A stretch of 55,539 nt of DNA from Paracoccaceae bacterium. GTDB taxonomy: Bacteria > Pseudomonadota > Alphaproteobacteria > Rhodobacterales > Rhodobacteraceae. The position numbers were made by a program, and so were the translations under genes. The notes beneath the pieces are model-generated. The model had not been told where the DNA came from, did not search any database, and saw nothing but the letters and a program-made list of their open reading frames with translations. Location: assembly GCA_947371955.1 (NCBI GenBank), contig CANBRQ010000009.1, positions 1-55,539 on the forward strand, in the 5' to 3' direction. Of this stretch, positions 1 through 55,539 are shown one piece after another (within the stretch, counting starts at the first letter, position 1; every line of letters starts with the position of its first letter).

Positions 1-581
1 ACTTCCTCCGCCGTCACCCCCTGCTCGGCCAAAGAGCGCAGAGTGCCGTTGCCCGTGCATTCCTCTTCGACCACGGCCAGAAAGCCAAGGCGGCGGGTTG
101 CGAAGAGGTGCGGCGCCACATCCTGCACGGCGCGCAGGGCCAGCGTCCCGACGGCAAAGCCGCTTTTCATATCAGCCACCCCGCGCCCATACATCCGGCC
201 ATTGCCGCGGACGGGCTGGAAGGGCGGGCTGGTCCAAAGATCCGGCGTTTCTGCCGGCACCACATCCAGATGGCCGTTCAGAAGCAGGGCAAAGTCGCCA
301 GTTCCCGGTGTGGTGGCCAGAACCTGATACCGGTCCGCGCTCAGCAAGGCCGCGTCGGCGGTAACACCAGCTCTGGGATCGGTATAGCGCGCGCTCGAAA
401 ACGGCAGACGCGTGACCGTCAATCCCAATGCTTGCGCTTCGGCGGCGAAAACCTCCATTGCGGCTTGTTCCTGGCCAACCGTGCTTGGCGCTGCGACCAA
501 CGCCTCCAGAAAGGCAAAAGCCGCCTCGGCATGATGTGCGATGGCAAGGTCGAGGGCGTTGAGGGTAAGATCTGCGGGCAC
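1..581 (-). CDS. M20-family metallopeptidase/deacylase (ArgE/DapE type), 3' end cut by window edge
   Basis: The reverse strand reads about 193 codons of an M20 zinc amidohydrolase before leaving the left edge. Visible family motifs are NGHLDVVP (first metal ligand His plus Asp), GRGVADMKSG (bridging Asp) and EEECTGNG (catalytic Glu pair). The order and spacing fit acetylornithine deacetylase or succinyl-diaminopimelate desuccinylase relatives; substrate cannot be read from this fragment. I chose the GTG at 581 because an in-frame TAA lies four codons upstream and no other start intervenes. The C-terminal half, including the dimerisation domain, is outside the window. It lies on the same strand as the LysR gene, about 125 bases downstream of it, so co-transcription is possible but not shown. 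Confidence 0.85.
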   Translation of the reverse strand, partial: MPADLTLNALDLAIAHHAEAAFAFLEALVAAPSTVGQEQAAMEVFAAEAQALGLTVTRLPFSSARYTDPRAGVTADAALLSADRYQVLATTPGTGDFALLLNGHLDVVPAETPDLWTSPPFQPVRGNGRMYGRGVADMKSGFAVGTLALRAVQDVAPHLFATRRLGFLAVVEEECTGNGTLRSLAEQGVTAEE

Positions 582-706
582 GGGCGGGCCTTATGGTTTA
601 TTGTTCAGACCTTATGCCAAAAACCTCAGGCGGCAAGAGGAAAGCATCGGCGGATCGGCATCCCCTAGGAGCAAAGGTTCGACCTGATGCTTAATTGGGC
701 TGCGCC

Positions 707-1582
707 CTATTTGGTGCCGAACAGTTGGGCCAGCACCGGGTTGGGAAAGCGCCGCTCTCGTGTGATGGCGTAGAAGGTTTCCGACATGCCCTCGATCCGG
801 GCGGCCTCCATCAGAAATCCGCTGGCCAGTTCATCCTGCACGACGATCGAAGGGATCACCGCCAGCCCGGCATCCTCGCGCGCCAGAAGGCGCAGCATGG
901 CCATGTCATCGGCTTCGGCCGCGATCACAGGCACGATGTCCAGCCGCGCGGCCAGACCGTCGAAGGCGACGCGAAGCGCGGTGTCGGGGGCGGGCAGGAT
1001 CAGCGGCTCGGTCGCCAGCAGCACCGCCAGGGGGCGCATCGCCGCACCAAGTCGTGCGGGCGTGCCGATCAAGCTGACGGGCTGTTCTGCCAGCCGATGC
1101 ACCAGCCAGGGGCTGTCCGCCTCTCGCCCAGGGGTAAGGTTGGTCAGCACCACGTCCAGCGCCAGCGCATCAAGATCGCGCAGCAGTTCCGCCTGCGAGC
1201 CGGACCGCAGCACCACCTCGACATCCGCCCGGCCAATCAATGGCCGCAGGAACTGCATCTGAAAGTTGCGCGAAAGCGTGGCCATGGCGCCCACCCGCAA
1301 GGGCCGCCGCGCCTGACCCGTCTCGCGCAGCGTGGCTGTCAGGTCATCGGCGGTGCGGAAGATCGCCTCTGCATGGTCCAGCGCGATGCGCCCTGCTTCG
1401 GTCAAGGCCAGCCCCCGCCCGCGCCGTTCGAACAAGTCATGTCCCAACGTGGCCTCCAGCGCCTTGATCTGGGTGGACAGTGCCGATTGCGACAGGTTCA
1501 GCCCACGTGCCGCGCTGGTCAGGGTGCCATCCGTGGCGACAGCGCGGAAGAGGCGCAGGTGATGCAGGTTGATTTGGGCCAT
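707..1582 (-). CDS. LysR-family transcriptional regulator, likely controlling dabBA
   Basis: The 291-residue protein has an N-terminal winged helix (about residues 4-63; INLHHLRLFRAVA, SAARGLNLSQSALSTQIKAL) and a periplasmic-binding-like effector domain from about residue 90. The opening stretch and the ERRGRGLALTEAG segment resemble NhaR-type LysR proteins. It is divergent from dabB, with about 100 bases between the two start codons. LysR regulators commonly act on the adjacent divergent operon, and inorganic-carbon genes are often under LysR control (CbbR, CcmR). Control of dabBA by dissolved inorganic carbon or pH is therefore a reasonable inference, not something the sequence proves. The length is normal for the family. 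Confidence 0.85.
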   Translation of the reverse strand: MAQINLHHLRLFRAVATDGTLTSAARGLNLSQSALSTQIKALEATLGHDLFERRGRGLALTEAGRIALDHAEAIFRTADDLTATLRETGQARRPLRVGAMATLSRNFQMQFLRPLIGRADVEVVLRSGSQAELLRDLDALALDVVLTNLTPGREADSPWLVHRLAEQPVSLIGTPARLGAAMRPLAVLLATEPLILPAPDTALRVAFDGLAARLDIVPVIAAEADDMAMLRLLAREDAGLAVIPSIVVQDELASGFLMEAARIEGMSETFYAITRERRFPNPVLAQLFGTK

Positions 1583-1626
1583 AGTTCCACCAAACAGAAT
1601 GATGATGCCTAAAATATGTATTTTTC

Positions 1627-1639
1627 TGCAAGTATTGCA
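1627..1639. promoter_or_regulatory. Inverted repeat in LysR/dabB divergent promoter region
   Basis: TGCAA-gta-TTGCA is a perfect 5-bp inverted repeat with a 3-base spacer, in the AT-rich stretch between the divergent LysR and dabB starts. Its position and symmetry fit a LysR-type operator, although the classical T-N11-A form is only loosely met. No experimental support is available from sequence alone. Confidence 0.4.
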
Positions 1640-1681
1640 AGCGATATCAGAAGGGTCATCGCCCAGATGAGGAGTAGACCG

Positions 1682-3220
1682 ATGCCACTTCTTCCCGCAC
1701 TAGCCTTCCTTGCGCCCGTGCCGCTTCTTCTCGCCGCTGCCATGGCCGCCCTCCGCCCGGGCCGCCGCCCGGTTGGCGTGCCGCGTCTGGCCGAGGGTGC
1801 CGCGCTTCTGACGCTGGCGATGGCTGTCGCAGGAGTGCTGCAACTGGCGCTGTCAGGCCCCATTGATACAGGACTGCTGCGGCTGGATGCGATCAGCGCG
1901 GCGATGGTGCTGCTGGTGTCGTTCATCGGGTGGGTCATCGTGCGCTATGCCCGCACCTATCTGGACGGCCAGGCACGGGAAGGGGCCTTCCATGCGCTGA
2001 TGCTGGCCACACTTGCCGCCGTTCTGGTGCTGGTTCAGGCGGCGAACCTGATCCTTGTGCTGGCCAGTCTGGTGGTGATGGGACTGGGTCTGCGGCAACT
2101 GCTGCTGTTCTACCCTGACCGCCCCGAGGCACGTCGCGCCGCCACCAAGTTCAGCCTTGTCTGGGGGGCAGGAGATGCGGCCTTGGCCGGCGCGGTGCTG
2201 CTGCTTTGGTTCGCCCACGGAACGGCTGACATTGCGGCGCTCGGACAATCCGTCGCCAGTGGCGCGACCCTGACGACCCATCTTGCCATCGTGCTGATCG
2301 TCCTTGCGGCGGCGCTCAAGACAGCGGCTTTCCCCCTGCACGGTTGGCTGACCGAGGTGATGGAGGCGCCGACGCCGGTGTCAGCCCTGCTGCATGCCGG
2401 GATCATCAATGCCGGTGGCTTCCTCTTGGTGCGGATGGCGGATGTGGTACAGGCGAGCCCCGGAGCCATGGCCGCACTGGTCATGCTGGGCGGGTTCACG
2501 GCCCTGTTCGGAGCGGCGGTCATGCTGACACAGTCGGCGGTCAAGACGGCGCTGGCCTGGTCCACCGTGTCGCAGATGGGGTTCCTGCTGCTGGAATGCG
2601 GGCTGGGGCTTTGGGCGCTGGCCATGCTGCACATTGTGGCGCACTCGCTGTACAAGGCGCATGCCTTCCTGTCGGCCGGAGGAGCGATTCAGGCTGTCGC
2701 CGCCACGCGCAAACCCGGCCCCGTCGCCGTGCCGGGCTTTGGCGCGGTGGGGCGGGCCTTCGCGGCGGCCTTGGTTCTTTATGCTGCGGTGGCGACCGGG
2801 TTTGAGCTGGCCTTCGGCGCCGTATCTCCTCAAGCGCTGGCTCTGGGTGCGATCCTGATCTTCGGCGTGGCCTACCTGATCGCCCAAGGCCTCGCCGATG
2901 CCGCGCCTCGCGCCCTGACACGGCGGACGGCTTTGGCCTCGCTGGCTGCTGCGGTGGCCTACTTCGGCTTCCACATCCTTGCCGAAGCGTTCTGGAGCCA
3001 CCAGCTGCCGCATCCGCCTGTGCCCGGCCCGCTGGAATGGGCGCTGATCGTGCTGGCACTGCTGTCCTTCGGCCTTGTCGCCGTGGCGCAGTCGCTGTTC
3101 CCGCTGTGGTCGCATCACCCTTCGGCGGCGGGTTTGCGGGTCCATCTGGCCAACGGACTTTACCTCAACGCGGTTCTTGACCGGCTTATTGGCGGCTTTC
3201 GGGCCGCAAAACCCCTCTGA
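1682..3220 (+). CDS. dabB: DabB-like proton-conducting membrane subunit (NuoL/MrpA family) of inorganic-carbon transporter
   Basis: This 512-residue polytopic protein belongs to the proton-pumping NADH dehydrogenase/antiporter family. The hallmark segment KTAAFPLHGWLTEVMEAPTP, followed by SALLHAGIINAGGFLLVR, is the conserved proton-channel core with its buried Lys and His residues. Directly downstream lies a DUF2309/UPF0753 gene, and that pairing defines DAB systems, in which DabB couples cation flow to CO2 hydration by DabA. I place the start at ATG 1682, because GAGGAG lies seven bases upstream; an in-frame ATG at 1616 would add 22 residues without a good ribosome site. It is shorter than respiratory NuoL and has no C-terminal amphipathic arm, as expected for DabB. 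Confidence 0.88.
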   Translation: MPLLPALAFLAPVPLLLAAAMAALRPGRRPVGVPRLAEGAALLTLAMAVAGVLQLALSGPIDTGLLRLDAISAAMVLLVSFIGWVIVRYARTYLDGQAREGAFHALMLATLAAVLVLVQAANLILVLASLVVMGLGLRQLLLFYPDRPEARRAATKFSLVWGAGDAALAGAVLLLWFAHGTADIAALGQSVASGATLTTHLAIVLIVLAAALKTAAFPLHGWLTEVMEAPTPVSALLHAGIINAGGFLLVRMADVVQASPGAMAALVMLGGFTALFGAAVMLTQSAVKTALAWSTVSQMGFLLLECGLGLWALAMLHIVAHSLYKAHAFLSAGGAIQAVAATRKPGPVAVPGFGAVGRAFAAALVLYAAVATGFELAFGAVSPQALALGAILIFGVAYLIAQGLADAAPRALTRRTALASLAAAVAYFGFHILAEAFWSHQLPHPPVPGPLEWALIVLALLSFGLVAVAQSLFPLWSHHPSAAGLRVHLANGLYLNAVLDRLIGGFRAAKPL

Positions 3221-3235
3221 TACAGGCAGACGCGC

Positions 3236-5602
3236 ATGTTCCTCAAGCACGCCCATATCGCCGCCGACCGTGTCGGCACCCTGCTCGCCGCAGCCGAGGC
3301 GGCTGCGCGGGCTATCCCCCCGGCCTTCCCGCTGGCCGCCACGGTGGCGGTGAACCCCTTCCTTGGCCAGACCGGCGAGGATTTGGCCCAGACTCAGGCC
3401 CGCCTTGCACGGGTCGCCGGGGTCCGGATCACCCGGCCCCGGGCGGATTATGCCGCCGATGTCAGGGCTGGCCGCATCACGGACGATGACCTTGCGGCGG
3501 CGCTGATCGCCAGCGCTTCGGCTTTGAAACCTTCTGATCTTGCGCTGCTGAAGGCCAAGCTTGCCACGCAAAGCCCGGAGCCTCAGGCGCTGCCTACCAT
3601 TGCCGATCTGGCTGCCCAAGCGACCGGCACCGACTGGCCCACCCTGATCGCCCGGAGCTTCGGTCTGTGGGCGGCAGGGAGGTTTGACCGGGGGCAGGCG
3701 CTGTGGTCTCCGGCTCCTGGTCTTGGCGCCTTCGCGGCGTGGAGAGAGTGGGCGACCCATGACCTCACGCCGGAGATCGCTGGCCTTAAGGGCTTTTGCG
3801 CCCATGTCGCAGCCGCTCCGGATTCCGCAGAACGCGCCATCCTGCGCGCTGCTGAGAGGACCCTGCTGGAGGAAGCCGCCGCCGAAACCGCCTTCCACCG
3901 GCTTTTGATGGACCTTGGCGGCTGGGCGCAGCACGCCAGCTGGCTGCTGTGGCAGGCAGAGCTTGCCGGCGACAGCGATACGACCCTGACAGACATGCTG
4001 GCGATCCGTCTGATCTGGGAAGAGGCCTTGCTGGCCCATGCCCCTGGCGTTCTGCCCGGCTGGCAAGCCACCGTCGCAGCCCATGCCATTCCTCCCGCGC
4101 CCACCGCTGACATGGTGATCGACGCTATTCTGCAAGAGGCTGGCGAGCGCGCTGCCCAGCGCAGACTCTCCGATCAACTGCCTGGGATCATTTCGACGAA
4201 GGGGCGTCCGGCGCTGCAAGCGGCCTTTTGCATCGACGTTCGGTCCGAGGTGATCCGGCGCGCGCTGGAAGGACAGGACGCTGCGATCGAGACCATCGGT
4301 TTTGCCGGCTTCTTCGGCCTGCCGTTGGCCCACCGCTCGCAAGGCACGGATGAGGCGATGGCGCATCTGCCCGTTCTGCTGTCGCCTTCGCTGACCGCGC
4401 ATAGCCATCAGGCACCGGAAGAGGAGGCACGGCTGCGGATTGATGCGCGTGCCAGCCGGGCATGGGGTCGGTTCCGGCAGGCTGCCGTCTCCTCCTTCGC
4501 CTTTGTCGAGGCGGCGGGGCCCGTCTATGGCTGGAAACTGCTGCGCGACAGTTTGCAACTGGGAAGCCACGCCGCAAAGCCGACCCCGGCCCCGCAGTTC
4601 GAAACTGCGCTTGATCCCGCCGCCCGTGCTGCGACAGCGGCGGCGGTTCTGAAAGCGATGAGCCTTCGGCAGAATCACGCCCGGCTGATCCTGCTGCTGG
4701 GACATGGCGCGCAGGCCACCAACAACCCGAATGAAAGCGCCTATCACTGCGGCGCTTGTGGGGGCCAGACCGGAGAGGTCTCGGCCCGTTTGCTGGCTGA
4801 TCTGCTGAATGACAAGGATACCCGGGCCGGGCTGCCCGCGCATGGTATCAGCCTGCCCGATGACACAGTCTTCATGGCCGGTCTGCACAACACCACGACC
4901 GACCAGATCACGCTGTTTGCCGCGAGCCTTGCGGCCAGCCATGAGGCTGACCTGTCGCAGACCCGCGTCTGGCTTGACCACGCCAGCGCCGCCGCGCGGG
5001 CCGAGCGGTGCCAACGCCTGCCCGGAGCCACGCCCGCCTCCATCGCCAAGCGCGCCTTGAACTGGGCCGAGGTGCGCCCAGAATGGGGTCTTGCCGGTTG
5101 CGCCAGCTTCATCGCGGCCCCTCGGGCAGCAACGGTCAAAGTCGATCTGGCGGGCCGCGCGTTTCTGCACAGCTATGACTGGCGGCAGGACGAGGGGTTT
5201 GCGACGCTGGAACTGATCCTGACCGCGCCTGTCGTGGTCGCAAGCTGGATCAGCCTGCAATACTACGGCTCTGCCGTGGCGCCGCAGGTCTTCGGCGGTG
5301 GTAACAAGCTGGTCCACAATGTCGTGGGCGGTATTGGTGTGGTGCAGGGTAACGGCGGCACCCTGCGCCCCGGCCTGCCGTGGCAGGCGGTGCATGACGG
5401 CAAGCGGCTGGTCCATGACCCGCTGCGCTTGGCGGTTCTGATCGAGGCGCCGACCGAGGCGATGACCCAGACGCTTTCCCGTCACCCCCAGGTCAGGGCG
5501 CTTTTCGACAACGGCTGGCTGCATCTGCTTGCCCTGAAGGAAGGTCGCATCGTCGGCCGCTACCGGCCCGGGCTGGATTGGCAGGCCGAGCCTGCGCTTT
5601 AG
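3236..5602 (+). CDS. dabA: DabA (DUF2309/UPF0753), carbonic-anhydrase-like subunit of DAB inorganic-carbon accumulation system
   Basis: The 788-residue protein matches the DabA family. It starts 15 bases after dabB stops. The beta-carbonic-anhydrase-like zinc site can be read directly: Cys332 and Asp334 in FCIDVRSE, His490 in LLGHGAQ and Cys505 in YHCGACGG. The 15-residue His-to-Cys spacing and the C-x-D arrangement agree with the residues I recall for Halothiobacillus DabA2 (C351, D353, H524, C539). In that system, cytoplasmic DabA on membrane DabB hydrates CO2 to bicarbonate vectorially, energised by a cation gradient. No carboxysome or Rubisco genes are in the window, so supplying bicarbonate for anaplerotic carboxylation, or DAB-mediated growth in air, is as likely as autotrophy. 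Confidence 0.92.
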   Translation: MFLKHAHIAADRVGTLLAAAEAAARAIPPAFPLAATVAVNPFLGQTGEDLAQTQARLARVAGVRITRPRADYAADVRAGRITDDDLAAALIASASALKPSDLALLKAKLATQSPEPQALPTIADLAAQATGTDWPTLIARSFGLWAAGRFDRGQALWSPAPGLGAFAAWREWATHDLTPEIAGLKGFCAHVAAAPDSAERAILRAAERTLLEEAAAETAFHRLLMDLGGWAQHASWLLWQAELAGDSDTTLTDMLAIRLIWEEALLAHAPGVLPGWQATVAAHAIPPAPTADMVIDAILQEAGERAAQRRLSDQLPGIISTKGRPALQAAFCIDVRSEVIRRALEGQDAAIETIGFAGFFGLPLAHRSQGTDEAMAHLPVLLSPSLTAHSHQAPEEEARLRIDARASRAWGRFRQAAVSSFAFVEAAGPVYGWKLLRDSLQLGSHAAKPTPAPQFETALDPAARAATAAAVLKAMSLRQNHARLILLLGHGAQATNNPNESAYHCGACGGQTGEVSARLLADLLNDKDTRAGLPAHGISLPDDTVFMAGLHNTTTDQITLFAASLAASHEADLSQTRVWLDHASAAARAERCQRLPGATPASIAKRALNWAEVRPEWGLAGCASFIAAPRAATVKVDLAGRAFLHSYDWRQDEGFATLELILTAPVVVASWISLQYYGSAVAPQVFGGGNKLVHNVVGGIGVVQGNGGTLRPGLPWQAVHDGKRLVHDPLRLAVLIEAPTEAMTQTLSRHPQVRALFDNGWLHLLALKEGRIVGRYRPGLDWQAEPAL

Positions 5603-5689
5603 GGCTGGAACTCCTCCGGCCCTTCGTGAGACCAACTGGGTGGCTACTGTCGCCGTTTTGACTGGCGTATCCAGCCCGGAGAGTCTGAC

Positions 5690-6721
5690 ATGAACTATCG
5701 CAAGCTTGGCTCAAGCGGGGCCGTGGTTTCGGCCTATTGCCTTGGCACGATGACCTTCGGCGCGGAAGCGGACGAGGCCACCTCGCACGGCATGATCGAC
5801 GATTACTTCGCCGCCGGAGGCAACTTCATCGACACGGCGGATGTCTATTCGGCTGGCGCCTCGGAAGCTATCGTCGGGCGCTGGCTTGCGGCACACCCGA
5901 CCGAGGCGAAACAGGCGGTCGTGGCCACCAAGGGCCGGTTCCCGATGGGCAAGGGCCCGAATGACCACGGTCTGTCGCGCCGCCATCTGAACGAGGCGCT
6001 GAACGCCTCGCTGCAGCGGCTGGGAGTGGAGCAGATCGACCTCTACCAGATGCACGCGTGGGACGCGCTGACGCCGATTGAGGAGACGCTGCGGTTTCTG
6101 GATGACGCGGTGCGGGCGGGCAAGATCGGCTACTACGGCTTTTCCAACTTTGTCGGCTGGCACATCGCCAAGGCATCAGAAATCGCCAAGGCGCAGGGCT
6201 ATACCCGCCCGGTGACGCTGCAGCCGCAATACAGCCTGCTGATGCGCGAGATCGAACTGGAGATCGTCGCCGCCTGTCAGGATGCCGGCATGGGCCTGTT
6301 GCCATGGTCGCCTTTGGGTGGCGGCTGGCTGTCGGGTAAGTACAAGCGCGACCAGATGCCCGTGGGCGCCACTCGGTTGGGAGAGAACCCCAAGCGCGGC
6401 ATGGAGGCCTTCGAAGCGCGTAATGCGCAGGAACGGACCTGGGCCATCATCGGCGCGGTCGAGGATCTGGCCAAGGCGCGCGGGGTCAGCATGGCGCAGG
6501 TGGCACTGGCCTGGGTTGCGGCGCAGCCTGCCGTCACTTCGGTCATTCTGGGCGCAAGGACACGGGCGCAACTGGCCGACAATCTGGGTGCAGCGGGTCT
6601 GGTGCTGACGCCCGAAGAACTGGCCGCCCTGACCGAGGTCAGCGTGCCACGGGTCAGCGATTATCCCTATGGTCTGGGCGGCACGCAGCAGCGGGTCCGC
6701 AAGATCGAGGGTGGGCGGTAA
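5690..6721 (+). CDS. Aldo/keto reductase
   Basis: The 343-residue protein is a complete (beta/alpha)8 aldo/keto reductase. It opens with MNYRKLGSSGAVVSAYCLGTM, then gives the catalytic tetrad in order: Asp and Tyr in FIDTADVYSAG, Lys in VVATKGRF and His in LYQMHAWD. The NADPH-binding end includes SVILGARTRAQL. The pattern is that of the general-stress or AKR11-like bacterial branch, which reduces aldehydes and ketones; the substrate cannot be named. It begins 87 bases after dabA and is followed on the same strand by a Gfo/Idh oxidoreductase, so the two redox genes may be co-transcribed. Nothing ties them functionally to the carbon-uptake genes. Confidence 0.88.
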   Translation: MNYRKLGSSGAVVSAYCLGTMTFGAEADEATSHGMIDDYFAAGGNFIDTADVYSAGASEAIVGRWLAAHPTEAKQAVVATKGRFPMGKGPNDHGLSRRHLNEALNASLQRLGVEQIDLYQMHAWDALTPIEETLRFLDDAVRAGKIGYYGFSNFVGWHIAKASEIAKAQGYTRPVTLQPQYSLLMREIELEIVAACQDAGMGLLPWSPLGGGWLSGKYKRDQMPVGATRLGENPKRGMEAFEARNAQERTWAIIGAVEDLAKARGVSMAQVALAWVAAQPAVTSVILGARTRAQLADNLGAAGLVLTPEELAALTEVSVPRVSDYPYGLGGTQQRVRKIEGGR

Positions 6722-6762
6722 CGCCGAGCTACATATACAATACCGGTGGGAGGATACCGCGC

Positions 6763-7749
6763 ATGGCGACGAAGATACGGTGGGGCATTCTGGCGACGGG
6801 CTGGATTGCGGAGTTGTTCGTGAAGGACCTTCTGTTGACCGGCCATGCGGTGACTGCGGTGGGGTCTCGTACGCAGGCCAGCGCTGACCGCTTTGCCGCG
6901 CAGTTCGGCATCGCCAAGGCGCATGGCAGCTATGAAGCGCTGGCGGCCGATCCGAATGTTGACATCATCTATGTCGCGACCCCGCATCCCCAGCACGCCG
7001 CCGCCGCCAAGCTGGCTCTGAACGCGGGCAAGCATGTGCTGGTGGAAAAGGCCTTCACCCTCAACGCCCCCGAGGCGGCCGAGATTGTCGACCTCGCCAG
7101 CGCCAAGGGGCTGGTCATCCTGGAGGCGATGTGGACGCGCTTTCTGCCGCATATGCACCGCATCCGCGCGATCATCGCCGAGGGGGTGATCGGCGATGTC
7201 CGATCCGTCACCGCCGACCATCGGCAGAAATTGCCCGACGACCCAAAGCACCGGCTGAACGCGATGGACCTTGGGGGCGGGGCGCTGCTGGATCTGGGGA
7301 TCTATCCGATTTCCTTCGCGTGGGACATTCTGGGCAAACCGACAGCAATCAAGGCCATGGCGACCTTTCAGGCCACCGGATCTGACCGGCAGGTGGCAAC
7401 CTTGTTCCAGTATGACTCGGGCGCCATCGCAACCACCTTGTCGTCCAGCGACAGCGCCGGGCCGAACCGGGCCAGCGTGGTTGGTACCATGGGGCGGATC
7501 GAGATCGACCGGGTCTGGTACTCGCCCACCAGTTTCAGGGTCTATGACACCGACAACACGCTGATCGAGACTTTCGACGGCGCGGTCGAAGGCCGGGGGA
7601 TGCAGTTTCAAGCTGAAGAAGCCGAGCATTTGATCGCCAGCGGGCTCACGGCCAGTACGATCATGCCCCCGGCGCAATCGGTCGAGATCATGGCGACACT
7701 GGATGAAGTACGCGCACAGATCGGCCTGAAATACCCTGGCGAGGCCTGA
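6763..7749 (+). CDS. Gfo/Idh/MocA-family NAD(P)-dependent oxidoreductase
   Basis: The 328-residue protein has an N-terminal Rossmann fold (RWGILATGWIAELFV near residues 6-20) and the family's C-terminal alpha/beta domain. The cofactor-and-substrate motif, normally EKP, reads EKA at residues 95-97 (LVEKAFTLNAPEA), which keeps the catalytic Lys. Sequence style resembles the dihydrodiol dehydrogenase or 1,5-anhydrofructose reductase-like branch, acting on sugars, inositols or diols; no specific substrate is assigned. It follows the aldo/keto reductase after 41 bases on the same strand. A short inverted repeat (CGGCCA/TGGCCG, 7751-7774) just after the stop could be a weak terminator, but no T tract follows it. 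Confidence 0.85.
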   Translation: MATKIRWGILATGWIAELFVKDLLLTGHAVTAVGSRTQASADRFAAQFGIAKAHGSYEALAADPNVDIIYVATPHPQHAAAAKLALNAGKHVLVEKAFTLNAPEAAEIVDLASAKGLVILEAMWTRFLPHMHRIRAIIAEGVIGDVRSVTADHRQKLPDDPKHRLNAMDLGGGALLDLGIYPISFAWDILGKPTAIKAMATFQATGSDRQVATLFQYDSGAIATTLSSSDSAGPNRASVVGTMGRIEIDRVWYSPTSFRVYDTDNTLIETFDGAVEGRGMQFQAEEAEHLIASGLTASTIMPPAQSVEIMATLDEVRAQIGLKYPGEA

Positions 7750-7933
7750 TCGGCCAGGAACCGCCGCTTGGCCGGCAATCGGCCGGGCGCACCACATACA
7801 TCTCCGCAGGCGCCTCGCTCACTCTAGCAGACGCCAAAGTTTACCCGACAGGCGCTTGAGGTGTGGAGGCGCCCAGAGTCCAGGGCATGCGAAAGCGGTT
7901 GCACGGTCGCGCCGCGAGGACTTCCTGATTGCC

Positions 7934-8653
7934 CTATGCGGCTGGCGGCGGGACGTGTGCGGCCAGTTCCAGCGCGACCAGATGTTGCAGTTCCCACAAA
8001 TGGGGATCGCGGATGCCGTGGTGCTCCAGCGCTGTGACGGTCTTGAACAGATACTCGGCACAGGATCCCATCGGACCGCAGGCCCGCGCCAGCACGGCGG
8101 CAACCTCGGTCGCGCTGCGGTCTTCCGTCCTGCCAATCGGGTCGGCGTAGAAGCACAGGGCGTTCAGCGGTCCCTCATCGGAGTCCAAGGCAACGATCCG
8201 CAGCGACTGCAGGGCTTTCGGACCGTCGATCTCGCGGCGTAGCAACCGGGTCAGGTGATCATGCCGGTTCTCTGCCGGTACGGGTTGGGCAAGGCCGGTG
8301 CAGGTGCCGCCGCTGCGCAAGGCCAGCATCAGTCCGGGCTGATCCGGCGTGCCCCGCCAACTGCGCATTTCCATGCAGAACGACCGGCGCCAGCCCTTTG
8401 CCGTGGCGCGGCGCCAGTTCTGACCGGGCAGAGTCGGGTTCCACAAAAGCGAGCCGTAGGCGAAAAGCCACAGCGGGTCCGTCCCATGCGCGGCCAACAG
8501 GTCGGACGCGGCATCCCCGTAGTCGGACTCGTTGAAGACCTGCCGATCCGGATTGGGTGGCAGATCCGGCACGACGCGGGTCGCGGCGGCGACATGCGCC
8601 TCGGTCAAGGTCATGGTCGCGCCTGCGGAGAGGGGGTCAAAGACTGCGTTCAT
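7934..8653 (-). CDS. ChaC-like gamma-glutamylcyclotransferase
   Basis: The protein carries the glycine-rich binding loop typical of ChaC enzymes (LFAYGSLLWNP) and family segments such as GWRRSFCMEMRSWRGTP. ChaC proteins cleave glutathione to 5-oxoproline and Cys-Gly in the cytoplasm. The start is uncertain. The reading frame stays open upstream to an ATG at 8767, but homology-like sequence begins after residue 39 of that form, so I annotate from the ATG at 8653. A further ATG at 8614 is also possible, and no start has a strong ribosome site. The protein would be about 239 residues. It stands alone, convergent with the Gfo/Idh gene. Confidence 0.8.
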   Translation of the reverse strand: MNAVFDPLSAGATMTLTEAHVAAATRVVPDLPPNPDRQVFNESDYGDAASDLLAAHGTDPLWLFAYGSLLWNPTLPGQNWRRATAKGWRRSFCMEMRSWRGTPDQPGLMLALRSGGTCTGLAQPVPAENRHDHLTRLLRREIDGPKALQSLRIVALDSDEGPLNALCFYADPIGRTEDRSATEVAAVLARACGPMGSCAEYLFKTVTALEHHGIRDPHLWELQHLVALELAAHVPPPAA

Positions 8654-9189
8654 CACTACCGTGCTGCCATGGTTCGCATTGGGGTCGATTGGAAAGAGGG
8701 TGTCGCCGCGGTGATCCGCCAAGAATTGATAGCAACCTTGTCCGCAAAGGGAAGCGCTGCAATCCATTTGGACGCATGCGCAGCGAGGCGCTACAGCTCT
8801 GCCCCGTCCAGACAGGTGATCATGCTGCGGCTTACTTCACGCCGTCAGCCAAGGACCTCCAGGTTAAGGTCGCACCACCCTTGCGACCCCCTACCGCGCG
8901 CGGATGGAACCGGATGGCGCCCCTTTGCGTTGGAGAAACGAAGCAGGTGGCCTGCGTGTCAATCAGACAAGGTGGCATGAGGAACAGGGGGGTTTTTCTG
9001 ATTTCCTGTCCTGACCAACGCAATGGTAGTCGAGCCTTTACCCCATCCGCCGGCCGTCTGTTTCACACCGCGTCCAGAGCGGCTGTAACCTTGGTGCGTG
9101 CCTGCCGGAAGATTCCTCGCAACCGATTGGCGCCAGCGGCGTTGTGTTCCGAAGAGTCCATGAGCGACCTTGACCGAAAGGAATATCCC
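8654..9189. other. Intergenic stretch with no recognisable gene
   Basis: About 540 bases lie between the cyclotransferase start and the GTG of the peptidoglycan-binding protein. Short open frames exist on both strands, but none resembles a known family or has a good ribosome site. A long plus-strand frame running in from 8557 is an upstream extension of the next gene, not a separate coding region. I see no convincing RNA gene here. Confidence 0.5.
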
Positions 9190-9969
9190 GTGCGGAACAT
9201 TACATTTTCCGTCTTGCTGGCCGCTGGCCTGGCCATGGCGGCGCCGGCTTACGCCGAGACAGACTTCAACAATGTTCTGACCGGCATCGCGCAGTCGCTG
9301 ATGTCACAACAACTGGATCAGAACGCCTATGCGGCGGCGCAGAACCTGAACACCGTCTCTGGCTATCGGAATTATCTGGCGAAGTTTCCCAATGGCGTCT
9401 ATCGCCTCAATGCCGAGCAAGCCTTGGCCCGACTGGGTGCTGTGGTCGATCCCCGCCCTACGCCGCTGCCGGACAGTGGCGCCCAAAGTGCCGCCTACAT
9501 CGAAGCCTCCCTTGGGCTCAGCCGCAGCCAGCGGATCCTGATCCAGCGGCAGTTGACCGCGATTGGCTATCCGACGGGCGTGGCCGATGGCCTTTGGGGC
9601 GCCAACACCCGCAAAGCCATCGCGCGCTGGCAAACCGCAAACAGACTGACGGCGACCGGCTATGTGACAGCCCAGCAGGTCTCGGTGATTGGCCAACAGG
9701 CCGGTACTGCCGTTGGGCCGGGTCCGGACGGTACGGTCACCGGCGATGATCCGGTCGAGGAAAGCCTGCTGAGCCTGACCTATGTCGAGCGTCGCGATAT
9801 CCAGATGCGGCTCACGCGGCTTGGATACAACACCTATGGCGCTGACGGAGTCTTTGGCCGGAACACGCGGCGTGCACTGGCGACCTGGCAACGTGACGCG
9901 GGACTTCGGGTCACCGGCTATCTTACGGCTGATGAACTGCGCAGCCTGAGGCGTCAGTCGGGCGGATGA
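9190..9969 (+). CDS. Exported protein with two peptidoglycan-binding domains
   Basis: Starting at GTG 9190, with AAAGGA seven bases upstream, the 259-residue product opens with a classical signal peptide (VRNITFSVLLAAGLAMAAPAYA, cut near residue 22). After a helical region come two PG_binding_1 modules, about residues 113-168 and 200-255. Both show the same pattern: IQRQLTAIGYPTGVADGLWG, and later IQMRLTRLGYNTYGADGVFG, each followed by NTR and a W-Q helix. Such modules bind cell-wall peptides, so the protein should sit in the periplasm. No hydrolase domain is visible; it may be a scaffold or a partner of one. The frame is open much further upstream, but that extension is not protein-like. Confidence 0.82.
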   Translation: MRNITFSVLLAAGLAMAAPAYAETDFNNVLTGIAQSLMSQQLDQNAYAAAQNLNTVSGYRNYLAKFPNGVYRLNAEQALARLGAVVDPRPTPLPDSGAQSAAYIEASLGLSRSQRILIQRQLTAIGYPTGVADGLWGANTRKAIARWQTANRLTATGYVTAQQVSVIGQQAGTAVGPGPDGTVTGDDPVEESLLSLTYVERRDIQMRLTRLGYNTYGADGVFGRNTRRALATWQRDAGLRVTGYLTADELRSLRRQSGG

Positions 9970-10115
9970 TCCGGGGACAGCGTTGGGGAGGGCATCCGCT
10001 CGATCCTCTCCAGAGCGCATCGCCCTGGTATTTCGGCGCCTGTGGCGGCGCGGTTGTCAGCCTCGGCAACGGCGGGGCTGGCTGGTTTATGTGCCAGAGG
10101 CGCGCGACATAGTGA

Positions 10116-10420
10116 TTGTTGATGCTGGAAAGCAGATCATGACCGACACCGGCGCTGATGGTCGCCATCGGGGTCACCTTCATCATCATGGGCTCGATCG
10201 ACCTGTCGATGGAGGGCACGATCTCGGTCTGTGCCGTGGTCTTTGGCTATCTGTTCCTGCAGTGGGGCGGCACGCTGTTTTCCTCGGCCTAGGTGGTCAT
10301 GCCGGTGACCTTGCTGCTGGGGGCGATCCCTCGCCTTCTGAATGGGGCGGTGCATGTGCTGCTGCGCATCCCGTCCTTTATGGCCTCATTGGCGATGGGG
10401 TATCGTGGATACTGGGCTGG
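10116..10420 (+). pseudogene. Remnant of ribose/simple-sugar ABC transporter permease (RbsC family)
   Basis: One frame reads LLMLESRS, a TGA at 10140, then PTPALMVAIGVTFIIMGSID and LSMEGTISVCAVVFGYLF. This is the conserved core of RbsC-type permeases (usually AIGVTFVIITGGIDLSVGS). A TAG at 10290 follows, and the frame resumes with RIPSFMASLAMG. The next family segment appears only in another frame (GIVDTGLAV), indicating a frameshift near 10400. Two stops plus a frameshift, and the absence of the N-terminal and C-terminal halves and of any ATPase or binding-protein partner, mark this as decayed. It lies between the cell-wall-binding protein and the att-like operon. Confidence 0.72.
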
Positions 10421-10808
10421 CTGTCCATCGATTTGCAGGGTCCCAAAGATGCCGACCCGGCAGCTTCAAGCCGGTCGCCGGGGATCCGGATGATCTGACT
10501 TGCATCATCAGGGCGGGCATCCCTGGTCATATTGCCCAAAAAAGATGCCAAGCCGCGCGGCGGAGGCGACAAAGCCGGAACTGGGTGGCTCAAGCGTCAC
10601 AGTCCTGCATTTGCCGCCACAGCCTCTGGCAAACCTGGCGCCGTTTGGCCGCTCTGGATATCGACCTTCCCAGGGACGATCTCGCAGCAAAACGGCGTGA
10701 CGGGCCCGCTGTCATTCGAAGGCCCATCCCTCCACCCGCCGATCGGCCATGGTTCCGCAGCTTTCCTTTTGCGCTCCGGGGCTTATGTATGGGGAAAGAG
10801 GATTGCGA
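10421..10808. other. Non-coding stretch between permease remnant and ABC operon
   Basis: About 390 bases with no gene I can support. It probably holds the promoter of the following four-gene operon and possibly more degraded sequence from the permease remnant. Short overlapping frames on both strands do not resemble known proteins. Confidence 0.45.
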
Positions 10809-11459
10809 ATGCTGTTGAACGTTCAAGATGTGCGCAAAACCTATCCAGGGACCGAGGCTCCGGTGCTGCGGGGCGTGTCGTTGACGCTGAGCCATGGTGA
10901 CATGCTGGCCCTGACCGGCGAGTCGGGTTCGGGCAAAAGCACCTTGCTGCATCTGATCGGAGGTCTGGATACCGCGGACAGCGGTGTGGTGGCGATCGAG
11001 GGTATTGATCTGACCCCGCTGCATGACGTGGGCCGGGCTGATCTGCGGCGGGGCACGGTTGGGGTGATCTTCCAGCAGTTCAACCTGATCCCCTCACTGA
11101 CGGTGGCTGCGAACATTTCGTTTCAGGCGCGGCTGGCCGGGCGCCATGATCCCGAGCTGGCGCAAGGGCTGGCGATCCGCCTTGGGCTTGCTGACCATTT
11201 GCAGAAATACCCCGAGCAACTCTCGGGTGGGCAGCAGCAGCGCGTTGCGATTGCGCGCACGCTCGCACCGAAACCCAAGCTGGTGCTGGCGGATGAACCG
11301 ACCGGCAACCTTGACGAAGCCACGGCCGACCGGGTGATGGACCTGCTGTGCGAGTTGATGGCAGAGACTGGCGCAGGTCTGATCTTGGCCACGCATTCCG
11401 AACGACTGGCCGCCCGCATGACGCGGCGGCTGCATCTGTGTGGCGGGCAAATCTCGTGA
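10809..11459 (+). CDS. ABC transporter ATPase, MacB/LolD-like (AttE-like)
   Basis: The 216-residue ATPase has Walker A GESGSGKS (37-44), signature LSGGQQQR (138-145) and Walker B LVLADE followed by PTGNLD, the pattern of the lipoprotein-release/MacB group. I start at ATG 10809, where GGAAAGAGG lies seven bases upstream, and not at an in-frame ATG at 10749 that adds 20 unlikely residues. The TGA stop overlaps the GTG start of the FtsX-type permease, so the two are translationally coupled. With the permease and the lipocalin-like protein it resembles the attEFGH cluster of Agrobacterium. Members of this ATPase group usually drive mechanotransmission or lipid/lipoprotein extraction and do not import solutes. 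Confidence 0.9.
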   Translation: MLLNVQDVRKTYPGTEAPVLRGVSLTLSHGDMLALTGESGSGKSTLLHLIGGLDTADSGVVAIEGIDLTPLHDVGRADLRRGTVGVIFQQFNLIPSLTVAANISFQARLAGRHDPELAQGLAIRLGLADHLQKYPEQLSGGQQQRVAIARTLAPKPKLVLADEPTGNLDEATADRVMDLLCELMAETGAGLILATHSERLAARMTRRLHLCGGQIS

Positions 11460-13840
11460 GCTTTACCATCCTTTCGGCTTTGCTGGGGCATTGGTGGCGC
11501 AATCCGCTGCAGTTGATCACCTTGCTGGCCGGGTTGGCGCTGGGTACGGCGCTGTGGTCGGGAGTGCAGGCGATCAATGCCGAGGCGCGGGCGAGCTATG
11601 ACGCGGCTGCAGCGACTTTGGGCGGCGGAAGCTACGGCCAGATCACGGCGGGCCAGGGCGAGGCCATTCCACAGGCAACCTACATCGGCTTGCGGCGGGC
11701 GGGCTGGAACGTCTCTCCGGTGATTGAGGGCAAGCTGGGGACGGTCCGGCTGGTGGGGATCGACCCGTTGACCGCGCCGCAGGGCGTGGGGCCATTGCCG
11801 GCAGGACAGACGGCGGATCTGGCGGCCTTTTTGTCCGATGAGGGCCAGATCTACGCGAGGGCCGAGACCTTGGCTCGCTTGCCTGGCACCGGGGCGCGGG
11901 GAGTTATTGCCGATGTCGCTCCGAACACTGCGATCACCGATATTGGGCTGGCCCAGCGTCTGTTGAACCGACCCGGTCAGATCGACCGCTTGCTTGTGGC
12001 CCCTGAGCAGCCCTTGACCCGCCGCCCGCTGGCCGAGGTGGCCTCTGGCCTGTCGCAAAGTGCGCCGCAACAGGGCAATGATGCGGCGCGGTTGACCGAT
12101 AGTTTCCACCTGAACCTTACGGCCTTCGGTTTGTTGTCCTTCGCCGTCGGGCTTTTCATCGTGCATGGCGCGGTTGGTCTGGCCTTCGAGCAGCGACGAC
12201 AGATGGTGCGGACACTGCGTGCCTTGGGGGCGCCATTGCGTGGCCTGATCATCCTGATCGCGCTGGAACTTGCTGTGTTGGCTCTGCTTGCCGGAGCCAT
12301 TGGCGTGGCGCTGGGCTATCTGGTGGCTGCTACGCTGCTTCCGGATGTGGCTGCGACCCTGCGGGGGCTCTATGGCGCCGAGGTGTCTGGCGAACTTGCG
12401 CTGCGCGCGTCTTGGTGGCTGTCGGGCCTTGCGATGGCCTTGGGCGGCACGGCGGTGGCGGCAGGCGGGGCGCTGTGGTCGTTGGCGCGGATGCCGCTGC
12501 TGGCAAGCGCTCAACCCCGGGCTTGGGTTCTTGCCCGGCAGAGCCGGTGGCAGGTGGTTATCGCGGTTACCCTTCTGGCCGTGTCAGGCGCGCTTGCGCT
12601 GTGGGGGCACGGGCTGATAGTGGGCTTTGCCATGCTGGGCGCGATGTTGATCGGTGGAGCATTGGCCCTGCCGCCTTTGCTGGCACTGGTCCTGAGGCTC
12701 GGCGGGGCGCTGGCGAAAGGGGTGCTGCCCCAGTGGTTCTGGGCCGATACGCATCAGCAACTCCCCGGCCTGTCGCTGGCGCTGATGGCCCTGCTGCTGG
12801 CGATGGCGGCGAATGTCGGCGTCTCGACGATGGTATCGTCGTTCCGGCTGACCTTCACGGGCTTTCTGGATCAGCGTCTGGCTTCGGAACTTTATGTCAC
12901 CGCCAAGGATGCTGCCGAGGCCGATGTCTTTCAGGCTTTCGTCAAAGACCGGACCACGGCGGTGCTGCCGATCCTCTCCCTGACCAGCCAGATCGCAGGC
13001 TTTCCTGCGACAATCTACGGCGCCCGCGATCACGCCACCTACCGCGACAACTGGCGCTTTCTGCGGTCCGAGCCGGGGGTCTGGGACAAATTGGCCAAAG
13101 GCGCGGGCGTGCTGATCAACGAGCAATTGTTCCGACGTGCGGGTCTTGATCTGGATGCGGATATCACTGTCGCGCCGGGTCTGGTCCTGCCAGTGCTGGG
13201 CATCTATGGCGATTATGGCAACCCGGTGGGTCAGGTCATCCTGACCGAGGCTGTCTTCCGCCGCACCTTCCCCACCGTCACCGCGCTGCGGTTTGGGCTG
13301 CGGCTCGATCCGGCAAAGGTCGACGCGCTGCGCATGAGCCTGCATGACCAACTGGGCCTGCCGGACAGCGCGATGATCGATCAGGCGGCGATAAAGGCCC
13401 TGTCGCTGTCGATCTTTGAGCGAACCTTTGCGGTGACGACCGCCCTCAACATCCTGACTCTGGCGGTGGCGGGCTTCGCTATCATGATGAGCCTATTGAC
13501 CCTTGCCGCGATGCGCTTGCCGCAACTGGCGCCGGTCTGGGCTTTGGGCCTGACCCGCCGCAGGTTGGCCGCGCTGGAACTGCTGCGCGCCGTGGTACTG
13601 GCTGCGCTGACTGGAGCCTTGGCGCTGCCCCTGGGGTTGGGCCTGGCCTGGGCCCTGCTGGCAGTCGTGAATGTCGAGGCCTTTGGCTGGCGGTTGCCCA
13701 TGTATCTGTTCCCGTTGGACTATCTGCGGCTGGGTGGGCTGGCCTTGCTTGCGGCGTTGCTGGCGGCACTTTGGCCGGCATGGCGGCTGTCGCGGATGCC
13801 GCCGACGCAATTGCTGGGAGTGTTTCGCCATGAACGTTAA
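11456..13840 (+). CDS. FtsX-type ABC permease, double-module (AttF/AttG-like fused)
   Basis: The 794-residue membrane protein begins at GTG 11456, overlapping the ATPase stop. It carries an N-terminal membrane helix, a periplasmic domain, a helix bundle (about residues 210-350, including LRALGAPLRGLIILIALELA), a central helix, a second periplasmic domain and a C-terminal bundle (VTTALNILTLAVAGFAIMMS to the end). This two-FtsX architecture matches predicted permeases of the lysophospholipase/toxin-export type. Agrobacterium attF and attG are separate genes as I recall, so a single long permease is a difference. The extracted substrate is unknown. The final 11 bases overlap the next gene. Confidence 0.86.
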   Translation: MSFTILSALLGHWWRNPLQLITLLAGLALGTALWSGVQAINAEARASYDAAAATLGGGSYGQITAGQGEAIPQATYIGLRRAGWNVSPVIEGKLGTVRLVGIDPLTAPQGVGPLPAGQTADLAAFLSDEGQIYARAETLARLPGTGARGVIADVAPNTAITDIGLAQRLLNRPGQIDRLLVAPEQPLTRRPLAEVASGLSQSAPQQGNDAARLTDSFHLNLTAFGLLSFAVGLFIVHGAVGLAFEQRRQMVRTLRALGAPLRGLIILIALELAVLALLAGAIGVALGYLVAATLLPDVAATLRGLYGAEVSGELALRASWWLSGLAMALGGTAVAAGGALWSLARMPLLASAQPRAWVLARQSRWQVVIAVTLLAVSGALALWGHGLIVGFAMLGAMLIGGALALPPLLALVLRLGGALAKGVLPQWFWADTHQQLPGLSLALMALLLAMAANVGVSTMVSSFRLTFTGFLDQRLASELYVTAKDAAEADVFQAFVKDRTTAVLPILSLTSQIAGFPATIYGARDHATYRDNWRFLRSEPGVWDKLAKGAGVLINEQLFRRAGLDLDADITVAPGLVLPVLGIYGDYGNPVGQVILTEAVFRRTFPTVTALRFGLRLDPAKVDALRMSLHDQLGLPDSAMIDQAAIKALSLSIFERTFAVTTALNILTLAVAGFAIMMSLLTLAAMRLPQLAPVWALGLTRRRLAALELLRAVVLAALTGALALPLGLGLAWALLAVVNVEAFGWRLPMYLFPLDYLRLGGLALLAALLAALWPAWRLSRMPPTQLLGVFRHER

Positions 13841-14867
13841 GGTCCTGCTGCTGCTGATCTGGTTGCCGGTGCAGGCCATGGCGCAGGGTTTCGCGGGGCT
13901 TGGCACGGCGGGAGGGAACTTCGCCCAGCCGCAGCCGGACACTGTGCTGCAGTTTCCCGCCGACCACGGCCCGCACCCCGACTACCGGATCGAGTGGTGG
14001 TACGTCACCGCCAACCTCACCGGCCCTGACGGCACGCCCTATGGCTTGCAATGGACCCTGTTCCGCTCGGCCCTTGCTCCCCATGATGGGCAGGGCTGGG
14101 AGACGCCGCAGTTGTGGATGGGACATGCCGCGGTGACGACCCCGCAGAAGCAGTTCGTGGCCGAGCATCTGGCCCGCGGAGGCATCGGGCAGGCGGGGGT
14201 GGAGGCGGATCCCTTCTCGGCCTGGATCGACGATTGGGTGCTGCAGGGTGCCAACTTCGGCAAGCTGCACATGGCAGGCTCGGGCGTGGACTTTGCGTAT
14301 GATGTTGGGCTGACGGCCAAGGGGCCCTTGGTGCTGCATGGCCAGAAGGGCTATTCGGTGAAATCTGGATCAGGTCAGGCGAGTTACTATTACTCGCAAC
14401 CCTTCTTCAAGCTGTCGGGCACCTTGACCCTGCCAGAGGGCAAGGTGCCCGTCACCGGCACGGCCTGGCTTGACCACGAATGGTCCTCGCAACCCTTGGC
14501 GCAGGATCAGACAGGGTGGGACTGGTTCTCGCTGTCCTTCGACAGGGGCGACAAGCTGATGGGCTTCGTGCTGCGCGGGGCAAAGGATTACACGGCCGCC
14601 ACATGGATCGGGGCCGATGGCACGTCAGAGGCGCTGCCGGACGGAGCCTTCTCGGCCCTGCCGCTGGCCACACATTCCGTCGCCGGGCATGATATGCCGG
14701 TGGACTGGCATGTCATTCTGCCGAAGCATGGAATTGACGTGAGGGTCAAGGCGCTGAACCCCGATGCGTGGATGGCGACCTCGGTGCCCTATTGGGAGGG
14801 TCCGGTCACCGTCTCTGGCAGCCAAGCCGGCGTCGGGTATCTGGAGATGACCGGCTATGACCACTGA
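13830..14867 (+). CDS. AttH/CrtC-like lipocalin-domain protein, exported
   Basis: The 345-residue product starts at ATG 13830, inside the end of the permease gene. A signal peptide (MNVKVLLLLIWLPVQAMA) is followed by the two lipocalin-like barrels of the AttH/carotenoid 1,2-hydratase family: HPDYRIEWWYVTANL near residue 50 and GTAWLDHEWSSQPL near residue 210. AttH-like proteins bind hydrophobic ligands; true CrtC hydrates carotenoids, but this gene's partners are an ABC ATPase and an FtsX permease and not carotenoid genes. A periplasmic or outer-membrane-facing lipid-handling role with the transporter is the likely reading. The last 11 bases overlap the PNPOx-like gene. Confidence 0.88.
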   Translation: MNVKVLLLLIWLPVQAMAQGFAGLGTAGGNFAQPQPDTVLQFPADHGPHPDYRIEWWYVTANLTGPDGTPYGLQWTLFRSALAPHDGQGWETPQLWMGHAAVTTPQKQFVAEHLARGGIGQAGVEADPFSAWIDDWVLQGANFGKLHMAGSGVDFAYDVGLTAKGPLVLHGQKGYSVKSGSGQASYYYSQPFFKLSGTLTLPEGKVPVTGTAWLDHEWSSQPLAQDQTGWDWFSLSFDRGDKLMGFVLRGAKDYTAATWIGADGTSEALPDGAFSALPLATHSVAGHDMPVDWHVILPKHGIDVRVKALNPDAWMATSVPYWEGPVTVSGSQAGVGYLEMTGYDH

Positions 14868-15426
14868 TCCGCACCCTTGGGCCTTGGGGCTGGATACCCT
14901 GCACGCGCAGGTCTGGACGCTGCTGGCGCGCGGTGTTGCAGACCGCCATGCCGCTGCCCGACATCCGACGCTTGCCACCTCCTCCCTCACGGGGTGGCCG
15001 GAGGCGCGTACGGTCGTTCTGCGCGCGGCTGATGCCGGGGCGGCGACGCTGGATATTCATACAGACATCACCTCGGCCAAGGTGGCCGAAGTGCGGCAAG
15101 ATCCCCGCACAACGCTGCACATATGGGACCCTGCCGCGCATTTGCAGATCAGGATCAAAGCCACCGTCACCCTGCTGTCTGGCGAGGATGTCGCGGACAT
15201 TTGGACACGAGTCCCAGATCCCGCGCGCCAAAGCTATGGAACGCTTCCGTCGCCCGGTCAGCCGATCGCAGCGGCGCTGGCCTATGAAAAGGCGCCGGAT
15301 CTGTCGACCTTCGCTGTGTTGCGCTGTTCGGTGCAGGTGCTGGACATACTGCATCTGGGTCCGCAGCACAGGCGCGCAAGGTTTGATCGCGCCGATGGCT
15401 GGGTGGGTCAGTGGCTGGCGCCCTGA
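14857..15426 (+). CDS. Pyridoxamine 5'-phosphate oxidase-like flavoprotein (split-barrel fold)
   Basis: The 189-residue protein shows the FMN-binding split-barrel pattern: ARTVVLRAADAGAATLDIHT followed by SAKVAEVRQDPRTTLHIWDP, as in PNPOx-like enzymes. It lacks the C-terminal PNPOx dimerisation sequence of the true vitamin B6 enzyme, so it is better called a PNPOx-like flavin reductase or binding protein. Its ATG sits 11 bases before the end of the lipocalin gene, making it the fourth translationally coupled gene of this operon. Why a cytoplasmic flavoprotein should be tied to a lipid-type exporter is unclear; the link is positional only. Confidence 0.8.
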   Translation: MTTDPHPWALGLDTLHAQVWTLLARGVADRHAAARHPTLATSSLTGWPEARTVVLRAADAGAATLDIHTDITSAKVAEVRQDPRTTLHIWDPAAHLQIRIKATVTLLSGEDVADIWTRVPDPARQSYGTLPSPGQPIAAALAYEKAPDLSTFAVLRCSVQVLDILHLGPQHRRARFDRADGWVGQWLAP

Positions 15427-15513
15427 CCTTGTCGGGACCAGATGCGCCGGGGCATGATGACAGGATGCCGACCCTTTGCCGTCTCCTCGCGGTCTTTGCG
15501 TAAGACGACGCAC

Positions 15514-15542
15514 CTTCGGCCGAGGATTCGCCTCGGCCGAAG
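15514..15542. terminator. Strong 12-bp hairpin after the ABC/lipocalin operon
   Basis: CTTCGGCCGAGG and CCTCGGCCGAAG form a perfect 12-bp stem around an ATTCG loop. It lies between the PNPOx-like gene and the convergent repeat-protein gene. There is no T tract on either side, so it may be a Rho-assisted or bidirectional barrier and not a classical intrinsic terminator. Confidence 0.6.
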
Positions 15543-15655
15543 AGAGTTGCTGGGCATTGCCATTACAGGGCCATTGCGGGGCAGTCAGGCGAAGGCGAAC
15601 CCCAGCTTTGGCCCCGGCATCGGACACGGCTGGCCGTATCCGATGCCGGGCCTGA

Positions 15656-16147
15656 TCAGTTTTCGGCGTCGCCGGTCATAACGGCCAGTTGGCTTGCCGT
15701 GTACTTCGCCGGATCAACGCCAAGGATTGCGGCCTGCATCGCCAGACCGGGCGAGACGGTGCCCTGGGTCGAGACGATCTTTCCTTCGGCTTGCGCCTTC
15801 ACGAAGGCGATTTGCTGGACGTCGTTCTCGCGCATGGCGGTTTCAAGGCGGATCAGTTGCGCCGGCGAATAGTCGGCCGGGTTGACGCCAAGGATTGCGG
15901 CCTGCATCGCCTGACCGGGCGAGACGCTGCCTTGTGTCGACACGATGCGACCTGTCGCTTGATCCTTCACGAAGGCGAAGTCAGCAGCATCGTTGTCGCG
16001 GACGGCGTTCTCCAGCTGGATCAACTGGGCCAGAGTGTAGTCCGCCGGGTTGACGCCAAGCGGGCCAGCCAGTTGTGCTTTGCCGTCGGCAAAGGCCGGA
16101 CCGGACAAGGCGATCAGCAGGGCGGAGGTCATAGCAAGACGAGACAT
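15656..16147 (-). CDS. Small exported protein of tandem 56-residue repeats
   Basis: The 163-residue product has a signal peptide (MSRLAMTSALLIALSGPAFA) and then two full repeats, residues 31-86 and 87-142, plus a truncated third, 143-163. Each unit runs GVNPADY, AQLI-LE, ND, AFVK-QA-G-IVSTQG-VSP, MQAAIL. The repeats are close to identical in protein and in DNA. AAAGGA upstream of the ATG is a fair ribosome site. I do not recognise the family with certainty; similar short GVNPADYT-type exported proteins occur in Rhodobacterales as far as I recall. The product should be periplasmic or secreted. No neighbour suggests a role. Confidence 0.7.
   Translation of the reverse strand: MSRLAMTSALLIALSGPAFADGKAQLAGPLGVNPADYTLAQLIQLENAVRDNDAADFAFVKDQATGRIVSTQGSVSPGQAMQAAILGVNPADYSPAQLIRLETAMRENDVQQIAFVKAQAEGKIVSTQGTVSPGLAMQAAILGVDPAKYTASQLAVMTGDAEN
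15722..16057 (-). repeat. Two tandem 168-bp coding repeats
   Basis: Two direct repeats of 168 bp encode the 56-residue units of the exported protein; a third, partial copy follows toward 15659. A block beginning CCAAGGATTGCGGCCTGCAT occurs in both copies, so duplication looks fairly recent or the repeats are homogenised by gene conversion. Confidence 0.8.
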
Positions 16148-16595
16148 GATGTAGTCCTTTCAGGGAGTTTTTGCGATGTGCGCGTTGGGTCGCAAAGGAC
16201 CTTGGCGCGGGGCTTTGGGTTCAACGTGGCGGCCAGATTCGCTGGTGCGATGGTGCTGCGCCGTCTCGATGAAATGACTATGCATCACACGGAACCCACG
16301 GATAAGACTGATAAAACCGATCCTATCAATCGGCTGGGCGGATGGATCGTACACAGGGAAAGCAATTCCGCAGGACATGACTCCGCCCCTGCTGCCCCTG
16401 TTCAAGGGCAGCACATTGCGGGCTGAAGGGGCGATGTTTCGCCAAAAGAAACACCCTCGCGCCGCCTATGCGCGAAGGTGCATTTGCTGGGGCAAAGGAC
16501 CGGATTTCCGGGCAGGGTGCCGCCCTTCAAAGACTCTCATACGGACGAAGCATTCGCCGTAAAAGGTCCGCTCACGACCAAGGCAGCTGTTAGAC
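16148..16595. other. Intergenic stretch, no gene recognised
   Basis: About 450 bases between the leftward repeat-protein gene and the end of a leftward LysR gene. It must hold the promoter of the repeat-protein gene. Small frames on either strand lack similarity to known proteins, and I see no convincing RNA structure. Confidence 0.5.
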
Positions 16596-17525
16596 CTAGG
16601 CCGTCCGAATCCGGAACTCCTCGCCTTCGCAGCCAGAGCATTCGCGCAGGGTTTCCACGAACCAGCTGCCAGCCGGTCCGGGCGGTGCGGCGGCCAGATA
16701 GGTCACCGACATCGGCATGAAGATGCCACCCTGCGGCTCGTCCTCAGCCCGCAGAATGATCAGGCGACCCTGCGCCACGTCCTCCTTAACGGCAGCCAGC
16801 GGCATGCTGCCCCAGCCAAGCCCATCCAGCAAGAACGCCCGATTGGTGTTCAGGTCCGACAGCTTCCACGTGCTCGCAGACATGATCCCGAAGGACATAC
16901 CTTTGGTGTACTTCGATTGGTCCGTCAGGATGATCTGCGTATGGTCCGAGAAGGCGCGCCGCGAGATTGGCTGCGTCAACTTCGACAGGGGGTGCGAGGG
17001 CGCCGCAACCAGCACCAGACGCATTTCTGTGATCCGCTCGGACCGCAGTTCCTTCGGAACATCTGGGATCGGGCCCAGAACCCCCAGACTGCATTGACCG
17101 GACATCACCCGCTCGGCCACAGTGCCAAGCGCCTCGATGAACAAAAGCAAGGGTGTCTTGGGGAAGCGAACGGCGAAGCGCTGGGCGACATGGGTGATGG
17201 CATCCATCGGAAACATAGTGTCGATCACGACGGATAATTCCGGCTCGAGCCCGGCAGACATGCCCTTGGCCTTGGCGCGGATCGAATCCACCCGGTGAAT
17301 GATCTCGCGCGCATCCGAGAGCAGGACCTGCCCTTCGGTCGTCAGCGCCGGCAAGCGGCCGGAGCGGTCGAACAGCGGCACGCGCAGTTGGTCTTCCAGA
17401 TTGGCGATCGTCTGGCTGACCACCGATTGCGCGCGTCCGATCTTCCGGCCGGCGGCGGTAAAGCTGTGTTCGTCGACAGCGGCAACGAAGGTCCGGAACT
17501 GGTCCAGGGTGATAGCATCAATCAT
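16596..17525 (-). CDS. LysR-family transcriptional regulator
   Basis: Starting at ATG 17525 (MIDAITLDQFRTFVAAVDEH) the protein has 309 residues; an in-frame ATG at 17570 would add 15 non-family residues. The winged helix (FTAAGRKIGRAQSVVSQTIA) and the effector-binding fold (from about residue 90) are complete. The ending GCEGEEFRIRTA is an unusual hydrophilic tail. No target is obvious: the neighbours are the repeat-protein gene downstream and a divergent DUF2927 gene 300 bases upstream. The hydantoin operon is close by, but it has its own GntR candidate regulator, so I do not assign this one to it. Confidence 0.83.
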   Translation of the reverse strand: MIDAITLDQFRTFVAAVDEHSFTAAGRKIGRAQSVVSQTIANLEDQLRVPLFDRSGRLPALTTEGQVLLSDAREIIHRVDSIRAKAKGMSAGLEPELSVVIDTMFPMDAITHVAQRFAVRFPKTPLLLFIEALGTVAERVMSGQCSLGVLGPIPDVPKELRSERITEMRLVLVAAPSHPLSKLTQPISRRAFSDHTQIILTDQSKYTKGMSFGIMSASTWKLSDLNTNRAFLLDGLGWGSMPLAAVKEDVAQGRLIILRAEDEPQGGIFMPMSVTYLAAAPPGPAGSWFVETLRECSGCEGEEFRIRTA

Positions 17526-17667
17526 GGGTGGATCCGCCAAAGAGCCATCGATGAGATGGGCTGTTTTCAAGACATGTGCCTAACATAGGTAAGGTTTGCG
17601 ACCACTGCGTTCAATGGCCCCACCTGCGCGAACCGGGCGTGAGGTCCTGTTTTTGCTGGGCTAACTT

Positions 17668-17692
17668 GCACAGAGGCCCCGCGCCTCTGTGC
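17668..17692. repeat. 10-bp perfect hairpin in LysR-DUF2927 intergenic region
   Basis: GCACAGAGGC and GCCTCTGTGC flank a CCCGC loop. It lies about 140 bases upstream of the LysR start and 130 upstream of the DUF2927 start, with no T tract on either side. It could be an operator or a structural repeat. Confidence 0.5.
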
Positions 17693-17822
17693 GGTCAGGA
17701 CCATTGCATAGGCCGAAACCCGCAAGCGATTTGCCCGCTGGCCTTATGAGGTGAATGGTCTAGGGTGGTCTTGTGGATTGTCAGGAAGGGCCCGGTAGCA
17801 CGGCCCTTGACACGGAGCGAGC

Positions 17823-18581
17823 ATGGGGAAGCGCCATCGTAGCGGGATCGGTCACTGGCCATGGCTATGTGCTGTCAGCATGGGTCTTGCTTGTCATGCC
17901 GCCGTGGCTCAGGGTGTGGCGCGGTCCGAATTCCGCACCATGTTTCAGGATGTCGTGCTGAAACACGAATATGAAGGCAGCGCCCTAAGGCCCTTGCTGC
18001 GGTGGGAGGTGCCGGTTCACCTGTCCGTTTCCTTCGGCGCCTCGGTTAGCGGCATGGATCGCGCGACCGATCTGAAATCCATCCGGGTGGTGACCAAGAC
18101 GATCGCCTCGGCCACCAAGCATGGCATCTCTGTCGCCGGGACCCAAGGCAACTTTCACGTCTATGTGGTCAGCGAAGCAGAGCTTGCCGCGCTTGGCCCC
18201 ACGTTGCAAACGACTGTCGGCCTGTCTGAAAGTTCCGCCTTGTCCCTGACCCGGATGCCGCGCAACACCAACTGCATCGTTGTGGCGCTGCCCGAGCGGG
18301 ACAAGACCAAAGGCTATCACAGCGCCGTGGCCATCATCCGGTCGGACTTGCCTGCCACCCGCCGCGAGTCCTGCTTTTATGAAGAGATAGCGCAGGGCAT
18401 GGGTCTGCCGAATGATTGCCGCGAGCGGTTTACCGTGTTCAACGACGATGACGAATTTGCACATTATACGGCCATGGACCTTGCCATGATGGGGGCGGTC
18501 TACGACCGGCGGCTGACATCCGGCATGCCGCCCGAGGTGGTGATGCGCCTGCTTGACGATATCCATGCCTCGGGCAGCTGA
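17823..18581 (+). CDS. DUF2927-family exported protein
   Basis: The 252-residue protein starts with a basic stretch and a hydrophobic segment ending CHAAVAQG, a probable signal peptide. The body shows the DUF2927 pattern common in Rhodobacterales: RAVTKT-like IRVVTKTIASATKHG, then ESCFYEEIAQGMGLPNDC and FNDDDEFAHYTAMDLAMMGA near the C-terminus, which reads like a metzincin-type fold without a clear HExxH motif. Function is unknown. An alternative start at 17773 in another frame is not protein-like. It stands alone on the plus strand, convergent with the hydantoinase gene. Confidence 0.75.
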   Translation: MGKRHRSGIGHWPWLCAVSMGLACHAAVAQGVARSEFRTMFQDVVLKHEYEGSALRPLLRWEVPVHLSVSFGASVSGMDRATDLKSIRVVTKTIASATKHGISVAGTQGNFHVYVVSEAELAALGPTLQTTVGLSESSALSLTRMPRNTNCIVVALPERDKTKGYHSAVAIIRSDLPATRRESCFYEEIAQGMGLPNDCRERFTVFNDDDEFAHYTAMDLAMMGAVYDRRLTSGMPPEVVMRLLDDIHASGS

Positions 18582-18719
18582 AAACCGCAGTCGGGCAAGA
18601 TACCACGTCAAAGAGGGTCGCACTCGATGTCTCACGGGCGGTCATATGCCGCTAAAGCAGACTATCCGGGCCGCGACCGGGTCACTTTTGGGGCCAAGAG
18701 CGCCCAAGATTTCCTTTGG

Positions 18720-20171
18720 TCAGACCCCGATTGGCATCAGGGCTTCGTCGCGCACAACCGGGCGCGGGGCGATCAGGTCGCGCCATTGTGAATAGGCGCG
18801 AGAGACGGGCGGGTTGCCAGGGCGCTTGACGTGTTGCCCATGGCCAGGCTGGGCAGAACCGCCGTTAGGCCCCCACAGAACCGTGCCGCGCGACAGGGTG
18901 TAGCGGGGCAGGCCCGTGACGGTGAAACCCTCGAACACGTTGTAGTCGATGATCGATTTCTGGGTAGCGGCAGAGATGGTTTTCGTGGCCTTGGGATCAA
19001 ACACCACGATATCGGCATCCGCACCGACCGAAATCGCGCCCTTTTGCGGGTGGATGTTCAAGATCTTGGCGATGTTGGTCGAGGTGACGGCGACGAATTC
19101 GTTCATCGTCAGGCGACCCGTGGCCACGCCATGGGTCCACAGCAGGCTGAGACGATCCTCAAGCCCTCCGGTGCCGTTCGGGATCTTGGTGAAATCACCC
19201 CGGCCGCGCTGCTTTTGCGCGGTGGTGAAGGCGCAGTGATCGGTCGCCACGACGGACAGAGTACCCGCTGCCAGCCCAGCCCACAGGCTGTCCTGATGAC
19301 GCTTTTCACGGAAGGGCGGGCTCATCACGCGCTGGGCGGCGTAGTTCCAGTCGGGGTTCTTGTATTCGTTTTCATCCAGCAGCAGATGCTGCACCAACGG
19401 CTCTCCCCAGACGCGGGTGCCGGCCTGTTTCCAGCGCCGGATCGCCTCGTGGGCTTCCTCTGAGGACGTGTGAACGATGTAGACCGGCACGCCCACGGCG
19501 TCGGCAATCATGATGGCGCGGTTTGTCGCCTCGCCCTCCACGGTGGCGGGGCGGGAATAGGCGTGGGCTTCGGGGCCGTTGTTGCCCTCGGCCAGCAGCT
19601 TGGCTTGCAGGCCCGCAATCAGGTCGCCGTTTTCGGCATGGACAAAGGGGATGGCGCCCAGTTCCCGGCAGCGGGTGAAGGACGCGAACATCTCGTCATC
19701 GTTCACCATCAACGCGCCTTTGTAGGCCATGAAGTGCTTGAACGTGTTCACCCCCCGGTCAACACATTCCGCCATCTCGCCCCAGACCTTCTGGCTCCAC
19801 CCCGTGATCGCCATGTGAAAGCCGTAGTCGATCGAGGCCTTTTGCGCACGCGCCTCCCACTGGCCAAGGGCGGTCAGCAGGTCATCGGGCTGCGAGATGA
19901 TGTGGTCGACGATCATCGTCGTGCCACCAGATGCTGCGGCGAAGGTGCCACTTTCCCAGGTCTCGGCGGCGAAGGTGCCCATGAAGGGCATTTCCAGATG
20001 AGTGTGCGGGTCGATGCCGCCGGGCATTACGTAGGCGCCCTCGGCATCCACAACCGTATCGCCCCTCAGGTTCGGGCCAATGGCGGTTATGATCCCGCCT
20101 TCCACCAGAACATCGGCCTTGCAGGTCAGATCATGGGTGACGACGGTGCCGCCTTTGATGACAGTGCTCAT
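18720..20171 (-). CDS. hydA: D-hydantoinase/dihydropyrimidinase
   Basis: The 483-residue cyclic amidohydrolase has the HTH metal motif (His56, His58 in GGIDPHTHLEMP), the carbamylated lysine (Lys151 in FKHFMAYKGALM), further metal His residues in IPFVHAENGD and VYIVHTSS, and the ATDHCAF Asp. Length and motifs are standard for D-hydantoinase/dihydropyrimidinase, which opens 5-substituted hydantoins or dihydropyrimidines to N-carbamoyl amino acids. Next to it are the N-carbamoyl-D-amino acid hydrolase (overlapping by four bases) and a hydantoin racemase, so hydantoin use is favoured over pyrimidine catabolism. It is the last gene of the leftward operon that begins with the importer ATPase. Confidence 0.92.
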   Translation of the reverse strand: MSTVIKGGTVVTHDLTCKADVLVEGGIITAIGPNLRGDTVVDAEGAYVMPGGIDPHTHLEMPFMGTFAAETWESGTFAAASGGTTMIVDHIISQPDDLLTALGQWEARAQKASIDYGFHMAITGWSQKVWGEMAECVDRGVNTFKHFMAYKGALMVNDDEMFASFTRCRELGAIPFVHAENGDLIAGLQAKLLAEGNNGPEAHAYSRPATVEGEATNRAIMIADAVGVPVYIVHTSSEEAHEAIRRWKQAGTRVWGEPLVQHLLLDENEYKNPDWNYAAQRVMSPPFREKRHQDSLWAGLAAGTLSVVATDHCAFTTAQKQRGRGDFTKIPNGTGGLEDRLSLLWTHGVATGRLTMNEFVAVTSTNIAKILNIHPQKGAISVGADADIVVFDPKATKTISAATQKSIIDYNVFEGFTVTGLPRYTLSRGTVLWGPNGGSAQPGHGQHVKRPGNPPVSRAYSQWRDLIAPRPVVRDEALMPIGV

Positions 20172-21100
20172 GGTTCCTCCGGCAGGATGACGCCTGCGCG
20201 TTCGGTGATGAGGGTATAAGCCTCGGGCCGACGGTGCAGGGCAAAGTTGAAGACAGTGTCCTTGTAGATGCGCCCCATATCAAGGTCGCATTTGGCGGTG
20301 ATCACTTCATCTTCGACGGTTACCGCCTGCGCCACGATCTCTCCGCTGGGGGCGACAATAACGGACTGGCCGCCCATCTGGCTGCCCTCTTCGTTACCGC
20401 ATTTTGCGGTGCCGACAACCCACGTGGCGTTCTGATAAGCTCCGGCCTGTAGCGACAGGTGGTTGTGGAACAGGGTCAAACTGTCCATCGGCTGCTGATT
20501 CAGATGGCCGAAGGGCGTGTTGTAGCCCAGCATGACCATTTCCACCCCCTGCAGGCCCATGACGCGGTAGGTTTCCGGCCAGCGGCGGTCGTTGCAGATG
20601 GCCATGCCCATGATGCCACCCATCGTGCGCCAGACCGGGAAGCCGAGGTTGCCGGGTTCGTAATAGCGCTTTTCCAAGTGCTGGAACGGACGGTTTGGCA
20701 GGGGTTCGGCCCAGCCCGGCAGGTGGACCTTGCGGTATTTGCCGACAATGGAGCCAGTCTGATCGACCAGAATGGCCGTGTTGTAGCGGTGCTGGTCCGG
20801 GGTCAGTTCTGCATAGCCAAGGTAGAAACCGATCCCCAACCGTTTGGATTCCTCAAACAGCGGCAGCGTGGCCGCCGAGGGCATTTCGGTTTCATAGAAA
20901 CTGTCGAGTTCCGCCTCGTCCTCGATCATCCAGCGCGGGAAGAAGGTGGTCAGCGCCATTTCGGTGAAAACCACCAATCTGGCCCCGCGAGAATGTGCCT
21001 CTCGCATCATCTCCAGCAGACGGGCGACGGTTTGCGTGCGGGTTTCCGCCCGTGCGATGGGCCCCATCTGGGCCGATGCCGTGATGATTTTGCGTGTCAT
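20168..21100 (-). CDS. N-carbamoyl-D-amino acid hydrolase (D-carbamoylase, nitrilase superfamily)
   Basis: The 310-residue protein is a close relative of characterised D-carbamoylases. The opening GPIARAETRTQTVARLL, TTFFPRWMIEDEAELDSFYE, RPFQHLEKRYYEPG and CNDRRWPE are all family signatures. The catalytic triad is Glu47 (VVFTEMALT), Lys124 (GKYRKVHLPG) and Cys169 (MAICNDRRW). It hydrolyses N-carbamoyl-D-amino acids to the free D-amino acid, CO2 and ammonia, directly downstream of the hydantoinase reaction. The gene overlaps both hydA and the racemase gene by four bases, so the three enzymes should be made together. Confidence 0.93.
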   Translation of the reverse strand: MTRKIITASAQMGPIARAETRTQTVARLLEMMREAHSRGARLVVFTEMALTTFFPRWMIEDEAELDSFYETEMPSAATLPLFEESKRLGIGFYLGYAELTPDQHRYNTAILVDQTGSIVGKYRKVHLPGWAEPLPNRPFQHLEKRYYEPGNLGFPVWRTMGGIMGMAICNDRRWPETYRVMGLQGVEMVMLGYNTPFGHLNQQPMDSLTLFHNHLSLQAGAYQNATWVVGTAKCGNEEGSQMGGQSVIVAPSGEIVAQAVTVEDEVITAKCDLDMGRIYKDTVFNFALHRRPEAYTLITERAGVILPEEP

Positions 21101-21756
21101 GCCTGCCTCCTGAGGTTCACCAAGGCTACGGCAAAGGCGGCGGCGGCGCCAACCCCATCAATCACCTTGAGCCCGTGTTCCGCCTCCATTCGCGCAGCAA
21201 GGTCGGCCATGCCGGCACAGCCCAAAACGATGGCCCCAACGCCATCTTCCGCTTTGGCGCGGGCGATTTCGGCCGACACCTTCAGGTGCGCGCCAGTGCC
21301 TTCATCCTCCAACTCCAGCACGGCCACCCCGGCGGCGCGCACTTTGGCGCAGGCCGAGGCTAGGCCGTAGTGCCGCAGATTTTCCTCGATGATCGGGATG
21401 GCGACTGCGAGGGTCGTGACAACCGAAAACCGGCCAGCCAGCAGCATGGCAGCATGAAACCCGGCTTCGCCAATGCCAATGACCGGGATGGACACCGAAG
21501 CCCGGGCCTCATCCAGCGCCGGGTCGTCAAAGCAGGCGATGACGATGGCCTGCGCGCCCTCGGCGGCCGCCCTGGCCACTTCGTGCAGCACGAAGGGGCG
21601 GCAGATTGCATCATCCTCCGGCCCTTGAATGGCAGGGGGAGAGAGGTGGCAGGTCACCCCTGTCACCTCGACCCCCGGTACAGCATCGCCGGCGGCAGCG
21701 GCGGCCTTTTCGGTCATCGAGACCGTGGAATTTGGGTTGATCACGGTGATGCGCAT
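21097..21756 (-). CDS. Hydantoin racemase (Asp/Glu racemase superfamily)
   Basis: The 219-residue protein has the two catalytic cysteines at the expected places: Cys75 in IVIACFDDPALDEAR and Cys180 in IVLGCAGMADL. The N-terminus MRITVINPNSTVSMT is typical of hydantoin racemases, which interconvert 5-substituted D- and L-hydantoins. Allantoin racemases are close relatives and cannot be fully excluded. With a D-specific carbamoylase beside it and an L-type carbamoylase further along, racemisation would let the cell use both enantiomers. The start overlaps the stop of the adjacent permease gene by one base. Confidence 0.88.
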   Translation of the reverse strand: MRITVINPNSTVSMTEKAAAAAGDAVPGVEVTGVTCHLSPPAIQGPEDDAICRPFVLHEVARAAAEGAQAIVIACFDDPALDEARASVSIPVIGIGEAGFHAAMLLAGRFSVVTTLAVAIPIIEENLRHYGLASACAKVRAAGVAVLELEDEGTGAHLKVSAEIARAKAEDGVGAIVLGCAGMADLAARMEAEHGLKVIDGVGAAAAFAVALVNLRRQA

Positions 21757-22595
21757 CAGACCATGCCCTTGCCGGCATCCGATCCGTGCCGGCTTCGACG
21801 ACGGTTCAAGACCCAGGCGGTCAGCAGAAACAAACCGATGATGACGAAAGAGAACACCGTGGTCAGCGTGCCAAGCGCGAAGATCACCGGTGTGGTCACG
21901 TTCGTCGTCATGCCGTAAATCTCAAGCGGCAGCGTATTCTTGCTGCCGGAGGTCAGCAGGGTGCGGGCGAATTCGTCATAGCTGAGGGTGAAGCCGAACA
22001 GGGCTACGCCCAGAAGCGAAGGCAGGATGATCGGCAGCACCACATGGCGAACGGTTTGCCATGGCGAAGCCCCTTGATCCCGCGCGGCCTCTTCATAGGC
22101 CGGATTGAAGCGGTTGAAGACGGCGAACATGACCAGCAGGCCGAAAGGCAACGTCCATGTCAGCTGCGCGCCAAAGCCAGAGGTCGCCCAGTGCACTGGA
22201 ATACCCGCCTGACTGAAGAACAGCCCCACCCCCAGCGACACCAGAATGGACGGGATCACCAGCCCAGCGATGGCCAGATAGAACAAAGCGCCTGACCCCG
22301 CAAACCGCTTGCGGAACGCCAGCCCCCCCATGACCGACACGACCACCGTGGTCACCATGACCATCAGCCCCAATCGCAGCGAACGGCTGAAGGACCCCCA
22401 GATATCGCCCACGGCTTGCTGTTTGAACAACTCGTGGAACCAGTTGAGCGAGACGCCGTTCATCGGGAAGGTCAACCCGCCGCTCGGGCCCTGAAAGGAC
22501 AGGATGCCGATGGTGATCGTCGGGCCATAAAGGAACAGTACATACAGCCCGAAGAAAGCCGCCAGAATGTAGAACGAACGCGGACGCGGCTCCAT
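21756..22595 (-). CDS. ABC importer permease, PotC-like
   Basis: Read from ATG 22595, the 279-residue protein has six predicted membrane segments and the EAA loop YEEAARDQGASPWQTVRHVV LP-type motif of binding-protein-dependent permeases. The start codon overlaps the TGA of the preceding permease by one base. It belongs to the polyamine/opine/Fe-type Pot family; in this operon the likely cargo is a hydantoin, a carbamoyl compound or a related amide. A much longer frame upstream in this register (to 23084) overlaps the other permease and is not real. Confidence 0.9.
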   Translation of the reverse strand: MEPRPRSFYILAAFFGLYVLFLYGPTITIGILSFQGPSGGLTFPMNGVSLNWFHELFKQQAVGDIWGSFSRSLRLGLMVMVTTVVVSVMGGLAFRKRFAGSGALFYLAIAGLVIPSILVSLGVGLFFSQAGIPVHWATSGFGAQLTWTLPFGLLVMFAVFNRFNPAYEEAARDQGASPWQTVRHVVLPIILPSLLGVALFGFTLSYDEFARTLLTSGSKNTLPLEIYGMTTNVTTPVIFALGTLTTVFSFVIIGLFLLTAWVLNRRRSRHGSDAGKGMV

Positions 22596-23458
22596 CACAG
22601 TTCCTTCCGGATATCGACAACGCGCATCAGACCGCCCACCACCACCAGTACTGTCAGCAACAGGACGACCGAGGTTGCCGAGGCGGAGGGGTACTGCAGC
22701 AGACCGATGTCGTTGGAGATCAGGCGGCCCACATTCGCGCTCTGGCTGCCGGACATGAAGCGGACGGTTATGAAATCGCCCATCACGAGGGTCAGCACGA
22801 AGATCGTGCCGATCATGATGCCCGGTTTGGTCAGCGGAATGATGATGTTCCACAGGATCTGCGCGCCCGAGGCACCGACATCCCGTGCCGCCTCGATCAG
22901 CGATTTGTCGATCCGCATCATGGTGTTGAGGATCGGGATCACCATGAAGATCGTGTTGATGTGCACGAAAGCAAGGATCACCGCGAAGTCGGAGAACAAG
23001 AGCCAGTCCAGCGGATGATCGACAACGCCCATGCTGAGCAGCGCCGAATTGGCCAGCCCGTTGCGGCCAAGAAAGGGAATCCAACTGATCATTCGGATAA
23101 TGTTGGAGGTCCAGAACGGCACCGTGCAGATCAGGGCTAAGGCGATCTGCATGGTTTGGCTGCGGATGTGGAAGGCCAGGAAATAGGCGACGGTAAAGCC
23201 AATCCCAAGGGTGAAGGCCCAGGTCAGGAAAGCGTATTTGAACGTGTTCAGAAACACATCGTAGGTGACGGCAGAACCGAACAGGAACTCGTAGTTGCCA
23301 AGGTCAAAGGCCGGAACGATGGAAAACTCGGTCGTCTGCCAGAAGCTGACGATCACGATGACGATCACCGGAATGACCAGAAACACCACCAGCACCAGTA
23401 GCAGGGGTGCGGCCAGCAGCCAGCCTGTCAGATTGTTGGATTTCAGGATCCTGTCCAC
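22595..23458 (-). CDS. ABC importer permease, PotB-like
   Basis: The 287-residue inner-membrane protein has a short cytoplasmic head (MDRILKSNNLTGWL) and six membrane helices. The EAA-type loop LIEAARDVGASGAQILWNII is typical of the first permease in Pot systems. It is separated from the binding-protein gene by a 77-base gap that contains two hairpins, and is coupled by one base to the PotC-like gene. It forms the membrane channel of the importer with that protein. Confidence 0.9.
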   Translation of the reverse strand: MDRILKSNNLTGWLLAAPLLLVLVVFLVIPVIVIVIVSFWQTTEFSIVPAFDLGNYEFLFGSAVTYDVFLNTFKYAFLTWAFTLGIGFTVAYFLAFHIRSQTMQIALALICTVPFWTSNIIRMISWIPFLGRNGLANSALLSMGVVDHPLDWLLFSDFAVILAFVHINTIFMVIPILNTMMRIDKSLIEAARDVGASGAQILWNIIIPLTKPGIMIGTIFVLTLVMGDFITVRFMSGSQSANVGRLISNDIGLLQYPSASATSVVLLLTVLVVVGGLMRVVDIRKEL

Positions 23459-23481
23459 GGGTGACCTCTGCCAGAAAAGGA

Positions 23482-23526
23482 GCCCTCTCCCGGGCTGGGA
23501 GAGGGCAGGGGCGAGGAACCCTCGCC
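23482..23526. repeat. REP-like double hairpin between binding-protein and permease genes
   Basis: Two adjacent stem-loops: GCCCTCTCCC/GGGAGAGGGC (10 bp, GGGCT loop) at 23482-23506, and GGCGAGG/CCTCGCC (7 bp, AAC loop) at 23510-23526. The CCCTCTCCC-GGGAGAGGG pattern is common in bacterial REP-like intergenic repeats. Placed just after the binding-protein gene, it could protect that part of the mRNA and lower permease expression, as malE-malF REPs do. Confidence 0.7.
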
Positions 23527-23535
23527 TTCACGACA

Positions 23536-24801
23536 TCAGGCCGCGATGAATTCGTTCCACTTGCGGACCATGTACTGGTTTTCATCCATGACGGAGTTCC
23601 AGCAGGCGACATGGCCCATCCGCTCGAGGAACGAACCGCCGTCGCGCACCGCGCCGGGCTTCTCCATGACCACGCCTTGCGGGCTCTTGATCTCGCCCAC
23701 GGCGGGCTTGCCTTCGTACCAGTAGCCCCACTCATCGTCCGTCATGAACAGCTTGGAGGTTTCCGGAACGGCCGAGTAATAGCCCTGACGCATCAGGAAG
23801 CCGCCGACCCAGCCCGACAGATACCAGTTGATGTATTCATAGGCCGCATCCAATGCCACGCCCGACAGCTTGGACGACAAGCCCAGACCGCCGCCCCACG
23901 ACCGGTAGCCCTCTTTCAACGGCTGATAGGTGCAGGCGATACCTTTTGAGCGCACGGCCGCAATGGCCGGCGACCACATGGACTGGATCACCACTTCGCC
24001 CGAGGCCATCAGGTTCACGGATTCATCGAACGACTTCCAGAACGCGCGGAACTGGCCGGCTTTCTTGGCCTCGGTGAAGATCGCCATGGTCTGGTCGATC
24101 TCGTCCTTGGTCATGTTGCCCTTGTCGCCGTACTTGATCTTGCCCATCGCTTCGCAGACCATCGCCGCATCCATGATGCCGATCGAGGAAATGTCGAGGA
24201 TCGAGGCCTTGCCTTTGAACTCGGGGTTCAACAGTTCGGCCCAGGAGTCGATTGGGCGGCCGATCAGGTCGGGGCGGATGCCAAGGGTGTCGGCGTTGTA
24301 GATCGTCGGGATCAGGGTCATCCAGCCGGTTGGCGCCTTTGCGAAGGTCTTGCCATCCACGGCATCCACGAAGCCCACAGTGTGCGGCGCGGTGCCTTGG
24401 GCGATGACGGAATCCGGGGTCAGCTTGCCGTCAATGAAGGTGCCGGCGATCTTGCTGAAGTTGGTGATCTTGCTGACGTCCATTGCCTGCAGGTTGCCCG
24501 TCGGCCAGACCTTCTTGCAGATCCAGTATTCGATGTCGGCGATGTCATAGCTGTCAGGCTGGGTGGCGACCTTCTGCGTGACGGCATCAGAATCGAGCGC
24601 CGTCATCTCCAGCGTGAAGCCGAGGTCTTCCTTCACCTTGGCGGCCACTTCGTTATAGGCAGACACGCCCGTACCGGCCTGACGCAGGGTGACATCCTTG
24701 ATGTCCTGCGCCCAGATCATAGGTGCCGGGAAAGCGCTTGCCGCAACGGCGGCAACACCGCCCTTCAGGATGTTGCGACGGGAATAGTGGTTCTTCTTCA
24801 T
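23536..24801 (-). CDS. Tat-exported PotD-like solute-binding protein of the ABC importer
   Basis: From ATG 24801 the protein has 421 residues. It begins with a twin-arginine signal (SRRNILKGG, residues 7-15; cleavage likely after Ala31 in PMIWA). The mature part is a PotD/spermidine-type two-lobed binding protein, with DIADIEYWICKKVW, YINWYLSGWVGGFLMRQGYY and a C-terminal WNSVMDENQYMVRKWNEFIA. It captures the cargo in the periplasm for the neighbouring permeases and ATPase. Tat export suggests folding before secretion. A frame extending upstream to 24885 adds non-signal sequence and is rejected. A paralogue without a signal peptide is encoded at 31296-32456. Confidence 0.9.
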   Translation of the reverse strand: MKKNHYSRRNILKGGVAAVAASAFPAPMIWAQDIKDVTLRQAGTGVSAYNEVAAKVKEDLGFTLEMTALDSDAVTQKVATQPDSYDIADIEYWICKKVWPTGNLQAMDVSKITNFSKIAGTFIDGKLTPDSVIAQGTAPHTVGFVDAVDGKTFAKAPTGWMTLIPTIYNADTLGIRPDLIGRPIDSWAELLNPEFKGKASILDISSIGIMDAAMVCEAMGKIKYGDKGNMTKDEIDQTMAIFTEAKKAGQFRAFWKSFDESVNLMASGEVVIQSMWSPAIAAVRSKGIACTYQPLKEGYRSWGGGLGLSSKLSGVALDAAYEYINWYLSGWVGGFLMRQGYYSAVPETSKLFMTDDEWGYWYEGKPAVGEIKSPQGVVMEKPGAVRDGGSFLERMGHVACWNSVMDENQYMVRKWNEFIAA

Positions 24802-24832
24802 GGGATTCCTCGCTGTTGGATTGGTTTCTTGA

Positions 24833-25810
24833 TCAGGCGGAAAGCTTGTGCAGTCGGCTTGCATCCCAGGCGAGGCGCACCGCATCGCCGGGGTATTTCG
24901 GGTCGGAAAAGAAGATGGCTTCGGGGATCAGGACCAGAACCTCTTGGTCGCCTGCCGCCCTTGCCGTCAGCGCCACATGCGCGCCCTGATATTCGACCGA
25001 GGTCACCACGGCCTCGGCCCCCTCGGTGGCCAGACGCACATCATCGGCACGCAGGGCGAAGCGGCCCTGAGGCAAGGACAGCACGTTATGACCGCCCATG
25101 AACCGGGCCACGAATTCGGTGGTGGGGGCGTTGAACACCTCTCGCGCGGGGCCAGCCTGTTCGATCTTTCCGGCGTTCATCACGACGATCTCGTCGGCCA
25201 AGGCCAAAGCCTCGTCCTGACCATGCGTCACGTGCAGGAAGGAAATCTTCAACTCGCGCTGCAGCTTCTTGAGTTCAGCCCGCATCCGGATGCGCAGGAA
25301 GGGGTCAAGTGCCGAGAGCGGTTCATCCAGCAACAGGATCTGCGGCTTGGTGATCAGCGCCCGCGCCAAGGCTACACGCTGTTGCTGGCCGCCGGAAAGC
25401 TGAGCAGGCAGGCGGTCGGCCAATTTTGTCATGTCGACCAGCTCCAGAAGCTTGCCAGCCTCCTGACGCCGCTCGACGGCGTCGACGCCTTTCATCTTCA
25501 GGCTGAAGGCCACGTTGTCGATGACGCTGAGGTGAGGAAACAGCGCATAGCTTTGAAACATCATCGCGGTGCCACGCTTTGCAGGCGGCAGTTGCGCCAC
25601 CTCTTTGCCGGCCAGCACGATCTGGCCTTCCGTCACCGTTTCGTGCCCGGCAATCATCCTGAGCGTGGAGGATTTGCCGCACCCTGATGGCCCAAGCAGG
25701 CAAACATATCTGCCGCCCACGAACAGATGGCTGACGTCGGCCACGGCCACCGCGCCACCGGCGTAGCGTTTGGTGACATGCACCAGTTCCAGATCATGGG
25801 AAGTCCGCAT
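24833..25810 (-). CDS. ABC importer ATPase, PotA-like
   Basis: The 325-residue ATPase has Walker A GPSGCGKSS (40-48), Q-loop FQSYALFPHL, signature LSGGQQQRV (138-146), Walker B LLLDEPLSALD and the H-loop HVTHGQDEA, followed by a C-terminal TOBE regulatory domain (RADDVRLATEG onwards). It is the first gene of the leftward operon of importer, racemase, carbamoylase and hydantoinase. GGAG eight bases before the ATG is the ribosome site. The 190-base region upstream contains a candidate operator shared with the hyuA promoter. Family members import polyamines, opines, iron or thiamine; the context suggests hydantoin-type compounds. Confidence 0.9.
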   Translation of the reverse strand: MRTSHDLELVHVTKRYAGGAVAVADVSHLFVGGRYVCLLGPSGCGKSSTLRMIAGHETVTEGQIVLAGKEVAQLPPAKRGTAMMFQSYALFPHLSVIDNVAFSLKMKGVDAVERRQEAGKLLELVDMTKLADRLPAQLSGGQQQRVALARALITKPQILLLDEPLSALDPFLRIRMRAELKKLQRELKISFLHVTHGQDEALALADEIVVMNAGKIEQAGPAREVFNAPTTEFVARFMGGHNVLSLPQGRFALRADDVRLATEGAEAVVTSVEYQGAHVALTARAAGDQEVLVLIPEAIFFSDPKYPGDAVRLAWDASRLHKLSA

Positions 25811-25921
25811 CTCTCACGCTCCGGTCACGGTCCATGACAGCAGCCTAGCTTTACCTCCTTTCAATCTGCCAAGCCCGGCAGGCCAAGGACACTTGACATT
25901 CGTGGTGGTGAGAATTTTTGC

Positions 25922-25966
25922 AGCATCCCAAATCGGATGTGCATAGTTTTTGGACGCAAAATGCAT
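25922..25966. promoter_or_regulatory. Candidate operator/promoter region of importer-hydantoinase operon
   Basis: Upstream of the ATPase gene lies CATCC-caaatc-GGATG, an inverted repeat at about 25924-25939, then TTTTGGACGCAAAA at 25948-25961. CAAAATGCAT at 25957-25966 is the exact reverse complement of ATGCATTTTG, found before hyuA. The match between the two hydantoin promoters suggests a common regulator, probably the GntR protein encoded at the end of the cluster. Confidence 0.5.
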
Positions 25967-25998
25967 AATTCTTGACTTTTGCCGATTCGAAACGGGCC

Positions 25999-27246
25999 CT
26001 AATAGGCCAGGCGGTAAAGCGCACCGGCAAGAACGCGGATTCCATCAACGATGTCCGGCAAAGATGAAAACTCCTCCGGCGTGTGGCTGCGGCCGTCCTT
26101 GCTGCGCACGAAAACCATGCCCACGGGGCAGATTGCCGCCATCTGCTGGCTGTCATGGCCCGCACCGCTGGCCATTTCCACAAACGCAACCCCAAGCGCC
26201 TGCGCCGATTGAGTCAAGGCTGCGATGATGGCCGGATCGCAGGGGGTCGGCGGCAGGTCAAACTGTACCTCCGATGTCAGAGCCAGTCCGCGCCGCGCCG
26301 CGATTTCAGCCATCATGGCATGATGCGTCTGATGCAAGGCGGCGTAGTCGTCTGCCCTTGGATGCCGGGCGTCCAGTGTGAAACTGACGTCACGCGGGAT
26401 GATCGCCGGCGCATTCGGCCAGACTTCAATCCGTCCGATTGTCGTGACGGCCGGGCGTCCCAATCGATGGGCATGGCCTACCAGGCCCCCTGCCATTTCC
26501 GCAAAGCCCGCCATCGGATCTCGGCGCAGGTCCATCGGGAAGGCGCCGGCGTGGTTCTGCTCTCCGACAAGGGTGACTTTCGTGTGCCGTATCCCGGTAA
26601 TCGCGCTGACAACGGCAACTGAACGGTCCGCATCCTCCAGCACCGGACCTTGTTCGATGTGCAGCTCCAGAAACGCGGCGAGGTCATTTCGCCGGGCATT
26701 CGGGATCAATCCGGGGTCAAGCCCGACAGAGTTCATGGCGGCGGCGATGCTGTTGCCTTGGGCATCCAGCACCCGGTCGGCATCCCCGTGGGCAATGCGC
26801 CCTGTGATCGCGCGCGACCCCCAAAAGCCTGCCGTCGGAAACCGGCTGCCTTCCTCTTCGCACAGCGACAGCACCTCCATCGGGCGTTTCGGCGGACCAT
26901 AGGCCGCCACCAAGGCCTTGACCGCGACCAAGGCTGCTATCACGCCCAAAGCGCCATCATAGCGACCGCCCGGACATTGACTGTCGATATGCGATCCTGA
27001 GACGACCGCTTTGCCGCCCTCGGTGCCTTCAACCCGGCCCCAAAGGTTGCCCACCGCATCCTGCCGCACCACCGTCCCGGCCTGGCCCATCCACTCGGCC
27101 AAAAGCGCCTGGGCTGCGACCCACTCGGGGTCATAGACCCTGCGCCAGACCCCCGTGCCCGAATGCGCCCCGATGGCGCCGAGGGTCAGGATCAGGTGTT
27201 CGATCGCGGCAGGATCGAAGGTCAGGTCGAAGGCGGGCTGTGGCAT
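25999..27246 (-). CDS. M20 zinc hydrolase: N-carbamoyl-L-amino acid hydrolase/allantoate amidohydrolase
   Basis: The 415-residue enzyme starts at ATG 27246, with GGAG six bases upstream; an ATG four codons earlier is possible. The dimetal site reads His86 (VVSGSHIDSQ), Asp97 (GGRYDGALG) and the Glu pair near 131 (LSLCEEEGSRF), followed by ELHIEQGPVLE, the signature of the L-carbamoylase/allantoate amidohydrolase/beta-ureidopropionase group. Within this cluster it probably releases L-amino acids (or glycine-type products) from N-carbamoyl intermediates, complementing the D-specific carbamoylase. It is leftward, upstream of the importer operon, and divergent from hyuA, with about 230 bases between the starts. 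Confidence 0.88.
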   Translation of the reverse strand: MPQPAFDLTFDPAAIEHLILTLGAIGAHSGTGVWRRVYDPEWVAAQALLAEWMGQAGTVVRQDAVGNLWGRVEGTEGGKAVVSGSHIDSQCPGGRYDGALGVIAALVAVKALVAAYGPPKRPMEVLSLCEEEGSRFPTAGFWGSRAITGRIAHGDADRVLDAQGNSIAAAMNSVGLDPGLIPNARRNDLAAFLELHIEQGPVLEDADRSVAVVSAITGIRHTKVTLVGEQNHAGAFPMDLRRDPMAGFAEMAGGLVGHAHRLGRPAVTTIGRIEVWPNAPAIIPRDVSFTLDARHPRADDYAALHQTHHAMMAEIAARRGLALTSEVQFDLPPTPCDPAIIAALTQSAQALGVAFVEMASGAGHDSQQMAAICPVGMVFVRSKDGRSHTPEEFSSLPDIVDGIRVLAGALYRLAY

Positions 27247-27424
27247 CTGATTCTCCATCACGGGGTCTGGGCTCAGATTGGACCTCCGTGGCGGAAGCTT
27301 CGGCAAGGGATTCAGTCCGCTGTGCCAAGGTTGGTGCAGGAACTGCCGCGCAAACAGGCAGTTCTGACACGATGTTGCCCAATGCGGATGAACCCTGCGC
27401 GTACAAGGGCATTCCGGGTTGCGA

Positions 27425-27446
27425 ATCCAATGCATTTTGGATGCAA
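27425..27446. promoter_or_regulatory. Inverted-repeat operator in M20 hydrolase-hyuA divergent region
   Basis: ATCCAA-tgcatt-TTGGAT is a perfect 6-bp inverted repeat (27425-27442). It is overlapped by GCAT-tttgg-ATGC and contains ATGCATTTTG (27430-27439), shared with the importer-operon promoter. It ends some 20 bases before the AGGAGG ribosome site of hyuA, a typical location for a repressor site. Confidence 0.58.
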
Positions 27447-27475
27447 CATCTACCAACTTACAGGAGGGTTCTGCG

Positions 27476-29554
27476 ATGAAGCTGATCGGGGTCGACGTCG
27501 GGGGCACCTTTACCGATCTTGTTCTGGCGGATACGGACAGCGGGGCGCAGGTCATCCACAAGGTGCCGTCTACTCCCGATGATCCATCGCGGGGCGTGAT
27601 GACGGGCGTGGCGGACCTGTGCCGTATGGCGGGCGTCGATCATGGGGCCATCGACTTTGTGCTGCATGGCACGACCATTGCCACCAATGCTGTACTGGAG
27701 CATCGCGGCGCCCGCACCGGCATGATCACCAACGATGGCTTCCGCGACATCCTGCATATCGCGCGGCATCAAAGGGTTGAGCATTACTCGATCCTTCAGG
27801 AACTGCCCTGGCAGAACCGTCCGCTGATCCAGCGCCGGCATCGCAAGACGGTCAAGGGTCGCCTCGTGCCGCCGACGGGGGCGGAACTAGAGCCGCTGGA
27901 TGAAGCCGCCGTCGCCCTCGCTGCCCGGGAATTGCTGGCCCAGGGGGTGGAAAGCGTCGCAATCTGCTTCCTGTTCTCCTATCTGAACCCGGCCCACGAG
28001 GACCGCGCCGCCGAGATCGTTCGGGCCGAAATGCCGAATGCCTTTGTCACCACCTCCTCGGCTTTGTCTCCGCAGTTCCGCGAATTTGAACGCTTCACGA
28101 CGGCAGCCTTGGCGGCCTTTGTTGGACCCAAGGTGGGCGACTATGTGACCCGGCTGGAAGATGCCCTGCACCAGATCGGCATTGATGGCGAGTTGCGGAT
28201 CATGGCGTCGAACGGTGGCGTGGCCACAGCGCGAATGGTGCGTGAAAAGCCGGCCTTGACCCTGATGTCCGGTCTGGCGGCTGGCGTGCTGGGCGGCGGC
28301 TGGGTCGGTGCTGCGGCAGGGCGCGACCGGCTGATCACCTTCGACATCGGCGGCACCTCGGCCGATATCGGCATCATCGACCGGGGCCAGATTGTCGAAA
28401 CCGACGCAAGGTCGACCTCGATTGCCGGGTTTCCCTTGCTGATGCCGATGCTGGACATTCACACCATCGGCGCGGGCGGTGGCTCCATCGCCCGCGTTGA
28501 TCCGGGCGGCGCATTCCGCGTTGGCCCGCAGTCGGCGGGGGCCACGCCGGGGCCGGCCGCTTATGGCCGGGGCGGCACTTTGCCCACGGTGACGGATGCC
28601 AATCTGGTACTGGGCCGTCTTGATCCAGGGGATTTCCTCGGCGGAGCGATGGCGCTGGACAGTGCGGCGTCGCAAGCTGTTCTGCAGACGCTCGCCCATC
28701 AGTTGGGGTTGCCGCTGAACGACGCGGCGGAAGGGGTTCTGACCATCCTGAACGCGAACATGGCTAACGCGATCCGCTCTCGCACAGTGCAGAAGGGGAT
28801 TGATCCCCGGGGCTTTGCGCTGGTGGCCATGGGAGGCGCAGGCCCGCTGCATGGGGCCGAGGTGGCGGCGATGCTCGGAATCCCCGAGGTGATCGTGCCG
28901 CCCTATCCCGGCATAACCTCGGCGATGGGGCTGCTGGTCACAGACCTGAAGTATGATGCGGTCAAGACCTTGTTCCAGACCTCGGGCGCCTTTGATCTGG
29001 CACGGGTCAATGCCGATCTGGTGGCGATGCAGACCGATCTCGCCACCCGTTTTGCCGACGACAGCATCCCAACCGGCGACGTCAGTTTCACGCGCGTCGG
29101 CGATCTGCGCTATGTCGGGCAGGGCTATGAGTTGAAGGTGCCGATTCCGCCGGGCGATCTGGACGCGGTGGCGATGGCCGGCGTTCTGCAAGCCTTCCAC
29201 GTGGCGCATGAGGCCGAGTATGGCCACGCCTTCCCCGCCAATTCGGTCGAGGTCGTCAACCTGCGCGTCATCGGGCGTGGGGCGATGCCCAAGCTGGGTG
29301 CACCCTCTGCGCCACACGGGACAAGCCTTCAGGCTGCTATCTTGCGCCAGACAGAGACGGTGTTCCGCACCGGCTCAGGCCTGTGCAGCTATGCCACAAC
29401 GCTGTACCGGCGCGAGGCTTTGCCCGTAGGCCAGCCCTTTCCCGGCCCGGCCATCGTGCTGCAGAAGGACACAACCACCGTCATCCCGCCCGGTTGGCTT
29501 GCGCAAGTCCATGCCTCGGGCAGCCTGATCCTGACCCAAGAGGTGCATCCATGA
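27476..29554 (+). CDS. hyuA: Hydantoinase/oxoprolinase subunit A (HyuA)
   Basis: The 692-residue protein starts at ATG 27476, eight bases after a perfect AGGAGG. The N-terminus MKLIGVDVGGTFTDLVLADT holds the ATP-phosphate-binding DxGGT motif of the ASKHA fold; FVLHGTTIATNAVLEHRGAR and ITFDIGGTSADIGII are further family signatures. HyuA/HyuB pairs are ATP-dependent hydantoinases, N-methylhydantoinases, oxoprolinases or (with a third subunit) acetone carboxylases. No third subunit is seen here, and the neighbours favour hydantoin opening. The final bases overlap the ATG of hyuB. This would be a second, ATP-driven hydantoinase beside the D-hydantoinase, perhaps with the opposite stereochemistry. 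Confidence 0.92.
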   Translation: MKLIGVDVGGTFTDLVLADTDSGAQVIHKVPSTPDDPSRGVMTGVADLCRMAGVDHGAIDFVLHGTTIATNAVLEHRGARTGMITNDGFRDILHIARHQRVEHYSILQELPWQNRPLIQRRHRKTVKGRLVPPTGAELEPLDEAAVALAARELLAQGVESVAICFLFSYLNPAHEDRAAEIVRAEMPNAFVTTSSALSPQFREFERFTTAALAAFVGPKVGDYVTRLEDALHQIGIDGELRIMASNGGVATARMVREKPALTLMSGLAAGVLGGGWVGAAAGRDRLITFDIGGTSADIGIIDRGQIVETDARSTSIAGFPLLMPMLDIHTIGAGGGSIARVDPGGAFRVGPQSAGATPGPAAYGRGGTLPTVTDANLVLGRLDPGDFLGGAMALDSAASQAVLQTLAHQLGLPLNDAAEGVLTILNANMANAIRSRTVQKGIDPRGFALVAMGGAGPLHGAEVAAMLGIPEVIVPPYPGITSAMGLLVTDLKYDAVKTLFQTSGAFDLARVNADLVAMQTDLATRFADDSIPTGDVSFTRVGDLRYVGQGYELKVPIPPGDLDAVAMAGVLQAFHVAHEAEYGHAFPANSVEVVNLRVIGRGAMPKLGAPSAPHGTSLQAAILRQTETVFRTGSGLCSYATTLYRREALPVGQPFPGPAIVLQKDTTTVIPPGWLAQVHASGSLILTQEVHP

Positions 29555-31299
29555 GCCGCATCGACCCCGTCACCTCTGCCGTCATCCAAGGCGCCCTCGA
29601 CACCATCGCGCTCGAGATGGGCCACAAGCTGATGCGGATGTCCTATTCCTCGATCATCCGCGAGTCCGAGGATTTTGGTGCCGCCCTGACCGATGCCACA
29701 GGCCGCCAACTCTGCGAATGCCGCCTGTCAACGCCCCTGCAATCGGGGCCTATCCCCGGTTATGTGCGCAACATCATGGCAACCCTTGCCGCCCGGGGCG
29801 AGACACTGCGGGATGGCGATGTCATCATGCACAACGACCCCTACGGCGGGGCCAGCCATGGGCCGGATGTTGCCTTCGCGGTGCCGGTCTTCCTTGACTC
29901 AAGCCTGATCGGCTGGTCGGTCACCACCGCGCATCACCTTGATATCGGGGCGTTGTCTCCGGGTTCCTGCGGCATCGTTGATGCAGTCGACACCTATGCA
30001 GAGGGGCTGCAATTCAAGGCGATCAAGGTCTATGACCGGGGTGAGAAGGTTCATCCGGTCTGGCACATCCTGCGCGCCAACATCCGCGCCCCCGATCTTG
30101 TGGTGGGAGACATGGAGGCGCAGGTGAAGGCCGCCCGCATCGGGGCGGAGCGGTTTCTGGCCTTGGTCAAGCAGCACTCGCTGGCCACGCTGATGGCGGC
30201 GGCGGAAGACCTGATGGACTATTCCGAACGCCGCCTGCGCGATGCGATCCGGGCCTTGCCGGATGGCGACTATACGGCGACCACCCATATCGACGGCTAT
30301 CTTGATGATCCCGACCCCTCACGCCGCCATCTGCCGATCACCGCCACTGTCAAGGTGCGCGGCGACAGTCTGATCGTTGATCTGACCGGCACCGCCCCGC
30401 AACTGCCCGACAAGCCGATCAACATGCCCCTGGTCGGCACCGTGGATTGCGCGGTCTGGCTGACCGTGCGGTCGATCCTGCTCGACTCTGCCGTGCATGG
30501 CCCGGTGCCGCAGAATGAGGGGCTAACCCGCCCGATAGAAATCGTGGCCCCCCTTGGCTGCATGGCGAACCCGATTTTCCCCGCCCCCGTCATCGCCCGC
30601 TTCTGCCCCGGCAACCAACTGGCCGATACGGTGATGAAGGCCCTGGCTCAAGCCGTGCCGGAACAGGTGTCCGCCGGCATCGGCAACCTGCGGGTCGTGG
30701 CGCTGTCGGGCCTGAACCAAGGCAACCACTGGGTGCATATGGAGATCATGGAGGGCAGCTACGGTGGCCGCTTCGGGATGGACGGCATGGACGCGGTGGA
30801 TACGCTTTACGCCAACACCCGCAACAACCCGGTTGAGGATATTGAAAGCCACGTCCCCCTGCGCGTCACCCGCTATGAACTGCGCGAGGATGCCATGGCC
30901 CCCGGCAAATGGCGCGGCGGCATCGGCACGATACGGGAGTTCAGCTTCCTCTCCGACGCCGGTTTTTCCATCGAGGGTGACGGTCATGCCTTCAAACCCT
31001 GGGGCTTTGTCGGCGGGGCCGAGGGTCATGTCGCTGCGCTGACCCTGGTTGACCCGAACGGGAGGACGCGCGATCTGCCCTCCAAAGTGCCCTATGCCAA
31101 GGTGAAGGCGGGCGGGCGGCTGATCTCGACCGGGCCTTGTGGCGGCGGCTATGGCGACCCGATGCAGCGCGATCCGCAGGCGGTGCTGTCGGATGTGCTG
31201 GACGGGTTGATCCCGGCGTCCACGGCGGAACGGGATTTCGGCGTGGTGATCCGGTCCGGTCAGGTTGACACCACCGCCACGGCACAAAGGCGGGCTTAA
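29551..31299 (+). CDS. hyuB: Hydantoinase/oxoprolinase subunit B (HyuB)
   Basis: From ATG 29551 (AAGAGG upstream, ATGA overlap with hyuA) the protein has 582 residues, as is normal for HyuB. Family landmarks are DPVTSAVIQGALDTIALEMG, ESEDFGAALTDATGRQLCE, MHNDPYGGASHGPDVAF and the C-terminal GGGYGDPMQRDP. With HyuA it forms the ATP-dependent ring-opening enzyme. The TAA stop overlaps, by four bases, the stop of the oppositely oriented binding-protein-like gene, so the two transcripts converge with no room for a terminator. Confidence 0.92.
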   Translation: MSRIDPVTSAVIQGALDTIALEMGHKLMRMSYSSIIRESEDFGAALTDATGRQLCECRLSTPLQSGPIPGYVRNIMATLAARGETLRDGDVIMHNDPYGGASHGPDVAFAVPVFLDSSLIGWSVTTAHHLDIGALSPGSCGIVDAVDTYAEGLQFKAIKVYDRGEKVHPVWHILRANIRAPDLVVGDMEAQVKAARIGAERFLALVKQHSLATLMAAAEDLMDYSERRLRDAIRALPDGDYTATTHIDGYLDDPDPSRRHLPITATVKVRGDSLIVDLTGTAPQLPDKPINMPLVGTVDCAVWLTVRSILLDSAVHGPVPQNEGLTRPIEIVAPLGCMANPIFPAPVIARFCPGNQLADTVMKALAQAVPEQVSAGIGNLRVVALSGLNQGNHWVHMEIMEGSYGGRFGMDGMDAVDTLYANTRNNPVEDIESHVPLRVTRYELREDAMAPGKWRGGIGTIREFSFLSDAGFSIEGDGHAFKPWGFVGGAEGHVAALTLVDPNGRTRDLPSKVPYAKVKAGGRLISTGPCGGGYGDPMQRDPQAVLSDVLDGLIPASTAERDFGVVIRSGQVDTTATAQRRA

Positions 31300-32456
31300 G
31301 TCGCCAGAACCTCGCGCCAACGGCGGACGACTTGGGTGTGTTCGTCCATGAAAGTGTTCCAGACCCGCGCCCGGCTCATCCGGTCGCGGTGTGATCCCCC
31401 TTCGCGCAAGTGGCCCTGCGGCACAGCGACCCGCCCGTAGGGGTCTTTCAGAGGTTGCCGGGCGGGTTGGCCTTCGTACCAGTATTCCCACTCTCCGGGT
31501 TCCAGATGCGACCGCACGCGCGACGGGAAGGTGGCATAATACCCCTGCCGCGCGGCCGAAGCGCCCGCCCAGCCGTTCATCCACCAGTTCAGATAGGCAT
31601 AGGCCATGTCCAGTTGCTCGCCACCACAGGCGGCGGAGACACAAAGGTCGGCATGCCATCCCCGGCAGCCTTCAATGGGGGTCGAGACGGTGACCTTTGC
31701 CCCCTTAGCGCGCAATTGCGCCACGCCCGGCGAGAACATCGAGGCGACCAGTGCCCCCTTGGTGATCAGCCGCGCCGATTCCTCATAGCTGTTCCAGAAG
31801 CCGCGAAAATGGCCAAGTCTTTTCTGTACGATCAGCGAGGCTGCGACTTCGTCGACCTCGTCCAGCGTCAGGTTGCCGATATCGGAAAAGGCCACTCCGC
31901 GCTGGGCTTCCACCGCCAATGCAGCCTCGATCATGCCAAGCACCGGGTCGTTGACCATCGCAACCTGGCCATGCAGGCGGTGATCCAGAAGCCAGCCCCA
32001 GCTTTCTGGTTCCTCTTTGTCGATCACCTTGTGCAGGGCATCGGCATAGACAAAACTGTCAACGCCATGCAGCAAGGGCAGCATCGACAGCGCGTCCGAG
32101 GGTTCCGGACCCAGCCGCCCGTCACCTTGGACAAACAGCCGGTCGAAGACGGTGTCGATGATCCGGCTTGGCCCCGATCTGCCGCGTACGGCCTGCAGGA
32201 TCTCGCCGCCATGGGTCAGCTTGTCGAGCCGGATCGGCTGGATGCATCGTGCGGTCCACATCAGGTCGACGGTGTGCCACTGGTGGTAAAGGTCGAAGCT
32301 TTCCGGCCTTGTGATCACACGCTGCAGGCCCTCGATGCTGTCGATCAGCTCGAACTCGATGGGAAAGCCCAGATCAGCCTGCGCCTGCTTGCGGATCGGT
32401 GCTGTGACCAGTTCGCTGCGGCCAATGATCCGCAACTTCGGGGCGGAGGAGGGCAT
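31296..32456 (-). CDS. PotD-like binding-protein paralogue without signal peptide (candidate cytosolic sensor)
   Basis: The 386-residue product aligns by eye with the importer's binding protein over most of its length. Shared landmarks include a YLNWWMNGWAGASAARQGYY-type segment, EWEYWYEGQPA and a C-terminal WNTFMDEHTQVVRRWREVLA. Unlike that protein it begins MPSSAPKLRIIGRSELVTAP, directly in the mature fold, with no hydrophobic or twin-arginine signal. Upstream in frame only five codons precede a TGA, so none can be hidden there. Its ATG lies one base beyond the GntR stop, so the two are translationally coupled. I infer a cytoplasmic ligand-binding partner of the regulator, or possibly an intracellular chaperone for substrate. 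An export-defective relic is the alternative. Confidence 0.8.
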   Translation of the reverse strand: MPSSAPKLRIIGRSELVTAPIRKQAQADLGFPIEFELIDSIEGLQRVITRPESFDLYHQWHTVDLMWTARCIQPIRLDKLTHGGEILQAVRGRSGPSRIIDTVFDRLFVQGDGRLGPEPSDALSMLPLLHGVDSFVYADALHKVIDKEEPESWGWLLDHRLHGQVAMVNDPVLGMIEAALAVEAQRGVAFSDIGNLTLDEVDEVAASLIVQKRLGHFRGFWNSYEESARLITKGALVASMFSPGVAQLRAKGAKVTVSTPIEGCRGWHADLCVSAACGGEQLDMAYAYLNWWMNGWAGASAARQGYYATFPSRVRSHLEPGEWEYWYEGQPARQPLKDPYGRVAVPQGHLREGGSHRDRMSRARVWNTFMDEHTQVVRRWREVLAT

Positions 32457-32457
32457 G

Positions 32458-33486
32458 TCAGAACATCCTGATCAGGTAGGGGGCCACGGCGGGATCGGCA
32501 AAGACCGACAGGACCTTCAGCCGTTCCCGCGTGCGGTTGTGGTCAGCGTCAAGGTGATAGCGCAGCGACGCCGCAGCCCCTTCGGCATCGCCAAGTCGCA
32601 GGTGCCCCAGAACCAGGCGGTGTTCCGACAGCAGGTTGCTTTCGTCATGCTGCGCCACATGGGTGGCGAACAGCCGGTTGATCAGCCTTGCCCCCTGAAC
32701 CTGCGCAATCGACCCTGTGATGCGTCGGTTCGACTGCGCCGCAAGACAGGTGTCGTGCAGATCAGCCTCCAGCGCATTCATCATGGTGGTCGAGATCGTC
32801 GGCCCCACCGCCTCGGCAGCATCCAGCCGCCCCGTCATTTCATCCAGCACCTGACGGACCAGCTTTGGCGCCGCCAACAGCAGGGCGGCAGGTTCTAGCA
32901 CGCGGCGCACCTCGTGCTGTTCGTCCAGCAAACGCGCCGACAGGGGCCCCGCGATCCAGTGCGAGCTGCGGTCCTTGCGGATCGTGCCGCGTTCATGCAG
33001 CCGAGCCAGAACCTCACGCGTGACGGTGCGGCTGACCTCAAAATGTTCACCCATCGCACTTTCCGAGATCTGGTAGATGCCGAAGGGGATGCAAGTCTCC
33101 ACCGCATCGGCCACGGCGGCCAGCACCCGTTCCCACTCGGCGGGGGCATTCAAGGCCGCATCAGTCTTGGGCAGGCTGACTTCCAGCGTGAACAGGTTCA
33201 CCACCTGCGCCCGGCCCTGTGCCGTGTGTTCCGACAGGGGTCCCACCAGATATCCCGCCCGGCCAAGCGGCGTCAGAACCCCACCCTCGACCAAATTGTC
33301 CATGGCGCGAATGGCGGGTGACCGGCTGACTGACAGGCGCTGCGCCACGCCCGCTACGGTCAGACGCGCGCCCTGCTGCAAGGTCCCACGCGCGATGTTT
33401 TCGGTCAGCCAGTCCTGAACGATCAGATAATAGGGCCTGCTTTCAATCTTCTCCATCGCCGCCGGAGCAACCCCTACACTATACAT
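32458..33486 (-). CDS. GntR/FCD-family regulator with apparent tandem winged helices
   Basis: The 342-residue product is about 100 residues longer than usual FCD-GntR proteins. An N-terminal winged helix spans about residues 18-83 (LTVAGVAQRLSVSRSPAIRA). A second segment with the same look follows at about 120-180 (ESAMGEHFEVSRTVTREVLA, then LHERGTIRKD). The helical FCD ligand domain is about 190-325, with likely metal ligands Asp242, His289 and His311. ATG 33456 is an alternative start that trims ten residues. It precedes the signal-less binding-protein gene by one base. It is the most likely regulator of the hydantoin cluster and of the shared ATGCATTTTG sites, by position and family habit. 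Confidence 0.82.
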   Translation of the reverse strand: MYSVGVAPAAMEKIESRPYYLIVQDWLTENIARGTLQQGARLTVAGVAQRLSVSRSPAIRAMDNLVEGGVLTPLGRAGYLVGPLSEHTAQGRAQVVNLFTLEVSLPKTDAALNAPAEWERVLAAVADAVETCIPFGIYQISESAMGEHFEVSRTVTREVLARLHERGTIRKDRSSHWIAGPLSARLLDEQHEVRRVLEPAALLLAAPKLVRQVLDEMTGRLDAAEAVGPTISTTMMNALEADLHDTCLAAQSNRRITGSIAQVQGARLINRLFATHVAQHDESNLLSEHRLVLGHLRLGDAEGAAASLRYHLDADHNRTRERLKVLSVFADPAVAPYLIRMF

Positions 33487-33609
33487 CCCTTGACCCGATC
33501 CGTTCTTCCAATGCGTCAGGGACCGCGGGATAAGTCAAGAAGGCACGGACCTTGCGGCACCTTGCGCCGGACGGCTGCCCATATATGTGATGAGAGGTGG
33601 GGCTTAACC

Positions 33610-34464
33610 CTACAGATCGGCGGTGAAGCTGGAGGAGATCCACTTGCGGGCCGAGATCACGGCATGGGGTGTGCCATCCGGAGCCACCCAACGTTGAATG
33701 CGGGCATAGGTCTGAACTTTGGCCCCGCCAAAGGCTGCCGTGATCTGCAGACCGAAGACAGTGCTGTGCAAGGACAGGCCGGCTGGCAGGATCAGGCCCA
33801 TCTCGCTCAATACATCCGGCGTGATCATCCCGATCTTGCGCCGCGCCAGCAGGTCTGCGGCCTGTTCGGGGTTTTGCAGCATGGCCCGTACCAGAATGTC
33901 AGAGGCGGTGTTGAGGTTGACCGTGCTGGACAACGGCGGCGCACAGGTGACAAGGGGGGCGAGGATCGCCACCTCCGCCTCGGACAGACCGGCGCGTGAT
34001 AGAAGATCGCTGATCTGCTGCAGCGGGCGCCCGCCGCGCAAAGCGGCAGAGATACGAACGCCAGCCTCGGGCGGCAATCCGGCAACTGCCACAATCAGGC
34101 GCAGGTAGTTGCGACCGGTCGGGCTGCCCTCCAGCAGGGTGTTGAGGTTGAACCGCGCGGATTCGTCCCAGACTGATATCTGTACCGCACCCAGATTCGG
34201 ACCGGACGGCGCTATCTGCGACCACGGTTCTGCCGGGCCATCGGCATCGGGCGCAGCGGACAGATCGCTTTTCAGGGCAGACAGGACCAGAACCTCGGCC
34301 GAGGTGGCCAGGCTTTGTGCCTGCACCTGATCCAGATCGCGCGCCGTGGAAAGGGTGGCCTGTTCTGATCGTGTGGTCATTGCGACGATGACCGTCACGC
34401 ACAGCGCCATGACCGACAGGATGGTGACCAGAACCACCCCCTTTTCTGGATGCCGCCGGGTCAT
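33610..34464 (-). CDS. gspK: Type II secretion minor pseudopilin GspK
   Basis: The 284-residue protein has a class III leader ending at Gly9 (RRHPEKG) before VVLVTILSVMALCVTVIVAM. It lacks the Glu at mature position 5, the known distinguishing feature of GspK, which caps the pseudopilus tip with GspI and GspJ. The large alpha domain follows, with VNLNTASDILVRAML-type helix-hairpin sequence. It is the last gene of the leftward gsp arm, coupled to gspJ by an ATGA overlap. A prepilin peptidase encoded 10 kb away in the same locus could process it. Confidence 0.88.
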   Translation of the reverse strand: MTRRHPEKGVVLVTILSVMALCVTVIVAMTTRSEQATLSTARDLDQVQAQSLATSAEVLVLSALKSDLSAAPDADGPAEPWSQIAPSGPNLGAVQISVWDESARFNLNTLLEGSPTGRNYLRLIVAVAGLPPEAGVRISAALRGGRPLQQISDLLSRAGLSEAEVAILAPLVTCAPPLSSTVNLNTASDILVRAMLQNPEQAADLLARRKIGMITPDVLSEMGLILPAGLSLHSTVFGLQITAAFGGAKVQTYARIQRWVAPDGTPHAVISARKWISSSFTADL

Positions 34465-35012
34465 GGCCCGGCCTCATGCGGTGGCTCGGATGGCAGGACA
34501 AAGACCCCGCGAAGGGTTTCCGAACTTGCGAGTTGCAGCGTCAGGTCAAGACCAACCACCGGCGGCGTGCTGGCGGAGGCTTCGGCCGGTGTCTGTTGCA
34601 GGATGGGTTGCCAAGACACCGTTTTCACATCTTCCAGCAGCAATTGCCAACCGGGCTGACTGCCGTCCGGTCCGATCTGGCGCTGCAATCCGGTGGCGTC
34701 CAGACGGTAGTGGACCGAAAGCCCCTCGGCCCCCGGTCCTGAGGGCGTGCGCAATGCGCCCCGCCGCAGCAGGGCAAGACCGCCCTTTTCAACCGTCACG
34801 CTGCCCGGCAGGGCCTGCATCGTATCCAGCGCGATCACCCGCATCATCCGCTGCAAATCGGCCAACCGCGCCAGCCGCGCTTCGGTCAGGCGCTGGCTGC
34901 GCAGGGTCTGATCCAGCAGCGCGAAAGAGGCGGTGCCGATCACGGCAAAGACGGCAAGCGCGACCAGCACCTCCACCAAGGTCATCCCGGCCTCTGGATG
35001 GCGTAGTGTCAT
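34461..35012 (-). CDS. gspJ: Type II secretion minor pseudopilin GspJ
   Basis: From ATG 35012 the product has 183 residues. The prepilin leader is MTLRHPEAG, cut after Gly9, giving MTLVEVLVALAVFAVIGTAS with the conserved Glu5. The rest (LRSQRLTEARLARLADLQRM, then beta-rich sequence with WQLLLEDVKTVSWQ) fits GspJ of the tip complex. A longer upstream frame in this register, to 35573, overlaps gspF and is rejected. The gene overlaps gspF upstream and gspK downstream by four bases each. Confidence 0.88.
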   Translation of the reverse strand: MTLRHPEAGMTLVEVLVALAVFAVIGTASFALLDQTLRSQRLTEARLARLADLQRMMRVIALDTMQALPGSVTVEKGGLALLRRGALRTPSGPGAEGLSVHYRLDATGLQRQIGPDGSQPGWQLLLEDVKTVSWQPILQQTPAEASASTPPVVGLDLTLQLASSETLRGVFVLPSEPPHEAGP

Positions 35013-36199
35013 GGTGCGACCAGCGAATTCATCGAGACGATGGGCAGCAGGATCGCCAGCACGATCGTCATCACCAGCCCGCCCATCACCAGCAGGATCC
35101 CCGGCTCGACCAAAGCGACCACAGCCTTGACCCAGGCATCGAGATCGCGCTGCTGGTCGGTGGCGGCATGGTGAAGGGCATCGCCCAGCCTGCCGTTCGC
35201 CTCGCCACTGGCGACCATCGCCACCAGCATCGCGGGAAAGCACGCCGCGCCTTCCATCGCGCTCCGCAGCGTCGATCCTTGGCGGACTTTCTGCGTCAGG
35301 GCCGTGATCGACGCGCGGATGTGAAGGTTGGGCGTGGCATCGCCTGCCGCCTCCAGTGCCGTGACCAGAGGCACGCCGCTTTGCACCAAAGTGGCAAGGG
35401 TCGAGGCGAACTGTGCCGCATTCATCCTTTGAACGAAGCGGCGGGTCAGCCAGCCCGAAGCCAGCAGAAGGTGCAGCTTCTGCCGATTGCCAAGATTGCG
35501 CTGCCACAGAGTCAGCCCGAAGATCATGGCCACAAGCACCGCTGCCGCCAGCGGACCACTGCCGCGCACCCATCCGCTGACGCCGATCAGCGCACGGGTC
35601 AGAAAAGGCAAGGCCGCGCCGCGCGCGGTGAAGACCTTGACGATGTCGGGCACGACAAACACCATCAGCATGGTGACAATGCCCAGACTGACCAGCCCCA
35701 GCAATGCCGGATACAGCAGCGCCAGCATCACGGTCTGCCGGTTGCGCGTCCGTGTCTCGACAAAATCGGCCAGATGGCCCAGCACCGCATCCAGCCGCCC
35801 GGCCTGCTCTCCGGCGCGAACCGAGGCGCGGAAGTAGTCTGAAAAGCTTGCCGGACGATCGCTCAAGGCCTCGGTCAGGCTACGGCCTTCGGTCAGCGCG
35901 GTGCGGATGGCCAGAAGGACGGCGGCCACCTTGGGCGGCTGACCGCCGGCAATTGTCTTCAGCGCCTCGTCGATGCGCAAGCCAGAGCCGATCAGGGTCG
36001 AAAGCTGCCGTGTCACCAGCGTCAGGCTGCGCAGGGGCAGGGCGGTGCTTGATGTGCGACTGCGCTCGGCTTGCAATGACACAAGGATGAGGCCGCGGTC
36101 GCGGATCGTCAGCCGGGCGGTGGCGGCGGTGGCGGCCTCGGTCACGCCGCTTTGCATCTTGCCGCGCGGGTCGGTGGCCTGAAAGCGGAAGCCCGGCAT
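35009..36199 (-). CDS. gspF: Type II secretion inner-membrane platform protein GspF
   Basis: The 396-residue protein begins MPGFRFQATDPRGKMQSGVT and contains two GspF cytoplasmic domains (about 60-185 and 265-385), with membrane helices near 160-190, 210-235 and 370-390. The ends of the domains show the family pattern AVLGHLADFVETRTRNRQTV and DALHHAATDQQRDLDAWVKA. It is the platform on which GspE acts to extend the pseudopilus. It follows gspE by two bases and overlaps gspJ by four. Confidence 0.9.
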   Translation of the reverse strand: MPGFRFQATDPRGKMQSGVTEAATAATARLTIRDRGLILVSLQAERSRTSSTALPLRSLTLVTRQLSTLIGSGLRIDEALKTIAGGQPPKVAAVLLAIRTALTEGRSLTEALSDRPASFSDYFRASVRAGEQAGRLDAVLGHLADFVETRTRNRQTVMLALLYPALLGLVSLGIVTMLMVFVVPDIVKVFTARGAALPFLTRALIGVSGWVRGSGPLAAAVLVAMIFGLTLWQRNLGNRQKLHLLLASGWLTRRFVQRMNAAQFASTLATLVQSGVPLVTALEAAGDATPNLHIRASITALTQKVRQGSTLRSAMEGAACFPAMLVAMVASGEANGRLGDALHHAATDQQRDLDAWVKAVVALVEPGILLVMGGLVMTIVLAILLPIVSMNSLVAP

Positions 36200-36201
36200 T
36201 A

Positions 36202-37680
36202 TCAGACCTCCTGCGCCACGCGGGCGATTTCTTCCACGGTGGTCTGCCCCGCCTCCACCAGCCGCAGACCGTCTTGCAGCAGCGAGGGGCCCTGCGCCCG
36301 CGCTTCCGCCTGCAAATCGGCCTCCGAGGCACCCTCGTGGATCAGGCTTTGCATCTTGCGGCTGATCTGGACCACCTCATACACCCCCGTGCGGCCGGAA
36401 TAGCCGTGACCCTGACAGTCAGCGCAGCCGGTGGCGCGGTGGATGGGATGACCGGGAGTGATCAGCCCTCCCATCAGGCGGCAGTCTGCTTCGGTGGCAT
36501 GGTCCGGCGTGCGGCACGTGGGGCAAAGCCGACGTACCAACCGCTGCGCCACGACGCCGGCCAGCATTGGCGCCAGAAGGAAGCGTTCCACGCCCATGTC
36601 GACCAGCCGGGACACCGCCCCGATCGCCGTGTTGGTGTGCAGGGTCGACAAGACAAAATGCCCGGTCATCGCCGCTTCTACCGCGACTTGCGCGGTTTCC
36701 CGGTCCCGGATTTCGCCGACCATGATCACATCCGGGTCTTGCCGCAGGATCGCCCGCAGCCCACGGGCGAAGGTCAGTTCGGTGCGCGGGTTCACCTGAG
36801 TCTGGCCGATGCCTTCCAGCGCATATTCGATTGGGTCCTCGACCGTGATGATATTCACCCCCGGCTGGTTCAGCGCATCGAGTGCTGCATAAAGCGACGT
36901 TGTTTTACCCGACCCGGTCGGCCCCGTCACCAGCAGCATCCCGTCCGGGCGCTTCAGCAGGCTGGCGAAGGTTTCCGCATCCCTTGGGCTCATCCCCAGA
37001 CGGTCCAGCCCGAACTGGGCCGAGCCCCTGTCCAGAAGCCGCATCGCCACCCGTTCGCCATGCTGGGCGGGCAGGGTGGAGACGCGGACGTCAACCTCAT
37101 GCCCGCCCACCCGCAGCGAGACCCGGCCATCCTGCGGCAGGCGACGCTCGGCGATATCCAGTTGCGCCATGATCTTGATGCGGCTGACCAGATGCTGGGC
37201 CAAGGCACGACGGGGTGACAGAACCTCGCGCAGTTCGCCATCAATGCGGAACCGCACGACAAGGCGCTTTTCCTGTGTCTCGATGTGGATATCCGACGCG
37301 CGCTCGCGGATCGCCTCCAGCAGCAGGGCGTTGATCAGGCGGATCACCGGGCTGTCATCTGATTGGTCTAGCAGGTCATCGACGACGGCTGCGCTGTCGG
37401 CCAAAGCAGCCAGATCGCCATCCGCACTCGCCGCCGCCGCCGCATCCGAGGAGGTGTCGCGATAGGCGCGGGCCAGTCGTTCGGCGAAGGCATCTGGGTC
37501 GAGAATTTGCAGCCGGGCGCGGCCTTCGGACAGGCGCAGGACTTCGACAAGGGCAAGCGGTGGGGTCTGCCAGTGGTACAGGCAAAGCGGGGCGTCCGGC
37601 CCGGCCTCAAGGATTACGCCGCGATCCCGGGCGAAGGCATAAGGCAGCAGTGGGGTGGCTGGGCGCTGCACTTCGGTCAT
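36202..37680 (-). CDS. gspE: Type II secretion ATPase GspE
   Basis: From ATG 37680 the protein has 492 residues, a normal length. Walker A is GPTGSGKT (253-260), the Asp box is ITVEDPIEY (278-286), Walker B is PDVIMVGEIRD (316-326), and the His box is STLHTN. The zinc tetracysteine is Cys386, Cys389, Cys419 and Cys422, as in GspE and PilB. It powers pseudopilus assembly from the cytoplasm, docked to GspL. An upstream frame to 37794 overlaps gspM and is not used. The start overlaps the gspM stop by four bases. Confidence 0.94.
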   Translation of the reverse strand: MTEVQRPATPLLPYAFARDRGVILEAGPDAPLCLYHWQTPPLALVEVLRLSEGRARLQILDPDAFAERLARAYRDTSSDAAAAASADGDLAALADSAAVVDDLLDQSDDSPVIRLINALLLEAIRERASDIHIETQEKRLVVRFRIDGELREVLSPRRALAQHLVSRIKIMAQLDIAERRLPQDGRVSLRVGGHEVDVRVSTLPAQHGERVAMRLLDRGSAQFGLDRLGMSPRDAETFASLLKRPDGMLLVTGPTGSGKTTSLYAALDALNQPGVNIITVEDPIEYALEGIGQTQVNPRTELTFARGLRAILRQDPDVIMVGEIRDRETAQVAVEAAMTGHFVLSTLHTNTAIGAVSRLVDMGVERFLLAPMLAGVVAQRLVRRLCPTCRTPDHATEADCRLMGGLITPGHPIHRATGCADCQGHGYSGRTGVYEVVQISRKMQSLIHEGASEADLQAEARAQGPSLLQDGLRLVEAGQTTVEEIARVAQEV

Positions 37681-38156
37681 GGGGTTGCCCTTTGCACGGA
37701 AAGGTCGGCAGACACGATCCCCGGAGCATCCGTCCGCCTTATCGTGGCCGAGGTGAAGACAAGGCCGTTGTCCCGGTCCAGCCCGTCGATCCACAGAATC
37801 AGCGTCTCGAACGATGCGTCCTGCAGGGTCAGGGTCGCGGCACCGTCTTTCGGGGTGTCCAGCCGCAGGATGGTCAGGTTCTGTGCGGCGGTGGTCTGGG
37901 TCAGGATGGCGGCCATTGGGCGCGGGTCCGCTTGTGTCGCCACGGACCGCGGCATCTGTGCCAAAGCGGCGAGCGTGCGTTCATAGCGCTGCAGCCGGGT
38001 CATCTGCGCCTTCTGCTGCGCCAGAAGCGGCTGCCAGATGCCAAACACGAGAACCGCCCCGCCCACGGCCATAGCCCCTGCCGCAAGAAGCAGCCGCTCG
38101 CGCCCGGTCAGAAGGCCAAGCCTTTCCTTGTGCCCCCAGTGTGCCACGCCCCTCAT
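37677..38156 (-). CDS. gspM: Type II secretion inner-membrane protein GspM
   Basis: The 159-residue protein has a cytoplasmic head containing LTGRERLLLAAGAMAVGGAV leading into a single membrane helix, then a coiled region (AQQKAQMTRLQRYERTLAAL) and a ferredoxin-like periplasmic domain. This is the standard GspM plan, and the -L-M-E- neighbourhood supports it. It pairs with GspL to anchor the ATPase. Overlaps of four bases on both sides indicate coupled translation. Confidence 0.85.
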   Translation of the reverse strand: MRGVAHWGHKERLGLLTGRERLLLAAGAMAVGGAVLVFGIWQPLLAQQKAQMTRLQRYERTLAALAQMPRSVATQADPRPMAAILTQTTAAQNLTILRLDTPKDGAATLTLQDASFETLILWIDGLDRDNGLVFTSATIRRTDAPGIVSADLSVQRATP

Positions 38157-39205
38157 CCCGCACCCCCGTTCGAGATGACCACGGCAGCCCGCGCCTGTCC
38201 CTGCCCGTTGGTCAGGGCACCCAAAGTCGCCGCAAGGCCCGCCTTGGTCAGCAAAGTTGCCGTATCTTGCAAGGGCGCAAGGTCGCTTGCCAGCAGCGTC
38301 ATGGTCAACTTTCCGCCATGTTGGTCAAAGGTCAGGTCCTGCAAGGCGACAAGACCTGTCTGATCCCGCATGGCATCCAAAGCCGTGCTGAGCAGGGGCA
38401 GAAAGGTCGCGCCGCCGTCAGTCTTAGTCCCCTTCAACACAGCCGCCGCCGCCGCATCGACTGACGTGCCTACGGCGACACCACGCGCCGCCAAAGCCTG
38501 ACGCAGCTTTGTCTCGGAGGCGTCGGCCTGACGGGTCAGGTCTTGAGTTTCGACAGCCAGCAGGCCCAGATGCACGCTTAGACCCAGAGCAAGAACGGCG
38601 GCCAAAGCCAGAAGCTTGCCCGGGCTGCGCCATTCGGGCACGCGGTCACCCGCCAGATCGAACCCGGCCAACGCCGCTTCGGGTTGCCAGCTCCAGGCCT
38701 CGGTTCGGCGTTGGGACAGCGGCACGTCGTCAGGCGGCGTCCCTCGCATCCAATCAAGTCCGGGTTCCCCCGCAAGTTGCCAAATGGCCCGAAAGCCCGG
38801 TGCGTCAGTGGAAAAGCCGGTTCCATCGGGCAGCCGTGCCAGAAGACGACCCTCGCGCTCTGCCACGCACCAGTGGTCAGCATCCGGGCGCGGAAGCAGC
38901 AGCACATCGGGCATCAGATCGGCTTGACCACTGCGCAGCGCCAGCACGGCAGACAGCGCCTCATGTGTCATCACCACGGCCAGATAGGTGTCTCGATCCG
39001 CCTCCAGCCTTGGGCCGAGGATCACCCGCACCGCCTCCAGCGGCTGGGACAGGAACGGCTCTGCCGCGAACTGTGCCGCCGCCCTTCGTTGCGCGCCTGC
39101 CAAGGGGGGCAGGTCCAGCCGCAGGATCAGCATCCGGTCCGAGGCCACCGGCACCACAGCGCGCGCCTTGCCGGACCGGAACAGCCGCCGCGCTTTGCCC
39201 TTCAT
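38153..39205 (-). CDS. gspL: Type II secretion protein GspL
   Basis: From ATG 39205 (AGGGGG upstream) the protein has 350 residues. The cytoplasmic actin-like part is recognisable but divergent (VMTHEALSAVLALRSGQADL; PDVLLLPRPDADHWCVAERE). A membrane helix follows near residues 195-215 (LLALAAVLALGLSVHLGLLA), then a periplasmic ferredoxin-like domain. GspL links the GspE ATPase to the envelope. In-frame ATG 39229 would add eight residues. It is the first gene of the leftward arm, divergent from gspG across a 109-base region that holds a perfect palindrome. Confidence 0.83.
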   Translation of the reverse strand: MKGKARRLFRSGKARAVVPVASDRMLILRLDLPPLAGAQRRAAAQFAAEPFLSQPLEAVRVILGPRLEADRDTYLAVVMTHEALSAVLALRSGQADLMPDVLLLPRPDADHWCVAEREGRLLARLPDGTGFSTDAPGFRAIWQLAGEPGLDWMRGTPPDDVPLSQRRTEAWSWQPEAALAGFDLAGDRVPEWRSPGKLLALAAVLALGLSVHLGLLAVETQDLTRQADASETKLRQALAARGVAVGTSVDAAAAAVLKGTKTDGGATFLPLLSTALDAMRDQTGLVALQDLTFDQHGGKLTMTLLASDLAPLQDTATLLTKAGLAATLGALTNGQGQARAAVVISNGGAG

Positions 39206-39238
39206 CGCCGCCCCCTGACTTTTTTGCATCCAAAGCAC

Positions 39239-39274
39239 ATACGGACTGAAACTCCGGAAGGTTTCAGTCCGTAT
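39239..39274. promoter_or_regulatory. 36-bp palindrome between divergent gspL and gspG
   Basis: ATACGGACTGAAAC and GTTTCAGTCCGTAT are perfect 14-bp inverted arms around an 8-base spacer (tccggaag). It sits midway in the only gap separating the two arms of the secretion locus. No T tract follows on either side, so an operator for a dimeric or tetrameric regulator is more likely than a terminator; a role in mRNA structure is possible. Confidence 0.65.
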
Positions 39275-39314
39275 CCCCGTCAACGCAAATATTCTGATCC
39301 GGGGGAGGTTGCAG

Positions 39315-39779
39315 ATGATCCTGCGCAAAAGCTGCAAAAGGCAAAGACGGCAGAGGGATGCCGGGGTGACGCTGATCGAGATGATGGTGGTGCTGGTGAT
39401 CATCGCGATCATTGCGGCACTGATCGTGCCGAATGTGATCGGCAGGCCGGATGAGGCGCGGGTGACGGTGGCCAAGTCTGACATCCGCACGCTCGCCGCT
39501 TCGCTGGAACTGTACCGGCTGGACGCCCGCCGCTACCCGACAACCGAGCAGGGGCTGGATGCGCTGGTCCATCGCCCGGTGCTGGACCCGGTGCCTGCGA
39601 CATGGGCCGAAGGCGGCTATCTGGCGACGCTGCCGCAGGACCCCTGGGGCAATCCCTATCTCTATGCCGCCCCGGGGCAGTCTGCGCCGTTCGATCTGAT
39701 CTCGTTCGGTGCAGACGGCGTGGCGGGTGGCGAGGGCGTTGATGCCGATCTGACCAACGCAGCCACCGGGACCAGTTGA
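39315..39779 (+). CDS. gspG: Type II secretion major pseudopilin GspG
   Basis: ATG 39315 follows GGGGGAGG by six bases. The 154-residue prepilin has a basic leader cut after Gly17, giving VTLIEMMVVLVIIAIIAALI with Glu at mature position 5. The mature N-terminal residue is Val where Phe or Met is usual. The C-terminal loop GADGVAGGEGVDAD (132-145) is the conserved calcium-binding site of GspG. Motifs RYPTTEQGLDALV and LPQDPWGNPYLY are typical. GspG polymerises into the periplasmic pseudopilus. It heads the rightward arm. Confidence 0.94.
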   Translation: MILRKSCKRQRRQRDAGVTLIEMMVVLVIIAIIAALIVPNVIGRPDEARVTVAKSDIRTLAASLELYRLDARRYPTTEQGLDALVHRPVLDPVPATWAEGGYLATLPQDPWGNPYLYAAPGQSAPFDLISFGADGVAGGEGVDADLTNAATGTS

Positions 39780-39780
39780 G

Positions 39781-40224
39781 ATGGGCCATCGTCCGACCCA
39801 CCGGGACTCCGAGGCTGGCGTGACGCTGGTGGAAATTCTTGTGGTTCTGTCGATCATTGCGATCACCACCGGGGCCGCGATGCTGCGCCTTGGCTTCGGC
39901 CGCAGCGAGGAGGATTTCACCGCTTTGGCGGCGGCGATGGCGATGACGGTCACCGCCGCTTCGGATGATGCGCTGCAGACAGGGCTGGACCGCGTGCTGC
40001 AGCTTGGGCCAGAGGGCTACCGGATCGTGGCCGCCGACGCCGTGACCGCGCCTTCGTGGCACAGCATTCCCGATCTAACCTTCCGGCCCGCTGAAGGCAG
40101 CGCCGCCCTGCGCCTGTCAGCCGATGCCGCCTCGACCCCTTTCGTGTTGCGGTTTGAGGGCGCAAAACAGAGCCTGTTCCTGCGGTTTGATGGGTTGAAA
40201 GCCCGCGTCGAGGGTGCGCCATGA
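39781..40224 (+). CDS. gspH: Type II secretion minor pseudopilin GspH
   Basis: The 147-residue protein has a prepilin leader ending at Gly13 (RPTHRDSEAG), then VTLVEILVVLSIIAITTGAA with Glu at mature position 5, and a beta-rich C-terminal domain (FVLRFEGAKQSLFLRFDG). Position after gspG and before gspI supports GspH. It starts one base after the gspG stop and overlaps gspI by four bases. Confidence 0.86.
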   Translation: MGHRPTHRDSEAGVTLVEILVVLSIIAITTGAAMLRLGFGRSEEDFTALAAAMAMTVTAASDDALQTGLDRVLQLGPEGYRIVAADAVTAPSWHSIPDLTFRPAEGSAALRLSADAASTPFVLRFEGAKQSLFLRFDGLKARVEGAP

Positions 40225-40592
40225 CCCAAAACCTGCGCCAAACCGATGCCGGATTCACCCTGATCGAAGCGCTTATCGCCTTGGCAATCCTGTCGATCAC
40301 GGCCGTCAGCTTCCTGCGCTCGACCGAATCGAACATCGCCCGCGTGACTGCGCTGGAGGCACGCTCGGCCGCTACACGGGCGGCACAGAACAGGCTGGCG
40401 GAACGGGCGCTGGGGCTACCAGCGCCGGAGGGCCCCGTGCACATGCTAGGCTGGGATTTCGCCGTGGCGGTTCAAGAGGTGCCCGAGCCGGACCCCGCAC
40501 TGGTTCAGGTCAAAGTCACGGCATCGACGCCGGACGGCAGCGCGCGGGTGACGGTTTCAGGATTGGTGATGACCACGGCGGGTCAGCCATGA
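40221..40592 (+). CDS. gspI: Type II secretion minor pseudopilin GspI
   Basis: The 123-residue protein has the leader MTQNLRQTDAG cut after Gly11, then FTLIEALIALAILSITAVSF with Glu5, followed by the GspI-like ATRAAQNRLAERALGLPAPE and a short beta domain containing VKVTASTPDGSARVTVS. It nucleates the tip complex with GspJ and GspK, which are encoded on the opposite arm. It overlaps gspH and gspC by four bases each. Confidence 0.88.
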   Translation: MTQNLRQTDAGFTLIEALIALAILSITAVSFLRSTESNIARVTALEARSAATRAAQNRLAERALGLPAPEGPVHMLGWDFAVAVQEVPEPDPALVQVKVTASTPDGSARVTVSGLVMTTAGQP

Positions 40593-41212
40593 CTCGCAAC
40601 CTTGGGCTGCCCAAACTGGGCTGGGTCTGGATCGTCGTGCTGGCTGAGGCGGCTTTGCTTGCCATCGACCTTCAGACCCCTGCCGAACCGGCACGGGCTG
40701 CACCGCCTGTCATGGCAACTCCCGCCTCGGCGGTCTCGGGGCGGGTCAGCCTGCAGCCGGTTCTGGACTTTCACCCCTTCGGTGCCGTGCCGGTGGTGGC
40801 AGAACCGCCGCCCGCAGCGCCAGTTGAGCCCGAGCCGATGGTTCAACCACGCGGCCTTGCATTGCAGGGCGTCTTGCTGCCGGGGTCGGGCCCGGCCCGG
40901 GCACTGGTCAGCATGGATGACGGTCCGGCGCTGGCTTACGTCAAAGGTGATCCTCTGCCCGGAGGCGGCATATTGGCGGACATCGCCGCCGATCAGATCT
41001 GGATCGACAGGGACGGGGAAAAGCAGGCTCTGGGCTTCGTCGCTCCTCCCCCAGCAGCGCAGGTGGCGGAAGATCCCGTTCCCACGGAAGCCGAAGCTGA
41101 TCTTGCCGAAGACCCCCCAGCCAAGCCGGTTCTGAAAGCCAAATCGCTGCCGCAACCTGACCTGCGGCATCTGATCCCCGACCTGACCAAAACCGCAGCC
41201 GTGCAACCCTGA
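40589..41212 (+). CDS. gspC: GspC-like inner-membrane protein (homology region, no PDZ)
   Basis: From ATG 40589 the product has 207 residues: a membrane helix (WVWIVVLAEAALLAID, about 12-27), a proline-rich linker, then a GspC homology region (LALQGVLLPGSGPARALVSM through YVKGDPLPGGGILADIAADQ, about 92-150). It ends in a charged tail with no PDZ or coiled-coil domain. GspC normally joins the platform to the secretin GspD through this region, so its presence implies that a secretin exists elsewhere. A longer in-frame extension from 40214 overlaps gspI and is rejected. Confidence 0.8.
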   Translation: MTRNLGLPKLGWVWIVVLAEAALLAIDLQTPAEPARAAPPVMATPASAVSGRVSLQPVLDFHPFGAVPVVAEPPPAAPVEPEPMVQPRGLALQGVLLPGSGPARALVSMDDGPALAYVKGDPLPGGGILADIAADQIWIDRDGEKQALGFVAPPPAAQVAEDPVPTEAEADLAEDPPAKPVLKAKSLPQPDLRHLIPDLTKTAAVQP

Positions 41213-41285
41213 CCGCCTTTTTCGCACCCTTTGAAACTTCCCCGTCTGACGCTGCGTAACGACATCATTAGCGACAGGAGATGTT

Positions 41286-42521
41286 ATGCCGGGATTACAA
41301 GCACAGACGGCGCGGCTGCCGCGCCTGGGGCAGTTCGGGGCCTTGGCCGGAGCGATGGCCCTTGGGGCGGCTGTCATCTTTGCAGCCACTCTGGCCGGGC
41401 GAGGCCCCTCGACCCAGGGAGCGGATATCCCGGACGGTACTGTGGTGGCCCGGCTGTCCTTGGGTCCTGCGACACAATTTGCAGGTCTGGCTCCCTTGCT
41501 GACGGCGACTCGTGCTCGCCCGGACGATCTCGAGGCCGCCATGGCTGCGGCGGAGGCGTTGATCGACGCGGGGCGGAAAGCCGGAAACTCTCGGCTGGTC
41601 GGGGCGGCGCTGGGGGTTTTGCGGCCCTTCCTTGCCACCGTGCCAAGCCCGCAGACCCTGCGCCTTGCGGCAGAGGCTCGGCAGTATCAGCATGACTTCA
41701 ACGGCGCGCTGACGCTTCTGGATCAGGCTATCATGCTGGACCCCGGGCTTGCGGATGCCATTCTGATGCGGTCGACGATCCATCTGGTGCAGGGCGATCT
41801 GAGCGCCGCCGAGTATGACTGCGCACGACTGCGCGCCTCCCGGCCGGAGATCGCGTTTCTGTGCCAGTCCACCGCGCTGACCATGACGGCCACGGCACCA
41901 CAAGTCTACACCCGACTGGAAGGCCTGACCACGACCCCGGGGCTTCTGTCGCCCGGATTGATGACATGGGCGCAAAGCCTGATGGGAGAGATTGCCCTGC
42001 TGCAAGGCAAGCCCGATCTGGCCGAGCAATGCCTGAAAGCGGTTCTGGCTGCCGACCCGGATGCCTTGCGCGAAAGGATGATGCTCGCCGACCTGTGGCT
42101 GAGCCAGAACCGCGCCGCCGAGGTGACCGAGTTGTTGCAACCTGCTCCGCCGGTCGATGGCGTTCTGATCCGGCGGGCTTTGGCAGCTCCGGCACAGGGC
42201 GACCAGACGGCTGCCGCGCAGGCTGAAGCGGAAGTTGCGGCACGGGTCAAACAGAATCTCGCCTTGGGGCTGAACGCCCATGCCCGCGAAGATGCCATGT
42301 ATTTTCTGCTGCTGGCCAAAGCCCCGGGTCAGGCGCTGGAACGGGCGAAGGTCAACTGGGCGCTACAGCACGAATTCGACGACGCGCGTCTGCTGATCTC
42401 CGTCGCCGATGCGGCGGGCAAACCGGCCGAGGCTTTGCCCGTCCTGGCCTGGATGAAGGCGCAGAACATCGTCGTGCCAAGCCTGACGATCCCTGATTCT
42501 GTCCGGGCGGTTGCGCCATGA
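41286..42521 (+). CDS. Membrane-anchored TPR-repeat protein of the gsp/DUF4331 locus
   Basis: AGGAG precedes ATG 41286 by four bases. The 411-residue protein has one N-terminal membrane helix (GALAGAMALGAAVIFAATLA, about 18-37), then a periplasmic helical-repeat region with TPR-like units such as YQHDFNGALTLLDQAIMLDP and LLQGKPDLAEQCLKAVLAAD. No catalytic domain is seen. It lies 73 bases after gspC and overlaps the HupE-like gene by four bases, so it belongs with the rightward arm. A scaffold or client-handling role for the secretion system is an inference. Confidence 0.75.
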   Translation: MPGLQAQTARLPRLGQFGALAGAMALGAAVIFAATLAGRGPSTQGADIPDGTVVARLSLGPATQFAGLAPLLTATRARPDDLEAAMAAAEALIDAGRKAGNSRLVGAALGVLRPFLATVPSPQTLRLAAEARQYQHDFNGALTLLDQAIMLDPGLADAILMRSTIHLVQGDLSAAEYDCARLRASRPEIAFLCQSTALTMTATAPQVYTRLEGLTTTPGLLSPGLMTWAQSLMGEIALLQGKPDLAEQCLKAVLAADPDALRERMMLADLWLSQNRAAEVTELLQPAPPVDGVLIRRALAAPAQGDQTAAAQAEAEVAARVKQNLALGLNAHAREDAMYFLLLAKAPGQALERAKVNWALQHEFDDARLLISVADAAGKPAEALPVLAWMKAQNIVVPSLTIPDSVRAVAP

Positions 42522-43606
42522 TCCGGTATCTTCTGACCCTCTGCGCCAGCCTGCTGCTGCTTCAGACGGCGCAGGCCCATGAAACCACAAAGTCCTATCT
42601 GACGCTTGCCGTCGAGGGCCACGAGATCACCGCCGCCCTGCGCCTGGCCTTTCGGGACATGGAAGTAGCGGTCTGGATGGATGAGAACCTTGACGGCCAG
42701 ATCACCTGGGGCGAGGCGAAGCGGCGCTTGCCGGCGGTGGAAAGTTATGTGCTGTCCAATGTCAGCATGGTGACGACAGAGGGCGCCTGTGCGCTGGTCC
42801 AAAGTGGAGCGTCGACCTCAACCGACGCCGGGGTCGATTATCTCGATCTGGCTTTCTCCGGAACCTGCCCGGCCAAAGTCTCGGCAGAGCCGGTGGTGAC
42901 GCTGCATTCGACCCTGTTCACCGACATCGACCCGGATCACCGCATGTTTCTGACCGCCATTGTGCAAGGCATCCGGTCAACCGAGTTGATCAGCCGCAGT
43001 GCGCCAAGCTTGACGCTTGACGGCTCCAGCGCGGGGGCTTTGGCCACACTGGCGTCCTACTTCCGGGCGGGAATTGACCATCTGGCGGGCGGGCCGGACC
43101 ACATCGTCTTTCTGCTGGCGCTGATGCTGCCCCTCGTCTGTTCCAGCCGCAGCGCGAAATCGGCTGCCGGGGGGATTCTGGCCGCGGTGACCGGGTTCAC
43201 CTTGGCCCATGCTCTGACGCTGACGGCCGCAGCCACACGGGTCTTCAGCCCGAACCCCGCGGTGATCGAGGCGTTGATTGCCTTGTCGATCATTCTGACG
43301 GCGGTGGATAACGTCCGCCCATTCCTGCGCTTTCCGCGCGCCGCTGTTGCCGCCTTCTTCGGCACGATCCACGGCTTCGGCTTCGCCTCGGCACTGGGTG
43401 CGCTTAATCTGGGCGGCACCTCGCTGGCTGTGGCACTTCTGGGCTTCAACCTTGGGATCGAGGCGGCTCAGGTCGTACTGGTGCTTCTGACGATGCCCAT
43501 TCTTTACCTGATCGGGGCGGGTCGGATTGTTCTGTGGTCAGGCAGTGCCGCGGCCGGGGCGGTTGGCCTGTTCTGGCTTCTGCAACGCCTGCCTTTGATT
43601 TTCTGA
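42518..43606 (+). CDS. HupE/UreJ-like membrane protein with N-terminal EF-hand
   Basis: The 362-residue protein has a signal-like start (LTLCASLLLLQTAQA, then HETTKSYLTL), a periplasmic domain of about 150 residues and six or seven membrane helices. It carries the HupE/UreJ_2 landmarks AGIDHLAGGPDHIVFLLALM and FGTIHGFGFASALGALNLGG. The loop DENLDGQITWGE at residues 55-66 is a textbook EF-hand (acidic or amide at 1, 3, 5; Gly6, Ile8, Glu12). Some HupE relatives move nickel or cobalt; here no hydrogenase or urease is present. The conserved His-Asp residues in the membrane may bind metal. It overlaps the TPR gene by four bases. Confidence 0.82.
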   Translation: MIRYLLTLCASLLLLQTAQAHETTKSYLTLAVEGHEITAALRLAFRDMEVAVWMDENLDGQITWGEAKRRLPAVESYVLSNVSMVTTEGACALVQSGASTSTDAGVDYLDLAFSGTCPAKVSAEPVVTLHSTLFTDIDPDHRMFLTAIVQGIRSTELISRSAPSLTLDGSSAGALATLASYFRAGIDHLAGGPDHIVFLLALMLPLVCSSRSAKSAAGGILAAVTGFTLAHALTLTAAATRVFSPNPAVIEALIALSIILTAVDNVRPFLRFPRAAVAAFFGTIHGFGFASALGALNLGGTSLAVALLGFNLGIEAAQVVLVLLTMPILYLIGAGRIVLWSGSAAAGAVGLFWLLQRLPLIF

Positions 43607-43610
43607 TCGG

Positions 43611-44069
43611 TCACGAAAGAAACAAAAGATGGAGCCAGCTTAAAATGAATCCACTCGCTAACCACGGACCAAATGCCAGACCCTCCTGCCGCGCCTTCAA
43701 GCGCACGACCGCAAATGCCAACCCCATGAAAGTTGCAAAGAGCAGCACCTCTGGCAGATAAGACCAGCCCAGCCATGCCCCTGCGGCGGCATATAATTTC
43801 GCATCGCCCAAACCAAGCGCCTCATGGCCACGCAGCCTGAACCAGACTTCGCCAATCCCCCAAAAGACCAGAAACCCCAAGCCTGTACCGATTAGACGGT
43901 CGGCCAGGGCAACCTCTGTCGCATAGCCAGACAGCACCAAACCCACCCCGATCAAGGGCAGGCTTGCTAAATCCGGTATTCGCTTCTCTCGCCAATCGAC
44001 ACGGCAAATCCACTGACCCATCGCCAATAGAAATCCGGTCAGACTTATTTGCACTATTATTTGACCCAT
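43611..44069 (-). CDS. Short A24 prepilin peptidase (no methyltransferase domain)
   Basis: From ATG 44069 the product has 152 residues and about five membrane helices. The two aspartates of this protease family are visible: Asp25 in DWREKRIP and Asp89 in GLGDAKLY. The N-terminal cytoplasmic N-methyltransferase domain of GspO/PilD, with its four cysteines, is missing, as in TadV/CpaA-type enzymes. No Tad pilus gene is present, so it most likely processes the GspG-K pseudopilins of this locus. A longer start at 44141 adds 24 non-membrane residues. It is convergent with the HupE-like gene and divergent from the DUF4331 gene. Confidence 0.82.
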   Translation of the reverse strand: MGQIIVQISLTGFLLAMGQWICRVDWREKRIPDLASLPLIGVGLVLSGYATEVALADRLIGTGLGFLVFWGIGEVWFRLRGHEALGLGDAKLYAAAGAWLGWSYLPEVLLFATFMGLAFAVVRLKARQEGLAFGPWLASGFILSWLHLLFLS

Positions 44070-44143
44070 CGTGAAACTTCGGCTCTCTGGCGTGCGTAGG
44101 TTCTTTGTCAGGTAATAAAGGCGAACCCACCGTCCGCCCATTT

Positions 44144-44167
44144 CACCTGATCATATTTCAACAGGTG
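44144..44167. promoter_or_regulatory. Inverted repeat upstream of DUF4331 gene
   Basis: CACCTG at 44144-44149 and CAGGTG at 44162-44167, 12 bases apart, lie 25 to 48 bases before the DUF4331 start and within the divergent prepilin-peptidase promoter region. Spacing fits a small operator. The arms do not resemble the gspL-gspG palindrome. Confidence 0.3.
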
Positions 44168-44191
44168 CGGATACGCACGATAGGAGGAAGA

Positions 44192-45814
44192 ATGACCGTT
44201 TCAAAGACATCTCTCGTGATGGCGGCGCTGGCGGGAACCGTTGCGTTCCTGCCGCAGATTACGCTGGCATCCAGCCACCGGGAAGCCCCGGCCATCGCGG
44301 GCATGCCCCGGGTTGACGCGACCGATTTCTACATGTTCCGCAGCTATGAACCGAACCGTCAAGCCTATACCACGTTCATCGCCAACTACATTCCGGTACA
44401 GGCGCCCTATGGCGGGCCGAACTACTTCACGCTGGATCACGATGCGCTGTATGACATCAAGATCGACAGCAATGGCGACGCGGTGGAGGATTATACCTTC
44501 CGTTTCAAATTCTCGACTGCGCTGTCGGGCGGTACGGGGATCAAGCTGCCGATCGGCGACAAGAACGTCGCTATTCCGTTGCGCAACGCCGGGTCCATCG
44601 CCAACCCGAATGACGCCAATATCAACGAGACGGAAAGCTTCCGCGTCTCGCTGATCACGGGCACCGGGCATTCTGCCACCTCCGCGCGCCTGGCGTTGGC
44701 CAGCGATCCGACGGTCGTCAACTTCGCCAAGCCGATCGACAACATCGGGTCGAAGTCGATCCCGGATTATCCCGCCTATGCCAACAAGCACATCTACACC
44801 GTCACGATCCCGGGCTGCTCGACACCGGGCCGTGTCTTCGTGGGGCAGCGGGCTGAGGCTTTTGCCGTCAACCTCGGCTCGGTCTTCGACCTTGTGAACC
44901 TTGTGCCGATTGAGGGCGACTCGGCGCCGGGCGCTGGCGATGGCAAAGGCTTCCCGGGCGGTATCACCCAATCGCGCAACAATGATGATCTGGTGGGCAA
45001 GGCCAACGTGACCTCGCTGGCGCTGGAAGTGCCGACGACCTGCCTTGTCGGCACCGGCAATGGCGTGATCGGCGGCTGGACTACGGCAAGCCTTCCGACC
45101 AAGCGTGTCCTTTCGGCAAACCCGACCTACAATGCCACAGATTCGACCAGCGGCGGTTATACCCAGGTGTCCCGCCTGTCCAACCCTCTGGTCAACGAAG
45201 TGGTCATTGGCCTGCCCGACAAGGACAAGTTCAACGAATCCCGTCCGAAGGATGATGGCCAGTTCGCAACCTATGTCACCAACCCCAGCCTGCCCGCGCT
45301 TTTGAACCTGCTGTTCAAGGACGCGGTCAATGCGACGCTGGGCACCAGCATACCCAACCTCGCCCCCAGCAACCTGCCCCGCACCGATCTTGTAACGGCC
45401 TTCCTGACCGGCTTCCCGGGCCTGAACCAGCAAAAGACCGTGACCGCGTCCGAGATGCTGCGCCTGAACACCGCTGTTCCGGCAACGCCGCGCGGCAAGC
45501 AAAAGACCTTTGGTGTCGTCGCAGAGGATCTTGCCGGCTTCCCGAACGGCCGTCGTCCCGGCGATGATACTGTCGACATTGCTCTGCGCGTGGTGATGGG
45601 TGCCTTGTGCCACCCGGTGCCGCTGGGTGCCGAACTCGGCGTTCCCGGCGCGGTGGAGGATCAGCCGTCAGATCTGATCAACCTCGGCCTCTGCCAGCCG
45701 TCTGATGCGCCAGTTGGCAATGTGCCCTTCACCGACGGCGCCCCGATCTCGGCGAAGGAGTTGCAGAACAGCTTCCCCTATCTGAAAGCGCCGCTGCCGG
45801 GTGCCCACAGCTAA
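44192..45814 (+). CDS. Exported DUF4331-family protein, candidate type II secretion client
   Basis: AGGAGGAAG directly precedes ATG 44192. The 540-residue product has a Sec signal (SLVMAALAGTVAFLPQITLA, cut near Ala26) followed by the DUF4331 hallmark SSHREAPAIAGMPRVDATDF. A possible calcium loop, IDSNGDAVEDY, occurs at 91-101. Further family sequence includes TDFYMFRSYEPN and IALRVVMGALCH. Function of the family is unknown. The mature protein is rich in Asn, Asp and Gly and has only a few cysteines, suiting an extracellular protein. Adjacent gsp genes, TPR protein and HupE-like protein suggest it is secreted by this type II system; I infer that from context only. Confidence 0.85.
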   Translation: MTVSKTSLVMAALAGTVAFLPQITLASSHREAPAIAGMPRVDATDFYMFRSYEPNRQAYTTFIANYIPVQAPYGGPNYFTLDHDALYDIKIDSNGDAVEDYTFRFKFSTALSGGTGIKLPIGDKNVAIPLRNAGSIANPNDANINETESFRVSLITGTGHSATSARLALASDPTVVNFAKPIDNIGSKSIPDYPAYANKHIYTVTIPGCSTPGRVFVGQRAEAFAVNLGSVFDLVNLVPIEGDSAPGAGDGKGFPGGITQSRNNDDLVGKANVTSLALEVPTTCLVGTGNGVIGGWTTASLPTKRVLSANPTYNATDSTSGGYTQVSRLSNPLVNEVVIGLPDKDKFNESRPKDDGQFATYVTNPSLPALLNLLFKDAVNATLGTSIPNLAPSNLPRTDLVTAFLTGFPGLNQQKTVTASEMLRLNTAVPATPRGKQKTFGVVAEDLAGFPNGRRPGDDTVDIALRVVMGALCHPVPLGAELGVPGAVEDQPSDLINLGLCQPSDAPVGNVPFTDGAPISAKELQNSFPYLKAPLPGAHS

Positions 45815-45833
45815 GACGCATACTTTATAAAGG

Positions 45834-45860
45834 CGGCTGCAGGGAAACCTGCTGCCGTTT
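45834..45860 (+). terminator. Intrinsic terminator of DUF4331 transcript
   Basis: CGGCtGCAGG and CCTGCtGCCG form a nine-pair stem with one T-T mismatch around a GAAA tetraloop, followed by TTT, 20 bases after the DUF4331 stop codon. Confidence 0.65.
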
Positions 45861-45889
45861 CCACTTGTCCTGCAGGCGTGGAAAGCGCC

Positions 45890-46672
45890 TCAGGCCCCGG
45901 CCCCGATCATCCGGTCCCGGGCCTTCAGCGCGTTGAGCCAGCCCAAGCCATGCACTGTCGCCCGGGTCGGACGGTATTCTGCGGCAACCCAGCCGGCATA
46001 GCCTTGAGCATCCAGATCGCGGAACATGGCGGTCAGATCAAACCCGCCGCCGCCCGGCTCTGCCCGGTTCGGAAAGCCCGCGATCTGCACATGGTTGACC
46101 AGCGCACGGTGCTTCTCCCACACCGTCTGCGCATCGCCATGTATGCGGGCGGCGTGCCAGATGTCGAACTGCAAGCCGATCCGCGGGTTGTCGAGGTCTT
46201 GCAGAATGCGGGCTGCCTGATCGAAGTCATTCAGGAAGTAGCCCGGCCAATCCTCGGCATTCAAAGGTTCGATGGTAAAGGACAGATCGGGCGCTGATTC
46301 CGCTGCCCAAGCCAGATTTTCGGTGAAAAGCTGGGTGGCTTGCGAGCCTTTGGCGACACCGGCCATGACATGCACCTTGCCCGCGCCCAGCCTTGTGGCA
46401 AGGTCAGCCGCCCGGAGGAAATGCTCGCGGAACTGGGTCTCCATCCCCGGCACGGCCGCATGGCCTCTGTCGCCCGAGGCCCAATCGCCCGGTGGCGTGT
46501 TGATCAGCGCCAAGGGCATGCCAGCCAGCGCCGCCTGCCAATCCTTGGCGGCGTGGTCATAAGGGAACAGAATCTCGACCCCGTCAAAGCCTGCCTGAGC
46601 AGCCAGACCGGGGCGGTCGAGGCTGGGAACCTCGGTGAACAACATCGTCAAATTGGCGGCGTAACGGGGCAT
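45890..46672 (-). CDS. hyi: Hydroxypyruvate isomerase
   Basis: The 260-residue TIM-barrel protein begins MPRYAANLTMLFTEVPSLDR and shows the Hyi pattern GFDGVEILFPYD, INTPPGDWASGDRG, FTIEPLNAEDWPGYFLND with the metal-binding Glu, FDIWHAAR and VAAEYRP. It converts hydroxypyruvate to tartronate semialdehyde in glyoxylate metabolism. No other glyoxylate-carboligase pathway gene is adjacent, although a glycolate-oxidase-like gene begins 8 kb away. It follows the DUF1285 gene by six bases, so the two probably share an mRNA. Confidence 0.88.
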   Translation of the reverse strand: MPRYAANLTMLFTEVPSLDRPGLAAQAGFDGVEILFPYDHAAKDWQAALAGMPLALINTPPGDWASGDRGHAAVPGMETQFREHFLRAADLATRLGAGKVHVMAGVAKGSQATQLFTENLAWAAESAPDLSFTIEPLNAEDWPGYFLNDFDQAARILQDLDNPRIGLQFDIWHAARIHGDAQTVWEKHRALVNHVQIAGFPNRAEPGGGGFDLTAMFRDLDAQGYAGWVAAEYRPTRATVHGLGWLNALKARDRMIGAGA

Positions 46673-46678
46673 ATGCTC

Positions 46679-47248
46679 TCAGGTCAAGTCGGCGGAAGGG
46701 ATCACTTTGAAGAACTGGCCGTGTGACCAGAGGCCGAACCAGCTTTGTCCGTCTTGCACCTCATAGCAACCCAATTCAATCAGACGGTAGAAGCTCTTGC
46801 GGTCAATCAGGGCATAAAGACCAGACCTGACGTGAATGTAAGGCGCCGGCTCGCCATTTATCAGGTCGACCTTGATGGGATGGTCTACATCAGCCTCGAC
46901 CTCATCTTCGGTCTTGGTGACAAAGCAGAGCACCTGGTCGCGGCCTTCGCCCGTTGCTGTGAAGTCGACGGCCAGCAGGGGGGCGTCATCGACCTTGATG
47001 CCCACCTTCTCAACCGGGGTTACCAGAAAGTAGGCGTCGCCCTCTTTCTTCAGGATCGATGAGAACAGTTTTACCATCGTCGCTCGCCCTATGGGTGTGC
47101 CGTTGTAGAACCAGGTCCCGTCACGGGCGATCCGCATGTCGATATCGCCGCAGAAGGGCGGGTTCCACAGGTGCAGCGGCGGCGGGCCTTTCTTGGCTGC
47201 CTTGGTGACGGCGGAAAGCAGCGCCTCGGCGTCGGGTTTCACGATCAT
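46679..47248 (-). CDS. DUF1285-family protein
   Basis: The 189-residue protein matches the DUF1285 family: PPLHLWNPPFCGDIDMRIAR, GTWFYNGTPIGRATMVKLFS and FFLVTPVEKVGI-like YFLVTPVEKVGIKVDDAPLL. The fold is known from structural genomics, but the function is not. No signal peptide. It is divergent from the MoxR gene across 82 bases and upstream of hyi in the same direction. Confidence 0.85.
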   Translation of the reverse strand: MIVKPDAEALLSAVTKAAKKGPPPLHLWNPPFCGDIDMRIARDGTWFYNGTPIGRATMVKLFSSILKKEGDAYFLVTPVEKVGIKVDDAPLLAVDFTATGEGRDQVLCFVTKTEDEVEADVDHPIKVDLINGEPAPYIHVRSGLYALIDRKSFYRLIELGCYEVQDGQSWFGLWSHGQFFKVIPSADLT

Positions 47249-47330
47249 TTGTGGAATTTCGCCTTTTGCCGTTTGTGCCTGAGGTCAGGATTGGCTTTAG
47301 TGTTCCACAGAACCAGACCGGAGCAAAGTC

Positions 47331-48320
47331 ATGTCCCAAGCCGAAGATCTTGTCACTGCCATTGAAGGGCTTGCCTCACGTCTCGGGGTCGCAAGGGCTG
47401 CGATTGGTGGTCGGTTCATCGGCCAAGAAAAGGTGGTGGAGCTGACGATGGCGGCCTTGCTGTCAGGCGGGCATGCGCTGCTGGTGGGTCTTCCAGGTTT
47501 GGGCAAGACGCTGCTGGTGGACACTTTGTCCACCGTGATGGGCCTGAAAGCCAACCGCATCCAGTTTACGCCAGACCTGATGCCGGCCGATATCCTCGGC
47601 TCGGAAGTGCTGGAAACGGCAGCCGATGGCGCTCGGGCGTTTCGCTTTATCGAAGGCCCGGTCTTCTGCGAACTTCTGATGGCCGATGAAATCAACCGCG
47701 CCTCACCGCGCACCCAGTCGGCCCTGTTGCAGGCAATGCAGGAGCGTGAGGTGACCATCGCTGGCAAGCACCGCCCGCTTGGGCCGCCCTTCCATGTACT
47801 GGCAACGCAGAACCCGATTGAGCAGGAAGGCACCTATCCTCTGCCTGAAGCGCAACTGGACCGTTTCCTCGTGCAGGTTGACGTCTCCTATCCCAGCCGC
47901 ACGGCGGAGCGGGATATTCTGTTGGCGACCACCGGAGCGACCGTGTCGAAAGTCTCTTCGGTGTTCACCGGTTCCGAACTGATCGCGGCGCAGGGGCTGA
48001 TCCGGCGGATGCCGGTGGGTGACAAAGTGGTTGAGGCGATTCTGGACCTCGTCCGCGCTTGCCGCCCTGGGGAACCCGAGGGCAATGCCTTGCGCGATGT
48101 TCTGGCTTGGGGTCCCGGGCCTCGGGCCGCGCAGGCGCTGATGCTGACCGTCAGGGCGCGGGCGCTGTTGAACGGGCGGCTGGCGCCGAATGTCGAGGAT
48201 GTACAAGCCATGGCGCAACCCGTGCTGGAGCACAGGATGGCCCTCAACTTCGCCGCAAGGGCGCGGGGTGAGAGCCTTGAAGGCGTGATTTCTCGCGTGG
48301 TGGAAAAGGTTCTGGCGTGA
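47331..48320 (+). CDS. MoxR-family AAA+ ATPase
   Basis: The 329-residue ATPase has Walker A GLPGLGKT (53-60), Walker B LLMADE (115-120) followed by INRASPRTQSALLQAMQE, and the C-terminal lid ending NVEDVQAMAQPVLEHRM. MoxR proteins are chaperones that remodel or activate VWA-domain partners. The next three genes (DUF58, BatA/DUF4159, VWA-like) are the usual partners and overlap in a single operon. It is divergent from the DUF1285 gene. Confidence 0.93.
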   Translation: MSQAEDLVTAIEGLASRLGVARAAIGGRFIGQEKVVELTMAALLSGGHALLVGLPGLGKTLLVDTLSTVMGLKANRIQFTPDLMPADILGSEVLETAADGARAFRFIEGPVFCELLMADEINRASPRTQSALLQAMQEREVTIAGKHRPLGPPFHVLATQNPIEQEGTYPLPEAQLDRFLVQVDVSYPSRTAERDILLATTGATVSKVSSVFTGSELIAAQGLIRRMPVGDKVVEAILDLVRACRPGEPEGNALRDVLAWGPGPRAAQALMLTVRARALLNGRLAPNVEDVQAMAQPVLEHRMALNFAARARGESLEGVISRVVEKVLA

Positions 48321-49195
48321 CGGTTTCCGCTGACCTGCGCGCCCGGGCCGAAGCCCTTGGCCAGACGCTGCCGCCCCTCTTGGCGGAGGCAGAGCATTTG
48401 GCTTCGACGGTGGCACTGGGTGAGCATGGCCGCCGAAGGGCTGGGATGGGCGATGACTTCTGGCAGTACCGCGTGGCGCGTCCCGGTGATAGCTTGCGGG
48501 CGATAGACTGGCGCCGGTCGGCACGGTCGGATCAGGCCTTCGTGCAAGAGCGGGAATGGCAGGCGGCGCAGTCCGTTGTGCTGTGGGTTGATGCGGCGCA
48601 GTCGATGGATTTTTCTGGCGACAAGAACCGCCCGGTCAAAGCCGATCGCGCGAAGGTTCTGGCGTTGGCATTGGCGGTTTTGTTGCTGCGGGCAGGTGAG
48701 CAGGTGGGATTGGCCGGGCAAGAGGCACCTCGCGCGGGCAAGGGCCAGATGCTGCGGCTGATCGAGGCGATGGCTTTGGACCTTGCCAGGGGGGCGGCAG
48801 ATTATGGCGCGCCCTTGCCGGGGGGCTTTGTGGCGCAGGGCCGGGCGATGTTCGTCTCGGATTTCCTCGGCGATCTGGACGCGGTGGAGCGGTCTTTGGG
48901 TCAGGCCGCCGGGCGTGGCGTCAAGGGCCTGTTGCTTCAGGTGCTTGACCCGGCAGAGGAGCAGTTTCCTTTCGATGGTCGCACGATCTTTGTCTCGATG
49001 GGTGGTTCGGTCAGTCACGAAACGCAACGCGCGGGCGATCTGAGGGCGCGCTATCTGGCGCGGTTGGCGGAGCGCAAGGCCCGCTTGGCGGAACTGGCGC
49101 GGGCGGCGGGGTGGCACTATTCGGCGCATCACACCGGAGAGCCGGCACAAGCCGCCCTTCTGTGGGCTTACCGCGCGCTGGAGGGCGGGCGGTGA
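48317..49195 (+). CDS. DUF58 (VWA-related) protein of MoxR cassette
   Basis: The 292-residue protein starts four bases before the MoxR stop. It contains the DUF58 signature GDDFWQYRVARPGDSLRAID followed by WRRSARSD, then a VWA-like region (VVLWVDAAQSMDF) in which the metal-binding DxSxS is degenerate (DAAQS). No membrane helix is obvious, so it is probably cytoplasmic, at the membrane with its partners. Its stop overlaps the start of the BatA/DUF4159 gene by one base. Confidence 0.9.
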   Translation: MTVSADLRARAEALGQTLPPLLAEAEHLASTVALGEHGRRRAGMGDDFWQYRVARPGDSLRAIDWRRSARSDQAFVQEREWQAAQSVVLWVDAAQSMDFSGDKNRPVKADRAKVLALALAVLLLRAGEQVGLAGQEAPRAGKGQMLRLIEAMALDLARGAADYGAPLPGGFVAQGRAMFVSDFLGDLDAVERSLGQAAGRGVKGLLLQVLDPAEEQFPFDGRTIFVSMGGSVSHETQRAGDLRARYLARLAERKARLAELARAAGWHYSAHHTGEPAQAALLWAYRALEGGR

Positions 49196-51933
49196 TGTTG
49201 GGATTTGCCTCTCCGTTCCTGCTTTTGGGGCTGCTGGCCGTGCCGGTTCTGTGGTTCCTGCTGCGCGCCGTGCCACCAGCACCGATCCGCCGCCGGTTTC
49301 CGGGCGTGGCGCTGCTGCTGGGCCTGATGGACGAGGACCGCGAGGCCGACAAGACGCCGTGGTGGTTGCTTGCGCTCAGGATGCTGGCGATCTCGGCGGC
49401 GATAGTCGCCTTTGCAGGGCCGGTGCTGAACCCCCGGACGGCGGTGTCGGGCAAGGACCCTTTGCTGATCGTGGTTGATGGCGGCTGGGCCGATGCCTAT
49501 GACTGGAGCAAGCGCGTTGCCAAAGCGTCAAGCCTGCTGGACGGGGCAGAGCGGGCAGGGCGCCCGGTGGCCGTTATTGAACTGGCCGATGCGCCACAAC
49601 CGGTGCTGTTCAAGGCAGCGGCGGACATGCGTGGCAAGCTGGCGGCGCTTGCACCCCGGGGCTGGTTGCCGGAAGCGATGCGGGACTGGGTGCCCAGCCT
49701 GCCATCGGGAGGATTTGAGACGGCTTGGGTCGCGGATGGGCTGGACCATGCCGGTCGGGCCGATCTTCTTGCGGCGGCGCAAAATGCTGGAACAGTGTCT
49801 GTTTTCGTCTCGGATACCGCGATTTATGCGCTGGGACCCGCCGTGCAGGCCGACGGAAAGTTGACCCTGACCGCGCACCGCTTCCCGGCGGGCGCGGCGG
49901 TGCTGAACGTGGTGGCGCGCGGTCCGGACCCATCAGGTACGGACCGGGAACTTGCGCGGACGCCCGTCACATTCAAAGACGGCACCCCTACCGCGAAGGT
50001 CACTCTCGACCTGCCGCCGGAATTGCGCAACCGGGTGTCACGCTTCTCTCTGGAGGGCGTGCGGAGTGCGGGCGCCGTCAGTCTGGCCGGAGATGCCCTG
50101 AAGCGGCGCAAAGTGGCCTTGGTGTCCGACGCGGCGGACGGTGAGGGGCTGCAACTGTTGTCGCCCTTGCACTATTTGCGGCAGGCTTTGGCACCCTCGG
50201 CGGATATCATCGAGGGCGGTGTGATGGACGTGGTGCCCGCCAAGCCCGATGTGATCGTGCTGGCCGATGTGGCAACGATTCCGCAGGCGGAAAGCGATGC
50301 GCTGTTAGCATGGGTGCAGAAGGGCGGCCTTTTGCTGCGCTTTGCCGGGCCGCATCTGGCGGCTGCGGATATGGTGAAGCTGGCGGAGGACCCGCTGATG
50401 CCGGTGACCCTGCGGCAAGGCGGCCTGACTTCCGGCGGGGCGATGAGTTGGGGGGCACCGAAGGCCTTGGCGGCCTTCCCGGACGGCTCTCCGTTCCACG
50501 GGTTGGACATTCCGGCGGATCTGCGGGTCAAGACCCAGGTTCTGGCGCAGCCGGATGCGGAACTCGCCGCACGCACCTTGGCGGCGCTGGATGACGGCAC
50601 GCCTTTGGTGACGCGCAAGATCATGGGGCTGGGGCAGGTTGTGCTGGTCCACGTCACCGCCAACGCGGAATGGTCGGACCTGCCGCTGTCGGGCCTGTTC
50701 GTCGCCATGTTGGAGCGGCTGGCGATTTCCACCACGTTGGGGGCTGTGGCCGATGAGGCGGTCAAGGGCCTGATCTGGACGCCAGACCATGTGCTGGACG
50801 GCTGGGGCGAACTGGTTGACCCCGGCAGCTTGCCCGGCATTCAGGGCGAGGCCCTGTTGCGGGCGTCCAAGATGGGGCCGGGGGCGGACGTGCCTGCCGG
50901 GCTTTACCACAACGACGGCCGCGTGGTGGCCGTCAATCCGGTCAGCGAGGGCTTCGCCTTCAAACCCGTCGTCTGGCCCACCGGTGTCGCGGTCGGGGAT
51001 CTCGGCCTGCCGGAAGAGCGGGCGCTGAAAGGTCCGGTCCTGTCTGTGGCGTTGATTTTGCTGCTGCTGGACATCATTGCAACGCTGGCTTTGTCCGGCC
51101 GGCTGCGGCGGGGCGTCGGGGCGGCTTTGGTAGTCCTCGCCATGCTGATGCAACCCCATGACGCGCGTGCCGATGTGGCGGATGACCGGGCGATTGCGGC
51201 GACGGAAGGTGTGGTGCTGGCCTATGTGATCACCGGCGACCAGACGGTTGACGATACATCCTCGGCAGGGTTGCTGGGCCTTAGCGACCAACTTGCCAAT
51301 CGCACGGCGGTGGAGCCTTTGGCGCCGATGGGCGTGGATATCGAGAAGGACGAGTTGGCCTTCTTTCCCTTCCTGTACTGGCCCGTCACGGCAGATGCGC
51401 CGGTTCCAAGTTCCGCAGCTTTTGCCAAGCTGAACCGCTATCTGCGCACCGGCGGGATGATCCTGTTTGACACGCGGGATGCCGACGTCGCTTCGGCCGG
51501 GGCCACGCCAGAGGGCGCGGCCTTGCAGCGCATCGCTTCGGGTCTGGACATTCCGCCGATCGAACCGATCCCGGAAGACCATGTGCTGACCCGCAGCTTC
51601 TATCTGCTGCAGGCCTTTCCGGGCCGGTTCAGTGAGGGTGGGCTATGGGTCGAGGCTTCGCCCCCCGACGCAGCCAAGGCCGAGGGCATGCCGTTTCGCA
51701 ACCTCAATGACGGGGTGACGCCGGTGGTAATCGGGGCGAATGACTATGCCTCGGCCTGGGCGGTGGACCCATATGGCGCGCCCTTGCTGCCGGTCGGGCG
51801 CGGGGCGGCTGGCGATGATCAACGCGAATATGCCTACCGCTTCGGCATCAACCTGATCATGCATGTGCTGACGGGGAACTATAAGTCGGATCAGGTCCAT
51901 GTGCCTGCCCTGCTGGAAAGGCTGGGCAAATGA
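49195..51933 (+). CDS. BatA N-terminal/DUF4159 membrane protein
   Basis: From ATG 49195 the product has 912 residues. The opening MLGFASPFLLLGLLAVPVLW is the BatA-type N-terminal membrane domain. A second helix is near 65-80, and a VWA-like segment (LLIVVDGGWADAYDW) lacks the metal residues. Membrane helices recur near 615-655 (LSVALILLLLDIIATLALSG; AALVVLAMLMQP). The C-terminal 230 residues form the DUF4159 domain (GVVLAYVITGDQTVDDTSSA, then KLNRYLRTGGMILFDTRDAD), which resembles a glutamine-amidotransferase fold and would be periplasmic. Overlaps on both sides indicate coupled translation. Confidence 0.87.
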   Translation: MLGFASPFLLLGLLAVPVLWFLLRAVPPAPIRRRFPGVALLLGLMDEDREADKTPWWLLALRMLAISAAIVAFAGPVLNPRTAVSGKDPLLIVVDGGWADAYDWSKRVAKASSLLDGAERAGRPVAVIELADAPQPVLFKAAADMRGKLAALAPRGWLPEAMRDWVPSLPSGGFETAWVADGLDHAGRADLLAAAQNAGTVSVFVSDTAIYALGPAVQADGKLTLTAHRFPAGAAVLNVVARGPDPSGTDRELARTPVTFKDGTPTAKVTLDLPPELRNRVSRFSLEGVRSAGAVSLAGDALKRRKVALVSDAADGEGLQLLSPLHYLRQALAPSADIIEGGVMDVVPAKPDVIVLADVATIPQAESDALLAWVQKGGLLLRFAGPHLAAADMVKLAEDPLMPVTLRQGGLTSGGAMSWGAPKALAAFPDGSPFHGLDIPADLRVKTQVLAQPDAELAARTLAALDDGTPLVTRKIMGLGQVVLVHVTANAEWSDLPLSGLFVAMLERLAISTTLGAVADEAVKGLIWTPDHVLDGWGELVDPGSLPGIQGEALLRASKMGPGADVPAGLYHNDGRVVAVNPVSEGFAFKPVVWPTGVAVGDLGLPEERALKGPVLSVALILLLLDIIATLALSGRLRRGVGAALVVLAMLMQPHDARADVADDRAIAATEGVVLAYVITGDQTVDDTSSAGLLGLSDQLANRTAVEPLAPMGVDIEKDELAFFPFLYWPVTADAPVPSSAAFAKLNRYLRTGGMILFDTRDADVASAGATPEGAALQRIASGLDIPPIEPIPEDHVLTRSFYLLQAFPGRFSEGGLWVEASPPDAAKAEGMPFRNLNDGVTPVVIGANDYASAWAVDPYGAPLLPVGRGAAGDDQREYAYRFGINLIMHVLTGNYKSDQVHVPALLERLGK

Positions 51934-53999
51934 GCCAGACTTTGATCTTTCAACCGCTGGTGCCGGATTGGGCCTTGATCGCCCTGACCGTGGCGGTGGC
52001 CGTCCTGTTGGCTGTGGCCGTCTGGCGTGGGCTGGTTGGCTGGGCAATCCGGGCGCTGGCTTTGGGATTTGTTCTGGTGGCCCTGTGCAATCCGTCCCTG
52101 CAGGAGGAGGAACGCAAGGCGCTGTCCGATATCGTCGTGCTTGTCGTTGATGACAGTTCCAGTCAGGGCCTGTCAGACCGGGCCTTCCAGACGGCGCAAG
52201 CGGTCGAGGCGATCAAGGCCAAGGTGTCCTTGATCCCCAATATGGAACTGCGGATCGTCCATGTCGCCGATGGCAAGGACAATTCCGGGTCATTGGTCAT
52301 GGGGGCGCTGGCGCAGGCCTTGGCGCAGGAACCACAGGCGCGGGTTGCCGGGGCAATCTTGCTGACCGATGGGCAGGTTCATGACATGGGGGCTGTGCCC
52401 AAACTGCCCGCACCGCTGCAAGTCCTGCTGACTGGGCGCAAGGGCGATTGGGACCGGCGGCTGGTCATCACCAATGCTCCCGCCTTCGCCATCATGGGTG
52501 AGAAGACCAGTCTGACATTCCGGGTCGAAGATCAGGGCGAGGCTCCAGCCTCGGCTGGCGCTTCGGTGGATGTGACGATTGCGCTGGACGCTGATGCGCC
52601 CACCACCTTCAGCGTGCCTGTGGGGCAAGATCTGGACTTGCCGATTGAACTGCCACATGCCGGGATCAACGTGCTGCAACTTTCGATTGCCGGTCAGACG
52701 GGCGAGTTGACCGACCGCAACAATGCCGCCGTGGTGCAGATCAATGGCGTGCGGGACCGGTTGCGGGTGCTGCTGGTATCGGGTGAGCCGAACCCGGGCG
52801 AAAGGGTCTGGCGCAATCTGCTGAAGTCGGACCCTTCGGTTGACCTTGTGCATTTCACCATCCTACGGCCGCCGGAGAAGCAGGACGGGATTCCGGTCTC
52901 GGAACTGTCGTTGATTGCCTTCCCGACGAAGGAGTTGTTCGTCGACAAGATCAAGGATTTCGACCTGATCATCTTCGACCGCTATGCGATGCGGGGCATT
53001 CTGCCGATGTCCTATCTGCAGAATGTGGTCGACTATGTTCAGGCTGGCGGCACCGTACTGGTGGCGGCGGGGCCAGAGTTCGGCCAGGTCGACAGCCTGT
53101 GGCGGTCTCCGCTGAGCCAGATCCTTCCGGTGGAGCCCACGAGCCAGATCATCGAACAGGGCTTCAAGCCTAAGCTGACGGATGTGGGCCGCAGGCATCC
53201 AGTGACCGAGGGGCTGGAGGCCTTGGCCCCGCCCGGTGGTTGGGGGCGCTGGTTCCGGCTGATCGAGGTGACGCAGCGGTCCGGTCAAGTGCTGATGAGC
53301 GGGCCGGATGACAAGCCTTTGCTGGTGCTGGACCGGGTGGGCAAGGGGCGGGTGGCGGTTCTGGCCAGTGACCAAAGCTGGCTTTGGGGGCGCGGTTTCG
53401 AAGGTGGCGGGCCGCAACTGGAACTGCTGCGGCGGCTCGCGCACTGGATGCTGAAACAGCCGGAACTGGAGGAAGAGGCGCTGGAAGCTTCGGCCGTCGG
53501 ACAGGTCTTGACCATCACGCGGCGGACAATACTGGACACGCCGCCGCCACCGGTCACCGTGACCCTGCCGGATGGCACGACCACGACGCTGGAGTTGAAG
53601 CAAAGCGCTCCGGGGCAATTTGATGCCACCTATGACGCGCCTTTGTTGGGCCTTTATCGGTTGCAGGAAGGCGATCTGGCGAAGGTTGTGGCCGTGGGCC
53701 CAAGTGCACCGAAAGAGTTCGAGGAGACAATTGCCAGCGGCGACAAGCTTGAACCGGCAGTGACACCCAGCAAAGGCGGCATCCTGCGGCTGGAGAATGG
53801 CATCCCGGACATCCGTCTGGTGAACGATGGCCGTCCGGCCGCCGGGCGCGGCTGGATCGGCATCACGCCGCGCGGCGCCTATGTGACCGGAGATATCAGC
53901 GTCTCGGCGCTACTTCCGCCGTGGCTGTATCTGCTGCTGGCCGCCGTGGCCTCGGTCCTCGCGTGGTTGATCGAGGGGCGCAAGGGGGCCAAGGCCTGA
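51930..53999 (+). CDS. VWA/glutamine-amidotransferase-like membrane protein of MoxR cassette
   Basis: The 689-residue protein has two N-terminal helices (about 15-33 and 38-54), a VWA-type segment VLVVDDSSSQG whose D74-x-S-x-S fits a metal site, a beta-rich middle, a class I amidotransferase-like domain (DLIIFDRYAMRGILPMSYLQ; GTVLVAAGPEF) and a C-terminal helix (WLYLLLAAVASVLAWLIEG). No catalytic Cys is apparent. With the other three genes it forms a conserved alphaproteobacterial cassette of unknown function, possibly envelope-stress related. It ends eight bases before the stop of the convergent DUF599 gene. Confidence 0.85.
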   Translation: MSQTLIFQPLVPDWALIALTVAVAVLLAVAVWRGLVGWAIRALALGFVLVALCNPSLQEEERKALSDIVVLVVDDSSSQGLSDRAFQTAQAVEAIKAKVSLIPNMELRIVHVADGKDNSGSLVMGALAQALAQEPQARVAGAILLTDGQVHDMGAVPKLPAPLQVLLTGRKGDWDRRLVITNAPAFAIMGEKTSLTFRVEDQGEAPASAGASVDVTIALDADAPTTFSVPVGQDLDLPIELPHAGINVLQLSIAGQTGELTDRNNAAVVQINGVRDRLRVLLVSGEPNPGERVWRNLLKSDPSVDLVHFTILRPPEKQDGIPVSELSLIAFPTKELFVDKIKDFDLIIFDRYAMRGILPMSYLQNVVDYVQAGGTVLVAAGPEFGQVDSLWRSPLSQILPVEPTSQIIEQGFKPKLTDVGRRHPVTEGLEALAPPGGWGRWFRLIEVTQRSGQVLMSGPDDKPLLVLDRVGKGRVAVLASDQSWLWGRGFEGGGPQLELLRRLAHWMLKQPELEEEALEASAVGQVLTITRRTILDTPPPPVTVTLPDGTTTTLELKQSAPGQFDATYDAPLLGLYRLQEGDLAKVVAVGPSAPKEFEETIASGDKLEPAVTPSKGGILRLENGIPDIRLVNDGRPAAGRGWIGITPRGAYVTGDISVSALLPPWLYLLLAAVASVLAWLIEGRKGAKA

Positions 54000-54007
54000 C
54001 CTTGCGC

Positions 54008-54706
54008 CTATTCCAGCTTCTGCAGCATCACGGCGCGGGAGTGGCTGGCAAATTCACGGCGGATCAGGACGGCACTGGTCAGGATCACGGCGTAGATCAG
54101 GGTTTTCGGCCCGATCAGCCAAGCCAGACCGCACAGCGCGAAGTAGATCGAGTTCAGACCGCGGTTGAAGGATCGCGCAGCGGTGATGATGATCTCGGCC
54201 GTCTGGTCGGCGCGGGGGCGGGCCATTGGGTGGGTGTAGTCGTTCGGGATTGCGGCCATCATGATGGCGCAATAGCCGAACAGCCTATGGCTCCAAACGA
54301 ATTTCAGCAGCGCGTTTGCCATCAGCGCCACGACGACAATCAACTTGATGCGCAACTGCGCCACTTCCGCGCCCAGCGTCAGATCACGCGCAAGGCCCTG
54401 CAACGTCGTGACATTGCCGATCATGGCCACGCCACCGCCAATGGCGATCATTGAACCTGAGACGAAGAAGGCCGTCCCCTGCCGCAGGCTGTCGATCAGG
54501 GAAATGTCAAAGATGCGCGGCTCTCGGGTCAGGAATTCCACCATCCAGCGGCGGCGGTAGTCTTTCATCAGATGCGAGACCGAGGGTCGCCAGCGTGGCG
54601 GGTACTCTGCCAGTAGGCCGGTGATCAGCCATGCGAGGATGAACAGCAGCAGGGCTGCCGTGTCAAATCCGGTGAAGGTGGCTTCGAGGGTGGCGAGCAG
54701 GTTCAT
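54008..54706 (-). CDS. DUF599-family membrane protein
   Basis: The 232-residue protein has about four membrane helices: AALLLFILAWLITGLLAEY, FFVSGSMIAIGGGVAMIGN, LIVVVALMANALLKFVW and LIYAVILTSAVLIRREF. The central FSHRLFGY-like WSHRLFGYCAIMMAAIPND, NRGLNSIYFALCGLAWL and the Arg-rich YRRRWMVEFLTREPRI loop are the DUF599 pattern. Function is unknown. It is convergent with the MoxR cassette. Confidence 0.85.
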   Translation of the reverse strand: MNLLATLEATFTGFDTAALLLFILAWLITGLLAEYPPRWRPSVSHLMKDYRRRWMVEFLTREPRIFDISLIDSLRQGTAFFVSGSMIAIGGGVAMIGNVTTLQGLARDLTLGAEVAQLRIKLIVVVALMANALLKFVWSHRLFGYCAIMMAAIPNDYTHPMARPRADQTAEIIITAARSFNRGLNSIYFALCGLAWLIGPKTLIYAVILTSAVLIRREFASHSRAVMLQKLE

Positions 54707-54785
54707 GCGGCGACACTAGCGGGCCGCGCTGCGCCTTGCCAGTGGCGGCTTGCGCCCGTAACCTTTGCCGAAAGGGAGACACCTC

Positions 54786-55539
54786 ATGGACATGCCAGTG
54801 CCCGATCAGGCCGTTCTGTCATCGCGTGACAGGATCATTGCGCGTCTGCGTGCGGTTTTGCCGCGGGATGCCGTGATCTCGGACCCGGCTGAGACGCGGG
54901 CCTATGAATGTGATGCGCTGTCTGCCTATCGCTGCCCGCCTTTGGCGGTGGTGCTGCCAAGGTCGACTGCTGAGGTTTCGGACCTGCTGCGGCTGTGCAG
55001 TGCTTTGGGGGTCAAGGTCGTGCCACGCGGGTCGGGCACCAGTCTGGCCGGGGGGGCATTTCCGACGGCGGATTGCGTGGTGCTGGGCGTATCGCGGATG
55101 AATGCGGTGCTAGAGACGGATTACGACAATCGCTTCATCCGCGTGCAAAGCGGGCGGACCAATCTGGCGGTGACCGGCGCGGTGGAAGCGGATGGCTGGT
55201 TCTACGCGCCGGACCCCTCCAGCCAACTGGCCTGCGCGATTGCCGGAAATATCGCGATGAACTCCGGCGGGGCGCATTGCCTGAAGTATGGCGTGACGAC
55301 GAACAACCTCTTGGGCGTCACCATGGTGCTGATGAGCGGCGAGGTGGTGGAGTTTGGCGGCCCGTGGAATGATGCGCCGGGGCTGGACTTGCTGGGGGTG
55401 ATCTGCGGCAGCGAGGGGCAGTTGGGCGTGGTGACCGAGGCTTACCTGCGGATCCTGCCCAAGCCGGAAGGCGCGCGGCCGGTGCTGATGGGATTCGCCT
55501 CGAATGAAGTGGCGGGCGCCTGCGTGGCCGACGTGATCC
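54786..55539 (+). CDS. glcD: FAD-linked oxidase, glycolate oxidase GlcD-like, cut at right edge
   Basis: AAAGGGAGA lies before ATG 54786. The visible 251 residues include the PCMH FAD-binding region: VPRGSGTSLAGGAFPTADCV near 80, YAPDPSSQLACAIAGNIAMN near 140 and GSEGQLGVVTEAYLRILPKP near 215. This matches GlcD, which oxidises glycolate (or D-lactate) to glyoxylate. The second half lies beyond the window, so GlcE/GlcF partners cannot be checked; D-lactate dehydrogenase of the same family is an alternative. Confidence 0.85.
   Translation, partial: MDMPVPDQAVLSSRDRIIARLRAVLPRDAVISDPAETRAYECDALSAYRCPPLAVVLPRSTAEVSDLLRLCSALGVKVVPRGSGTSLAGGAFPTADCVVLGVSRMNAVLETDYDNRFIRVQSGRTNLAVTGAVEADGWFYAPDPSSQLACAIAGNIAMNSGGAHCLKYGVTTNNLLGVTMVLMSGEVVEFGGPWNDAPGLDLLGVICGSEGQLGVVTEAYLRILPKPEGARPVLMGFASNEVAGACVADVI

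What the first reader, a model, noticed from the sequence alone, without database searches (positions are those of the whole stretch)
33610..45860. Split type II secretion locus linked to a DUF4331 protein, TPR protein and HupE-like protein, with no secretin
Ten gsp genes (L M E F J K leftward; G H I C rightward) flank a single gap, and the rightward arm runs straight into a TPR protein and a HupE/UreJ-like protein. A private prepilin peptidase and a large signal-bearing DUF4331 protein follow. GspC is present, but GspD is not in the window. The simplest reading is a dedicated secretion machine for the DUF4331 protein, with TPR and HupE-like proteins as accessory factors. I know DUF4331, TPR and HupE genes as frequent neighbours in other bacteria (from memory), but a fixed link to a compact Gsp set would be new.
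Basis: partly seen in the sequence, partly recalled or inferred. Interest (0 to 1): 0.78.

Follow-up and report, generated by a model that had tools for sequence, protein, structure and literature searches.

The report
Secretion machine missing its outer gate
A bacterial protein-export machine that travels with one large protein of unknown function has, in this lineage, cleanly lost its outer-membrane gate yet is still being kept, which suggests that it may borrow the gate of a second export machine in the same cell.

Summary
In detail: ten gsp genes, a TPR gene, a HupE/UreJ gene, a prepilin peptidase and a DUF4331 gene, with no secretin. Comparison changes its meaning. In 394 genomes of the window's family, GspL of this type II subtype (above 300 bits) occurs in 11, and strong DUF4331 (above 190 bits) in the same 11 only. 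In G343 the two lie about 550 kb apart. The TPR/HupE link to gsp is not general: 37 of 80 DUF4331 loci have TPR and HupE without gspK/J.
All 18 fully covered relatives carry gspD after gspC and an LppC-like lipoprotein gene between J and F (14 also a GspN-like gene). The window and its relative L038 lack all three, and their GspC ends before its PDZ domain. No remnant was found. Yet the remaining genes are open, with dN/dS 0.06-0.36 between the two species. The genome's other secretins are a pilus-type one and the lipobox-bearing GspD of a second, resident type II system.
Best reading: a DUF4331-dedicated type II platform that lost its outer-membrane half and probably uses the resident secretin. 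Client and secretin sharing are inferred, not shown.

The parts
33610..34464 (-). gspK minor pseudopilin
   Evidence: NCBIfam T2SS_GspK 3e-34, 119 bits, below cut-off 130
34461..35012 (-). gspJ minor pseudopilin; overlaps gspF by 4 bases where relatives hold an LppC-like lipoprotein gene and usually a GspN-like gene
   Evidence: Pfam N_methyl 5.8e-7, T2SSJ 1.4e-4 below cut-off; relatives' layout
35009..36199 (-). gspF inner-membrane platform protein
   Evidence: TIGR02120 6e-109, below cut-off
36202..37677 (-). gspE assembly ATPase
   Evidence: TIGR02533 2.5e-189, 630.0 bits against a cut-off of 630.25
37677..38156 (-). gspM platform protein
   Evidence: Pfam T2SSM 1.2e-26
38153..39205 (-). 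gspL platform protein
   Evidence: TIGR01709 1.1e-25, above cut-off, on 38153-39229
39206..39311 (.). divergent intergenic gap; holds a perfect 14-base inverted repeat at 39239-39274
   Evidence: the repeat finder; no such perfect repeat in the stretches of L038, L148, L149, L151 and L155 given to that call
39312..39779 (+). gspG major pseudopilin
   Evidence: TIGR01710 2.2e-50
39781..40224 (+). gspH minor pseudopilin
   Evidence: TIGR01708 2.9e-14, below cut-off
40221..40592 (+). gspI minor pseudopilin
   Evidence: TIGR01707 4.3e-13, above cut-off
40589..41212 (+). gspC, cut short: T2SSC domain present, C-terminal PDZ domain absent
   Evidence: Pfam T2SSC 7.5e-11 and no PDZ; three relatives scanned have T2SSC plus PDZ; sequences and alignment
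41213..41285 (.). short gap between gspC and TPR where relative L149 carries gspD; no gspD remnant
41286..42521 (+). TPR protein with an N-terminal hydrophobic stretch (by eye)
   Evidence: Pfam TPR_19 6e-8
42518..43606 (+). HupE/UreJ_2 membrane protein with an N-terminal domain
   Evidence: Pfam HupE_UreJ_2 2.3e-38
43611..44141 (-). small A24 prepilin peptidase, divergent from the DUF4331 gene
   Evidence: Pfam Peptidase_A24 8.6e-19
44192..45814 (+). DUF4331 protein with a Sec-signal-like N terminus (by eye); proposed client of the machine
   Evidence: Pfam DUF4331 2.3e-141

Best explanation
This is the inner-membrane and pseudopilus half of a type II secretion subtype (called T2SS-A here) that in the window's family comes with one DUF4331 protein, most likely its dedicated exported client. 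After DUF4331 reaches the periplasm (its N terminus looks like a Sec signal), GspE would drive GspF to build a GspG pseudopilus, processed by the neighbouring prepilin peptidase, that pushes the folded protein outward. In this lineage two deletions removed the outer-membrane side: one took the PDZ end of GspC and all of GspD, the other the LppC-like lipoprotein and the GspN-like protein between J and F. The rest is still under purifying selection, so it probably now docks on the secretin of the resident second type II system (contig C93), whose GspD carries a lipobox-like stretch and so may reach the outer membrane without a pilotin. Shown: gene content, co-occurrence, the losses in two species, the presence of the second system, low dN/dS. 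Inferred: DUF4331 as client, secretin sharing, the two-deletion history.
For: Co-occurrence: 11 of 394 and 11 of 394 genomes, the same 11; hypergeometric P about 2e-18 with the four weak DUF4331 hits counted in. G343 keeps both although they lie about 550 kb apart on one contig. GspD next to gspC and the LppC-like gene between J and F in 18 of 18 covered relatives. Window and L038 lack both and have PDZ-less GspC. Only the C93-type GspD and a pilus-type secretin in both genomes. No stop codons in the aligned parts of the 14 genes, dN/dS 0.058-0.357 at dS 0.60-1.46. C93 GspD is 94% identical between the two genomes, dN/dS 0.073, and 82% identical in G077 of the same genus, which has neither T2SS-A nor DUF4331. 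T2SS and DUF4331 trees both put window+L038 with G343 and G397.
Against: No interaction or secretion data. The co-occurrence test ignores shared ancestry; transfer or inheritance as one block would give much of it. No sequence sign that the C93 secretin fits this GspC; the GspC candidate of C93 could not be matched to GspC (hhalign probability 0.3%). Both genomes are MAGs, 92% and 82% complete. The DUF4331 stem is also long (0.32), so the long T2SS stem (0.55) need not reflect the loss. DUF4331 exists in many bacteria without a linked gsp cluster, and in five genomes without a strong GspD (G412; G425, G436, G438, G467), so it does not need a T2SS everywhere.
Confidence: 0.5

Rival explanations
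1. The cognate gspD (with the LppC-like and GspN-like genes) has moved elsewhere in the genome and sits in unassembled sequence; the machine is a normal, self-contained T2SS that is merely split.
For: MAGs 92% and 82% complete; in G343 part of the system is already split off by about 550 kb.
Against: Both genomes lack it; the LppC-like gene is missing too (only a 107-108-bit paralogue, also found in three other genomes); GspC is cut at its PDZ domain in both, which relocation of gspD alone would not explain.
Confidence: 0.2
2. The machine is a decaying remnant of a horizontally acquired T2SS; DUF4331, TPR and HupE work without it.
For: Three components and one domain lost; long stem branch (0.55) for window+L038 in the T2SS tree against 0.16 for the sister stem; GspC is the least conserved gene (56% identity).
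Against: No stop codons in the aligned parts of the 14 genes and dN/dS well below 1 at dS near 0.8; gene overlaps remain intact.
Confidence: 0.17
3. The platform no longer serves outer-membrane export: it works without a secretin as a periplasmic pseudopilus machine acting on DUF4331 or on the HupE/TPR proteins.
For: Loss of the outer-membrane-facing parts while platform, pseudopilins and prepilin peptidase are kept.
Against: A usable secretin is in the genome. I made no search aimed at precedents for a secretin-free machine.
Confidence: 0.12

Closest known systems
Type II secretion system (Gsp)
   Same: Ten gsp genes C E F G H I J K L M plus an A24 prepilin peptidase
   Different: No GspD of its own, no PDZ on GspC, no LppC-like or GspN-like gene; the relatives' clusters have them (18, 18, 18 and 14 of 18; PDZ by profile in the three scanned)
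Pseudomonas aeruginosa XphA/XqhA with Xcp (a GspCD pair outside the xcp locus forming a functional hybrid)
   Same: Exchange of secretin subunits between type II machines is known there (PMC6567927, passage seen)
   Different: There an extra GspCD pair serves a complete machine; here a machine has lost GspD and part of GspC and is left to depend on another
HxcQ-type liposecretin
   Same: C93 GspD has a lipobox-like LQAC near its N terminus; HxcQ is described as self-piloted (PMC2996285, passage seen)
   Different: No homology test against HxcQ was made
Gammaproteobacterial DUF4331-TPR-HupE loci
   Same: Same three protein families in a row (37 of 80 loci apart from L038; mostly gammaproteobacterial by record title)
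   Different: No gspK or gspJ within about 10 kb; many have ECF sigma-like and RskA-like genes and a small lipoprotein-like gene instead (Pfam on L086 for sigma and anti-sigma only)

Membership tests
Type II secretion system, self-contained | Assembly ATPase GspE and platform GspF/L/M/C | tested here: met
   E and F below the curated NCBIfam cut-offs
Type II secretion system, self-contained | Major and minor pseudopilins GspG-K with a prepilin peptidase | tested here: met
   H, J and K below the curated cut-offs
Type II secretion system, self-contained | Outer-membrane secretin GspD in the same cluster | tested here: not met
   so it is filed as a T2SS-derived platform, not as a complete T2SS
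Type II secretion system, self-contained | A GspD anywhere in the genome | tested here: met
   C93 GspD, belonging to another T2SS; 309-313 bits, below the TIGR02517 cut-off
Type II secretion system, self-contained | Moves folded proteins across the outer membrane | not testable with these tools
   needs secretion assays
DUF4331-linked subtype T2SS-A (defined here) | Gene order K J ... F E M L diverging from G H I C, with a prepilin peptidase-DUF4331 divergent pair | tested here: met
   in the window the pair lies at the other end of the cluster
DUF4331-linked subtype T2SS-A (defined here) | gspD after gspC and LppC-like gene between J and F | tested here: not met
   18 of 18 covered relatives have both; window and L038 have neither
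DUF4331 family (PF14224) | Profile match over the whole domain | tested here: met
   2.3e-141, profile 1-421 of 421

The most novel reading that the evidence does not exclude
A type II machine that has shed its outer-membrane half (GspD, its lipoprotein helper, GspN-like protein, GspC PDZ) and is kept by selection working without any secretin, as a periplasmic pseudopilus engine for the DUF4331 protein.
Probability: 0.12. Interest if true: 0.8.

Novelty: new variant of a known kind. Interest (0 to 1): 0.56.

Why it matters
Type II machines are generally taken to be matched sets (general knowledge, no call). A lineage that deletes its own secretin and the GspC PDZ while keeping the other parts under selection is a natural experiment on which parts must be cognate. 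It points to GspD, the LppC-like lipoprotein, the GspN-like protein and the GspC PDZ domain as one functional outer-membrane module. It also gives DUF4331, for which the library searched holds no paper by that name, a first testable role as the client of a dedicated secretion machine.

Tried and rejected
Rejected: TPR and HupE as fixed accessory factors of the gsp set. Near T2SS-A both were seen only in the window, L038 and L149; L040 and L059 have HupE alone, and L052 has TPR with a HupE of the other Pfam family, PF04955. Stretches beyond the clusters were not covered equally, so these are minimum counts. Rejected: GspD simply out of view to the side of the window.

Led nowhere: fold of DUF4331 (pLDDT 79.9, pTM 0.85). 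Foldseek gave nothing at E<=0.001; VIA-align gave Z up to 5.5 to antibody beta-sandwiches, within the range the tool calls common. No relative in the PDB by sequence at E<=1. The C93 GspC candidate (L004:1003-1719) has no Pfam hit and could not be tied to GspC. PF01203 finds no GspN in the own genome, but of three relatives' GspN-like genes scanned it hit one, below its cut-off, so that test says little. The perfect palindrome between gspL and gspG was not found in L038 and its half-site is not enriched in the window (17 matches against 13 expected).

Papers: 'DUF4331' returned no paper in the library and none together with 'type II secretion'. HupE with type II secretion gave 11 papers; only the listing was seen., aimed at systems with two T2SSs or a missing or hybrid GspD, on T2SS in roseobacters, showed no matching case in their listings; only the listings and the openings of abstracts were seen. 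PMC6567927, PMC2996285 and PMC6532946: matching passages only. All others: listing only.

Rows dropped and limits: weak hits G349 (69 bits) and G200 (32 bits) are not counted as T2SS-A; weak DUF4331 hits G022, G210, G298, G341 (33-51 bits) are not counted as strong. Searches scored at most 5 and 3 first-look candidates per genome, so a weak copy could be missed; the genus search scored them all. L154 is another T2SS of genome G400 and is left out of the 18. L052 has gspD after gspC but was not scored with the LppC-like model and has no room for that gene between J and F, so that gene may not be universal. L049 and L054 are cut by contig ends; L069 shows K and J but no F, E, M or L in the following 8 kb; all three were left out of the 18. 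Of the 25 loci with neither set, six have TPR alone and some are cut by contig ends. One search was given 50 of the 55 loci not covered. dN/dS comes from my own Nei-Gojobori script, and dS near 1 is close to saturation. Alignment A1 is faulty for L013 and L018 (wrong strand) and was not used; A2 replaces it. One search reported loci as missing from the Python box because of how I looked for file names; they were there.

Full report
What is there. No secretin gene lies in the window. The genome (4.85 Mb, 353 contigs, 92% complete) has two secretins: one on C67 that I read as the CpaC of a Flp/Tad pilus, and one on C93 that is a GspD (TIGR02517 3.7e-93, 313 bits, cut-off 351). C93 carries a second type II locus with GspE, F, G and M, weak matches for I, J and H, K- and L-like genes placed mainly by position, and its own prepilin peptidase.

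The link to DUF4331. A scan of 394 genomes of the window's family (Rhodobacteraceae, judged from the titles of matching records) with a GspL profile of this subtype gives 11 genomes above 300 bits. DUF4331 gives 11 above 190 bits, and they are the same 11. Four more have weak DUF4331 hits of 33-51 bits, and two have weak GspL hits. In G343 the prepilin peptidase-DUF4331 pair lies about 550 kb from the gsp cluster on the same contig, so the pairing outlasts loss of adjacency there. The hypergeometric P is about 2e-18, uncorrected for shared ancestry; inheritance or transfer as one block could account for much of it.

DUF4331 elsewhere. A collection scan kept 80 loci of at least 580 that encode a relative. 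Annotated with profiles built from the window genes, 17 have gspK+J beside DUF4331. L038 has gsp genes from J on, with K beyond its edge. 38 have both TPR and HupE, that is L038 and 37 others; none of the 37 has gspK or gspJ, though L055 has two GspE-like frames. 25 have neither set, six of them with TPR alone. The TPR-HupE form is mostly gammaproteobacterial by record title. A GspD is present at E<=1e-60 in 46 of 50 further DUF4331 genomes. In one search, 30 of 31 had a GspD hit of at least 290 bits; the other (G412) had only a 133-bit pilus-type secretin. So DUF4331 with TPR/HupE is a separate association, and the linked gsp cluster is a feature of some alphaproteobacteria.

What was lost here. 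I re-fetched 18 relatives' clusters across their full length (annotated). All 18 have gspD directly after gspC and an LppC-like lipoprotein gene between J and F; 14 have a GspN-like gene there too. A further relative, L052, has gspD but no room for the LppC-like gene. The name LppC-like rests on a weak Pfam match (E 7.5e-4) and GspN-like on one (E 7.1e-4 in one of three scanned). Relative L149 (Pseudorhodobacter sp. PARRP1) has C D TPR HupE in a row. The window and L038 (Rhodobacteraceae bacterium Jr-25may17-125, DUF4331 90% identical) have C TPR HupE, and J directly before F. A tblastn with L149's D, LppC-like and GspN-like proteins finds no remnant in the window or L038, only chance-level hits of the GspN-like protein. 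GspC of both stops before the PDZ domain: Pfam finds T2SSC only, whereas the three relatives scanned have T2SSC plus PDZ, and all 18 relatives' sequences run on to the same C-terminal motif by eye. One deletion from inside gspC to just before TPR and another between J and F would explain it all (inference).

Is it still used? Between the window and L038, the aligned parts of all 14 genes are open, with dN/dS from 0.058 (G) to 0.357 (H) at dS 0.60-1.46. K was compared over 38 residues only; over 282 residues it is 68% identical in L220. Four flanking genes give 0.030-0.090. L038's left flank matches the window's too, with about 4 kb extra. Trees of GspE+F+G+L and of DUF4331 both group window+L038 with G343 and G397 (support 1.00 and 0.98), though the order inside that group differs. 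The stem is long in both (0.55 and 0.32), so the burst of change is not peculiar to the gsp genes.

The resident system. C93-type GspD is 82% identical to one in G077 of the same genus, a genome without T2SS-A or DUF4331 hits. In the genus, 2 of 16 genomes have T2SS-A: the window's, and one whose contig number and match position correspond to L038's genome, 82% complete. So T2SS-A looks acquired and the C93 system resident. C93 GspD starts with a lipobox-like stretch, as expected of a secretin that needs no pilotin, whereas the four cognate GspDs printed show no such stretch by eye. This makes the C93 secretin a plausible replacement, but nothing here shows contact between the two systems.

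Verdict. The reading 'dedicated machine for DUF4331' is supported by co-occurrence, short of a secretion test. The reading 'TPR and HupE are part of it' is not. The new point is a maintained type II platform that has lost its secretin, an LppC-like lipoprotein, a GspN-like protein and the GspC PDZ domain in two species that share a second, resident T2SS. A precedent for mixing secretin subunits between type II machines is XphA/XqhA with Xcp in Pseudomonas (PMC6567927, passage). The mended counts in this version (37 loci in place of 38, L052, the DUF4331 stem) did not call for a change of the odds.

Noticed in passing
window 39239-39274: Perfect 14-base inverted repeat (8-base spacer) in the divergent gspL-gspG gap; possible operator or hairpin, not found in the same gap of L038.
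   Followed up: partly
L086:8449-9713 and similar places in L038-L117: Many DUF4331 loci carry an ECF sigma-like gene (48 of 80) and an RskA-like anti-sigma gene (41 of 80) within 3 kb, suggesting stress-regulated expression (Pfam on L086 only).
   Followed up: partly
L149:4528-5658 and the same place in the other T2SS-A clusters: An LppC-like lipoprotein gene sits inside the gsp operon of 18 of 18 covered relatives; G397 and G343 also have a second, weaker copy elsewhere, the only kind seen in G000, G394 and G077. A possible pilotin or cell-wall helper for the secretin.
   Followed up: partly
window 42518-43606: The HupE-like protein has an N-terminal domain with an EF-hand-like DENLDGQITWGE stretch, also in L149 as DENLDGSITWGE; motif name recalled, not tested.
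   Followed up: no
L004:13808-16111 (contig C93): A sulfatase with RTX calcium-binding repeats lies about 3.6 kb from gspD of the second T2SS, a possible secreted enzyme.
   Followed up: no
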